DNA of 37,625 bases, taken from assembly GCF_016650035.1 (NCBI RefSeq), contig NZ_JAENWM010000034.1, positions 1 to 37,625 on the forward strand. The letters are read 5' to 3'. The notes beneath the pieces were generated by a model. It ran no database searches, had not been told where the DNA came from, and worked only from the letters and a program-made list of their open reading frames with translations. A program made the translations under genes and the position numbers. The stretch is from Clostridium sp. (GTDB taxonomy: Bacteria; Bacillota; Clostridia; Clostridiales; Clostridiaceae). Positions 1-37,625 of the stretch are shown here, in pieces (within the stretch, counting starts at the first letter, position 1; each line of letters starts with the position of its first letter).

Positions 1-126
1 GCAATAATGCATAAGCTTATAAAATACATATTTGCAATTTTGAAAAACCAAGAAGCTTACCAGTTAAGAGATCCTAAATTGCACCAAAGAATGTACTTAG
101 AAAATAATTCTAGGTCGGTAGCTTAA
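1..126 (+). CDS. IS110-family transposase, C-terminal fragment (partial, runs off left edge)
   Basis: Frame 1 is open from the first base to a TAA at 124-126 and encodes 41 residues. It begins AIMHKLIKYIFAILKNQEAY, which resembles the end of IS110-family transposases (Transposase_20), where a His-Lys-Leu motif is followed by an I-x-A-V-L-K-type helix and an aromatic-rich end. The rest of the gene, including the RuvC-like and serine-containing catalytic parts, would lie left of the window. No terminal inverted repeat is expected for this family, so the element end cannot be placed; it probably falls in 127-229, where I see no gene. The family call is from memory of conserved C-termini. Confidence 0.6.
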   Translation, partial: AIMHKLIKYIFAILKNQEAYQLRDPKLHQRMYLENNSRSVA

Positions 127-229
127 TTTAAAATAAACAATCACTAAATTTACCATTGTTCGTGTTTCTTAATGGTCTTTTTGTTGTGCATTAAAATTGA
201 TAACTGTTTTTTTGAATTTATAGTTGACT

Positions 230-895
230 TTAATTAGCTGGTCTATTATTTTTACTTCGCCTCGTAAAGTCATCCTCAATCTCAGCTTTCCAACTTTCAG
301 TAATTGGCCTACTTGCACGCAGTTCACTGACAACGTTGCTAACTGCCTCATAATTAAGTCTCGTGCCCTCGCCATCAGCATTGTAATTGGCTGCTCTGTC
401 TGAACTAATACCAAATTTTGTAGCTGTTGCGATAGCGTCAATATTAGCCCCTATGAAAATGAATTCCCAGCCGTATTTTTTCTTCTGCCATTCAACCATT
501 TTTTTTATTTTTTCATAATTATATTCATTGCTAGCATTTTCCATTCCATCAGTAGTGATTACGAACATTACCTTATTAGTACGCTCCTCCTCATTAGTAT
601 TTCGCTGTACATTCACAATCTTATTAATTGTCTTTCCGATAGCATCTAAAAGTGCAGTGCACCCACAAACAAAGTATTCCTTTTCTGTTATAGGGCGAAT
701 ACCCTTAACGTTTATTCGATCATGTAAAAGCTCATAGTTGTCATCAAAAAGCACCGTGGTTACAATTGCTTCACCTGGCTCTTCCTTCTGTTTTTTAAGA
801 AGTGCATTGTAGCCTCCTATAGTGTCGCTCTCAAGGCCCGACATAGACCCGCTCCTATCAAGGATAAATACCAATTCTGTTAAGTTTTTTTTCAT
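230..895 (-). CDS. vWA-domain protein, TerY-like
   Basis: A 221-residue soluble protein that is almost entirely one von Willebrand A domain. The metal-binding MIDAS motif is visible as DRSGSMS near residues 13-19, with a threonine in the CTALLDAIG segment and the DGMENAS loop near residue 115. This layout matches TerY-type vWA proteins and other stand-alone bacterial vWA proteins that act as Mg-dependent protein-binding scaffolds. There is no signal peptide or membrane segment, so it should be cytoplasmic. The start has a GAAGGGGG ribosome site. It lies 73 bp downstream of the macro-domain gene on the same strand and is probably co-transcribed with it. Its partner and exact role are unknown. 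Confidence 0.85.
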   Translation of the reverse strand: MKKNLTELVFILDRSGSMSGLESDTIGGYNALLKKQKEEPGEAIVTTVLFDDNYELLHDRINVKGIRPITEKEYFVCGCTALLDAIGKTINKIVNVQRNTNEEERTNKVMFVITTDGMENASNEYNYEKIKKMVEWQKKKYGWEFIFIGANIDAIATATKFGISSDRAANYNADGEGTRLNYEAVSNVVSELRASRPITESWKAEIEDDFTRRSKNNRPAN

Positions 896-949
896 ATTGT
901 TAACCCCCTTCTATATAATTAAAGGATAACAGTATTACGATATTAATTG

Positions 950-966
950 GTCGCTTTCAAAGCGAC
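950..966 (-). other. Small hairpin between the macro and vWA genes
   Basis: GTCGCTTT/AAAGCGAC is a perfect 8-bp stem with a one-base loop, directly after the macro stop codon. No T-tract follows on the minus strand, so it is more likely an mRNA-stability or processing element than a terminator. It separates two genes that otherwise look like an operon. Confidence 0.4.
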
Positions 967-968
967 AA

Positions 969-1994
969 TTATACGCCAAGTAGAACTTGCTCAAAAGCGA
1001 ACAAGGCCTCATTTATCTTGTAGATGTTGTAATTACCTTCTTCTATGAAATACTCAATAATCACATCAAATTTATTGCTGTGAGACAATGTGTATCCAGC
1101 TTTATTTAACAAATCACGTGTTTCATCCAAGCTTAATCTAATAGCTATGGCAAAGGCTATGGATGTGACTTTACTAGGGTTGTAACTTTTAGAGCTCCGG
1201 ATCTTAGAAAACAGCTTCCGGTCGATATTGGCCTTCTTATAAGTTTCAACATCCGTCATTCCTTTTTCATCAATAAGACGCAGAAGCATTTGTGAAAAAG
1301 ACTCATCGAGTTGACTGATTACATCCTCAAGGCTACGCTTACCCTGCATCTCGGTTACAACCGGGATACAATTCTCACATTTTATATAATCCTCATTAAT
1401 ATCTTCAAATTGATTGTATTCATAAGACTCTATATTTCTTTGGCTTTCACTAATACGGTGTTCATCAACATAGTTGTCATCAATGTATTTCTCAATTGCT
1501 GAAAAAAGTTTTTCACTCAAAACAAAGGCTTTCTTATCATAGACCACCAAATAAACCGTCATTTCATGATTTATTAGAAATTCCCCTATTGCAGTAATTG
1601 CTATCTGTAATGCCTTATCTTTCGGATAACCATATATTCCAGATGATATCAGCGGGAAGGCGATAGTTTTGCACTTATACTTCAAAGCAAGTTTCAGTGA
1701 ATTAATGTAGCAGTTATGTAGCGAATTCGCCTCACCAGAGTTTCCTCCATGCCATATTGGACCAACTGTATGAATGATATGTTTAGCTGGAAGGCTATAG
1801 CCACTTGTAATGACAGCTTCTGAAACATTGCATTTTCCAATGGAATCACATTCCTCTTGAAGCTTTTCAGCCCCAGCGGCAGAAAATATTGATCCGCATA
1901 CTCCACCTCCCATTTTCAGTGTAGTGTTGGCAGCATTTACAATGGTATCTATTTTCATTTTTGTTATATCATTTCGAATTATTAACATCGGCAT
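969..1994 (-). CDS. Macro-domain protein with C-terminal helical (XRE-like) domain
   Basis: The N-terminal ~175 residues form a macro (Appr-1''-p) domain. Visible are NDIT near residue 8, VNAAN at 19-23, GGGVCGSI near 29-36 and SSGIYGYP near 117-124, which are the ADP-ribose-binding loops. Family members bind or hydrolyse ADP-ribose, O-acetyl-ADP-ribose or ADP-ribosyl adducts. After a charged linker, residues ~215-341 form a helical domain with the pattern R-K-L-F-S-K-I-R-S, P-S-K, A-I-A-I-R-L and N-K-A-G-Y, which looks like a degenerate XRE-type helix-turn-helix. The longest frame starts at a TTG 24 bases upstream, but that TTG lies before the AAAGGAGA ribosome site. The ATG at 1994, 9 bases after that site, is the better start. 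It is probably co-transcribed with the vWA gene. Confidence 0.85.
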   Translation of the reverse strand: MPMLIIRNDITKMKIDTIVNAANTTLKMGGGVCGSIFSAAGAEKLQEECDSIGKCNVSEAVITSGYSLPAKHIIHTVGPIWHGGNSGEANSLHNCYINSLKLALKYKCKTIAFPLISSGIYGYPKDKALQIAITAIGEFLINHEMTVYLVVYDKKAFVLSEKLFSAIEKYIDDNYVDEHRISESQRNIESYEYNQFEDINEDYIKCENCIPVVTEMQGKRSLEDVISQLDESFSQMLLRLIDEKGMTDVETYKKANIDRKLFSKIRSSKSYNPSKVTSIAFAIAIRLSLDETRDLLNKAGYTLSHSNKFDVIIEYFIEEGNYNIYKINEALFAFEQVLLGV

Positions 1995-2065
1995 ATTAGT
2001 AAGTCTCCTTTCGGACAATCTCTTGCTATATATTTTAATTTATTTAAATATACTACTCACCATCT

Positions 2066-2094
2066 ATTATAATAATATATGGCATAATATTCAA
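2066..2094 (-). promoter_or_regulatory. Sigma-A promoter of the macro-vWA operon
   Basis: On the minus strand, TTGAAT (2094-2089) is followed by a 17-bp spacer and a perfect TATAAT (2071-2066). It lies about 70 bp upstream of the macro start codon and nothing else competes for it. Confidence 0.65.
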
Positions 2095-2143
2095 ATCCAT
2101 AAAACAAAAACATTTACTTGATTTCATTTAAAATATTATAAAA

Positions 2144-2179
2144 AAAGCTAGATAAACCTTATCCAGTTTATCTAGCTTT
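2144..2179 (-). terminator. Intrinsic terminator after the P-loop kinase gene
   Basis: Perfect 14-bp inverted repeat (AAAGCTAGATAAAC and its complement) with an 8-base loop. On the minus strand it is followed by a run of seven T, 44 bp after the kinase stop codon. It separates the kinase from the macro-vWA operon. Confidence 0.85.
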
Positions 2180-2222
2180 ATATTTTTATACCATGTAATA
2201 GTTCATAAAGGTTGTTAGTCAT

Positions 2223-2822
2223 TTATTTTCTACTCGATGTTTCTTCCAGTATACGTATTGTTTTTATTAAGGAATCGGTGAATTCTTCATTAGAAGAGTT
2301 TTTGAATATAAGCAAATCATCTTTTATATAAGGGTCATCCAATGCAATCGGAATATCAAAATTAATCCCTTCAATATATTCACTCCAATGCGCAAGTTTC
2401 CATGTATCCCTATCAGAATTCCTTTCAATCATTCTTTGCTTTGTTATATCTATTGAAGTTTCTACCCAAATAACGACTAAAGATGCGTTTTTATCTTTTA
2501 ATATTGTTTTTAGATTTTTGATATAGTTCAAATCTCGTATTTCCTTTGTAAATGGTGCATTAATTAGCACAATATCATCATAATTCAGAGCTTCCAGTGC
2601 AAGTGCTACTATTGTTTCGTATTCATAATCACGTATATTTTCATTAAAAAAATCTGAGCTTCTATTGTAGTCTTTACTAGCTGCAACAAAAATCTGTTTC
2701 GATAGTTTTATGAGTGTATCTTTATCAAGATAGACAACATGACTTAATGATTCGGCAAGCTTTTTTGCGATATAAGTTTTTCCACTTGCTGGTGGTGACG
2801 TTACTAAAATTAGTTTTTTCAC
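2223..2822 (-). CDS. Predicted P-loop kinase / AAA-type NTPase
   Basis: A 199-residue soluble protein beginning with a beta-strand and a Walker A loop, SPPASGKT at residues 9-16. A DKDT segment follows near residue 33, where nucleoside/zeta-toxin-like kinases carry a catalytic Asp. VIWVET and an R-x-x-x-R-x-x-D lid-like segment (RMIERNSDRD) sit at about residues 130-150. The length and layout fit the broad 'predicted kinase' group that phosphorylates small molecules or nucleotides. The substrate cannot be read from the sequence. It has its own terminator and reads in the same direction as the macro-vWA pair. A toxin role seems unlikely without a partner antitoxin, and none is visible. Confidence 0.75.
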   Translation of the reverse strand: MKKLILVTSPPASGKTYIAKKLAESLSHVVYLDKDTLIKLSKQIFVAASKDYNRSSDFFNENIRDYEYETIVALALEALNYDDIVLINAPFTKEIRDLNYIKNLKTILKDKNASLVVIWVETSIDITKQRMIERNSDRDTWKLAHWSEYIEGINFDIPIALDDPYIKDDLLIFKNSSNEEFTDSLIKTIRILEETSSRK

Positions 2823-2938
2823 AAGAATCCTCTCCTAGCCAAAAATTTTTAAATTTATACAATCTTTCATGTCCACTTATTATACCTCTTTTTTCTGTTT
2901 AATATGTTTTTAGGTTGATGTTTTTATTTTAAAAATTC

Positions 2939-2963
2939 GTAACGTAAGTTACCGTAATATAAT
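2939..2963 (+). promoter_or_regulatory. Probable promoter with palindromic operator for the hemerythrin-like gene
   Basis: GTAACGTAAGTTAC (2939-2952) is a perfect inverted repeat of GTAAC arms around GTAA. It ends 5 bp before a TATAAT (2958-2963), so it fills the spacer region of a promoter about 90 bp upstream of the gene. A palindrome there suggests a repressor site. The -35 box is poor. Confidence 0.35.
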
Positions 2964-3051
2964 ATAAAAACTAGTATTATATTATTAAAGAAGTTAATAA
3001 TATCAATAATACGTTAAACATAAATTTATTAAAAAACAAGGAGGCTTAATT

Positions 3052-3612
3052 ATGGATGCAATAGATTTAATGATGGATGAGCATAAATATATATCACGAG
3101 GATTAAAAGTATTTAGGAAATTAAGTATAGAAATATTGAATACTAATATTGTTGATTTTGTATCTTTTGAAAAGATGATTTTATTTGTTAGAAATTACGC
3201 CGATAAACATCATCACAATAAGGAAGAGGTTGTCCTATTTAAAAAGCTGGAAACTCAATTAGGTGAAAAGATGGTAAAAGGGCCCTTATCCGGAATGTAT
3301 ATAGAACATGATTTAGGAAGACAACACATTAAACTTTTAGAGGAAGCTCTTTTGAGAGTTAAAAATGGTGACTTAGATTCAAAAGTTGATATAATCGCAA
3401 ATTCTATATGTTATAGTGATTTATTAACAAGACATATTGATAAAGAAAACAGATTAATATATGCCTTTGCTAGAAGAGCATTAAGTAAGACTGACATGGT
3501 CGACATAAACGTAAGTTGTGAAAAACTTGAATCCATAGCAACTGAAAATCACGTGCAAAAGGAATATATAGATGTTTTAGAAATGCTTGAGAAGAAGTAT
3601 GTTACAGATTAA
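3052..3612 (+). CDS. Hemerythrin-like (HHE-domain) protein
   Basis: A 186-residue protein with the His/Glu pattern of a hemerythrin four-helix bundle: His11 (DEHKY), His53-55 with Glu58/59 (HHHNKEE), His86 (IEHD), His92 and His128 with Glu132 (HIDKEN). These would bind a di-iron centre. Related bacterial proteins bind O2 or NO, or serve in iron-sulfur repair and oxidative or nitrosative protection in anaerobes. It is cytoplasmic, without signal or membrane segments. An AAGGAGG site precedes the ATG. The next gene starts 58 bp downstream with its own strong ribosome site and no terminator between, so the two are probably one operon. Confidence 0.9.
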   Translation: MDAIDLMMDEHKYISRGLKVFRKLSIEILNTNIVDFVSFEKMILFVRNYADKHHHNKEEVVLFKKLETQLGEKMVKGPLSGMYIEHDLGRQHIKLLEEALLRVKNGDLDSKVDIIANSICYSDLLTRHIDKENRLIYAFARRALSKTDMVDINVSCEKLESIATENHVQKEYIDVLEMLEKKYVTD

Positions 3613-3670
3613 TTGATATACATTACGTTATACTATTAATATTTATATTTATATTAAGGAGGAATTTATA

Positions 3671-4321
3671 ATGAGCAGATTTTTAGCACCAATTCACACT
3701 TCATTATTCAATAAAATAAAGGTAACAGAAGATCTAGAAATAAATTTAATAATTTCATTTAAGGAAGTTTACGGAGAAAAAGTAACTGTAATTGTAAATG
3801 ATATTAATAAAAAGTATGGTAACCCCCTAGAGGATGCCCCTCTTGAGGACTTGATTGACACAGATAACATACATGGATGGCTACAGAATAAAATAGCAGC
3901 AGCAGAAACTCGTCAAGCAAAACTTTTAGGAGATTTAATTAATAAATTCGGTGAAAACGCAAAAAAAATTGCCTTTAATGTCTTTGACAATCAAGCTAAC
4001 AAGTTAGCAAAACAATCAAAAAATATTTATAAAACTACCACAGCTCTTGATATCTATGAGGCACTTAATCTATATATACTTGAAGGTATGCCTTGTGATA
4101 ATGCAAACAATATAACTATAAAAGACGTTGATGTATTAGAGTGGCAGAATATTAAATGCTTACATAGAGCATATTGGGAGATTGCAGGAGCAAATGTAGA
4201 TACCTTATATTCTCTTAGATTTTCATGGTTTAAAACTTTTGTAGAAACAATTAATCCTCAATTTACTCATACAGTAAAACCAGAAGGCTCCATTTTCATT
4301 CATAGAATCGAAAGAAAATAA
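3671..4321 (+). CDS. Conserved hypothetical protein, partner of the hemerythrin-like gene
   Basis: A 216-residue soluble protein with no signal peptide or membrane helix, preceded by AAGGAGG. I do not recognise it with certainty. The N-terminal half is charged and helical, with an alanine/lysine-rich helix near residues 75-120. The C-terminal part (residues ~155-216) has a single Cys-x-x-x-x, a tryptophan-rich stretch, then F-x-x-x-I-N-P-Q-F and a final G-S-I-F-I-H-R strand. This end loosely recalls the L-2-amino-thiazoline-4-carboxylate hydrolase/V4R-like small-molecule-binding families, but that is only a resemblance. It shares an operon with the hemerythrin-like gene, which suggests a related redox or stress role. 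Confidence 0.7.
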   Translation: MSRFLAPIHTSLFNKIKVTEDLEINLIISFKEVYGEKVTVIVNDINKKYGNPLEDAPLEDLIDTDNIHGWLQNKIAAAETRQAKLLGDLINKFGENAKKIAFNVFDNQANKLAKQSKNIYKTTTALDIYEALNLYILEGMPCDNANNITIKDVDVLEWQNIKCLHRAYWEIAGANVDTLYSLRFSWFKTFVETINPQFTHTVKPEGSIFIHRIERK

Positions 4322-4331
4322 AGTGAACCAC

Positions 4332-4361
4332 AAGCTGCTTATAATGGTATATAAGCAGCTT
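4332..4361 (+). terminator. Intrinsic terminator of the hemerythrin operon
   Basis: AAGCTGCTTAT and its exact complement form an 11-bp stem 11 bp after the stop codon, followed by TTTGGTTTTAT. It sits between convergent genes and may also slow minus-strand transcripts from asdA. Confidence 0.8.
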
Positions 4362-4389
4362 TGGTTTTATCAAGAGGAAATATAATATA

Positions 4390-6024
4390 TTAGATAGTTT
4401 TAGAGTCACTCCACTCTCTTGCATATTCCTCCATTATCTTATTAAGTACTTTCCCAATTTTAGAATAAGACTCATCATTAAGATTTGCAAGTGATATTCT
4501 GATAGCCCACTCTGGTCCATTGAACCCACTACTGCCGAGTAATACTATGGAAGACTGCTCTGCTAGACGTATAAGAATGTCTACAGGTTTATAATTTTCT
4601 TGTAAGTATTGTGCAAACTCCCCATTATAATTTCGGCCTGCCCACTCCAACAAATCAAATTGAGTGTAATAATACGCATCAAAAGGATCTATTGGAAGTT
4701 CTATACCCAACCCGTCAAACAAAAGTCTTTTGCGGCGACGGCAAATATTTTTCGTTAACTTTTTATATCTATTTTCTTTATCTACTATAGCAAATAGCGA
4801 AAAAAATGCCATTTGAACTTGTTGCGGTGTTGATAACCCTGCAGTATGATTAAGTGCTACTTGACGACTATCGGCTACTATTCTGTCAATAAAAGGTATA
4901 TTATCTGGCTCAGTAGAAATTCCGCCGTAACGTCTTCTTGCTCTTTCCTTTTTATCTTCATCCTGCTCCTTTAATAATTTATTAAATACATTGTGTTCAT
5001 ACAGTGAAATAGTCCCAAGACGCCAACCTGTTACGCCAAAATATTTTGAATAAGAATATACGCCGATTGTATTGTATGGCAAATCTGCCATTAATGAACG
5101 AAACTCATCTACAAAAGTACTATATACATCATCTGAAATAATCATTAAATCCGGATTATCATTGTCAACAATATTTTTTAGCTGATTAACTGTTTCCGGT
5201 TTCATTGCAACAGAAGCTGGATTGCTAGGATTAACTATAAATAATGCTTTTATACTTGAATCTCTTATTTTTTCAATTTCTTTTGAAGAATATTGCCAGG
5301 TGCGCCTGCCATCTTCGGTGATTTCATCAGCTAAAACTTTTACAACTTCAAAATTATAACGTGGTAAATGTGGTATCTCAAGATAAGGAGTGAAAATTGG
5401 TGCCATAAGTGCAATTTTATCTCCCTTTGACAGTATATTGTTTGCAATTAATGTATCAAAAATATAGCACATTGCTGCAGTTGCACCTTCAACCGCAAAG
5501 GTCCTAAACTTTCCTTCAAGAGGCTCATTGTAGCATAACTCTTGTATAAGGTAATCATTAACTACACTTTCAATATGAGTTAACATTCTATCAGGCTGTG
5601 GATAGTTATCCCCAATTATTCCATCTACTAATTCATGAACCCAGTCATCAGCATTAAACCCTTTCACCGTTACACCATAGTTAATCATTTTACTAAGAAG
5701 TTTAATTCCCGAGGCATCTTTATGTGTTTTTGTAAAATCTAAAAACCTTCCAGAAATCCCTTCCTTACTTGGCATTCCAGCTAAGTCGTGATCACTCCAT
5801 ACCCTACGACTTTCTTCAACTGCAAATTGACCAAAAGTGAAAAAGGCTTCCCTTGGGGATGCTGCAATCCAATTAGGATTACCTCTTCCTGCATCCAGTA
5901 GTGAGTGTGCACCATTTTTTTTAGATTCCTCTGCAAGATCAATTAATTTATCTTTAAGTTCAAAAGGGCTTATCTTACCATAAACCTCCTCTATTTCTTT
6001 ACGCTGAAGACTTAATTTATCCAT
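4390..6024 (-). CDS. asdA: Bifunctional aspartate aminotransferase / L-aspartate beta-decarboxylase
   Basis: A 544-residue PLP enzyme of the class I/II aminotransferase fold, with the length and landmarks of aspartate 4-decarboxylase (EC 4.1.1.12, also with aminotransferase activity). It converts L-aspartate to L-alanine and CO2. Seen are the N-terminal DAGRGNPNW (near 44-52), the insert WSDHDLAGMPSKEGI, the NPSNPAS substrate-loop motif (265-271), ISDDVY (296-301) and the Schiff-base lysine Lys327 in SYSKYFGVTGWRLG. In bacteria this enzyme forms large cytoplasmic oligomers. With an aspartate/alanine antiporter it can generate proton-motive force, but no antiporter is in the window. A GGAGG site precedes the start. 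The remains of an Lrp-type regulator lie upstream. Confidence 0.93.
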   Translation of the reverse strand: MDKLSLQRKEIEEVYGKISPFELKDKLIDLAEESKKNGAHSLLDAGRGNPNWIAASPREAFFTFGQFAVEESRRVWSDHDLAGMPSKEGISGRFLDFTKTHKDASGIKLLSKMINYGVTVKGFNADDWVHELVDGIIGDNYPQPDRMLTHIESVVNDYLIQELCYNEPLEGKFRTFAVEGATAAMCYIFDTLIANNILSKGDKIALMAPIFTPYLEIPHLPRYNFEVVKVLADEITEDGRRTWQYSSKEIEKIRDSSIKALFIVNPSNPASVAMKPETVNQLKNIVDNDNPDLMIISDDVYSTFVDEFRSLMADLPYNTIGVYSYSKYFGVTGWRLGTISLYEHNVFNKLLKEQDEDKKERARRRYGGISTEPDNIPFIDRIVADSRQVALNHTAGLSTPQQVQMAFFSLFAIVDKENRYKKLTKNICRRRKRLLFDGLGIELPIDPFDAYYYTQFDLLEWAGRNYNGEFAQYLQENYKPVDILIRLAEQSSIVLLGSSGFNGPEWAIRISLANLNDESYSKIGKVLNKIMEEYAREWSDSKTI

Positions 6025-6079
6025 GTCCTTACCTCCAAGTTTAATGCTTTATTTAATTTTATTTCATAATAATGTGATT

Positions 6080-6205
6080 TTATATATATGTCTCCGTATC
6101 TCCAAACATTTGTATCTTCGAAACAAACTTTTCTAGACCTGCAACATCATCAAGTCTAGCCTTCAAAATTTTACAGTATGGCCCAGTAACATGATTAAGA
6201 TAGTT
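6080..6205 (-). pseudogene. Relic of an Lrp/AsnC-family regulator (C-terminal RAM/ligand domain only)
   Basis: The minus strand encodes NYLN, then HVTGPYCKILKARLDD, then VAGLEKFVSKIQMFGDTETYI and a stop at 6080-6082. This is the characteristic end of Lrp/AsnC proteins: a V-T-G-x-Y turn, L-K-x-R, L-E-x-F, and the final F-G-x-T-x-T. The frame is closed by a stop just upstream and there is no start or helix-turn-helix, so it is about 41 codons of a ~150-residue protein. It lies just upstream of asdA on the same strand and may have regulated it. Codon use looks normal, so the loss is probably recent. Confidence 0.75.
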
Positions 6206-6310
6206 TTATTTTAACACATTAATTTTACAGTTAACATACATTTAGTAATTCAATATATGATATTCACCTTATTAAATTATTTATCAATATATAAATTCCT
6301 AATTAAAAAA

Positions 6311-6338
6311 AACACCCTGAAAATTAATTCAGAATGTT
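6311..6338 (-). terminator. Intrinsic terminator of the cotH operon
   Basis: Minus strand AACATTCTGAA pairs with TTCAGGGTGTT (two G-U pairs) around a 6-base loop and runs into TTTTTT. It sits about 40 bp after the cotH stop. The rest of 6206-6379 holds no gene. Confidence 0.7.
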
Positions 6339-6379
6339 TATACCTGGATATTCTCTTGACCTCTGAGGTTCTCCTATTG

Positions 6380-8098
6380 CTAGAAATGTTTTTTTGATAA
6401 ATATACACTTCCACCAATAATTAGAACTACCATTGATGAGAATATGATGATATCAGCTGAGCTAGTAGTATTAGCACTTGCCTCCACTGTAACATCTTTA
6501 TTTACTGCCTCATCCTGTATTCCTTGCGGTGGTGTTTTCATCTGACCATCTGCACCTTCAGGTGGTGTTCGCATTTGACCATCTGCATCTTCAGGTGGTG
6601 TTCGCACCTGACCGTCTGCATCTTCAGGTGGTGTTCGCACCTGACCGTCTGCATCTTCAGGTGGTGTTCGCACCTGACCGTCTGCATCTTCTGGATTTGC
6701 TGGCATTGCTTCAGCAGTACCATCTGCATTTTCTTGCCCCACTTCCACTGGCATTTCTCCCATGCCATCTGGTTTTTGACCCATGCCGCCCCCACCACCA
6801 GATCCTGAATTACCTTCACCATTATTAGTGCTTGAGATATCCCCTGAAAGTTGCTGAGCTACATTAGCCACTCTTTTTTGTGCAAAGCTTAATAAACTTA
6901 GATTATTACCTTCATCTGTAAATAGTGCTTTTTCAAATTCCTCATATGAATAGAACGCAGTAGGATCTGTTTCAACATAATCCTTTATCATTCCATGTAC
7001 TGATGAGATTTTTTCATTTAAGTTATCTTCTTCCAAATATCCTTCTGATAGAATTTTAAGATATTCATGATATTTCTCTACATATTCTTCGTTTTTAAAA
7101 ATTGCTTCTATTAATGGATATTTTGACATTGCGCCAGTTACAGGTTCATCAATTAAATATTCGGTTGCTTCCAAATCAGTTAATCCTGACCCATCAAATC
7201 CATTGAAAATCATATTCAAATCCCAAGAAATCCATTCAAAGACTCCATCATTATTGTAAAGATAATAATTATGATACATAGCGCCTTGATAACTATCTGA
7301 ATGTAATGTCATTGTGCTAACTGCTAAATACTTTAGAAAAGAATCCACATTGAAAATAGAATCTAAATCGCTACCATCCTCTATCGCTTTTATGAGTTTC
7401 ACCAAATCTTCATTATCATAATCATCCATATTTTCCGGGAACATTCCGGTATAATCCATGCCATCGTCTGAAATATAGGCTAAGTCTGAACCTACTCCCA
7501 TATCAGGCTTGTACAATTCTCCAGAATCATCACCATAATTATCAGTTAAAAATGAATCATTAACTTGTTCCACAGATAAATATAATCCAGAATACGTACC
7601 ATTAATAGACAAAGCTACATAAGTAGTTCTAGAGGAAACTGCATCCAAATCATCTAACATTTCATAGCCTAAATATTCTGCCATCATAGATGGATCCTTA
7701 AATATATTGTTAAGATTTATTTTTGTTATTCCTAAAAAATCTTGATCTTCTAGATAATAATTGAAATCTACTTTTAAACTGTATCTGTCACTATCCGATT
7801 GTGCCACATCTCTTAAGCTAGAATTTCCTTTTGTTCTTATACCAACATCACTAAAAGTATATCCATTATAAGTGATATTTGCCTTCACTATTTCTTCATC
7901 CATAGCATTAGTTAACATATCCGCATATACATCTTCATCAATTTGAATATTAACATCTACAACTTCATTATGGGGGAATATAACGCTATCCACAGAAGTA
8001 TCGCTCTTTATAGAAAACGTACTAATTGGGAAGAGATTCGCTATAATTATTATAACCACTAATACAATGATTGCTACTAAACTTTTAATCCATTTCAT
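6380..8098 (-). CDS. CotH-family protein kinase-like, membrane-anchored, with 11-residue C-terminal repeats
   Basis: 572 residues. There is an N-terminal membrane helix (about 4-25), then a CotH-type atypical kinase domain (about 40-415). Landmarks are VGIRTKGNSS, YSLKVDFNYY, the strand LYLSVEQVNDSFL and the metal-binding SWDLNMIFNGFDG segment. CotH phosphorylates spore-coat proteins in Bacillus. Outside spores, CotH proteins occur in envelope loci together with VTC and DUF4956 proteins, as here. A Gly/Met-rich linker follows, then five 11-residue repeats (consensus EDADGQVRTPP), and a final hydrophobic helix with a Lys-Lys-His tail. The protein is therefore probably anchored at both ends, with the kinase outside the cell. 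It is the last gene of a three-gene operon with 19- and 11-bp gaps. Confidence 0.88.
   Translation of the reverse strand: MKWIKSLVAIIVLVVIIIIANLFPISTFSIKSDTSVDSVIFPHNEVVDVNIQIDEDVYADMLTNAMDEEIVKANITYNGYTFSDVGIRTKGNSSLRDVAQSDSDRYSLKVDFNYYLEDQDFLGITKINLNNIFKDPSMMAEYLGYEMLDDLDAVSSRTTYVALSINGTYSGLYLSVEQVNDSFLTDNYGDDSGELYKPDMGVGSDLAYISDDGMDYTGMFPENMDDYDNEDLVKLIKAIEDGSDLDSIFNVDSFLKYLAVSTMTLHSDSYQGAMYHNYYLYNNDGVFEWISWDLNMIFNGFDGSGLTDLEATEYLIDEPVTGAMSKYPLIEAIFKNEEYVEKYHEYLKILSEGYLEEDNLNEKISSVHGMIKDYVETDPTAFYSYEEFEKALFTDEGNNLSLLSFAQKRVANVAQQLSGDISSTNNGEGNSGSGGGGGMGQKPDGMGEMPVEVGQENADGTAEAMPANPEDADGQVRTPPEDADGQVRTPPEDADGQVRTPPEDADGQMRTPPEGADGQMKTPPQGIQDEAVNKDVTVEASANTTSSADIIIFSSMVVLIIGGSVYLSKKHF
6528..6692 (-). 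repeat. Five tandem 33-bp repeats inside cotH
   Basis: Units at 6528-6560, 6561-6593, 6594-6626, 6627-6659 and 6660-6692 encode (E/Q)(D/G)ADGQ(V/M)(R/K)TPP-type 11-mers. The three units nearest the kinase domain are almost identical, while those nearer the C-terminus carry more changes. The repeat is in frame, acidic and proline-rich, as in wall-spanning stalks. Copy number is likely to vary between strains. Confidence 0.9.
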
Positions 8099-8117
8099 AA
8101 AAACACCTACCTTCTAT

Positions 8118-8786
8118 CTAACTAGAATATTCACTACTACTAACTAACATTGCGTGAGTAACTGACTCTATTTTTTTCAAATCATTTACAAAACTCATTT
8201 CTTCGCCTTTTAATCTTAGTTCAATTGTAAGTTCTATTTGCGAACTATCAACTGTTTTTGATTTTATAAAATATTTAGCTACCTTTGATTTAATATTATT
8301 TATAACTTGAATTTCATCAGCTTCATTTGAGAAATTAACTAATAAAATATATGGAGTTTCGTTTTTCAAGTTTAAACTGAATATATAAATAATTATTCCT
8401 ATTACAAAAGCACCAATTATTGCAAGAAGATAGAAACCTGCACCAGTTACAATACCAGTTGCTATTGCCCAAAACATAAATACTATATCCATAGGGTCTT
8501 TAATAGCTGTTCTAAAACGAACAATACTTAAGGCTCCGACCATACCTAATGACAAAACAACATTTGAAGTAACTGCCATTATTACTAGTGACGTGATCAT
8601 AGTCATCATTACTAAAGACATATTGAAACTTTTTGTATACACCACGCTTTGATAAGTTTTCTTATATATTTGGAAAATAAATAATCCAATTATAAATGCC
8701 AATAATAATGTAATTCCTATGCTTGATGCTGATATATCAGTTGAAGCCTCTAAAAAATTATTTTTAAAAATATCTTGAAATGACAT
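8118..8786 (-). CDS. DUF4956 membrane protein
   Basis: A 222-residue protein with about four membrane helices in the first 135 residues, and a cytosolic alpha/beta domain (about 140-222) resembling a small ferredoxin-like regulatory domain. The signature SIVRFRTAIKDPMDIVFMFW between helices is typical of DUF4956 (also seen in MgtC-like neighbours). The function is not established. Such proteins are repeatedly encoded beside VTC-domain polyphosphate polymerases and CotH proteins, and that is the case here, with 11 bp to the VTC gene. A TAGGAGG site precedes the start. Its role may be as the membrane partner of the polymerase, which is an inference from context. Confidence 0.85.
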   Translation of the reverse strand: MSFQDIFKNNFLEASTDISASSIGITLLLAFIIGLFIFQIYKKTYQSVVYTKSFNMSLVMMTMITSLVIMAVTSNVVLSLGMVGALSIVRFRTAIKDPMDIVFMFWAIATGIVTGAGFYLLAIIGAFVIGIIIYIFSLNLKNETPYILLVNFSNEADEIQVINNIKSKVAKYFIKSKTVDSSQIELTIELRLKGEEMSFVNDLKKIESVTHAMLVSSSEYSS

Positions 8787-8797
8787 ATGTATTCCTC

Positions 8798-9493
8798 CTA
8801 AAAATTATAATTATATTTTCTTGAATAAACGTATTTTGATGACGATGATGCCATTACATTCCCAGATTCAATAAGACTTTTTATATAGTCTGGCATAACT
8901 CCGTTAAATTTAATCTCCAGTATGTTTTCATTTATACCTAATGCTGGTATATAGCTGATCTTTTCCTCAAATATATTAACTTGATTGATTGATGTTTTTA
9001 CATTTGTATCAAATGTAATTCTCAAATCTCCGACTGGATGAATAAATGCTACTCTGTTATATTTAACAATTACTTTGGGTTTTATTAAACAATGAGCTAA
9101 TTGAAAATAGAAATCCTTGTATAAATTCTCTTTTTTCTCTTTTAAAAACTCAAAGTTCCCAGCATAAATATCCTTAACTTCAGATTCCGTTAAACTAACC
9201 GATGATTTCATAGTCATCTGATGTATTTTTGATTTTCTTTCAAGCTTTAAAAAACTGGTATCATCATTATAGAAACGTATCCTATATTTATGCCTTATAT
9301 CATTGCCATTTATTTTTTCTGTGTAAGCCTTATTATTGTAATCGTCAAAATATACGCTGGCGATGCTATATCCTTCTTCAGGACAATTTTTATCTTTCTT
9401 GAGCACCTTGCTCAATCTGTTTTTTAATACTAAACAATTTAAATCACTAATTGTATACTTAAGTTCATGCCTTTTTGCTTTTAATAGTTCCAC
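8798..9493 (-). CDS. VTC-domain polyphosphate polymerase-like protein
   Basis: A 231-residue soluble protein with the tunnel fold of the VTC/CYTH superfamily. Basic and acidic motifs line up as expected: RHELKYTI (residues 8-15), YFDDYNNKAYTEK, RHKYRIRFY, KLERKSK, KVIVKYNRVAF, LRITFDTN and the closing ILEIKFNG. In yeast Vtc4 and bacterial relatives this domain makes polyphosphate from ATP, or binds a triphosphate polymer. The start is GTG, chosen because an AGGAGG site lies 8-10 bases upstream. It is the first gene of the operon, divergent from the two-component system, and an 11-bp-spaced direct repeat lies upstream. Confidence 0.87.
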   Translation of the reverse strand: MELLKAKRHELKYTISDLNCLVLKNRLSKVLKKDKNCPEEGYSIASVYFDDYNNKAYTEKINGNDIRHKYRIRFYNDDTSFLKLERKSKIHQMTMKSSVSLTESEVKDIYAGNFEFLKEKKENLYKDFYFQLAHCLIKPKVIVKYNRVAFIHPVGDLRITFDTNVKTSINQVNIFEEKISYIPALGINENILEIKFNGVMPDYIKSLIESGNVMASSSSKYVYSRKYNYNF

Positions 9494-9543
9494 CTTTTGC
9501 CCTCCTCCTTCCTTCCTGTTATCCTAAATATACGTTAACTTTG

Positions 9544-9560
9544 TCACAGTAATATCACAG
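9544..9560 (-). promoter_or_regulatory. Direct-repeat site, probable response-regulator operator
   Basis: CTGTGA occurs twice on the minus strand (9560-9555 and 9549-9544) with an exact 11-bp period, the usual spacing for tandem OmpR/PhoB-family binding. It lies about 50-67 bp upstream of the VTC start. The downstream copy runs into GTGACA, a possible -35 box. It is the best candidate site for the adjacent response regulator. Confidence 0.5.
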
Positions 9561-9665
9561 CATGATTTTTTTTTATTGTAGTCCATGTAATATAGATGTA
9601 ACATATATAATGTAAGATAAATATACATAAGTATTAATTTTTACTAAATAGGAGTGATTATTTTT

Positions 9666-10337
9666 ATGAAAAAGAAGATTCTTATAGCAGATGATGAAAT
9701 AAGAATGAGGATATTAATATCCGATTTTTTAATTAATGAAGGTTATGATATTATAGAGGCGGCTGATGGTAAAGATGCTCTAGACAAATTTGTAAATGAG
9801 CCTACAATACACCTAGTAATTTTAGATATAATGATGCCTTTTTTAACCGGCTGGGAAGTTTGCGCTAACATTAGAAAAATAAGCAAGGTTCCTGTAATCA
9901 TGCTAACGGCTAAAAACGCAGAAAATGATGAACTTTATGGTTTTAAAAAAGGAACTGATGAGTATATAAAAAAACCTTTCAGTCCTTCTATTTTAGTTGC
10001 TAGAGTTAATGCTTTAATGGATAGAACTTATGGTAACAGCAGTATACTGATAAGCGGTCCCCTGAGAATTGATACTGATAAACATATAGTTAAAGTTAAT
10101 GGAGATATAATTGATCTAAGTACTACAGAGTATAAATTATTACTTTATATGATAGATAATGAAGGTAATGTACTTTCAAGAGAGCAATTAATAACTAAGG
10201 TTTGGGGATATGACTACGATGGCACTGATAGAACTGTAGATACTCATATTAATAGACTTAGGATGAAACTAAAAGAATATGGGAATTATATAAAAACTGT
10301 TAGAGGTTACGGATATAAATTTGAGGTGATAGAATGA
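9666..10337 (+). CDS. OmpR/PhoB-family response regulator
   Basis: A 223-residue two-domain regulator. The receiver domain (1-120) shows the acidic pair DD (9-10), the phospho-acceptor Asp54 in VILDIMMP, Thr81 and Lys103 in KKPF. The C-terminal winged helix (about 130-223) shows LSTTEYKLL, SREQLITKVWGYD and the recognition helix TVDTHINRLRMKL, ending in VRGYGYKFE. The longest frame begins at a GTG that overlaps the AGGAGTGA ribosome site; the ATG at 9666 is the better start. Its last 4 bases overlap the sensor kinase gene (ATGA), so the two are translationally coupled. It probably controls the divergent VTC-DUF4956-CotH operon. Confidence 0.93.
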   Translation: MKKKILIADDEIRMRILISDFLINEGYDIIEAADGKDALDKFVNEPTIHLVILDIMMPFLTGWEVCANIRKISKVPVIMLTAKNAENDELYGFKKGTDEYIKKPFSPSILVARVNALMDRTYGNSSILISGPLRIDTDKHIVKVNGDIIDLSTTEYKLLLYMIDNEGNVLSREQLITKVWGYDYDGTDRTVDTHINRLRMKLKEYGNYIKTVRGYGYKFEVIE

Positions 10338-11848
10338 ATTCTATAAAAAAGAAACTTTTTCTCCAAATAGGCTCGCTCATTGTTTTTTTAGTAATACTTT
10401 TGCTATTAGCTAATACCTTATTGCTGGAATCCTATTATACTCATAAGCAGAAAAATAAATTAATAGATTATTACACCACTATCAATTCAATTAGTTCAGG
10501 TAATTATGATGATAATTTAACACATTTTCTTTCTATTGAAAGTTCTTCAAACGCGGATATTTTAGTTATGAGTGCTTCAGGTGAAAATCTTTATTCCTCC
10601 AATGTTTTTTTAGCTGACAGAAAATTACTGGATGAATTGATGGATATTATGAATATTAATAGAGAAGCTTTTACTCCTCCTATTTCAGACCATAAAAATC
10701 TTCCCCCTACCCCCACAATAGAAATAACAAAATCCGAAAAAATTAATGATAAAATTAGTTTCATTTGGGCCAGCGACCCTTTTATAACTAATACAAATCT
10801 TCTACTATTCGGAAGCTTAGATAATGGGAATATAATAGAATTAAAACTTCCTATTTCAGCAATAAAAACCAATATCAAAGTATCCAATGATTTCTTACTT
10901 ATAATAGGATTAATTGTATTTGTTATTTCCATGATATTTGCTTACGTTGTTTCAAGTGATTTTACAAAGCCTATAACTGCAATGAATGATGTAACTAAAC
11001 GTTTGAAACATCTAGATTTTAATACTTCTTGTGAAGTTATTTCAAATGATGAAATAGGACAATTATCCCAGAGCATAAATGAAATGTCCCTAGAATTATC
11101 AAAAGCTATAAAAACACTAAACGTTAAAAACACCCAGCTAGAAAAAGAAATCCAAGAAAAAAATCTCTTAGATGAGAAAAGACGTACATTACTTAACAAC
11201 GTGTCTCATGAATTAAAAACTCCACTTTCAATAATGCAAGGTTATGCTGAAGGACTCAAGCTTAATATTGTAAAAAATAAGAAAAGGTCAAATTTTTATT
11301 GTGATGTTATTATTGACGAATCGGTAAAAATGAATAAGTTAGTTGAGAGCCTTTTAAATATTGATCAAATGGAGTTCGGGGACAAAATATTACATAAGTC
11401 CTCTTTTGAAATAAATGAATTTATTACTCAAATACTTAATAAATACGTGAAAATTTTCCAAGATAAAAATATAGCTTTTGAAGTTAACACAATAGCTCCT
11501 ACTTACGTGTTTGGCGATAATTTTATGACTGAAAGGGTATTTGAAAACTATATAACAAATGCTATTAATTACGTGGATGAAAATCTAACCTTAAATATTA
11601 GTTTATTTAAGGTAAAAGAACATATCCGAATTGAAGTTTTTAATACTTGCAGTGCAATTGATACAGTGGATTTAGAAAAAATTTGGGATTCCTTTTATAA
11701 GTTAGATAAATCAAGAACTAGAGAAAAAGGTGGCCATGGCTTAGGATTGTCCATAGTAAAATCCATTCAAGAAGCTCATAAAAATTCTTTTGGAGTAAAA
11801 AATATAGATAATGGAGTATGTTTTTGGTTTGAAATCGATATAAAATGA
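10334..11848 (+). CDS. Membrane sensor histidine kinase
   Basis: 504 residues. A membrane helix (about 8-30) and a second (186-208) enclose an external sensor domain of ~155 residues. HAMP follows (209-260), a short coiled coil (260-283), HisKA with the phospho-acceptor His292 in NNVSHELKTPLS, and HATPase with the N-box ERVFENYITNAINY and the G-box GGHGLGLSIVKS. It phosphorylates the response regulator encoded just upstream. The sensor domain shows no family I can name, so the signal is unknown; an envelope cue is plausible given the divergent CotH/VTC operon. Confidence 0.93.
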   Translation: MNSIKKKLFLQIGSLIVFLVILLLLANTLLLESYYTHKQKNKLIDYYTTINSISSGNYDDNLTHFLSIESSSNADILVMSASGENLYSSNVFLADRKLLDELMDIMNINREAFTPPISDHKNLPPTPTIEITKSEKINDKISFIWASDPFITNTNLLLFGSLDNGNIIELKLPISAIKTNIKVSNDFLLIIGLIVFVISMIFAYVVSSDFTKPITAMNDVTKRLKHLDFNTSCEVISNDEIGQLSQSINEMSLELSKAIKTLNVKNTQLEKEIQEKNLLDEKRRTLLNNVSHELKTPLSIMQGYAEGLKLNIVKNKKRSNFYCDVIIDESVKMNKLVESLLNIDQMEFGDKILHKSSFEINEFITQILNKYVKIFQDKNIAFEVNTIAPTYVFGDNFMTERVFENYITNAINYVDENLTLNISLFKVKEHIRIEVFNTCSAIDTVDLEKIWDSFYKLDKSRTREKGGHGLGLSIVKSIQEAHKNSFGVKNIDNGVCFWFEIDIK

Positions 11849-11950
11849 GATATTCTTAACTTCCCATTTATAGTGCCATATTATTGAAAGGTGAATTTAT
11901 TCATTGCCAGGTTGGAGTGGAATCAGTTGTTACCAATTACTTATTATAAG

Positions 11951-12004
11951 AAGAAAAAAACACCATGTATTAGTTGTAGAATCAATACATAGTGTTTTTT
12001 TCTT
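11951..12004. terminator. Bidirectional terminator between the kinase and cupin genes
   Basis: Arms 11951-11971 and 11984-12004 pair over 21 positions with one mismatch; the ends are AAGAAAAAAACAC and its complement. A and T tracts on the two sides let it serve both convergent units. The rest of 11849-12044 holds no gene I can see. Confidence 0.8.
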
Positions 12005-12044
12005 CTTTCTCAATTATGGGAACAAATACTATGAATATGGCTGA

Positions 12045-12365
12045 TTATTTGATATTTGGTGTTTTAACATTCAAAACACTAAATGTTTCACCTTGGTCTG
12101 CCCATAGTGCCATGTTAGTATTAGGCGCACAAACAATAATATCAGTTGCGTTAACTACAGCTTTTTCTTCTCCAATTTGTATTGTTCCTTTACCAGAAAC
12201 AACATAAAAAAACACATCAACAGGAACCTTATGCTGGGCAACTTCATCCCCAGGTTGCAAATTCAAATTCATAACTCTTGTATTATCATGGCTTATAAGT
12301 TGTTTAACTACAACGCCTCTCATGTTTTTCTTTCCTTCAATTTCATTCATTCTAATAATATTCAT
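12045..12365 (-). CDS. Small cupin-domain protein
   Basis: A 106-residue single-domain cupin. It shows the two barrel motifs in reduced form: PGDEVAQHKVPVDVFFYVVSGKGTIQIG (about 39-66) with one clear His and no full H-x-H, and the second motif around APNTNMALWADQGE. The metal site is therefore incomplete or altered, and the enzymatic role is uncertain. It could be a sugar/metal-binding or sensory cupin. An AAGGAGAA site precedes the start. It lies 42 bp downstream of rubredoxin on the same strand and probably shares its FNR-type promoter. Confidence 0.8.
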   Translation of the reverse strand: MNIIRMNEIEGKKNMRGVVVKQLISHDNTRVMNLNLQPGDEVAQHKVPVDVFFYVVSGKGTIQIGEEKAVVNATDIIVCAPNTNMALWADQGETFSVLNVKTPNIK

Positions 12366-12407
12366 TATATTTTCTCCTTCATACTTTATTATTGGTATTA
12401 ATAATTA

Positions 12408-12572
12408 TTACTCTTCTACTTTTTCAAAATCTGATTTTGGTACTCCACATAACGGGCAGACCCAATTTTCATCAACATCATAGAATTTTGTTCCAGGAGC
12501 CACCCCACCATCACTATCACCTTCTACTGGATCATAAATATAACCACATACTGTACAAACATACTTTTCCAT
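12408..12572 (-). CDS. Rubredoxin
   Basis: A 54-residue protein, [15 protein letters not shown]..., with both Fe(SCys)4 knuckles: CTVCGY at residues 6-11 and CPLCGV at 39-44. Length and the conserved aromatic residues (Tyr11, Tyr13, Trp37) are standard for clostridial rubredoxin. It is a one-electron carrier in the cytoplasm, usually feeding flavodiiron proteins, rubrerythrin or superoxide reductase during O2 or NO removal. An AAGGAGG site lies 8 bases before the ATG. The cupin gene follows, and an FNR-like box with a matching -10 lies upstream. Confidence 0.96.
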
Positions 12573-12626
12573 AATAAGCCTCCTTAAAATACAATTAAAT
12601 TTTTCATCTAATTACTTGTTAATAAC

Positions 12627-12668
12627 ATTGTATCTCTTTAGACCTATTTTTAATGTGATTTAAATCAA
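12627..12668 (-). promoter_or_regulatory. FNR/CRP-type activated promoter of rubredoxin-cupin
   Basis: Minus strand TTGATTTAAATCAC (12668-12655) matches the FNR consensus TTGAT-N4-ATCAA with one mismatch. TACAAT lies at 12632-12627 and no good -35 box is present. If transcription starts near 12620, the box is centred at -41.5, the class II activator position. The transcription start is inferred from the -10 box. Confidence 0.5.
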
Positions 12669-12688
12669 ATAAAACACTAGATTAATTT

Positions 12689-15523
12689 TTATTTGTTAGA
12701 CACATCTCTGATGTCCTTTTTATTTAAGATAAATCTATCAAGTAATATTAACACTGGGGGTAATATTATAAAGGTGCTAATCAAAGCTAATGATATATTT
12801 ATTACTGTCATTAAGCCAAAATCCTTTAGTATTATAAATTCAGAAGCCATTAGCACTGAAAATCCGCCTATGGTAGTAAGCCCTGATGCTACTATAGCTT
12901 TCCCTATCTTGGTAACAGCTATTACTATAGATTCTGTTTTGTCTTTTCCTGATTTTCTCTCTTCTAAATACCTTTCCATTAACATTACTGTCATTTCCGT
13001 TCCCATACCAAGAACTAAAGCCCCTAGAGTTGCTGTAATCGGTGTATACTTTAGACCTAATAAATACATTACTCCACTAGACATTCCTACTATTAAAATT
13101 ACAGGAAATATTGGAATAAATGCTTTAACTGGATTCCTGTATATAAGAAGTAGAGCAAATAATACAAGTCCTATTCCTATAATTGTCATCTTAACCCTAC
13201 CTGATGTAAGTCCCTCAACCATTTCAACATCTAACACAGATTTCCCTGTTACTTGCACTTCCATAGAGGAATCACTTAAATCTGCTTTTATTTTTGTTAC
13301 AAAATCTTGTAACTGCTCTGTACTCATATGTTTAATATTAAGTAGCATTACAGATTCTGTATTTTTATCATTTAAAAACATTTTCTTCTGTTGTTCTGGT
13401 AATGTTTTAATTAGTTCAATATACTCTACATAGCTTAGATTTTCACCTGTTGAAACGTTATTAACCAAGGTATCTATGGATTTCACATCTACTACAATAT
13501 CTCCATATTTTCCTTCTATATCTTTTGTTTCAGATTTTATCCAGTCTAAATTTTTTTCACTCAAAATATTGCTGTCTTTTATATATATGGCCATCTGGTC
13601 TGTTGAACCTACTGCACTTCTAATAGCATGTATATCCTCCAAAGCTTTCATATCTTGAGGCATAAAAGTTTCAATATCCGTCTCTACGCCTATATTTTTA
13701 TCACTTATATATCCCATAGAGGCCAAAGCTATTACAATTATTAAAACAACAACTGAATATTTTATAACTGCTTTTGTGGTTATTTTTAAAATTCTATCTA
13801 ATAGGGTTTCTTTATTAAGTGCTTTCACTTTATTTTCTTTTTGTATGTCCGATTTATCCCTTAAATGTAGTATAGGCAGAAGCAAAAACATACTTCCTAT
13901 AAAGCTTATTATTACTCCTATTGTTAGCATCTTCCCAAAATCTTGAATCATAGGAACTGGTGAAGCATATAGTGATATAAATCCTAAAACTGTTGCTAAA
14001 ACTGCAATTGCTATAGCTTTACCTATTTGACTTAGAGTCTTAGCTGTTGATTTTTCTTCCTCATATCTATTTTGAAATTGTATTGAGTAGTCTATCCCTA
14101 GGCCTATTAATATTGGGAATACTGCCATTGACACCATAGTAATAGGTATACTCAAAATTCCCATAAATCCTAGAGTCGCAATTACAGATACCAATATAAT
14201 ACCTAAACTTAGCATTCTCCATCTTACTTTAAAAACAATAGCAAGAACTATAAACATTATAAGCACTGCAAGTCCAACCATTATTACCATATTAGCTTTC
14301 ATTTCACTTCTTAATGATGAATCTAACACTGGTTTTCCTGATACTATATACGAAATATTTTCAAAACCTTCCTTTTCTAATGCTGTACTTACATCTTTAG
14401 ATATCTGATCTTTATATTCATCCCCCAAATTACCTTGTAGTTTTACAACCATTAACCCATGTTCATTATCTAATATTACATCGGAAAACATTGAGCGAAT
14501 CTTATTAGTTTCATCATCGTATAATATACTGTCGAGCCCTATTTGGTCTCCTGGTATATCTGCCACCATCATATTGCTTTTGTCATAAAAAGTCCCTAGT
14601 CCTTTAGATGCATCTCCAAGTTTTTTTCCCATAGTAATAAATCCTGATGCCATTTCTTTTAACTCATCTGGCGAAATACCCCCTGTTAATCCCTCTTTCA
14701 TCGATGAGGTTTCCGCCGTTAATTGACTGCTTATACTTGTCAATGCTTTGGAGGTGTTTTTTGTTCCTTCTTGTATATTGGTTGTCTTTTCTCCCATGCT
14801 TCTAATTCCTTGGGAGCTTTTATTTATATTTTCTGATATACCATTTAATTTCATTTTTAATTCTTGATTTTCACCGGCTAAATTACTTAGTTCCTTTAAT
14901 TGACTTGATGCTTCGCTTAGTCCATCTGCCGTAGTAAGTAATCCTCCTTGAAGCTGTTTTGCACCTTCTGTTAAATTGTTTTGTCCTATAATAAGCTTAT
15001 CAAAAGCCTCTGTTGATTTAGATAGACTATTTAATTTTTCTTCTAATTCCTTTGGATCCTTTACTTTCTTTGAATTAAGTTCATTCCCAACATCTATAAT
15101 TTTAGAGCTCATATCATTTAATCCATCACTTAATGTAAGTATTTGTTTTTTTATTTCTATACTTTGCCTTTCTGTCATTTGATGAACAATGCTAGCTGGA
15201 CTCATAAAGGAAAAGATATTTTCTTCGTATTTAAATTTCTGCTCTACATTCCACATTTTTTGTATATTTTCATGAGATAATAAATTTTTCTTTGAAGTAT
15301 CTGTAAATAGAACAAGAATAGAATCTCCACCAAAGGTTGTTTCCATAGCCTTGTTTGATATAAATACATCGTTATCAGTCTTAACCAAGGTTTCATTCCC
15401 TGTTGCCATTCTAACATTTGAGACCCCTGCTATTAATACCCCGAATAATACTATAGAAGCCAATAGTATTTTAATTGGCTTTTTTTCTATTAAACTCCCT
15501 ATCCATTTAAATAATCTATCCAT
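12689..15523 (-). CDS. MMPL/RND-family exporter
   Basis: 944 residues with the RND duplicated plan: TM1 (about 15-35), a large outer loop (40-400), five more helices (about 405-550, with the sterol-sensing-like stretch GLGIDYSIQFQNRYEEE carrying a membrane Asp), a second repeat beginning near 585, its outer loop (about 610-760), and the last five helices with GMGTEMTVMLMERYLEE. The first loop has a long Gln/Ser/Leu-rich coiled coil (about 170-310), as in Gram-positive MMPL and YhgE-like proteins. It is proton-driven and likely exports lipids or hydrophobic compounds. It is the second gene of the operon, 33 bp after tetR, so it should be induced by the TetR ligand. Confidence 0.9.
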   Translation of the reverse strand: MDRLFKWIGSLIEKKPIKILLASIVLFGVLIAGVSNVRMATGNETLVKTDNDVFISNKAMETTFGGDSILVLFTDTSKKNLLSHENIQKMWNVEQKFKYEENIFSFMSPASIVHQMTERQSIEIKKQILTLSDGLNDMSSKIIDVGNELNSKKVKDPKELEEKLNSLSKSTEAFDKLIIGQNNLTEGAKQLQGGLLTTADGLSEASSQLKELSNLAGENQELKMKLNGISENINKSSQGIRSMGEKTTNIQEGTKNTSKALTSISSQLTAETSSMKEGLTGGISPDELKEMASGFITMGKKLGDASKGLGTFYDKSNMMVADIPGDQIGLDSILYDDETNKIRSMFSDVILDNEHGLMVVKLQGNLGDEYKDQISKDVSTALEKEGFENISYIVSGKPVLDSSLRSEMKANMVIMVGLAVLIMFIVLAIVFKVRWRMLSLGIILVSVIATLGFMGILSIPITMVSMAVFPILIGLGIDYSIQFQNRYEEEKSTAKTLSQIGKAIAIAVLATVLGFISLYASPVPMIQDFGKMLTIGVIISFIGSMFLLLPILHLRDKSDIQKENKVKALNKETLLDRILKITTKAVIKYSVVVLIIVIALASMGYISDKNIGVETDIETFMPQDMKALEDIHAIRSAVGSTDQMAIYIKDSNILSEKNLDWIKSETKDIEGKYGDIVVDVKSIDTLVNNVSTGENLSYVEYIELIKTLPEQQKKMFLNDKNTESVMLLNIKHMSTEQLQDFVTKIKADLSDSSMEVQVTGKSVLDVEMVEGLTSGRVKMTIIGIGLVLFALLLIYRNPVKAFIPIFPVILIVGMSSGVMYLLGLKYTPITATLGALVLGMGTEMTVMLMERYLEERKSGKDKTESIVIAVTKIGKAIVASGLTTIGGFSVLMASEFIILKDFGLMTVINISLALISTFIILPPVLILLDRFILNKKDIRDVSNK

Positions 15524-15556
15524 GTAGACGAATACCCCCTGTTTATTAATTGTTTT

Positions 15557-16114
15557 TTATAATATAAGTGATGTTATTTTCTTAACATATTTTTTAATGC
15601 TTTCCTCATTTGTCTCTGGCATATATAAAAATGACAATATTCCACCCATTAACATCCTTAAAGTAAGCTCTTCATCCTCTTTAGGTATCCCTATTTTAGT
15701 TAAAATGCTTTTTAAAACTTTTAGAATTTTTTCTATAAAATTTTCATTTCCGAGTTCAGTTAAAAGGTGCGATTCCATAAGAATCAATTTGATTATTTCA
15801 CGATTTTCTGATACTAAGCTAATCCTATCATAAAGAATATATTCCAGTTTCCCTAAGGGACTTAATTCCTTTGAATCATTTATTGTTTGTTTTAATGTGC
15901 TAAATAAAATAGGTTCAATCCCTTTTAAAAATATTTCTTGTTTAGAAGAAAAATTTCTAAATAATGTTACTTCTGATATTTCTGCTGCTTTTGCTATTTC
16001 TAAAGTAGTACTGGCATTAAACCCTTTTTCAACAAATACCGTCATAGCTGCTTCTAATATTTGTTTCATTCTATCCTCTTTATTCATTCTTTTTTTTATT
16101 TTTTTAGTTTCCAT
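15557..16114 (-). CDS. TetR/AcrR-family repressor of the MMPL exporter
   Basis: 185 residues. The N-terminal helix-turn-helix (about 15-62) is classic: ILEAAMTVFVEKGFNASTTLEIAKAAEISEVTLFRNFSSKQEIF. The rest is an all-helical ligand-binding and dimerisation domain. It starts with AAGGAGGG 5 bases before the ATG. A perfect 9-bp palindrome directly overlaps the ribosome site, downstream of a consensus sigma-A promoter, so it should repress its own operon, including the MMPL gene. The 5' 450 bases of this gene and its control region are duplicated at 23527-24081, where the gene is broken. Confidence 0.93.
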   Translation of the reverse strand: METKKIKKRMNKEDRMKQILEAAMTVFVEKGFNASTTLEIAKAAEISEVTLFRNFSSKQEIFLKGIEPILFSTLKQTINDSKELSPLGKLEYILYDRISLVSENREIIKLILMESHLLTELGNENFIEKILKVLKSILTKIGIPKEDEELTLRMLMGGILSFLYMPETNEESIKKYVKKITSLIL

Positions 16115-16124
16115 ATTCCCTCCT

Positions 16125-16146
16125 TATGTAAGTAAGCACTTACATA
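16125..16146 (-). promoter_or_regulatory. TetR operator
   Basis: TATGTAAGT-AAGC-ACTTACATA is a perfect 9-bp inverted repeat. It sits just downstream of the tetR -10 box and touches the ribosome site. This is the normal geometry for autorepression by a TetR-family protein. Confidence 0.8.
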
Positions 16147-16149
16147 CAT

Positions 16150-16178
16150 ATTGTATAATAAGTATGATTTAATGTCAA
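16150..16178 (-). promoter_or_regulatory. Sigma-A promoter of tetR-MMPL
   Basis: Minus strand TTGACA (16178-16173), a 17-bp spacer and TACAAT (16155-16150). The operator begins 3 bp downstream. In the duplicated copy the -10 has decayed to TACCTT. Confidence 0.8.
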
Positions 16179-16219
16179 CGTTTTTATAAAATATAAATCA
16201 CCATAATAACTTAACTAAA

Positions 16220-16255
16220 ATAAACTGCAAGCAAATTATTTCGCTTACAGTTTAT
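16220..16255 (-). terminator. Terminator of the island 1 operon
   Basis: ATAAACTGTAAGC pairs with GCTTGCAGTTTAT (one G-U) across a 10-base loop and runs into TTTTAG on the minus strand, 25 bp after the LeuC-like stop codon. It lies just inside the junction with repeat copy 1. Confidence 0.75.
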
Positions 16256-16280
16256 CTTAGTTTTTAATAAAGTACTTAAG

Positions 16281-17486
16281 TTATTTACATATCATACCCT
16301 TAACTGCAGATTTACAAGCTACTTTAGGAGATGCTAAATATATCTTCGCTCCCTCAGAACCCATCCGCCCTTCTGTATTTCTAACTGTTGTACTAACTAT
16401 TATATCATTTTTGCCGAGCACCCCCATATGTGCCCCCGAACATGCACCACAACTAGGATTTACTATAATCCCACCGCTATTTCTTATAATTTCGCTATAA
16501 CCTAACTTATCCATATTATTAGCAACCTTTCTAGAAGCAGGACAAATAATTAGTGTTACATTTTTATGTACAGTATTTTTATTTAATATCTCCGCAACTT
16601 CCCTCATATCGTCAAGTCTTCCATTTGTGCACCCACCTATAAAAACCTGTGAAATTAATATGTTACCAATCTCACTTATAGGTTTTACATTTTCAGGTGA
16701 TCCTGGCAAAGCTATTAATTCTTCTATTTCAGCTGAATCCAAAGTGAATTTATTGTAATATGCTTTATCTTTCTCTTGCTTAAAATCACTAAAATAAATG
16801 GTTTTTACACCAATTTCGCCCATCATGTTACTAATAGTCATTTTTTGACTTTCAGTAAGGTCTTCTAGAGGTTTTCCTGTAAATACAACCCCATTACCTT
16901 TCAATTTTTTACTCCCTAACTTCCCTATTATAAATAAAGCAATATCCTTTCCTGTAATTATAACGCGTCCATTTCCATCATTTCTAAAGCATCCAATGAA
17001 ATTAACATTAACTACATTTGGTACAACTAAATTATATTTACCCTTTGTTAACACTGTGACCATTTCTTTTGGAGTAATTGAAAAAGGCAAAGCTCCTAAT
17101 GCTGCCGCTGTACAGATGTGCCCATCGACACCTACAACTATTTTATCCTTAATATTTTCTCCATATTTCTCTGCCACGACTTGGTGAAGTATACCTTCTC
17201 CCTTAGAGAATATTCTTACATTATTATTATTACAAAAATCTTTTATCTTAAAAAACGTTTCCCTAGCATCCACATTGGGACACGGAAAAAAATGATCTAT
17301 TGTCACAATTAATTTATTTCCATACTTTAATTTGCTAGTTTGACCTGATTTATTTACTTCTGCTATAATACTTGGCATAGATCCATCATGAGCTAAAGCT
17401 AAATCCACTTCGAGTGATATTTCTGTTCCACACTTAATATTATCTAAATTAGCTATTTGAGCTAACAATCTGTATATAGAATTCAT
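16281..17486 (-). CDS. LeuC-like aconitase-family hydro-lyase, large subunit, unknown substrate
   Basis: 401 residues with the aconitase-superfamily core (domains 1-3) and three [4Fe-4S] ligands: Cys286 (GGCTNGR), Cys346 and Cys349 (NPSCGACSGAH). DHF near residue 64 and DGHICT near 121-126 correspond to the usual DHxxP and DSHTCT active-site segments; the Ser of DSH is Gly here. TEGRMGS matches the family's N-F-E-G-R-x-G loop. LeuC and homoaconitase normally need a ~165-residue small swivel subunit, and none is encoded nearby. The gene closes an operon with threonine aldolase, aminotransferase and GntP permease, so a role in leucine synthesis is unlikely. Its substrate is probably a di- or tricarboxylic hydroxyacid. 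AGAGGAG precedes the ATG. Confidence 0.8.
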   Translation of the reverse strand: MNSIYRLLAQIANLDNIKCGTEISLEVDLALAHDGSMPSIIAEVNKSGQTSKLKYGNKLIVTIDHFFPCPNVDARETFFKIKDFCNNNNVRIFSKGEGILHQVVAEKYGENIKDKIVVGVDGHICTAAALGALPFSITPKEMVTVLTKGKYNLVVPNVVNVNFIGCFRNDGNGRVIITGKDIALFIIGKLGSKKLKGNGVVFTGKPLEDLTESQKMTISNMMGEIGVKTIYFSDFKQEKDKAYYNKFTLDSAEIEELIALPGSPENVKPISEIGNILISQVFIGGCTNGRLDDMREVAEILNKNTVHKNVTLIICPASRKVANNMDKLGYSEIIRNSGGIIVNPSCGACSGAHMGVLGKNDIIVSTTVRNTEGRMGSEGAKIYLASPKVACKSAVKGMICK

Positions 17487-17510
17487 TCTTTATCTCCTCT
17501 TTGTTAAATT

Positions 17511-17537
17511 TAAAGGGGTGAAAATTTCACCCCTTTA
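17511..17537 (-). other. Intercistronic hairpin between GntP and LeuC-like genes
   Basis: TAAAGGGGTGAAA and its exact complement flank a single base, giving a 13-bp stem 10 bp after the permease stop codon. A short T-run follows on the minus strand. It may act as a partial terminator or an mRNA 3'-end stabiliser that lowers expression of the last gene. Confidence 0.6.
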
Positions 17538-17547
17538 TAAACTAACT

Positions 17548-18942
17548 TTAAATAATTCCTGCAGCCCATAGTGCCCACGTAGTTGCAAAGGATACGATTC
17601 CCCCTACAAACGTGGCCCCACCGAATGAAATAAGCGCACCCTTTAAGCTCATCTTGGATAATGATGTAACTACCCAAAAATAACTACTGTTTACATATTT
17701 AATAATTACAGAACCAGATGCACCAGCTAACATTGCAGCTTCAGGTGACAACCCTAATTGCCCAATCATCGGAGCTACTAAAGATGCTGCTGTGATACAA
17801 CCTACTGTTGTTGATCCGGTTATCATATTCCCTATAACACCGATAATAAATGGTAGTAGTATTGGTGACATACCTGTTGTAGCAACCCAAGTAGTTATTG
17901 CGTCTACGGCTGGAGTACCCTTTAAAATCGCACTTAATGATCCCCCTAAACCAGTTACAACTAGAATCATTGCGGAAGTTCTTAAACCATCTTCTACCCA
18001 TTTATTCTTAGCATCTATCTTCTGATCCTTATCTGTGATATTCGAGTACGATAAAAGCACTCCTATAGCTATAGCAACTACTGGCCAACCTAGAAAAGCG
18101 AAAATTGGTTGTAGAAAGTTATCTTTTGGTAATGCCAATGAAATAATACTCTGTGTTGCAATCAAAGCTACTGGAACCAAAATAGGTGCATAAGATCTTA
18201 ATGCCGATGGTGGTTTAATTCTTGATTGCACTTTAACATTAGTTCCTGTTTCTAATGTTGCTGAAACTTCATCATCTAAAAAAGAATTACCCATAAATTC
18301 AGTAGATGGAGGTGATACTATTCTTGGCCCAACTACATATTGACCCCATATCCAAGCAGCAATAGACCCAGTAAAACACACAACACTACCCCATAAAATT
18401 AATTTACCAATGTCTGCATGAAGTAATGCTGCTGCTGCTAAAGGTCCTGGAGTTGGTGGCACTATTGCATGAGTTAATTGTAGTGAACCAACCAAACCTG
18501 TAGCCATTGTACTCATAGAAACATCCATTACTGCAGCTGCTGAGTGTACTAATGGATTTAAAATAACATAGGCTATATCGGAGAAAACTGCAATACCTAA
18601 AACAAAACCTGACAAAGTTAATGCTAATGGCATTCTTTTTTTACCTACAAATTTAACCATAGATTTAGTTATGGTTTCTATTGCTCCAGTATGTTTTAGT
18701 GCTTCTGCCATTATAGATCCTAGCACTATTACAACACCAATACTTTGCAATGTTTTTCCAAACCCTGTTTCAAAGGCTTCTATAAATTTAGCCATATCCA
18801 CTCCTGGAATGAGTGCAAAGCATATTACTGGTAATAACATAGCAAAAAAAACGTGCCATTTAAATTTTGCAATAAAAAGCATTAGAAAAATGATTATTGC
18901 TAAAAACCCAAAGAGTGTCAACGCAACATTATTAAGAATCAT
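17548..18942 (-). CDS. GntP-family proton-coupled permease
   Basis: 464 residues with about 12-14 membrane helices and GntP-family landmarks. These are the early GFGKTLQSIGVVIVLGSIMAEAL segment, the central HAIVPPTPGPLAAAALLHADIGKLILWG and the late MITGSTTVGCITAASLVAP. Relatives carry gluconate, D-glycerate, D-serine or 3-hydroxybutyrate, all small 2- or 3-hydroxy acids. The cytosolic loop near residues 215-245 is not conserved in the family. It is third in the sigma-54 operon, and its genes suggest a beta-hydroxy amino acid or hydroxyacid as cargo (inference). GAGGGGG precedes the start. Confidence 0.9.
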   Translation of the reverse strand: MILNNVALTLFGFLAIIIFLMLFIAKFKWHVFFAMLLPVICFALIPGVDMAKFIEAFETGFGKTLQSIGVVIVLGSIMAEALKHTGAIETITKSMVKFVGKKRMPLALTLSGFVLGIAVFSDIAYVILNPLVHSAAAVMDVSMSTMATGLVGSLQLTHAIVPPTPGPLAAAALLHADIGKLILWGSVVCFTGSIAAWIWGQYVVGPRIVSPPSTEFMGNSFLDDEVSATLETGTNVKVQSRIKPPSALRSYAPILVPVALIATQSIISLALPKDNFLQPIFAFLGWPVVAIAIGVLLSYSNITDKDQKIDAKNKWVEDGLRTSAMILVVTGLGGSLSAILKGTPAVDAITTWVATTGMSPILLPFIIGVIGNMITGSTTVGCITAASLVAPMIGQLGLSPEAAMLAGASGSVIIKYVNSSYFWVVTSLSKMSLKGALISFGGATFVGGIVSFATTWALWAAGII

Positions 18943-18983
18943 TATTAATCCCCCTCTAAATAGTATTTATTTTAATTTTAAAT

Positions 18984-20141
18984 CTAATTGTTTAAGTATG
19001 TTTCAGCCACCGCTTTTGCAGCTGTTCCAAGCTCCACATTATATCCTAATTCAAATAATGTCATTTCTATAGCCCCCATAACTGCATATATATCCAATTC
19101 ATGAATTGAGCCAAGATGTCCTATTCTGAAAATTTTCCCTTGTAGCGTTTGAAGCCCACCACCTATGACTACGCTGTATTTTTTATGTAATATGCTAGCT
19201 AGCTCTTTATATTTTATTCCATCTGGCATATTAATAGCGGTTACTGTATCTGAGGCGTATTGTTCCTCTGAAAACAAAGTTAGCCCCATTTCTTTTACTG
19301 ATTTACGAACAGCCTTTGCCACTTTGGTATGTCTTTCCCATACATTTTCAATACCTTCTTCTTCAATGACAGTCAATGCCTCTTTTAATCCGAATAACAA
19401 TGTTGTTGCGGGAGTATAAGGGAATTGATTTTCTTTCATTTTATCTTTAACAGCTTTATAGTCAAAATACCATTTAGGCATTTTTGATTTTTCTATAAGC
19501 TCCCAAGCTCTCTCACTTACCGCTACAATACTCATTCCTGGTGGCAACATAAGCCCCTTCTGTGAAGCAGTAATGGCAACATCTACGCCCCATTCATCCA
19601 TTTTAAATGGTAAACAAGCAAATGAACTAACCACATCAACAATTAACACCGCAGGATGTCCACTTTGTTTCATCATCTTTCCAACACTTTCTATATCATT
19701 TGCAATTCCAGTGGTTGTCTCATTTTGAGGTAAAAAGACTGCCTTTATCATTTGAGTAGTATCATTTTTAAGGATCTCTTCAATTTCTTTAGCCCGTACA
19801 GCCTTCCCCCACTCCTTTTGAATTTTGATAACGTTTACGTCATAGATATTTGCAATAATTGCCACTCTTTCACTAAATACGCCTTGACATACTGTAACTA
19901 TCTTATCTCCTGGTGAAAGAAGATTCACCACAGCAGATTCTAAAGCTCCGCTACCTGAGCTTGGGAAGATCAAAATATCATTATTTGTTTGAAGTAATTT
20001 CTTTAATCCTTTTACACAATCTGCTACTATTTGCTCGAACTCTGCCCCTCTGTGATTAATTAATGGTTTTGAAAGACTTCTTAGTATACGGTCAGGTATA
20101 TTAGTAGGACCTGGAATTTGTAGAAACTGTCTTCTTTCCAT
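18984..20141 (-). CDS. Class V aminotransferase (alanine/serine/aspartate-glyoxylate type)
   Basis: 385 residues, fold type I PLP enzyme. Seen are the N-terminal IPGPTNIPDRIL, SSGSGALESA (61-70, phosphate cup), Asp169 in VDVVSSF, and the Schiff-base Lys195 in TASQKGLMLPPG. The C-terminal domain ends with FRIGHLGSIHELDIYAVMGAIEMTL. The family transfers an amino group between glyoxylate/glycine and alanine, serine or aspartate; ureidoglycine-glyoxylate enzymes are also close. It lies 13 bp after the threonine aldolase with an AAAGGAGAG site. An aldolase that makes glycine beside a glyoxylate-type aminotransferase implies a shared glycine/glyoxylate step. Confidence 0.88.
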   Translation of the reverse strand: MERRQFLQIPGPTNIPDRILRSLSKPLINHRGAEFEQIVADCVKGLKKLLQTNNDILIFPSSGSGALESAVVNLLSPGDKIVTVCQGVFSERVAIIANIYDVNVIKIQKEWGKAVRAKEIEEILKNDTTQMIKAVFLPQNETTTGIANDIESVGKMMKQSGHPAVLIVDVVSSFACLPFKMDEWGVDVAITASQKGLMLPPGMSIVAVSERAWELIEKSKMPKWYFDYKAVKDKMKENQFPYTPATTLLFGLKEALTVIEEEGIENVWERHTKVAKAVRKSVKEMGLTLFSEEQYASDTVTAINMPDGIKYKELASILHKKYSVVIGGGLQTLQGKIFRIGHLGSIHELDIYAVMGAIEMTLFELGYNVELGTAAKAVAETYLNN

Positions 20142-20154
20142 ATTTTTCTCTCCT

Positions 20155-21195
20155 TTATAAGTTATCTAAAATTTCTTCAACCACTTGAACAACTTGTTGA
20201 AGATGCTGTTTTTCGATACCATAGTGAGTAACCATCCTAAATGATGTTTTAGAGATTTGTTTTGCCTTAATTCCTCTTTTCATAAGTTTTTCTAAGAAAT
20301 CATCAATTGTAATAGGAATTCCCTCCACAGACCCAGTAATTATATTCGTGTCTATTCTTTTTGCATCTACTTTTAGTCCTGAAATTTTTGCCAAAGCCTC
20401 CCCTAATATTTTGGCGTATCTATGATCAATCTCCAATTGTGGCATCATAGTTTTTAGAGCTATAATACCAGGGGCAGCTAAAAAGCCTGCTTGTCGATAT
20501 CCTCCACCTATTCTTTGTTTCATCCATCTTGCTTTTTTTATGATGTCCTTATTACCAGCAAGGATTGCTCCAAATGGTGAACTTAGACCTTTTGTTAAAG
20601 CAAACATTACTGTATCTGCATTTTTTACAAGTTCCTTAACTGGAACCTTAGAAACTACTGCTGCATTGAAAATCCTAGCACCATCTAAGTGAACGAGTAT
20701 ATTATTTTTCTTAGCTAGCTCGCAAACATTATTTATATTATCTAACGGAACAATAAAACCTGCATTAAGGTTATTTGTGTTTTCTATGCAAATTAGGGAG
20801 GTTTTCGCTCTTTGAATTCCTTGTTCTTGTATTAACCCTTCTATTTTATTAATATCATATATACCATTTGGCACTTCTATAGGCCTTGTTTGAACTTGTG
20901 ATAGCGCTGCAAGCGCACCCACTTCTAAATTATAGATATGAGATGTATCACCTACAATAACTTCTTCTCCGCGGTTAGTTAATGTCATAACAGCAATTTG
21001 ATTTCCCATAGTTCCAGACGTAACAAAAAGTGCATCTTGTTTCCCTAAAATATCTGCTGATATTTCTTCAAGCTTTCTTACGGTTGGATCTTCTCCCATG
21101 ATGTCATCCCCAACCACAGCTTTATACATCGCCTCTCTCATTTGTTCCGAGGGTTGCGTTACAGTATCAGAACGTAGATCAATAAATTCAGTCAT
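20155..21195 (-). CDS. ltaE: Low-specificity L-threonine/allo-threonine aldolase
   Basis: 346 residues, PLP-dependent beta-eliminating lyase fold. IDLRSDTVTQP opens the protein; VGDDIMGEDPTV (28-39), VTSGTMGNQ (58-66), the H-x-Y-N segment with His86, LDGARI (170-175) and the Schiff-base Lys202 in LTKGLSSPFG are all present. The enzyme cleaves L-threonine, L-allo-threonine or related beta-hydroxy amino acids to glycine and an aldehyde. The longest frame begins 42 bases earlier; the ATG at 21195 follows an AAGGAG site by 6 bases and matches the family start. It is first in the operon, 94 bp from a sigma-54 promoter. Confidence 0.92.
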   Translation of the reverse strand: MTEFIDLRSDTVTQPSEQMREAMYKAVVGDDIMGEDPTVRKLEEISADILGKQDALFVTSGTMGNQIAVMTLTNRGEEVIVGDTSHIYNLEVGALAALSQVQTRPIEVPNGIYDINKIEGLIQEQGIQRAKTSLICIENTNNLNAGFIVPLDNINNVCELAKKNNILVHLDGARIFNAAVVSKVPVKELVKNADTVMFALTKGLSSPFGAILAGNKDIIKKARWMKQRIGGGYRQAGFLAAPGIIALKTMMPQLEIDHRYAKILGEALAKISGLKVDAKRIDTNIITGSVEGIPITIDDFLEKLMKRGIKAKQISKTSFRMVTHYGIEKQHLQQVVQVVEEILDNL

Positions 21196-21288
21196 TGCGT
21201 CTCCTTCCCTTTCTATTTTTAATCTTCTTACAGTCAAATATTATCATAATATTTTCGGATAATTATTTTTTTCACAATATTATATAAA

Positions 21289-21304
21289 GCAAAAGCCGTG
21301 CCAA
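21289..21304 (-). promoter_or_regulatory. Sigma-54 promoter of the island 1 operon
   Basis: Minus strand TTGGCACGGCTTTTGC has the invariant GG and GC with exactly 10 bp between them. It lies 94 bp upstream of the aldolase start. Its -24 half is part of the 3' arm of the terminator for the activator gene. Confidence 0.9.
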
Positions 21305-21317
21305 CGTGCGGCACGGC
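21295..21317 (-). terminator. Terminator of the activator 1 gene, overlapping the sigma-54 promoter
   Basis: GCCGTGCC and GGCACGGC form a perfect GC-rich 8-bp stem with a 7-base loop, followed on the minus strand by TTTTGCTTT. It is 73 bp after the activator's stop codon. Confidence 0.8.
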
Positions 21318-21341
21318 TCTTTTCAACAGATTCGTTTCTTA

Positions 21342-21402
21342 TGTTGCAATTGTTGAAACATATATGTTTACACGTGAAACGTTTTTGTTTCATTTTGAAA
21401 CA
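21342..21402 (-). promoter_or_regulatory. Upstream activator sites (three palindromes) for activator 1
   Basis: Three inverted repeats share TGAAAC/GTTTCA halves: TGTTGCA-N5-TGAAACA (21342-21360), GTTTACACGTGAAAC (21366-21380) and the perfect TGTTTCATTTTGAAACA (21386-21402). They lie 38-100 bp upstream of the sigma-54 -24 box. The last covers the activator's own stop codon. Confidence 0.7.
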
Positions 21403-23309
21403 TTCAAATTATACTTTTTCATTTTTCTCCATAACGTTGTCCTAGATATCCCTAATTCTTTTGCCGAAACATTTATAATACCTCTATTCTGTTCTAACAC
21501 TAATTTAATAGTTACTCGTTCTTCGTAATTAAAATTATTAACCGTTAAATCATTATTAGTCATATCTCTTACTTTCATATCAATATCATTTTCCTTGTTG
21601 TCTATAGTAAAAAATCTGTTGCTAATGTCCTCTAATTGAATATATACCTTTTTTGAAACAACCATTAACCTCTCAATAAAGTTTCTAAGTTCCCTAACAT
21701 TTCCTGGCCAATCATATGTACTCACATATTCCATAGCTTTAAAGCTTAATGTAATTTTAGGCTTATCCAATTTACAACTGTAATAATCTATAAAATGACT
21801 TATAAAATATGATATATCTTCCTTCTTTTTTCTTAGTGGAAGTAATTCTATTTTTAATATATTGACTCTGTAATATAAATCTTCTCTAAAACTCTTTTCT
21901 CTAACTAGATTGAAAAGAGTCTTGTTAGTAGCTGCAATAACCTTTACATCAATTGGTATAACTTTGTTATCTCCAATTCTCATAACTTGCTTTTCTTGTA
22001 ATACCCTCAATAATCTTCCTTGTAATAAAGGATTCATTTCCGCTATTTCATCTAAAAAGATTGTACCTGTATTAGCTAGCTCAAACAATCCTCGTTTACC
22101 TCTTCTATCTGCTCCAGTAAACGCACCTGGTGCATAACCAAATAGTTCAGATTCCAATAAATTCTCTGGAATTGCCGCACAGTTAACTGCTACAAAAGGT
22201 CCATTTGCCCTATCACTATAGTTGTGAATACTCTGAGCCATTACTTCTTTGCCGGTTCCAGTTTCTCCCTCTATTAAAATTGTTGAATTAACTTTTGCAT
22301 ATTCCTTAGCAACCCTTATAATTTCTTCTTGCTTTCTGCTACATCCGATAAAGTCATTAAATGTATATTTTGCATAATGACCTGATAATGTGATTTCTCT
22401 TCTTATCTTTTCCTCCATTTGTTGAATCTTATTTACATCTTGTATTATAGCCAAAGCATCAACAACTTCATCATTAACCCTTATGGGTATTTTTGAAACC
22501 ATTACCTTTTTGTCATTTATATTTTTTATAACTTCAGTTTCTTCAATACCACTATAAAGTGTATCATAAAGCTGAATCTCTGGTACTACATCACTTATAT
22601 GTTTTCCGATAACTTCTTTTCTTCTAATATTTAGCAATTTTTCAGCAGTATGATTAAAAATTCTTATATATCCTTCTTTATCAATTGAAATAATACCATC
22701 ATTTGAGTTTTCTACTATAGTTCTAAATCTTTCACCTTTTTTATTTTCTTCACGAGTCGCTATTCCTACTCTTCTTGCTTCTTGTATAGCACTAATAATA
22801 GCTTCTTTTCCTGTCTTTATGACAATAGGTAGCACACCATACTTCAATCCGTAGCGTACAATAATTCCTCCCCCTATGGCCACTTTAATATTATTTTGAG
22901 AAACTGCCAACATTTTTTCTTCTACTTCCCTTTCGTTTGCTACTTGATATATTGGTAGTTTTAATTTGGCTATCTTTACAAAACTCTCACTCGCTGGAAA
23001 CATATTATCAAAGGCTATTATTGCAACACTTTTATCTATCTCTTCAGCTTCTTTAAAAGCATTAAATATATCTATAGATGTGACTGGAATAGGTACAGTA
23101 GGTATCTTTAATCCACCACTTTTTAATAGAAGCTGAGTACCACCCCTAGCAATGATAACATCATATCCTTCTCCTTCATATTCTTTCGCTAAAGCAAGAC
23201 CTCTCGCCATAGAACCTTCTATAATATGTATATCATCTTGAAATCCCTTAGATGCTAATTTAGCTATTTTTACTAAATCTTTTGGTATTATTATTGCTAT
23301 CTTTAGCAT
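21390..23309 (-). CDS. Sigma-54-dependent activator 1 (PrpR_N-PAS-AAA+-Fis HTH)
   Basis: 639 residues. A PrpR_N sensor domain (about 1-185) contains VIIARGGTQLLLK and VAIGGGIIVRYGLKYGVLPI. A PAS domain (about 192-300) follows, then the AAA+ domain (about 319-545) with Walker A GETGTGKE (348-355), the sigma-54 contact loop GAFTGA (395-400), Walker B TIFLDEIAEM and WPGNVREL. The C-terminal Fis-type helix-turn-helix reads LGISRTTLWRKMKK. PrpR_N domains bind small carboxylates such as 2-methylcitrate in propionate regulators. AAGGGGG precedes the start. The gene reads directly toward the aldolase operon, whose sigma-54 promoter overlaps its terminator, so that operon is the obvious target. Confidence 0.92.
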   Translation of the reverse strand: MLKIAIIIPKDLVKIAKLASKGFQDDIHIIEGSMARGLALAKEYEGEGYDVIIARGGTQLLLKSGGLKIPTVPIPVTSIDIFNAFKEAEEIDKSVAIIAFDNMFPASESFVKIAKLKLPIYQVANEREVEEKMLAVSQNNIKVAIGGGIIVRYGLKYGVLPIVIKTGKEAIISAIQEARRVGIATREENKKGERFRTIVENSNDGIISIDKEGYIRIFNHTAEKLLNIRRKEVIGKHISDVVPEIQLYDTLYSGIEETEVIKNINDKKVMVSKIPIRVNDEVVDALAIIQDVNKIQQMEEKIRREITLSGHYAKYTFNDFIGCSRKQEEIIRVAKEYAKVNSTILIEGETGTGKEVMAQSIHNYSDRANGPFVAVNCAAIPENLLESELFGYAPGAFTGADRRGKRGLFELANTGTIFLDEIAEMNPLLQGRLLRVLQEKQVMRIGDNKVIPIDVKVIAATNKTLFNLVREKSFREDLYYRVNILKIELLPLRKKKEDISYFISHFIDYYSCKLDKPKITLSFKAMEYVSTYDWPGNVRELRNFIERLMVVSKKVYIQLEDISNRFFTIDNKENDIDMKVRDMTNNDLTVNNFNYEERVTIKLVLEQNRGIINVSAKELGISRTTLWRKMKKYNLNVSK

Positions 23310-23526
23310 GAGTTACCCCCTTACATTTCTGCAACTAGATTACATATTCTAGCCTAATAACATATATCCTTTATTTATAGCAATAAGTTTTATTATTAAG
23401 GTGCAAATATTTATTGGAGTAATTACCAATCCATTTTGTGATTTTGGGGGTTTATATTTGGAGAAGTAACTTTCCACGGGAGCTTCTCCTTTCCATTTCA
23501 CTAAAAAATAAAGGATAAAGGAACGT

Positions 23527-23975
23527 AGCTCTTCATCCTCTTCTGGCATTCCTATTTTAGTTAAAATGCTTTTTAGAACTTTTAGAATTATTTCTATAAA
23601 ATTTTCATTTCCGAGTTCAGTTAAAAGGTGCGATTCCATAAGAATTAATTTGATTATTTCACGATTTTCTGATATTAAGCTAATCCTATCATAAAGAATA
23701 TATTCCAGTTTCCCTAAGGGACTTAATTCCTTTGAATCATTTATTGTTTGTTTTAATGTGCTAAATAAAATAGGTTCAATCCCTTTTAAAAATATTTCTT
23801 GTTTAGAATAAAAATTTCTAAATAATGTTACTTCTTATATTTCTGCTGCTTTTGCTATTTCTAAAGTAGTACTGGCATTAAACCCTTTTTCAACAAATGC
23901 CGTCATAGCTGCTTCTAATATTTGTTTCATTCTATCCTCTTTATTTATTCTTTTTTTTGATTTTTTAGTTTCCAT
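23527..23975 (-). pseudogene. Broken duplicate of tetR
   Basis: Nearly identical to the first ~450 bases of the intact tetR gene (about 95% by eye). A TCA codon has become TAA (23837-23835) inside the helix-turn-helix, between AAEI and EVT. The C-terminal 35 codons are missing: homology stops right after the DEEL sequence and unrelated DNA follows. The internal Met that follows the leader is now Ile. An open frame from an internal ATG (23639) continues past the break to 23349, but it lacks the DNA-binding domain and is not a plausible repressor. I see no gene in 23310-23526, only a GGAGAAG/CTTCTCC hairpin near 23460-23490. Confidence 0.9.
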
Positions 23976-23984
23976 ATTCCCTCC

Positions 23985-24016
23985 TTATGTATGTAGGTAA
24001 GCACTAACATACATAA
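23985..24016 (-). promoter_or_regulatory. Altered operator in the duplicated tetR region
   Basis: TTATGTATGT-N12-ACATACATAA: perfect 10-bp arms, now 12 bp apart rather than the 4 bp of the functional operator. The adjacent promoter keeps TTGACA and the 17-bp spacer but has TACCTT for -10, so it is probably weak. Confidence 0.55.
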
Positions 24017-24054
24017 GGTATAATAAGTAAGATTTAATGTCAACGTTTTTATAA

Positions 24055-24109
24055 AAATATAAATCACCATAATAACTTAACATCTAAGCTACTATAGTGA
24101 TTTATATTT
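24055..24109. terminator. Hairpin terminator between the tetR relic and the aldo/keto reductase gene
   Basis: AAATATAAATCACCATA (24055-24071) pairs with 24093-24109 with one mismatch. T-runs lie on both sides, and it follows the reductase stop codon by about 70 bp on the minus strand. The left arm belongs to the direct repeat. Confidence 0.7.
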
Positions 24110-24177
24110 TTTATCCTAACATTAGTTTTACACCAAGTGAAAGTAATGCCAATAAATCTGCATCAGCAGCTAAATGA

Positions 24178-25152
24178 TTATTTTAACTCCTCCGTTCTAT
24201 CTGTAGGACTTGGTGGTTCAATAGAGAGCAAAGAAATTTCATTTCTCCATTCATCTGTCATATTTATATCTGTAGCAGCCAGCGATACCTCAAGTTGTTT
24301 AACATTTCTTGCTCCAATAATAGGTGCTGTGACAGATTGATTAGCCATAACCCATGCTATTGCAAGGCTCGCTGGAATAATTCCTCTTTCTTTTGAATAA
24401 GTTACTAATCTTTCAGCGACCTTCGAGTAATTATCTTCACTATAACGCTTCTTATACATCTCACTCTCAATTAAACGTCCACTATCTACCTTATTTGCAT
24501 TCATATATTTCCCTGTGAGAAGACCCGCCCCTAATGGACTATAAGTAATCATCCCTAATTCCTCTTCATCAGCCATTGGTAAAATTTCAACTTCTGCTTG
24601 ACGTTTTACAAGGCTATACATAGGCTGAATACAAGCAAAACTTGATAATCCTTGTTTAGCAGATATTCCTAGGGCTTTTTCAATCTGCCAAGCTGACCAA
24701 TTGCTTACCCCTAGATAAAGAATTTTCCCTTCATGCACTAGGTCGTCCAACACTCTTAAAGTATCTTCAATAGGTGTAGCATTATCAAAATGATGAGCAA
24801 AATAAATATCAACTCGATCTGTTCCAAGCCGCATTAAACTTTCTTCTATAGCTAGTTTTATATGTCTTCTCGATAATCCTTTTGAATTAATATCACTACC
24901 CATCTGACCAAACCCCTTAGTTGTAATGACTAGTTCGTTTCGACATTCTTTAATACATTGGCCTAAGATCTCTTCTGACCTGCCATTGTTGTACACATCC
25001 GCACAATCAAAGAAATTAATTCCCGCTTCTCTACAGTGATTAAACATTGCCTTAGAGGTTTCTACATCAGCCGCTCCACCAAATGACATAGTCCCAAAAC
25101 AAAGATTTGAAACTTTAATGCCCGTCTTCCCTAAAAATTTATATTTTATCAT
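24178..25152 (-). CDS. Aldo/keto reductase
   Basis: 324 residues, (beta/alpha)8 NADPH-dependent oxidoreductase. The catalytic tetrad is visible: Asp49 and Tyr54 (FFDCADVYNNG), Lys79 (ITTKG) and His120 (YFAHH). The cofactor-side motifs YSPLGAGLLTGKY and the C-terminal PIIGARNVKQLEVSL are standard. It resembles the YajO/general stress 69-type groups that reduce small aldehydes and ketones. It is preceded by a good ribosome site (AGGGAGG) and separated from the upstream dehydrogenase by a strong terminator, so it is probably its own unit. A link to the aldehyde made by threonine aldolase is possible but unproven. Confidence 0.9.
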   Translation of the reverse strand: MIKYKFLGKTGIKVSNLCFGTMSFGGAADVETSKAMFNHCREAGINFFDCADVYNNGRSEEILGQCIKECRNELVITTKGFGQMGSDINSKGLSRRHIKLAIEESLMRLGTDRVDIYFAHHFDNATPIEDTLRVLDDLVHEGKILYLGVSNWSAWQIEKALGISAKQGLSSFACIQPMYSLVKRQAEVEILPMADEEELGMITYSPLGAGLLTGKYMNANKVDSGRLIESEMYKKRYSEDNYSKVAERLVTYSKERGIIPASLAIAWVMANQSVTAPIIGARNVKQLEVSLAATDINMTDEWRNEISLLSIEPPSPTDRTEELK

Positions 25153-25345
25153 AATTACTATCCTCCCTTGTATAATCTAGTTGTAAGTTTGATAAGAAAC
25201 CAGTTTAACATGCAACTGCATTATTTCATTTGCGGATTTTAAACTTTTTACATTAAGTTCATCTCTAAGTTTTAATCCTTTAGAATGTAGTGAAATCATA
25301 AGCTTTAAATATACTTGAAAGTTAAAAAGGGAAATAAATCTAATA

Positions 25346-25388
25346 AAAAAACAGTTACCATTAATTGAATTTATGGTAACTGTTTTTT
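25346..25388. terminator. Perfect bidirectional terminator
   Basis: AAAAAACAGTTACCAT and its exact complement (16-bp stem) around an 11-base loop, with A/T tracts on both sides. It ends the TRAP-dehydrogenase operon, about 150 bp after its last stop codon. The rest of 25153-25479 shows no gene. Confidence 0.85.
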
Positions 25389-25479
25389 CTAATGGGACTT
25401 TTGCACAAATCACCAGCACTACCATTATAGTAAATGATAATGAAGTGGAATTTAATTTTTGGCATCAACAACCGTACAG

Positions 25480-25530
25480 TTAGCTACGATACTTCATATA
25501 TCTTGTCTTCGGAGCTGTAGCATATCCCAT
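25480..25530 (-). pseudogene. Possible 3' relic of an IS200/IS605-type tnpB gene
   Basis: The minus strand encodes MGYATAPKTRYMKYRS followed by TAA, then about 45 bases of GC-richer sequence ending in GGTTGTTGATGCC. This end resembles the C-termini of clostridial TnpB-like proteins and the RNA-rich right end of their elements. It starts 6 bp after the dehydrogenase stop codon. The identification rests on memory and is tentative. No tnpA or tnpB body remains. Confidence 0.3.
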
Positions 25531-25536
25531 TTTATA

Positions 25537-26613
25537 TTATTTTAATTGTTCTAACGTTTTACAGATAAAATCTCCAACTTGCGAAGTAGACGCTTGTCCA
25601 CCTAAATCCTTTGTCAATCTTTCCTTGTTTTTTAATATTTCTTTAATCCCATCCATAACCCTATTGCTTAATTCTGTTTCTTCGAGGAATTCCAGCATCA
25701 TTTGAACTGTCCAAATCATAGCTAAAGGATTTGCTAATCCTTTTCCTGCTATATCTGGTGCAGAGCCATGAACTGGTTCAAACATTGATGGATAATCTTT
25801 CTCAGGATTTATATTGGCTCCTGCTGCAAATCCAAGTCCTCCCTGCAGTACTGACCCCAAATCTGTTAAAATGTCCCCAAAAAGATTGGAAGCAACTACA
25901 ACATCGAAAATCTTTGGTTTTTGAATCATAAACATAGATACAGCATCTACATGATATGATTCTGTACTTATTTCAGGATACTCCGCTGAAATTTCTTTAA
26001 AAATCTTATCCCAGAACACCATACTATAATTTAATGCATTAGACTTCGTTACGCTGGTGACCTTACTATCCTTATTTCTTTTTTTGGCCAATTCAAAAGC
26101 ATATTTCATAACCTTTTCTGTGTTTTTTCTTGTAAATACACCAGTTTGAATTGCTACTTCGTCTTCTTGGCCTTCATTAAATATTCCACCAATCCCCGCA
26201 TATTCACCTTCTTTATTCTCACGGACAAATATCATATCTACATCTTCGCAGCCTTTATTTTTTATAGGGCATTCTATATTAGGTAGTAGTTTTATTGGTC
26301 TTAAATTAATATATTGATTAAATCCCTGTCTGATTTTTAGTAGTAAGCCCCAAAGTGAAACATGATCTGGTACACCCGGGTATCCAACAGCTCCGAGAAG
26401 TATGGCATCATACTTCTTAAGTTTTTCTAGTCCATCATCATCCATCATTTTTCCATGTTTTAAATAATATTCACAACCCCAGTCAAAATGGTCATATTTA
26501 AACACTACATTTCCATATAAACTAGAAACTTTATTTAAAACTTTAAGCCCCTCATCCATTACTTCATTACCAATTCCATCACCTGGTATAACCGCAATCT
26601 TATATTCTCTCAT
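25537..26613 (-). CDS. D-malate/tartrate dehydrogenase-type beta-decarboxylating dehydrogenase
   Basis: 358 residues of the isocitrate/isopropylmalate dehydrogenase family. The sequence GAVGYPGVPDHVSLWGLLLKIR and FDQYINLRPIKL-like segment are typical of tartrate dehydrogenase/D-malate dehydrogenase (DmlA/TtuC type) rather than LeuB. The metal-binding aspartates are in NLFGDILTDLGS, the NAD site in EPVHGSAPDIAGKG, and Lys/Tyr in VTKSNALNYS. It would oxidise a (2R)-hydroxydicarboxylate with NAD and release CO2. The ATG at 26613 is preferred over a TTG two codons earlier because of spacing to AAAGGTGGG. It is last in the TRAP operon, 132 bp after dctM. Confidence 0.88.
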   Translation of the reverse strand: MREYKIAVIPGDGIGNEVMDEGLKVLNKVSSLYGNVVFKYDHFDWGCEYYLKHGKMMDDDGLEKLKKYDAILLGAVGYPGVPDHVSLWGLLLKIRQGFNQYINLRPIKLLPNIECPIKNKGCEDVDMIFVRENKEGEYAGIGGIFNEGQEDEVAIQTGVFTRKNTEKVMKYAFELAKKRNKDSKVTSVTKSNALNYSMVFWDKIFKEISAEYPEISTESYHVDAVSMFMIQKPKIFDVVVASNLFGDILTDLGSVLQGGLGFAAGANINPEKDYPSMFEPVHGSAPDIAGKGLANPLAMIWTVQMMLEFLEETELSNRVMDGIKEILKNKERLTKDLGGQASTSQVGDFICKTLEQLK

Positions 26614-26745
26614 TTCCAAATCCCACCTTTCATAAAAATTTATGGCTTATGTAGCTAACATAAATTATTAGTTTTTATGCATAGAAAACTGTAAATTACA
26701 ATTTTCTTGCAAATAATTGAACATTCACATAAATTTGTTATTTTA

Positions 26746-28023
26746 TTACATTGTAACACTATTGGGTATAAGTAGAATTATATCTGGGAAAAGTGCTAAA
26801 ATTATTAGAAGTATTATTAACGCAACTAAATGAGGGATAATTGCTTTAGTTAGTTTCTCAATACTAATATCTGCTATATTACAAGCTATAAACAAGCATA
26901 AACCAACTGGTGGAGTAATTTGTCCAATAGCTAATGCAAAAACCATAATTACACCAAAGAATATTGGATCAATGCCTATTTGCATAATTATAGGATAAAA
27001 GATTGGTGTTAAAAGAACCATAGCTACAGCATTATCTAAAAAAGTTCCTGCAACTAATACACAAATAATTATTAAAAATAAAACAATTGTAGGCTCTTTT
27101 GAAATATTCAACATTGCTTCAGCAAGCTTCTGAGGGATTTGTTCACTTGATAAAATATAACTAAAGATGTGAGCTGTAGCAACTAAATACATTATTACTG
27201 CAGTACCCTTAGCAGAATCTAATACTATCTTGGGGATATTTTTGAAATTCAATTGTTTATAAGCAAATAATCCAACTAAAAGTCCATATACAACTGCAAC
27301 TACCGCTGCCTCGGTTGGAGTAAATATACCTCCATAAATTCCACCAAGAATTATCAAAGGCATTATTAATGCCAAAATACTTTTTTTGAATGCTTCAAGA
27401 ATAGCTTTCACTGAAACTGGACTATCACCATGATATCCATTTTTTTTAGAAATATAATATTCTACTCCCATTAAAGCAACGCACATAAGTAAGCCTGGAA
27501 TAATTCCACCTAAAAACAGCTTTCCTATAGACACTCCTGCCGTTACTCCATATAACACCATAGTAATACTAGGAGGTATAAGCAGTCCTATAGTTCCTGA
27601 GGCTGCTACTGTAGCTGCCGCAAAATCCTTAGAGTAACCTTTTTCCTGCATAGGTTTTACCATAACAGCTCCTATAGCAGCAGTAGTTGCTGGTGCTGAT
27701 CCTGATATTGCACCAAAAAAGGTACTAGCTACAGTAGCTACTAATGCTAGTCCTCCTGTAACCCTGCCTAAAAAAGCATCTGCAAGATCTACTAATCTTT
27801 TAGAAACTCCACCTTCTGACATTATATTACCGGCTAGTATGAAAAATGGAATTGCCATTAACGTAAATGAGCTAACACCACCAAAAATTTTCTGTACAAC
27901 AACCATAACTGGCATTTGCCCTTGCACTAGAACTGCAACCATTGATGATAATCCTAAAGCTATTGATATTGGCACACCTATAAGAAGAAATACCACAAAA
28001 GTTATAAATAAAGTAATAGCCAT
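26746..28023 (-). CDS. dctM: TRAP transporter large permease, DctM subunit
   Basis: 425 residues with about 12 membrane helices and DctM landmarks: GVPISIALGLSSM, FILAGNIMSEGGVSKRLVDLADAFLGRVTGGLALV, ASTFFGAISGSAPATTAAIG and the closing GQITPPVGLCLFIACNIA. It forms the Na-coupled transport channel of a tripartite periplasmic-type (TRAP) uptake system. The longest frame runs 14 codons further into dctQ. The ATG at 28023 with AAGGAGG 7 bases ahead is the better start, 1 bp after the dctQ stop, so the two are tightly coupled. Confidence 0.93.
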   Translation of the reverse strand: MAITLFITFVVFLLIGVPISIALGLSSMVAVLVQGQMPVMVVVQKIFGGVSSFTLMAIPFFILAGNIMSEGGVSKRLVDLADAFLGRVTGGLALVATVASTFFGAISGSAPATTAAIGAVMVKPMQEKGYSKDFAAATVAASGTIGLLIPPSITMVLYGVTAGVSIGKLFLGGIIPGLLMCVALMGVEYYISKKNGYHGDSPVSVKAILEAFKKSILALIMPLIILGGIYGGIFTPTEAAVVAVVYGLLVGLFAYKQLNFKNIPKIVLDSAKGTAVIMYLVATAHIFSYILSSEQIPQKLAEAMLNISKEPTIVLFLIIICVLVAGTFLDNAVAMVLLTPIFYPIIMQIGIDPIFFGVIMVFALAIGQITPPVGLCLFIACNIADISIEKLTKAIIPHLVALIILLIILALFPDIILLIPNSVTM

Positions 28024-28024
28024 A

Positions 28025-28534
28025 TTAGTTACCTCCTTCAATTTGTTCAGGTTTAGACCAAACATTTATTGTTATTTCCAGTAAATTAGTTGTCATAAGG
28101 ATGCTACCAATTGGTATAGCAAAGTATACTACTCCTATACGCAAAAATGGCATTGATGCTGAAATTTGATCTAATACAAATATCTGGTTTGCTATTATAG
28201 TTCCATAATATGAAAGGATAATTAAAAATATAATACTTAATGAATTTGAAAAAGTAATAATGCATTTACGTAATATGATATTTTTTATATTATTTACAAA
28301 AAACATAACTTTAATATGTGCTCCATTTCTAATTCCAACACTTGCTCCCAAAAAAGTAAGCCATATAAATAAATATGTTGAAAGTTCTTCAGACCATGAT
28401 AATGATGATTTCAATACATATCTAAAAATAACCTGTAAGAATATAAAAACAGTCATTAAAATAAAAATTATAATTAGCAATTTTTGAACCACTTTATTAG
28501 ATTTATCATTAAATTTCTCTAGAAATTTTATCAT
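28025..28534 (-). CDS. dctQ: TRAP transporter small permease, DctQ subunit
   Basis: 169 residues with four membrane helices and the DctQ pattern: LIIIFILMTVFIFLQVIFRYVL, SLSWSEELSTYLFIWLTFLGASVGIRNGAHIKV, and the last helices near 95-155. It scaffolds the DctM subunit and the binding protein. A short gap with a hairpin separates it from dctP, which is often expressed at a higher level. An AGGAGA site precedes the ATG. Confidence 0.93.
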   Translation of the reverse strand: MIKFLEKFNDKSNKVVQKLLIIIFILMTVFIFLQVIFRYVLKSSLSWSEELSTYLFIWLTFLGASVGIRNGAHIKVMFFVNNIKNIILRKCIITFSNSLSIIFLIILSYYGTIIANQIFVLDQISASMPFLRIGVVYFAIPIGSILMTTNLLEITINVWSKPEQIEGGN

Positions 28535-28571
28535 ACTCTTATCTCCTTTTAATTTTTAATGTAATATAAAT

Positions 28572-28607
28572 GCTAAGCAATACATTAATAGTAAAGTACT
28601 GCTTAGC
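28572..28607 (-). other. Intercistronic hairpin between dctP and dctQ
   Basis: GCTAAGCA/TGCTTAGC form a perfect 8-bp stem with a 20-base loop just after the dctP stop codon. No T-run follows. It probably stabilises the dctP message or lowers readthrough, giving more binding protein than permease. Confidence 0.5.
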
Positions 28608-28614
28608 TTCTATA

Positions 28615-29634
28615 TTATTTAGCTGTATCTTGAATTTCTTTAATAAGATCTTTACCAAATTCAGGTTCATATTTTTCATATATTGGCAACGTAGCTTTCT
28701 TGAATGCCTCTATATCTGCATTATTTATTAACATTCCTTCGGCTTCTATTTGCTTTATTTCATCTTTTGCAAGATTACCCATTTTTTCAAATATCCATTT
28801 TGATACTTCATCACCAGCATCTGTTAGTATTTTTTGCTGATCTGGAGTTAATTTATTATAAACAGCCTTACTCATAAGTAAAGGTTCAGCAACATGGATA
28901 TGATGTGTTATTGAAAGATATTTCTGCACTTCATAAAATTTTTGAGTTACAATATGAGTAGTTGGATTTTCTTGACCATCAACAGCTCCTAACTGTAATG
29001 CGGAATATAATTCTCCAAAAGACATTGGTGTTGCACTAGCACCTAACATATTAAATGTATCAAGAAAAACTGCTCCACTAGGTGTCCTAATCTTTAGGCC
29101 TTTTAAGTCAGCTGGTACTACAATTGGTCTTTTACTATTTGTTATATCTCTAAAACCATTCTCCCACCAACCAATAGCTATTAAATTTTTCGCCTCTAAT
29201 TTAGTTTCTATCTTATCACCGACTGTTCCATTTAGTACATTTTGTACGTGTTCACTGTCTTCAAATAAAAATGGTAAATTTAATATACCAATTTCAGGTA
29301 CAAAGGTAGACAATAATGTATCTGATGTTAAAACCATATCAACAGTTCCTAATTGTGCACCCTCCACTAGTTCATTTTGTTTTCCTAATTGATCTGATGG
29401 GAAAACCTTTACTTCTATCTGACCATTTGTTTTCTCTGAAACAATTTCAGCAAATTTTAATGATGCTTCTTGATATGGGTGGTCAGGATTTCCTGTATGT
29501 CCAAGTTTTAATACTATCTTTTTGCCATCGTTTACAGCTGGTGCAGATGTCGAAGTTGTTTTTCCACAACCAAATAAAACTGAAGTTGTCATTACTACAG
29601 ATAATAAAATTCCAAAAATACGTGCTTTTTTCAT
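28615..29634 (-). CDS. dctP: TRAP transporter solute-binding lipoprotein, DctP
   Basis: 339 residues. A lipoprotein signal peptide ends in a lipobox with Cys23 (VLFGC), so the protein is anchored outside the membrane. The mature part is DctP: KLGHTGNPDHPYQEASLKFAEIV, GAQLGTVDMVLTS, LPFLFEDSEHV, and PADLKGLKIRTPSG with the arginine that usually binds a substrate carboxylate. The cargo is therefore probably a mono- or dicarboxylate. It is the first gene after a sigma-54 promoter and activator site, and leads the dctP-dctQ-dctM-dehydrogenase operon. Confidence 0.93.
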   Translation of the reverse strand: MKKARIFGILLSVVMTTSVLFGCGKTTSTSAPAVNDGKKIVLKLGHTGNPDHPYQEASLKFAEIVSEKTNGQIEVKVFPSDQLGKQNELVEGAQLGTVDMVLTSDTLLSTFVPEIGILNLPFLFEDSEHVQNVLNGTVGDKIETKLEAKNLIAIGWWENGFRDITNSKRPIVVPADLKGLKIRTPSGAVFLDTFNMLGASATPMSFGELYSALQLGAVDGQENPTTHIVTQKFYEVQKYLSITHHIHVAEPLLMSKAVYNKLTPDQQKILTDAGDEVSKWIFEKMGNLAKDEIKQIEAEGMLINNADIEAFKKATLPIYEKYEPEFGKDLIKEIQDTAK

Positions 29635-29709
29635 AATAATCCCCCTTAAATTTAGTAACTAGGTTTACAAACTGAATATCTCTTTTTTAGGTGCTTATTA
29701 ATTATATAA

Positions 29710-29725
29710 GCAATATACGTGCCAA
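29710..29725 (-). promoter_or_regulatory. Sigma-54 promoter of the TRAP operon
   Basis: Minus strand TTGGCACGTATATTGC: consensus -24 and -12 with GG-N10-GC, 76 bp upstream of the dctP start. No good sigma-A promoter is visible here. Confidence 0.92.
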
Positions 29726-29765
29726 TGGAATTGCGTTGTTTTATTTACTTCTTATTTCAAGATTC

Positions 29766-29799
29766 GTTTCAATGTGTGTATTTTATATAAATATGAAAC
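29766..29799 (-). promoter_or_regulatory. Activator 2 upstream site, GTTTCA-N22-TGAAAC
   Basis: GTTTCA at 29766-29771 and its complement TGAAAC at 29794-29799, separated by 22 bp, 41 bp from the -24 box. The same arrangement occurs before the CoA-transferase promoter. Confidence 0.7.
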
Positions 29800-29802
29800 A
29801 GA

Positions 29803-31731
29803 TTAATCTTTAGATATAAGACGCCATAAAGTTGTCCTACTTACTCCTAATCTTTTGGCTATCTCTTCCTTCTGATTAGGAAATATTTGTTCCAAGGTGC
29901 ATATTAATTTTTTAGGTATTTTATCTGAACTTAATATTTGACCAGTTTCCATACCATTTTGTTTTAATATATCATTAAAAAATCTGTCCTTTTGTATAGA
30001 CCTAACTATTATTTTTCTTATTACCTCTTCATTAAAACGTACTGCCTCTTTAAAAAACAGTGCAAATCTTTCAACTACATTCTGTAATTCACGTACGTTT
30101 CCTGGCCATGAATATAGTTTTAAAATTTCTAGGGACTCTATTGGAATTTCAGCTTTATATTGGCTAATATTAAAATGTTTTTCTAGAAAAAATAAAAAAA
30201 GTCTTATTACATCATCATCACGATTCCGTAGAGGTGGAATATTTATCTGTAAAACATTTAACCGATATAATAAATCACTCCTAAAGTCACCTGGGTTTTT
30301 ACCTTCTAAATCTCTTCCTGTGGCAGCAATTATTCGCACATCTATAGGTATTATTCTATCCCCTCCAACTCTCATTATCTCTTGTTCCTGTAAAACTCGA
30401 AGCAATCGACTCTGAAGTGAAATGGGTAATTCACCTATTTCATCTAATAGCATAGTACCACCATGAGCTATTTCAAAAAGTCCGGTTTTTCCACCTTTTT
30501 TACTTCCAGTAAATGCGCCTTCATCATATCCAAAAAGTTCACTTTCAAGTAAATTTTCTGGTAAAGCAGCACAGTTTATAGCTACAAATGGTTCATTCTG
30601 CCTAAGGCTATAATTATGAATGCTTTGTGCAAATATTTCTTTACCAACTCCAGTTTCTCCATATATCAATACGTTAGATGATGCTTTAGAATAAATTTTA
30701 GCTTTTTTTATTTCTTCTATTAATGTTTTTGATGTTCCTATGATATTTGTAAATTTAGATTTTGATGTAAATCCCCTTTTCATATTTAACAATCTGATTT
30801 TTTGTTCAGTCTGCTGTATCTCAGATACAGCATGTACTATTGCTACCGCACCTATTATTTCACCATCGATTTCAATAGGGACTCTATTTGTAACGATTTC
30901 ATTATGATTAACCTGCTGAATAACTCCTAATTCAGGTTCAGCCGTTTTAAGAACCTTGTTCAGATGACATTGAGGCATAACTTTGGAAATATGATGACCC
31001 ATAGCTTTGATTTGATTAACTCCAAATATTTTTTCTGCTGCTGGATTAAATGTAATTATATTACCATTTTTATCTGTTGCAATTATTCCACTGGGCGTAA
31101 ATTCAAGAATTGCTTCAATAAACTTTGATTTTTCTCTTTCTATTCTTAAAGCTATAATAAATTCTTTAGCATATTTTATAGAATTTATTATCCCTTCCTC
31201 ACCAGGGTATATTAAAACACTTGGAATCCCAAGTTCTCTTGAAATTTCATTTGATAAGCTAGCACCTATTACTACACTACCTGTACTTAATTTTTGTAGC
31301 TTTATTTTAAGCTCTTCTGGCGTTTCAAAATAAATATAGCTAAAATTAACTTTAAATCCTTCTCCAATGTTTTGTAATGCATTAATCAATTGATTATTCT
31401 CAGTTTTATTTTCACTTTCAAATTTTACAATAACAACATTATTGCCATATTTGCTTGCAAGCATCATAGCTTCAATATAATCTAATATTGTTAATTTAAT
31501 GGTAACTACAGGTACATCTACTGCATTTTTTATAATCTCGGCGTTAGCTCCACCCCCAACAAATATTTCTACTCCATCTTTAATTGCTTTCCTTGCTTTG
31601 TCAGTTAACTCTTCCATTAACCCTTCTATTAGTATGCATTCCACCGTGGGGTCTTCTATTTTAATTATTGCATTGAGTACAAGAAAATTAAGTTTTTTGT
31701 AAGTGAGGCATCCAATTTTTATTTTATTCAT
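29803..31731 (-). CDS. Sigma-54-dependent activator 2 (PrpR_N-PAS-AAA+-Fis HTH)
   Basis: 642 residues from the ATG at 31731, chosen because GGAAGGTG lies 6 bases ahead; the frame opens 17 codons earlier with no such site. PrpR_N-like sensor (about 1-195, with EIFVGGGANAEII and GSVVIGASLSNEISRELGIP), PAS (about 202-305, GIIATDKNGNIITFNPAAEKIFG), AAA+ (about 325-560, Walker A GETGVGKE, GAFTGS in place of GAFTGA, TMLLDEIGEL, WPGNVREL) and a Fis-type helix-turn-helix, LGVSRTTLWRL. It lies between the two operons it probably controls, both with GTTTCA-N22-TGAAAC sites. A sigma-A-like -10 (TATAAT) lies upstream near 31800. GAFTGS is a common functional variant. Confidence 0.9.
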   Translation of the reverse strand: MNKIKIGCLTYKKLNFLVLNAIIKIEDPTVECILIEGLMEELTDKARKAIKDGVEIFVGGGANAEIIKNAVDVPVVTIKLTILDYIEAMMLASKYGNNVVIVKFESENKTENNQLINALQNIGEGFKVNFSYIYFETPEELKIKLQKLSTGSVVIGASLSNEISRELGIPSVLIYPGEEGIINSIKYAKEFIIALRIEREKSKFIEAILEFTPSGIIATDKNGNIITFNPAAEKIFGVNQIKAMGHHISKVMPQCHLNKVLKTAEPELGVIQQVNHNEIVTNRVPIEIDGEIIGAVAIVHAVSEIQQTEQKIRLLNMKRGFTSKSKFTNIIGTSKTLIEEIKKAKIYSKASSNVLIYGETGVGKEIFAQSIHNYSLRQNEPFVAINCAALPENLLESELFGYDEGAFTGSKKGGKTGLFEIAHGGTMLLDEIGELPISLQSRLLRVLQEQEIMRVGGDRIIPIDVRIIAATGRDLEGKNPGDFRSDLLYRLNVLQINIPPLRNRDDDVIRLFLFFLEKHFNISQYKAEIPIESLEILKLYSWPGNVRELQNVVERFALFFKEAVRFNEEVIRKIIVRSIQKDRFFNDILKQNGMETGQILSSDKIPKKLICTLEQIFPNQKEEIAKRLGVSRTTLWRLISKD

Positions 31732-31893
31732 AATATTCACCTTCCTCAAATTAATATGTAAATATAAATTTAATTGTAACATATTTATTGGAATTTTAAA
31801 TTTATTATATCATGAAAAAAGTTCATATAACCAAAATAAATAATGTGATTAAGGAACCATTTACCCTTTGTTTCTTACACCATATTTTTGATT

Positions 31894-31958
31894 TTATAAA
31901 ACAAGAAAAGCCACACGATGAAATTTTAATTCAACATATGGCTTTTCTTGTTTTATAA
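31894..31958 (-). terminator. Terminator of the CoA-transferase/lyase operon
   Basis: Perfect 20-bp arms (31894-31913 and 31939-31958) with a 25-base loop that itself contains a small palindrome. A and T stretches flank the stem. It lies about 95 bp after the lyase stop and before activator 2. Apart from this and the possible activator promoter, 31732-32052 holds no gene. Confidence 0.8.
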
Positions 31959-32052
31959 GTGTAGTCAGGTGTATTCAATTTTAAAACCATCACTAAAAGT
32001 TAATGTAGCACTGTTTACTGATGATTCACAGTAAACTCATCCTCTAAAAAAA

Positions 32053-32952
32053 TCAGACTGAGCAAGAACCGATATGAACAATACGCCCTGTCAAATTAGG
32101 TTTGATTTTTTCTTCAATCAGTTTTGCCGTTTTTACTAACTGTTCTAAATTAATTCCAGTATCTATTCCCATACTTATAAGCATATTGACCATATCTTCA
32201 GAAGATGTATTTCCTGCTGCCCCTGGTGCAAATGGACAACCACCAATTCCACCTACTGCAGTTTCAAATGTAGTTACACCACACTCTAATGCTACTAAAA
32301 CATTTGCAAGTCCCATTCCCCTAGTATCATGCAAATGCAAACTATATTCAAGTCGAGGATATGTTTGATTTAATTCACTTAGTACATTTTTCATTTGAAC
32401 AGGATTGGCAATTCCAATAGTATCACATAGACATATATCATCTATATTTAATGCTAAACATTTATCTATCATTTTTTTAATCTGTTCTACTGTAACATCA
32501 CCTTCAAAAGGACACCCAAAAGCCGTAGCTATATCCACTTTTATTTTCATATCAGGCAATTCTTTCTTTAAAGTAACAAGCTCTTCAAACGATTGTTCAA
32601 TAGTTCTTTTAACATTAGCCATATTGTGTGATTCACTGGCAGAAATAACATAAGCAATCTCTTTTATTCCTGCATTCCAAGCTGCTTTTGCACCAAACAA
32701 ATTTGGTATTAACGCAATAAATTCAATATCCTTATATTTTTTAATTACAGTTTCTGCAATTACCTTTGCATCTTTCATCTGTTCTATTGCTTTAGGACTT
32801 ACAAATGATGTGAATTCTATTTTCTTAATATTTGACTTCACAAGTTCATCTATAACTTCTAACTTTAATTCTGTAGAAATCCAATGTTCTATACTTTGAA
32901 AACCATCTCTTGGACCGACTTCAACAATATTAATTTTTTTTGGACAACTCAT
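32053..32952 (-). CDS. HMG-CoA-lyase-family enzyme, probable citramalyl-CoA-type lyase
   Basis: 299 residues, TIM barrel of the DRE-TIM metallolyases. VGPRDGFQS carries Arg15 and Asp16; His206 and His208 sit in HLHDTRGMG (metal ligands), and Cys239 in GGIGGCPFAPGAAGN is the HMG-CoA lyase catalytic cysteine. The family cleaves HMG-CoA, and an HMG-CoA-lyase-type enzyme in Chloroflexus cleaves (R)-citramalyl-CoA to pyruvate and acetyl-CoA. It follows a CaiB-type CoA-transferase by 10 bp. That pairing favours an acyl-CoA of a hydroxydicarboxylate over leucine breakdown, since no other leucine-pathway gene is nearby. GGGGTG precedes the start. Confidence 0.88.
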   Translation of the reverse strand: MSCPKKINIVEVGPRDGFQSIEHWISTELKLEVIDELVKSNIKKIEFTSFVSPKAIEQMKDAKVIAETVIKKYKDIEFIALIPNLFGAKAAWNAGIKEIAYVISASESHNMANVKRTIEQSFEELVTLKKELPDMKIKVDIATAFGCPFEGDVTVEQIKKMIDKCLALNIDDICLCDTIGIANPVQMKNVLSELNQTYPRLEYSLHLHDTRGMGLANVLVALECGVTTFETAVGGIGGCPFAPGAAGNTSSEDMVNMLISMGIDTGINLEQLVKTAKLIEEKIKPNLTGRIVHIGSCSV

Positions 32953-32962
32953 TTTTTCACCC

Positions 32963-34159
32963 CTAAATGATTTTTTTCTCTTTTAATTCTTTTAATTTGT
33001 TATCATCAAAATTAAAAATTTCTTTATATACTTTTTCATTATCTTGTCCTAATAACGGAGATGGCATTTTAATTTCTACCTTGGTTTCACTAAATTTAAG
33101 TTGTGAACCTGTTATCTTAACTTTGCCTGCTATAGGATGTTCAACTTCAACAAACATTTCTCTAGCACCAGCTATATGAGGATCTTTTACAATTCTATCT
33201 ATAGTATTAATTGGTGAGGCTGGAATTCCTACCGCTAACAGATCTTCAACATTCTGATCAATTGTTCCTTTTTTGCTCCATTGTTCAACAATTGTCTTTA
33301 TTTCCTCATGTTTATTTACACGTTTAATATTTTTATCGTATTTTTCATTATCGGCCAGTTGTGGATTGCCCATAACTGTACACAAACTTCCCCATAATTT
33401 ATCATTAGCACATCCTATAACCATGCTACCATCTTTACATTTAAAAGAGTCATATGGATAAGTTGATTCATATCTATTACCTATTTTTTGTGGAATTCTG
33501 CCTTCGACTAAGTAAATCTGGTTAATTATTTCTAAACTTGATACAACTGAATCTACTAATGCTACATCTACCTTTTGTCCTATTCCTGTATCTTTCTTAT
33601 AATTTAGAGCTGCCAAAATACCTATAGTTATTGAAAGCCCAGCCAATACATCGCCCATTGCTGTACCTGTTCTTGTTGGTTCACCATCTGGCCACCCTGT
33701 TGTACTCATTAATCCGCCCATAGCTTGAGCAATAATATCATATCCAGCTCTATTTTTATATGGACCATAATGTCCAAACCCTGAAACACACCCATATACA
33801 ATTCCTGGATTTATTTTTTTAAGATCTTCATAGCCAAGACCAAGCTTTTCCATAGTCCCAGGCCTATAATTTTCTATTACAATATCTGCATTTTTGACCA
33901 TGTCTATAAACATTTTCTTACCTTCAGGATCTTTTAAATTAAGAGTAATTCCTTTCTTATTTCTGTTTAAATTCATATAATAAGCACTTTGTCCTTCTAC
34001 GAAAGGTCCAAATTCTCTGCTATCATCACCTACAATAGGCCTTTCTATTTTAATTATTTCTGCCCCCATATCACCTAACATCATAGTACAATAAGGCCCA
34101 GCTAAAACTCTTGTTAAATCTAGAACTTTAATATTATTTAAAGCACCTTTATTACTCAT
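32963..34159 (-). CDS. CaiB/BaiF-type (class III) CoA-transferase
   Basis: 398 residues from the ATG at 34159, which follows GGGAG by 8 bases; the frame also has an ATG 15 bases upstream without a site. LDLTRVLAGPYCTMMLGDMGAEIIKIE opens the protein, YYMNLNRNKKG and ENYRPGTMEKLGL follow, and Asp170 in GTAMGDVLAG aligns with the catalytic Asp of formyl-CoA transferase. It moves CoA from a donor such as succinyl-CoA or acetyl-CoA onto a carboxylic acid. The next gene is an HMG-CoA-lyase-family enzyme, so the acceptor is likely a branched hydroxydicarboxylate such as D-citramalate (inference). A sigma-54 promoter lies 110 bp upstream. Confidence 0.92.
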   Translation of the reverse strand: MSNKGALNNIKVLDLTRVLAGPYCTMMLGDMGAEIIKIERPIVGDDSREFGPFVEGQSAYYMNLNRNKKGITLNLKDPEGKKMFIDMVKNADIVIENYRPGTMEKLGLGYEDLKKINPGIVYGCVSGFGHYGPYKNRAGYDIIAQAMGGLMSTTGWPDGEPTRTGTAMGDVLAGLSITIGILAALNYKKDTGIGQKVDVALVDSVVSSLEIINQIYLVEGRIPQKIGNRYESTYPYDSFKCKDGSMVIGCANDKLWGSLCTVMGNPQLADNEKYDKNIKRVNKHEEIKTIVEQWSKKGTIDQNVEDLLAVGIPASPINTIDRIVKDPHIAGAREMFVEVEHPIAGKVKITGSQLKFSETKVEIKMPSPLLGQDNEKVYKEIFNFDDNKLKELKEKKII

Positions 34160-34268
34160 CAAACCATCTCCCATATTATAAATTATTAATTAGTTAACTT
34201 ATTATTATTCTAATTTGAGGTATTCAGTTATAATCTATTTATATAAAATGCACCTATATTCTAGTTTA

Positions 34269-34284
34269 GCAATAATCATGCCAA
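34269..34284 (-). promoter_or_regulatory. Sigma-54 promoter of the CoA-transferase/lyase operon
   Basis: Minus strand TTGGCATGATTATTGC with GG-N10-GC, 110 bp before the start codon. The rest of 34160-34756 contains the activator site, a terminator and no convincing gene. Confidence 0.85.
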
Positions 34285-34325
34285 AGTTCGTGTTATGTTA
34301 TCTTAACAATCTTACCTAACAAAGT

Positions 34326-34359
34326 GTTTCAAATATAAAAAGTAATCTAAAAATGAAAC
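34326..34359 (-). promoter_or_regulatory. Activator 2 upstream site, GTTTCA-N22-TGAAAC (second copy)
   Basis: GTTTCA at 34326-34331 and TGAAAC at 34354-34359, again 22 bp apart and 42 bp from the -24 box. The spacer sequence differs from the dctP site, so the half-sites and the spacing are what is conserved. Confidence 0.7.
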
Positions 34360-34631
34360 GTAAAAAACTCAAAATCAAAAGATATATCTATAAAACTACA
34401 TTCTTTAATTTACTAACTTCAACTTATTTATTACTAGATAGAATTTTAATTACTCTTAGTAAAATAAACTGCTGGGAATTAAGACACTTTTCCTATAATT
34501 ATAGTTTGGTCTTTCTCCGTGCATATACTTTGAAGCTCCTTTGCTTTTTTCTGTGGCACTGTTCTTTGTAATTCATCAGGCATTTTGTTTTATATTACAA
34601 TGATTGCTCAGAATAGAAGATATGCGCGCAA

Positions 34632-34675
34632 AAAAATACTCATTAAGCTAAAATTATAGCTTAATGAGTATTTTT
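34632..34675. terminator. Terminator after the small gene downstream of the DMT permease
   Basis: Perfect 19-bp stem (34632-34650 with 34657-34675; outer part AAAAATACTC) with a 6-base loop and T-tract, 82 bp after the stop codon at 34757. Confidence 0.85.
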
Positions 34676-34756
34676 GCTACTTCCAAATCTGTAACCGCCT
34701 CAAAAAATATCCATTTATTATTTGAACTTATATAATTCAAATCCTAGTCCAAATTA

Positions 34757-35023
34757 CTAGTCTTTAATATATTTATTAATTGTGGCTGCGCCTTCTTCGT
34801 TTGCATGGTAGTAAACTTTTAAGACACCTGCTTTATCCATTTCAAACCTTGTTTCTTCAAGAAGTCCATTAGCTTCAGCTGTCATTAAAGCAGAAATTAC
34901 ATCATTCCTGTTAAGTGCTTTGAAATCACCATATTCGCCTTTTAAAACTTCAATAACTTCCTCTGCACACGCTTCTTTAACTTTTGTAAAATGTTTTAAA
35001 ATCGCATAATTAAGCGCTTTCAT
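34757..35023 (-). CDS. Small conserved-looking protein overlapping the DMT permease gene
   Basis: 88 residues, soluble and helical, with no family I recognise. The charge pattern (KHFTKVKEACAEEVIEVLKGEYGDF, then LNRNDVISALMTAEANGLLEETRFEMD and a final AATINKYIKD) looks like a small winged-helix or regulatory domain. Its start lies inside the permease gene, overlapping the last 14 bases in another frame, with GGGGG 9 bases ahead. The overlap implies translational coupling. It may regulate or assist the permease. Confidence 0.75.
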   Translation of the reverse strand: MKALNYAILKHFTKVKEACAEEVIEVLKGEYGDFKALNRNDVISALMTAEANGLLEETRFEMDKAGVLKVYYHANEEGAATINKYIKD

Positions 35024-36116
35024 ACTTACTTACCCCCTTTTTTTTGAACAAATCCATTGGATTCATAGCAATTACCAATATACCAAATACCATTAATAGA
35101 GCAGCAATCCAAACGATAGGAGGTAATGCCCAACCTTCCATACCTGCGAATACTCCAAGTATGATCCAGCAACAAAACGGTCCCCAAAATGAGAATGTAC
35201 CATTACATGCCATACCTAGAGCTGCGCCACACATACTATTACCTCTATACCAGGCCATATATGAAACGAATGCACAAAGGCCACTTATAACAAACCAAAT
35301 CATCGCAGGACCACTTGTAAATGCCTGAATAGTAAGGCTAGTTGAAATCTTCATACCACCTGCCATAATACCGAAAATCGGAACTAAAATAATTAAGTTT
35401 GAAAGACCTGATATTGTCTGACGAATAGCAATACCAATCTCAGCGTCAATCATAGATGTACCGTAACCAGCTACACAACCTTCAAATCCCCAACCAATTG
35501 CTGCGATAAAAGCAATACAAATGCCTAGGAACATACCTTCTGGTGCATCTCCACTAATGCTTGTACTACCAATCATCAAACTAGCAACAACACAAATAAG
35601 TATACCTAACACCATACGCTTGGTTAATTTTTGTTTATATAACATTCTAGCTAAAATAGCTCCAACAGCTGGACAAAGAGCCGTAATAGGAATAACGATT
35701 GAACCAGCCATCTGAAGACCAACAATATATGCTATGCTAGAAATAGGTCCTCCTACAAGAGCTGCTAAAATCATCATACGACCTGGAGTAGTCTTAATAC
35801 ATCTAAAGAAATCTCCAAGCTTACCTCTAAACCCTGCATAAAATAATGCCCATACAGCACTACAAGTATCATTTACCGCACTACCAATTGCACCTAGTAA
35901 AAATGTTATAGCAAAAACAGATAAACCAGCTGTGTTTACACCATACCAGTCACCCCAAACTCCCTTAGACATACCTAATGTCAAAAAAGCTGAATAGAAT
36001 CCATACATAAGACCTGATAATAAGGCAATGGAGACGCCCTTTTTAAAAAATTGTGATGATAACTTGTTTTTGGCAGCAACTGCAGCTGCACTAACTGTTC
36101 CTATCTCTTTACTCAT
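35010..36116 (-). CDS. DMT-superfamily (EamA-like) permease
   Basis: 368 residues from the ATG at 36116, with AAAGGGGG 8 bases ahead; an upstream in-frame start has no such site. About ten membrane helices in two EamA-like halves, with a Gly/Ala/Cys-rich GFYSAFLTLGMSKGVWGDWYGV opening, SSIAYIVGLQMAGSIVIPITALCPAVGAILARMLYKQKLTKRMVLGILIC in the middle, and an unusual cysteine-rich MCGAALGMACNGTFSFWGPFCCW near 315-340. Cargo is unknown. The upstream gene is choline-kinase-like, and LicB choline permeases are also DMT members, so an amino-alcohol is possible but not shown. There is a strong terminator between the two genes. Confidence 0.85.
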   Translation of the reverse strand: MSKEIGTVSAAAVAAKNKLSSQFFKKGVSIALLSGLMYGFYSAFLTLGMSKGVWGDWYGVNTAGLSVFAITFLLGAIGSAVNDTCSAVWALFYAGFRGKLGDFFRCIKTTPGRMMILAALVGGPISSIAYIVGLQMAGSIVIPITALCPAVGAILARMLYKQKLTKRMVLGILICVVASLMIGSTSISGDAPEGMFLGICIAFIAAIGWGFEGCVAGYGTSMIDAEIGIAIRQTISGLSNLIILVPIFGIMAGGMKISTSLTIQAFTSGPAMIWFVISGLCAFVSYMAWYRGNSMCGAALGMACNGTFSFWGPFCCWIILGVFAGMEGWALPPIVWIAALLMVFGILVIAMNPMDLFKKKGVSKYESA

Positions 36117-36334
36117 AAACAAAACCCCCTTTTTAATCAAAAACGTTTTCATTAACAATATGATGCCGCTTAGAAAAGCATTTTACTTTATGTTAATGAT
36201 AACCTAACAAGCCATTTTTTCATGGCATAAAGTGCAATTTTTTAATGCATTATATCCAACAGTTTTTTAAGGTTTTTGTACTATCGTTACTTTATTGCAC
36301 TATTTCTTTCCCCTTTTCCCGACATAAAAAATAG

Positions 36335-36383
36335 CCCCATTAAATGGACACAACTCTTTTTTAGTTGTGTCCATTTAATGGGG
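36335..36383 (-). terminator. Long perfect hairpin terminator after the choline-kinase-like gene
   Basis: 21-bp perfect arms (36335-36355 and 36363-36383) with a 7-base loop, ending in GGGGCTATTTTTTATG on the minus strand. It is 50 bp after the stop codon. The stem is longer than most terminators, so a small mobile-element origin is possible. The rest of 36117-36432 shows no gene. Confidence 0.75.
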
Positions 36384-36432
36384 TGTAGTTTAAATATCAA
36401 AACACATTTCCTCTAGCAACATCTATGGCTAC

Positions 36433-37347
36433 CTAATTCTTAACCATATCGGCAATGGAATAATCTGATGAAACAGTGATCGCCTTAATATTCTTCTGAA
36501 AGCGTTCGTATCTGACATTGCAGTAATCCAGAAAATCGTCACCGCTGTAATGTCTAATCATGGCCCATACCATCCAAAGCAAATCCTGCGCCATCATATA
36601 ACATTTTATTTTTAATATTTCTTCAGCTGTCAGTGATTGGTCATAGTAGTCTAAAAGAAAATATTCAATTGCCTCTTCGCTTAGTCTGGATTCAATAATA
36701 TATGCAGCCACATCCCAGCTTGGGTCGTTCATCCCAGCATATTCCCAGTCTACAAGGTAAGTTTTTCCAGTGTCATCGGCCACAAAGTTTTCGGGCACTG
36801 TATCATTATGACATGGAACAAAAATCATATTTTTAATATTTTTTTGCATAAAGTCAAGCAATTGTTTTTTTAACAAAGTATAATCAAAGAAAAAACCGCC
36901 CTTAAGCTCTAGAATAATATTTTCGTATTTAGTAAGTTCCATTTTCCAATCGAAGTAATTAGGGAACTTTTGCAGACTAGAATGGGTTTTTTTCAGCAAA
37001 TCAGAAACAGCTCTCAAATTTGTGATAGCGTTTGGATCTGTTTGAGCAATGTTTTTGCTGTTTTTAATGCATATAGAAATTTTAATCCCGCTAACCTCAT
37101 CAAAATAAATACACTCACAATTCATACCCGATTCTGAGGTTATGCGATTATTCTCCTTTTCAATTTTCCGGTCGATCATTAAATTGGTCATGCCGCCTGG
37201 TTGGCGAACAACATACTCAATTCCCTTGATATTCATAAAGTAATTGTAATTGGTAAGTCCTCCTGCGAAACGTGATTTGTCGAATATAATGCTATCGTCA
37301 TTAAAAACGAGACGCAATTTTTTTTGTACTAATTCTTCCATTTTCAT
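36433..37347 (-). CDS. Choline kinase-like (LicA/APH family) phosphotransferase
   Basis: 304 residues. The aminoglycoside phosphotransferase/choline kinase fold is clear: the nucleotide-binding strand GGLTNYNYFMNIKG, YVVRQPGGMTNLMIDRKIEKEN (typical of LicA-like kinases), the catalytic loop VPCHNDTVPENFV and the metal Asp in YLVDWEYAGMNDPSWDVA. It would phosphorylate choline, ethanolamine or a similar alcohol for teichoic acid, lipid or salvage use. An ATG at 37347 with GGTGG about 8 bases ahead is favoured over a GTG five codons upstream. No licC/licD gene is visible. Confidence 0.85.
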   Translation of the reverse strand: MKMEELVQKKLRLVFNDDSIIFDKSRFAGGLTNYNYFMNIKGIEYVVRQPGGMTNLMIDRKIEKENNRITSESGMNCECIYFDEVSGIKISICIKNSKNIAQTDPNAITNLRAVSDLLKKTHSSLQKFPNYFDWKMELTKYENIILELKGGFFFDYTLLKKQLLDFMQKNIKNMIFVPCHNDTVPENFVADDTGKTYLVDWEYAGMNDPSWDVAAYIIESRLSEEAIEYFLLDYYDQSLTAEEILKIKCYMMAQDLLWMVWAMIRHYSGDDFLDYCNVRYERFQKNIKAITVSSDYSIADMVKN

Positions 37348-37534
37348 TAATAATTCCACCACACATATTTTAATCTATTATTTCCTTTGTTTTTACAATT
37401 CACTTTAATCTGAATTTTCTTCACATTCCCTACTAGCAGTCTAATTTTTAGTATCGTCAGTCTATCATACTAATTCCTAATAGTAAAGGGTATTTTCACG
37501 AAATAAATGTTGAATATATTATTATTATAACACA

Positions 37535-37558
37535 TTTTTATCTTTATAAAGATAAAAA
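37535..37558. other. Perfect 24-bp palindrome
   Basis: TTTTTATCTTTA followed immediately by its exact complement, about 190 bp upstream of the choline-kinase start. It is AT-only apart from one C and one G, so it could be an operator or a hairpin. It has no clear link to a promoter. Confidence 0.4.
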
Positions 37559-37594
37559 GAAAAAACCATACTTTTAAAGTAGCCATTGTTCAAT

Positions 37595-37624
37595 AAAAAC
37601 ACATATTGTACAATATGTGTTTTT
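37595..37624. terminator. Perfect hairpin at the right edge
   Basis: AAAAACACATATTGT followed directly by its exact complement (15-bp stem), with A and T tracts. It probably terminates a gene lying outside the window on the right. No gene is visible in 37363-37594. Confidence 0.65.
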
Positions 37625-37625
37625 A

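Follow-up and report, generated by a model that had tools for sequence, protein, structure and literature searches.

Predicted hairpin and sigma-54 promoter share bases between an activator gene and the next operon in Clostridium sp.

Results

The window is the whole stretch of DNA analysed here, 37,625 nucleotides from Clostridium sp. (NCBI RefSeq assembly GCF_016650035.1, contig NZ_JAENWM010000034.1, positions 1 to 37,625). On the minus strand, we found a gene for a 639-aa PrpR_N - PAS - sigma-54 AAA+ - Fis-type HTH protein (activator 1, 21390..23309), which is the activator gene expected upstream of the hairpin described below. The first gene of the downstream operon encodes a GntG/threonine-aldolase-family PLP enzyme (20155..21195, minus strand, ATG at 21195), and it is followed on the same strand by genes for a class V aminotransferase, nearest to BhcA (18984..20141; 418 bits, below the 650 cut-off), and a GntP-family permease (17548..18942). 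The gene set at 17548-21195, with its threonine-aldolase-type, BhcA-like (below cut-off) and GntP members, suggests a hydroxyaspartate- or glyoxylate-related pathway. TGTTTCA/TGAAACA-type dyads lie at 21340..21403 (either strand), and a perfect dyad at 21386-21402 overlaps the activator 1 stop codon. Judged from their sequence and position, these dyads are probably binding sites (UAS) of activator 1; by reading, similar dyads are also present in the orthologue loci L043 and L039. Upstream of activator 1, about 870 bases (23310-24177) contain no ORF of 120 aa, and there is a long A+T-rich dyad at 24059-24105. Elsewhere in the window (28615-31782), a second PrpR_N activator gene (activator 2, 29803-31782) is followed in tandem by a sigma-54 promoter (29709..29725, minus strand) and a DctP-type TRAP transporter gene; despite a layout matching that of activator 1, no hairpin was found at the 29709-29725 promoter.

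The junction between activator 1 and the aldolase-family gene holds a predicted sigma-54 promoter, TTGGCACGGCTTTTGCT (21288..21304, minus strand), with its GG at 21302-21301 and its GC at 21290-21289. The GG/GC spacing fits TTGGCAC-N5-TTGCT exactly, and TGGCACGGCTTTTGCT at 21303-21288 is an exact match to TGGCACN5TTGCW, one of two in the window (the other is at 29724-29709). When up to two mismatches are allowed, the window contains 19 matches as compared to 13.1 expected by chance. Across the whole genome there are 8 occurrences of TGGCACN5TTGC and 17 of TTGGCAYN5TTGCW, and the backwards control of each motif gives 0. The genome carries a sigma-54 gene (PF04552, E 5.2e-53), and an enhancer-binding protein gene (PF00158) adjoins the promoter. 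Transcription from this promoter is predicted to start near 21277, with the aldolase-family ATG 82 nt further downstream.

A predicted hairpin, AAGAGCCGTGCCG-CACGT-TGGCACGGCTTTT (21291..21321, minus strand), overlaps this promoter and contains the -24 box within its 3' arm. The stem at 21321-21291 has 13 pairs, a loop of 5 and a predicted energy of -21.5 kcal/mol (z -4.01; 1 of 200 shuffles folds equally well). It starts 68 nt past the activator 1 stop codon, is stable and G+C-rich, as an intrinsic terminator stem should be, and runs on its 3' side directly into the U-tract TTTTGCTTTATATAA (21280..21294, minus strand), which includes the -12 GC and is interrupted by it. The terminator score is 19.6, by the d'Aubenton Carafa formula and threshold. 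A scan of 18000-25000 for terminator-like stems gave 7 sites, three of which are one nested site, as compared to 3.0 +/- 2.0 in shuffles, and 21321-21291 is among them. When the promoter was held fixed and the 40 bases upstream were shuffled, 0 of 500 shuffles reached an equal embedded hairpin. We thus confirmed that, in the window, a hairpin holds the -24 box of a sigma-54 promoter in its 3' arm; the shared letters that the earlier note had pointed out are seen in the sequence, in the fold and in the exact consensus match. That note had described a stem of 8 pairs; the count becomes 13 when A-U and G-U pairs are included, with the first T of TTGGC in the loop.

We found no close relatives of the same genus: among 40 genomes besides the window's own, the best has 42% identity (G038, same order), so the window clade rests on the five closest orthologue loci of activator 1 (53-68% identity). 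All five have a sigma-54 promoter and the start of an aldolase gene downstream. In L043 (activator 67% identical), the composite of hairpin and promoter is kept with altered pairs (GCCGGGCC/GGCTCGGT, -19.5 kcal/mol), and in L040 a different, weaker hairpin lies over the promoter and is equalled by 14 of 500 shuffles. By reading of the sequence and by the shuffle test, the other three (L039, L041 and L045) keep the promoter and have no embedded hairpin that stands out. L039 has a separate hairpin made of UAS-like dyads right 3' of the stop codon (terminator score 16.0), and the best terminator scores before the promoter are -5.6 in L041 and -54 in L045. Hairpin and promoter are therefore not obligatorily coupled among the orthologues; the two signals are separable, since these three loci keep one without the other. 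The suggestion that the signals cannot be mutated independently is not supported as worded. The case that the earlier note had named as refuting, a promoter kept with the hairpin absent, is found here; it speaks against an obligatory coupling and leaves the composite itself standing.

To ask how often the arrangement recurs, we looked at 95 activator junctions, of which 59 have a downstream promoter and 11 have it clearly embedded in a hairpin. The shuffle test covered 57 of those 59 promoter junctions (L158 and L160 were outside it), and all 500 shuffles were beaten in 9 of the 57: the window, L043 and seven loci with LevR-type activators. The LevR-type set comprises 17 places found by protein search and not chosen for a hairpin. 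A sigma-54 promoter lies just downstream of the activator in 10 of the 17, L158 and L160 included, and all 10 of these promoters are within a hairpin (-16 to -28 kcal/mol); these copies are related to one another, so the counts are not independent events, and other LevR-type activators, such as that of the CD0283/CD0284 junction (PMC7438776), may differ. The remaining 7, among them L157 and L162, have no sigma-54 motif within 600 nt downstream; the 70 nt past their stop codons fold only weakly (-2.7 to -7.6), and the next gene may start within 38 nt of the stop. In two of these 7 (L153 and L155), the possible next start is 38 nt past the stop, and the activator and downstream genes are probably one operon. 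Where the promoter is present, its distance from the stop codon is 27-53 nt in nine loci (46 nt in L150 and 52 nt in L161, for example) and 127 nt in the tenth, L160. Four LevR-type activators checked whole (L148, L154, L192 and L160) all have sigma-54 AAA+ and PRD domains, and three have EIIA-man; the downstream genes checked are of the mannose/sorbose-type PTS.

Single composites were found in other settings. One follows a response-regulator-type activator whose frame is split in the record and precedes a PAS-GGDEF gene (L174), and another lies between a PAS-type activator and a dicarboxylate carrier gene (L253). In a C. difficile genome (G914), 1 of 16 TTGGCAYN5TTGCTT sites is embedded, behind a PRD-protein gene (L232), and its counterpart in G916 (L241) is also embedded. 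At L166:1496-1534, the 5' arm is a mirror image of the complete sigma-54 promoter, -12 element included, such that two promoters stand head to head within 39 bases.

We then compared the paired bases across copies. In 12 aligned copies, every one of the 132 pair cells is paired, and both partners have changed in 7 of the 11 pairs (0/500 shuffles), which is compensatory change beyond chance, as expected of a conserved RNA structure. Twenty cells are changed on both sides as compared to 5.4 in shuffles (0/500), the covariation score is 0.543 as compared to 0.219 in shuffles, and only 33-51% of cells stay paired when the partner is slid along. This was a check that the earlier note had proposed, and its outcome is that the stem bases co-vary in relatives. 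When we considered just the last -24 base and the five spacer bases, we found 90 of 90 pairs in 17 rows (15 distinct), with the register given by each row's predicted fold, and 0 of 20000 arm permutations did as well. Ten of the 17 rows are LevR rows not selected for a hairpin; L090, L166 and L174 were found with a pattern biased towards sites with an upstream arm, and L232 and L241 were picked for folding. In the 12-copy set too, rows are partly related and some were chosen for folding; sequences, not events, are counted throughout. Because much of the covariation falls in the spacer, where the promoter consensus prescribes no bases, selection seems to act on the hairpin in its own right, and the joint change of paired bases suggests that both signals matter.

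Across the order (225 genomes), an upstream RTGCC arm at 3-12 nt is present at 23 of 2185 TTGGCAYN5TTGCW sites. The reversed-arm control in the same 225 genomes gave 6 sites, one of which is the window's own hairpin, leaving 5. The difference between 23 and 5 is significant by Fisher's test (p 4e-4; 22 and 5 without the window on both sides), with the reservation that related genomes are not independent, and several of the 23 sites sit inside ORFs and are probably chance. Across the phylum (398 genomes), the arm pattern matched 39 times as compared to 4 for the backwards control. Of 29 matches that were folded, 17 span an open frame of at least 100 aa and only L166, L174 and perhaps L167 and L163 are composite-like. 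Two further loci (L024 and L028) have a long-loop version of the hairpin, matched by 4.2% and 1.6% of shuffles, respectively. Five PRD/PTS-EIIA loci (L096, L097, L104, L105 and L111) with a 6-7 bp stem round the -24 box were rejected as composites, because a U-tract is missing from all five and an A-C mismatch is present in four.

A covariance model search, run with stricter filters that lose weak matches, found 20 places at E<=0.01 in 18 of 218 genomes. Thirteen of these keep the sigma-54 motif, and 12 of the 13 follow a gene for a sigma-54 activator or PRD protein, three of which (L250, L257 and L263) were recognised by their PRD/EIIA half only. The model had been built with six of the 13, namely the window and five LevR copies, and without L249, L250, L251, L253, L257 and L263. 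The thirteenth, L252, lies behind an HPr gene and has no activator gene directly upstream; its hairpin also reads as a consensus sigma-54 promoter, which could be chance or an unlinked sigma-54 target. The other 7 of the 20 places are terminator-like hairpins without the motif.

The bases next to the stem bear on termination. T occupies 39 of 51 spacer positions beside the stem in the 17 embedded rows, as compared to 41 of 120 in 40 non-embedded promoters. The terminator score is above 0 in 14 of the 17 embedded rows and below 0 in L149 (-2.7), L150 (-4.3) and L160 (-11.2). The -12 GC breaks the U-tract in every row except L166, where the stem extends past the -12 element. A separate terminator-like hairpin with a score above 0 precedes the promoter at 18 of 48 non-embedded junctions; the other 30 lack one, so termination at such a junction is not a general need. 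By reading, the terminator-like hairpin is a UAS-dyad-like palindrome in seven non-embedded loci (L039, L003, L042, L047, L048, L008 and L044), where enhancer and terminator may share letters.

Discussion

We think it likely that the junction downstream of activator 1 is a composite cis-element, in which the activator's intrinsic terminator and the next operon's sigma-54 promoter occupy the same ~35 bases, so that the activator transcript would end on that promoter. In this reading, the terminator stem would have the G+C-rich -24 box as its 3' arm, and the U-tract would come from the T-rich -12 side. With these two parts, a sigma-54 promoter is already half a terminator, and a complementary arm upstream suffices to complete it. 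Polymerase arriving from the activator gene would be released on the promoter, which would leave the operon silent (insulated), and activator bound at the intervening dyads would then fire the waiting sigma-54 holoenzyme and turn the operon on. As the hairpin lies upstream of the predicted start near 21277, it should be absent from the operon's own mRNA and act only on upstream transcripts (or as DNA). Like an intrinsic (Rho-independent) terminator, the window element has a G+C-rich stem after a stop codon and then a T-rich stretch; unlike a plain one, its U-tract is broken by the -12 GC and its 3' arm is constrained by sigma-54 recognition.

The layout agrees with what is known of sigma-54 control in this group. 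According to the main text of a survey of Clostridiales (Nie et al. 2019, PMC6615313), activator genes usually adjoin their target operons, the promoter consensus is TTGGCATNNNNNTTGCT, and UAS dyads lie upstream of the promoter; adjacency and consensus are alike in the window, and the dyads there are probable counterparts. A word search of that main text, supplements aside, gave no terminator, hairpin, tandem or stem-loop. For C. difficile, Table 4 of PMC7438776 lists a LevR-type activator and mannose-type PTS operon (CD3280/CD3279) with the promoter TTGGCATACTTTTTGCTTT, and its CD3279 entry gives neither a mapped start nor a fold change. This promoter is identical to that of L232, which sits within a hairpin and is flanked by a PRD-protein gene upstream and a sorbose-type IIB gene downstream, and on this identity we infer that L232 is the CD3279 counterpart; the word 'hairpin' is absent from the main text of PMC7438776. 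No such overlap is described in the available text of PMC6615313, PMC7438776, PMC6510779, PMC12316311, PMC2941500, PMC8262876, PMC10864463, PMC4591121 or PMC3844500, and among the matches listed, no title concerns the -24 box of a sigma-54 promoter as a stem arm; a prior description of the overlap may exist.

Overlapping promoter and terminator signals, with both in one DNA stretch, exist in other bacteria. We know of no sigma-54 case with the -24 box as a stem arm. Annotation usually treats promoters and terminators as distinct features; here one short stretch appears to be selected for both; sigma-54 promoters can thus pass for plain terminators in annotation, and the reverse. Covariation in the spacer, where the sigma-54 consensus sets no base, separates promoter pressure from hairpin pressure. 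If it works as proposed, the composite would be a compact natural insulator. It also suggests how only 27-53 nt can suffice between an activator gene and the next promoter, and it provides a natural setting in which polymerase collision at a sigma-54 promoter can be tested.

Other readings of the overlap account for parts of these data. The earlier note had proposed negative feedback, by interference of activator expression with promoter occupancy. Polymerase running out of the activator gene would displace or block the sigma-54 holoenzyme, such that more activator transcription would give an emptier promoter. The geometry would allow this, as termination would put an elongating polymerase on the -24 and -12 boxes, and the short distances from stop codon to promoter at LevR-type loci (L160 aside, at 127 nt) are compatible with it; however, three orthologues keep the promoter without a hairpin, and we regard such feedback as unlikely. 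In E. coli, according to the available text of PMC4591121, bound but inactive sigma-54 holoenzyme at intragenic sites had no measurable roadblock effect, which also speaks against it, although that is the opposite direction of interference.

The hairpin could instead serve the promoter or the RNA other than by termination, as a DNA cruciform, a protein-binding palindrome or a 3'-end stabiliser. The promoter of L160, 127 nt from the stop codon, still has its hairpin, which may therefore serve the promoter and not the gene end, and three copies score below 0 as terminators. In contrast, the paired spacer bases vary, whereas a protein-binding palindrome should keep its sequence, and the enrichment of T right past the stem fits termination; we consider a role of this kind improbable. 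Coincidence, meaning a terminator with a chance likeness to a sigma-54 promoter or a promoter with a chance likeness to a terminator, seems to occur, as at L252 after the HPr gene and in the 7 model places that are terminator-like hairpins without the motif. It is a very unlikely account of the window, where the hairpin separates an activator gene from an operon start and dyads lie in the same gap, where L043 keeps both signals with changed pairs, and where the arrangement recurs at LevR loci. That the stem is a by-product of two mirrored, facing sigma-54 promoters fits L166, where the 5' arm mirrors the whole promoter, and is rejected as a general reading, since an opposite-strand sigma-54 motif (score >=10) is present in 1 of 17 rows, L166 itself; we give it almost no weight.

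Taken further, the composite of terminator and promoter might be a recurrent, separately evolved form of activator-operon wiring, in which the waiting holoenzyme and the terminating polymerase physically interact and so couple 3'-end formation of the activator transcript to the readiness of the operon. We offer this extension tentatively and think it more doubtful than not. In a wider form, the operon's promoter or enhancer dyad would be reused as the terminator of the activator gene. Near 1398-1440 of L007, the -24 box directly follows a terminator U-tract, which may be a halfway stage between separate and embedded signals.
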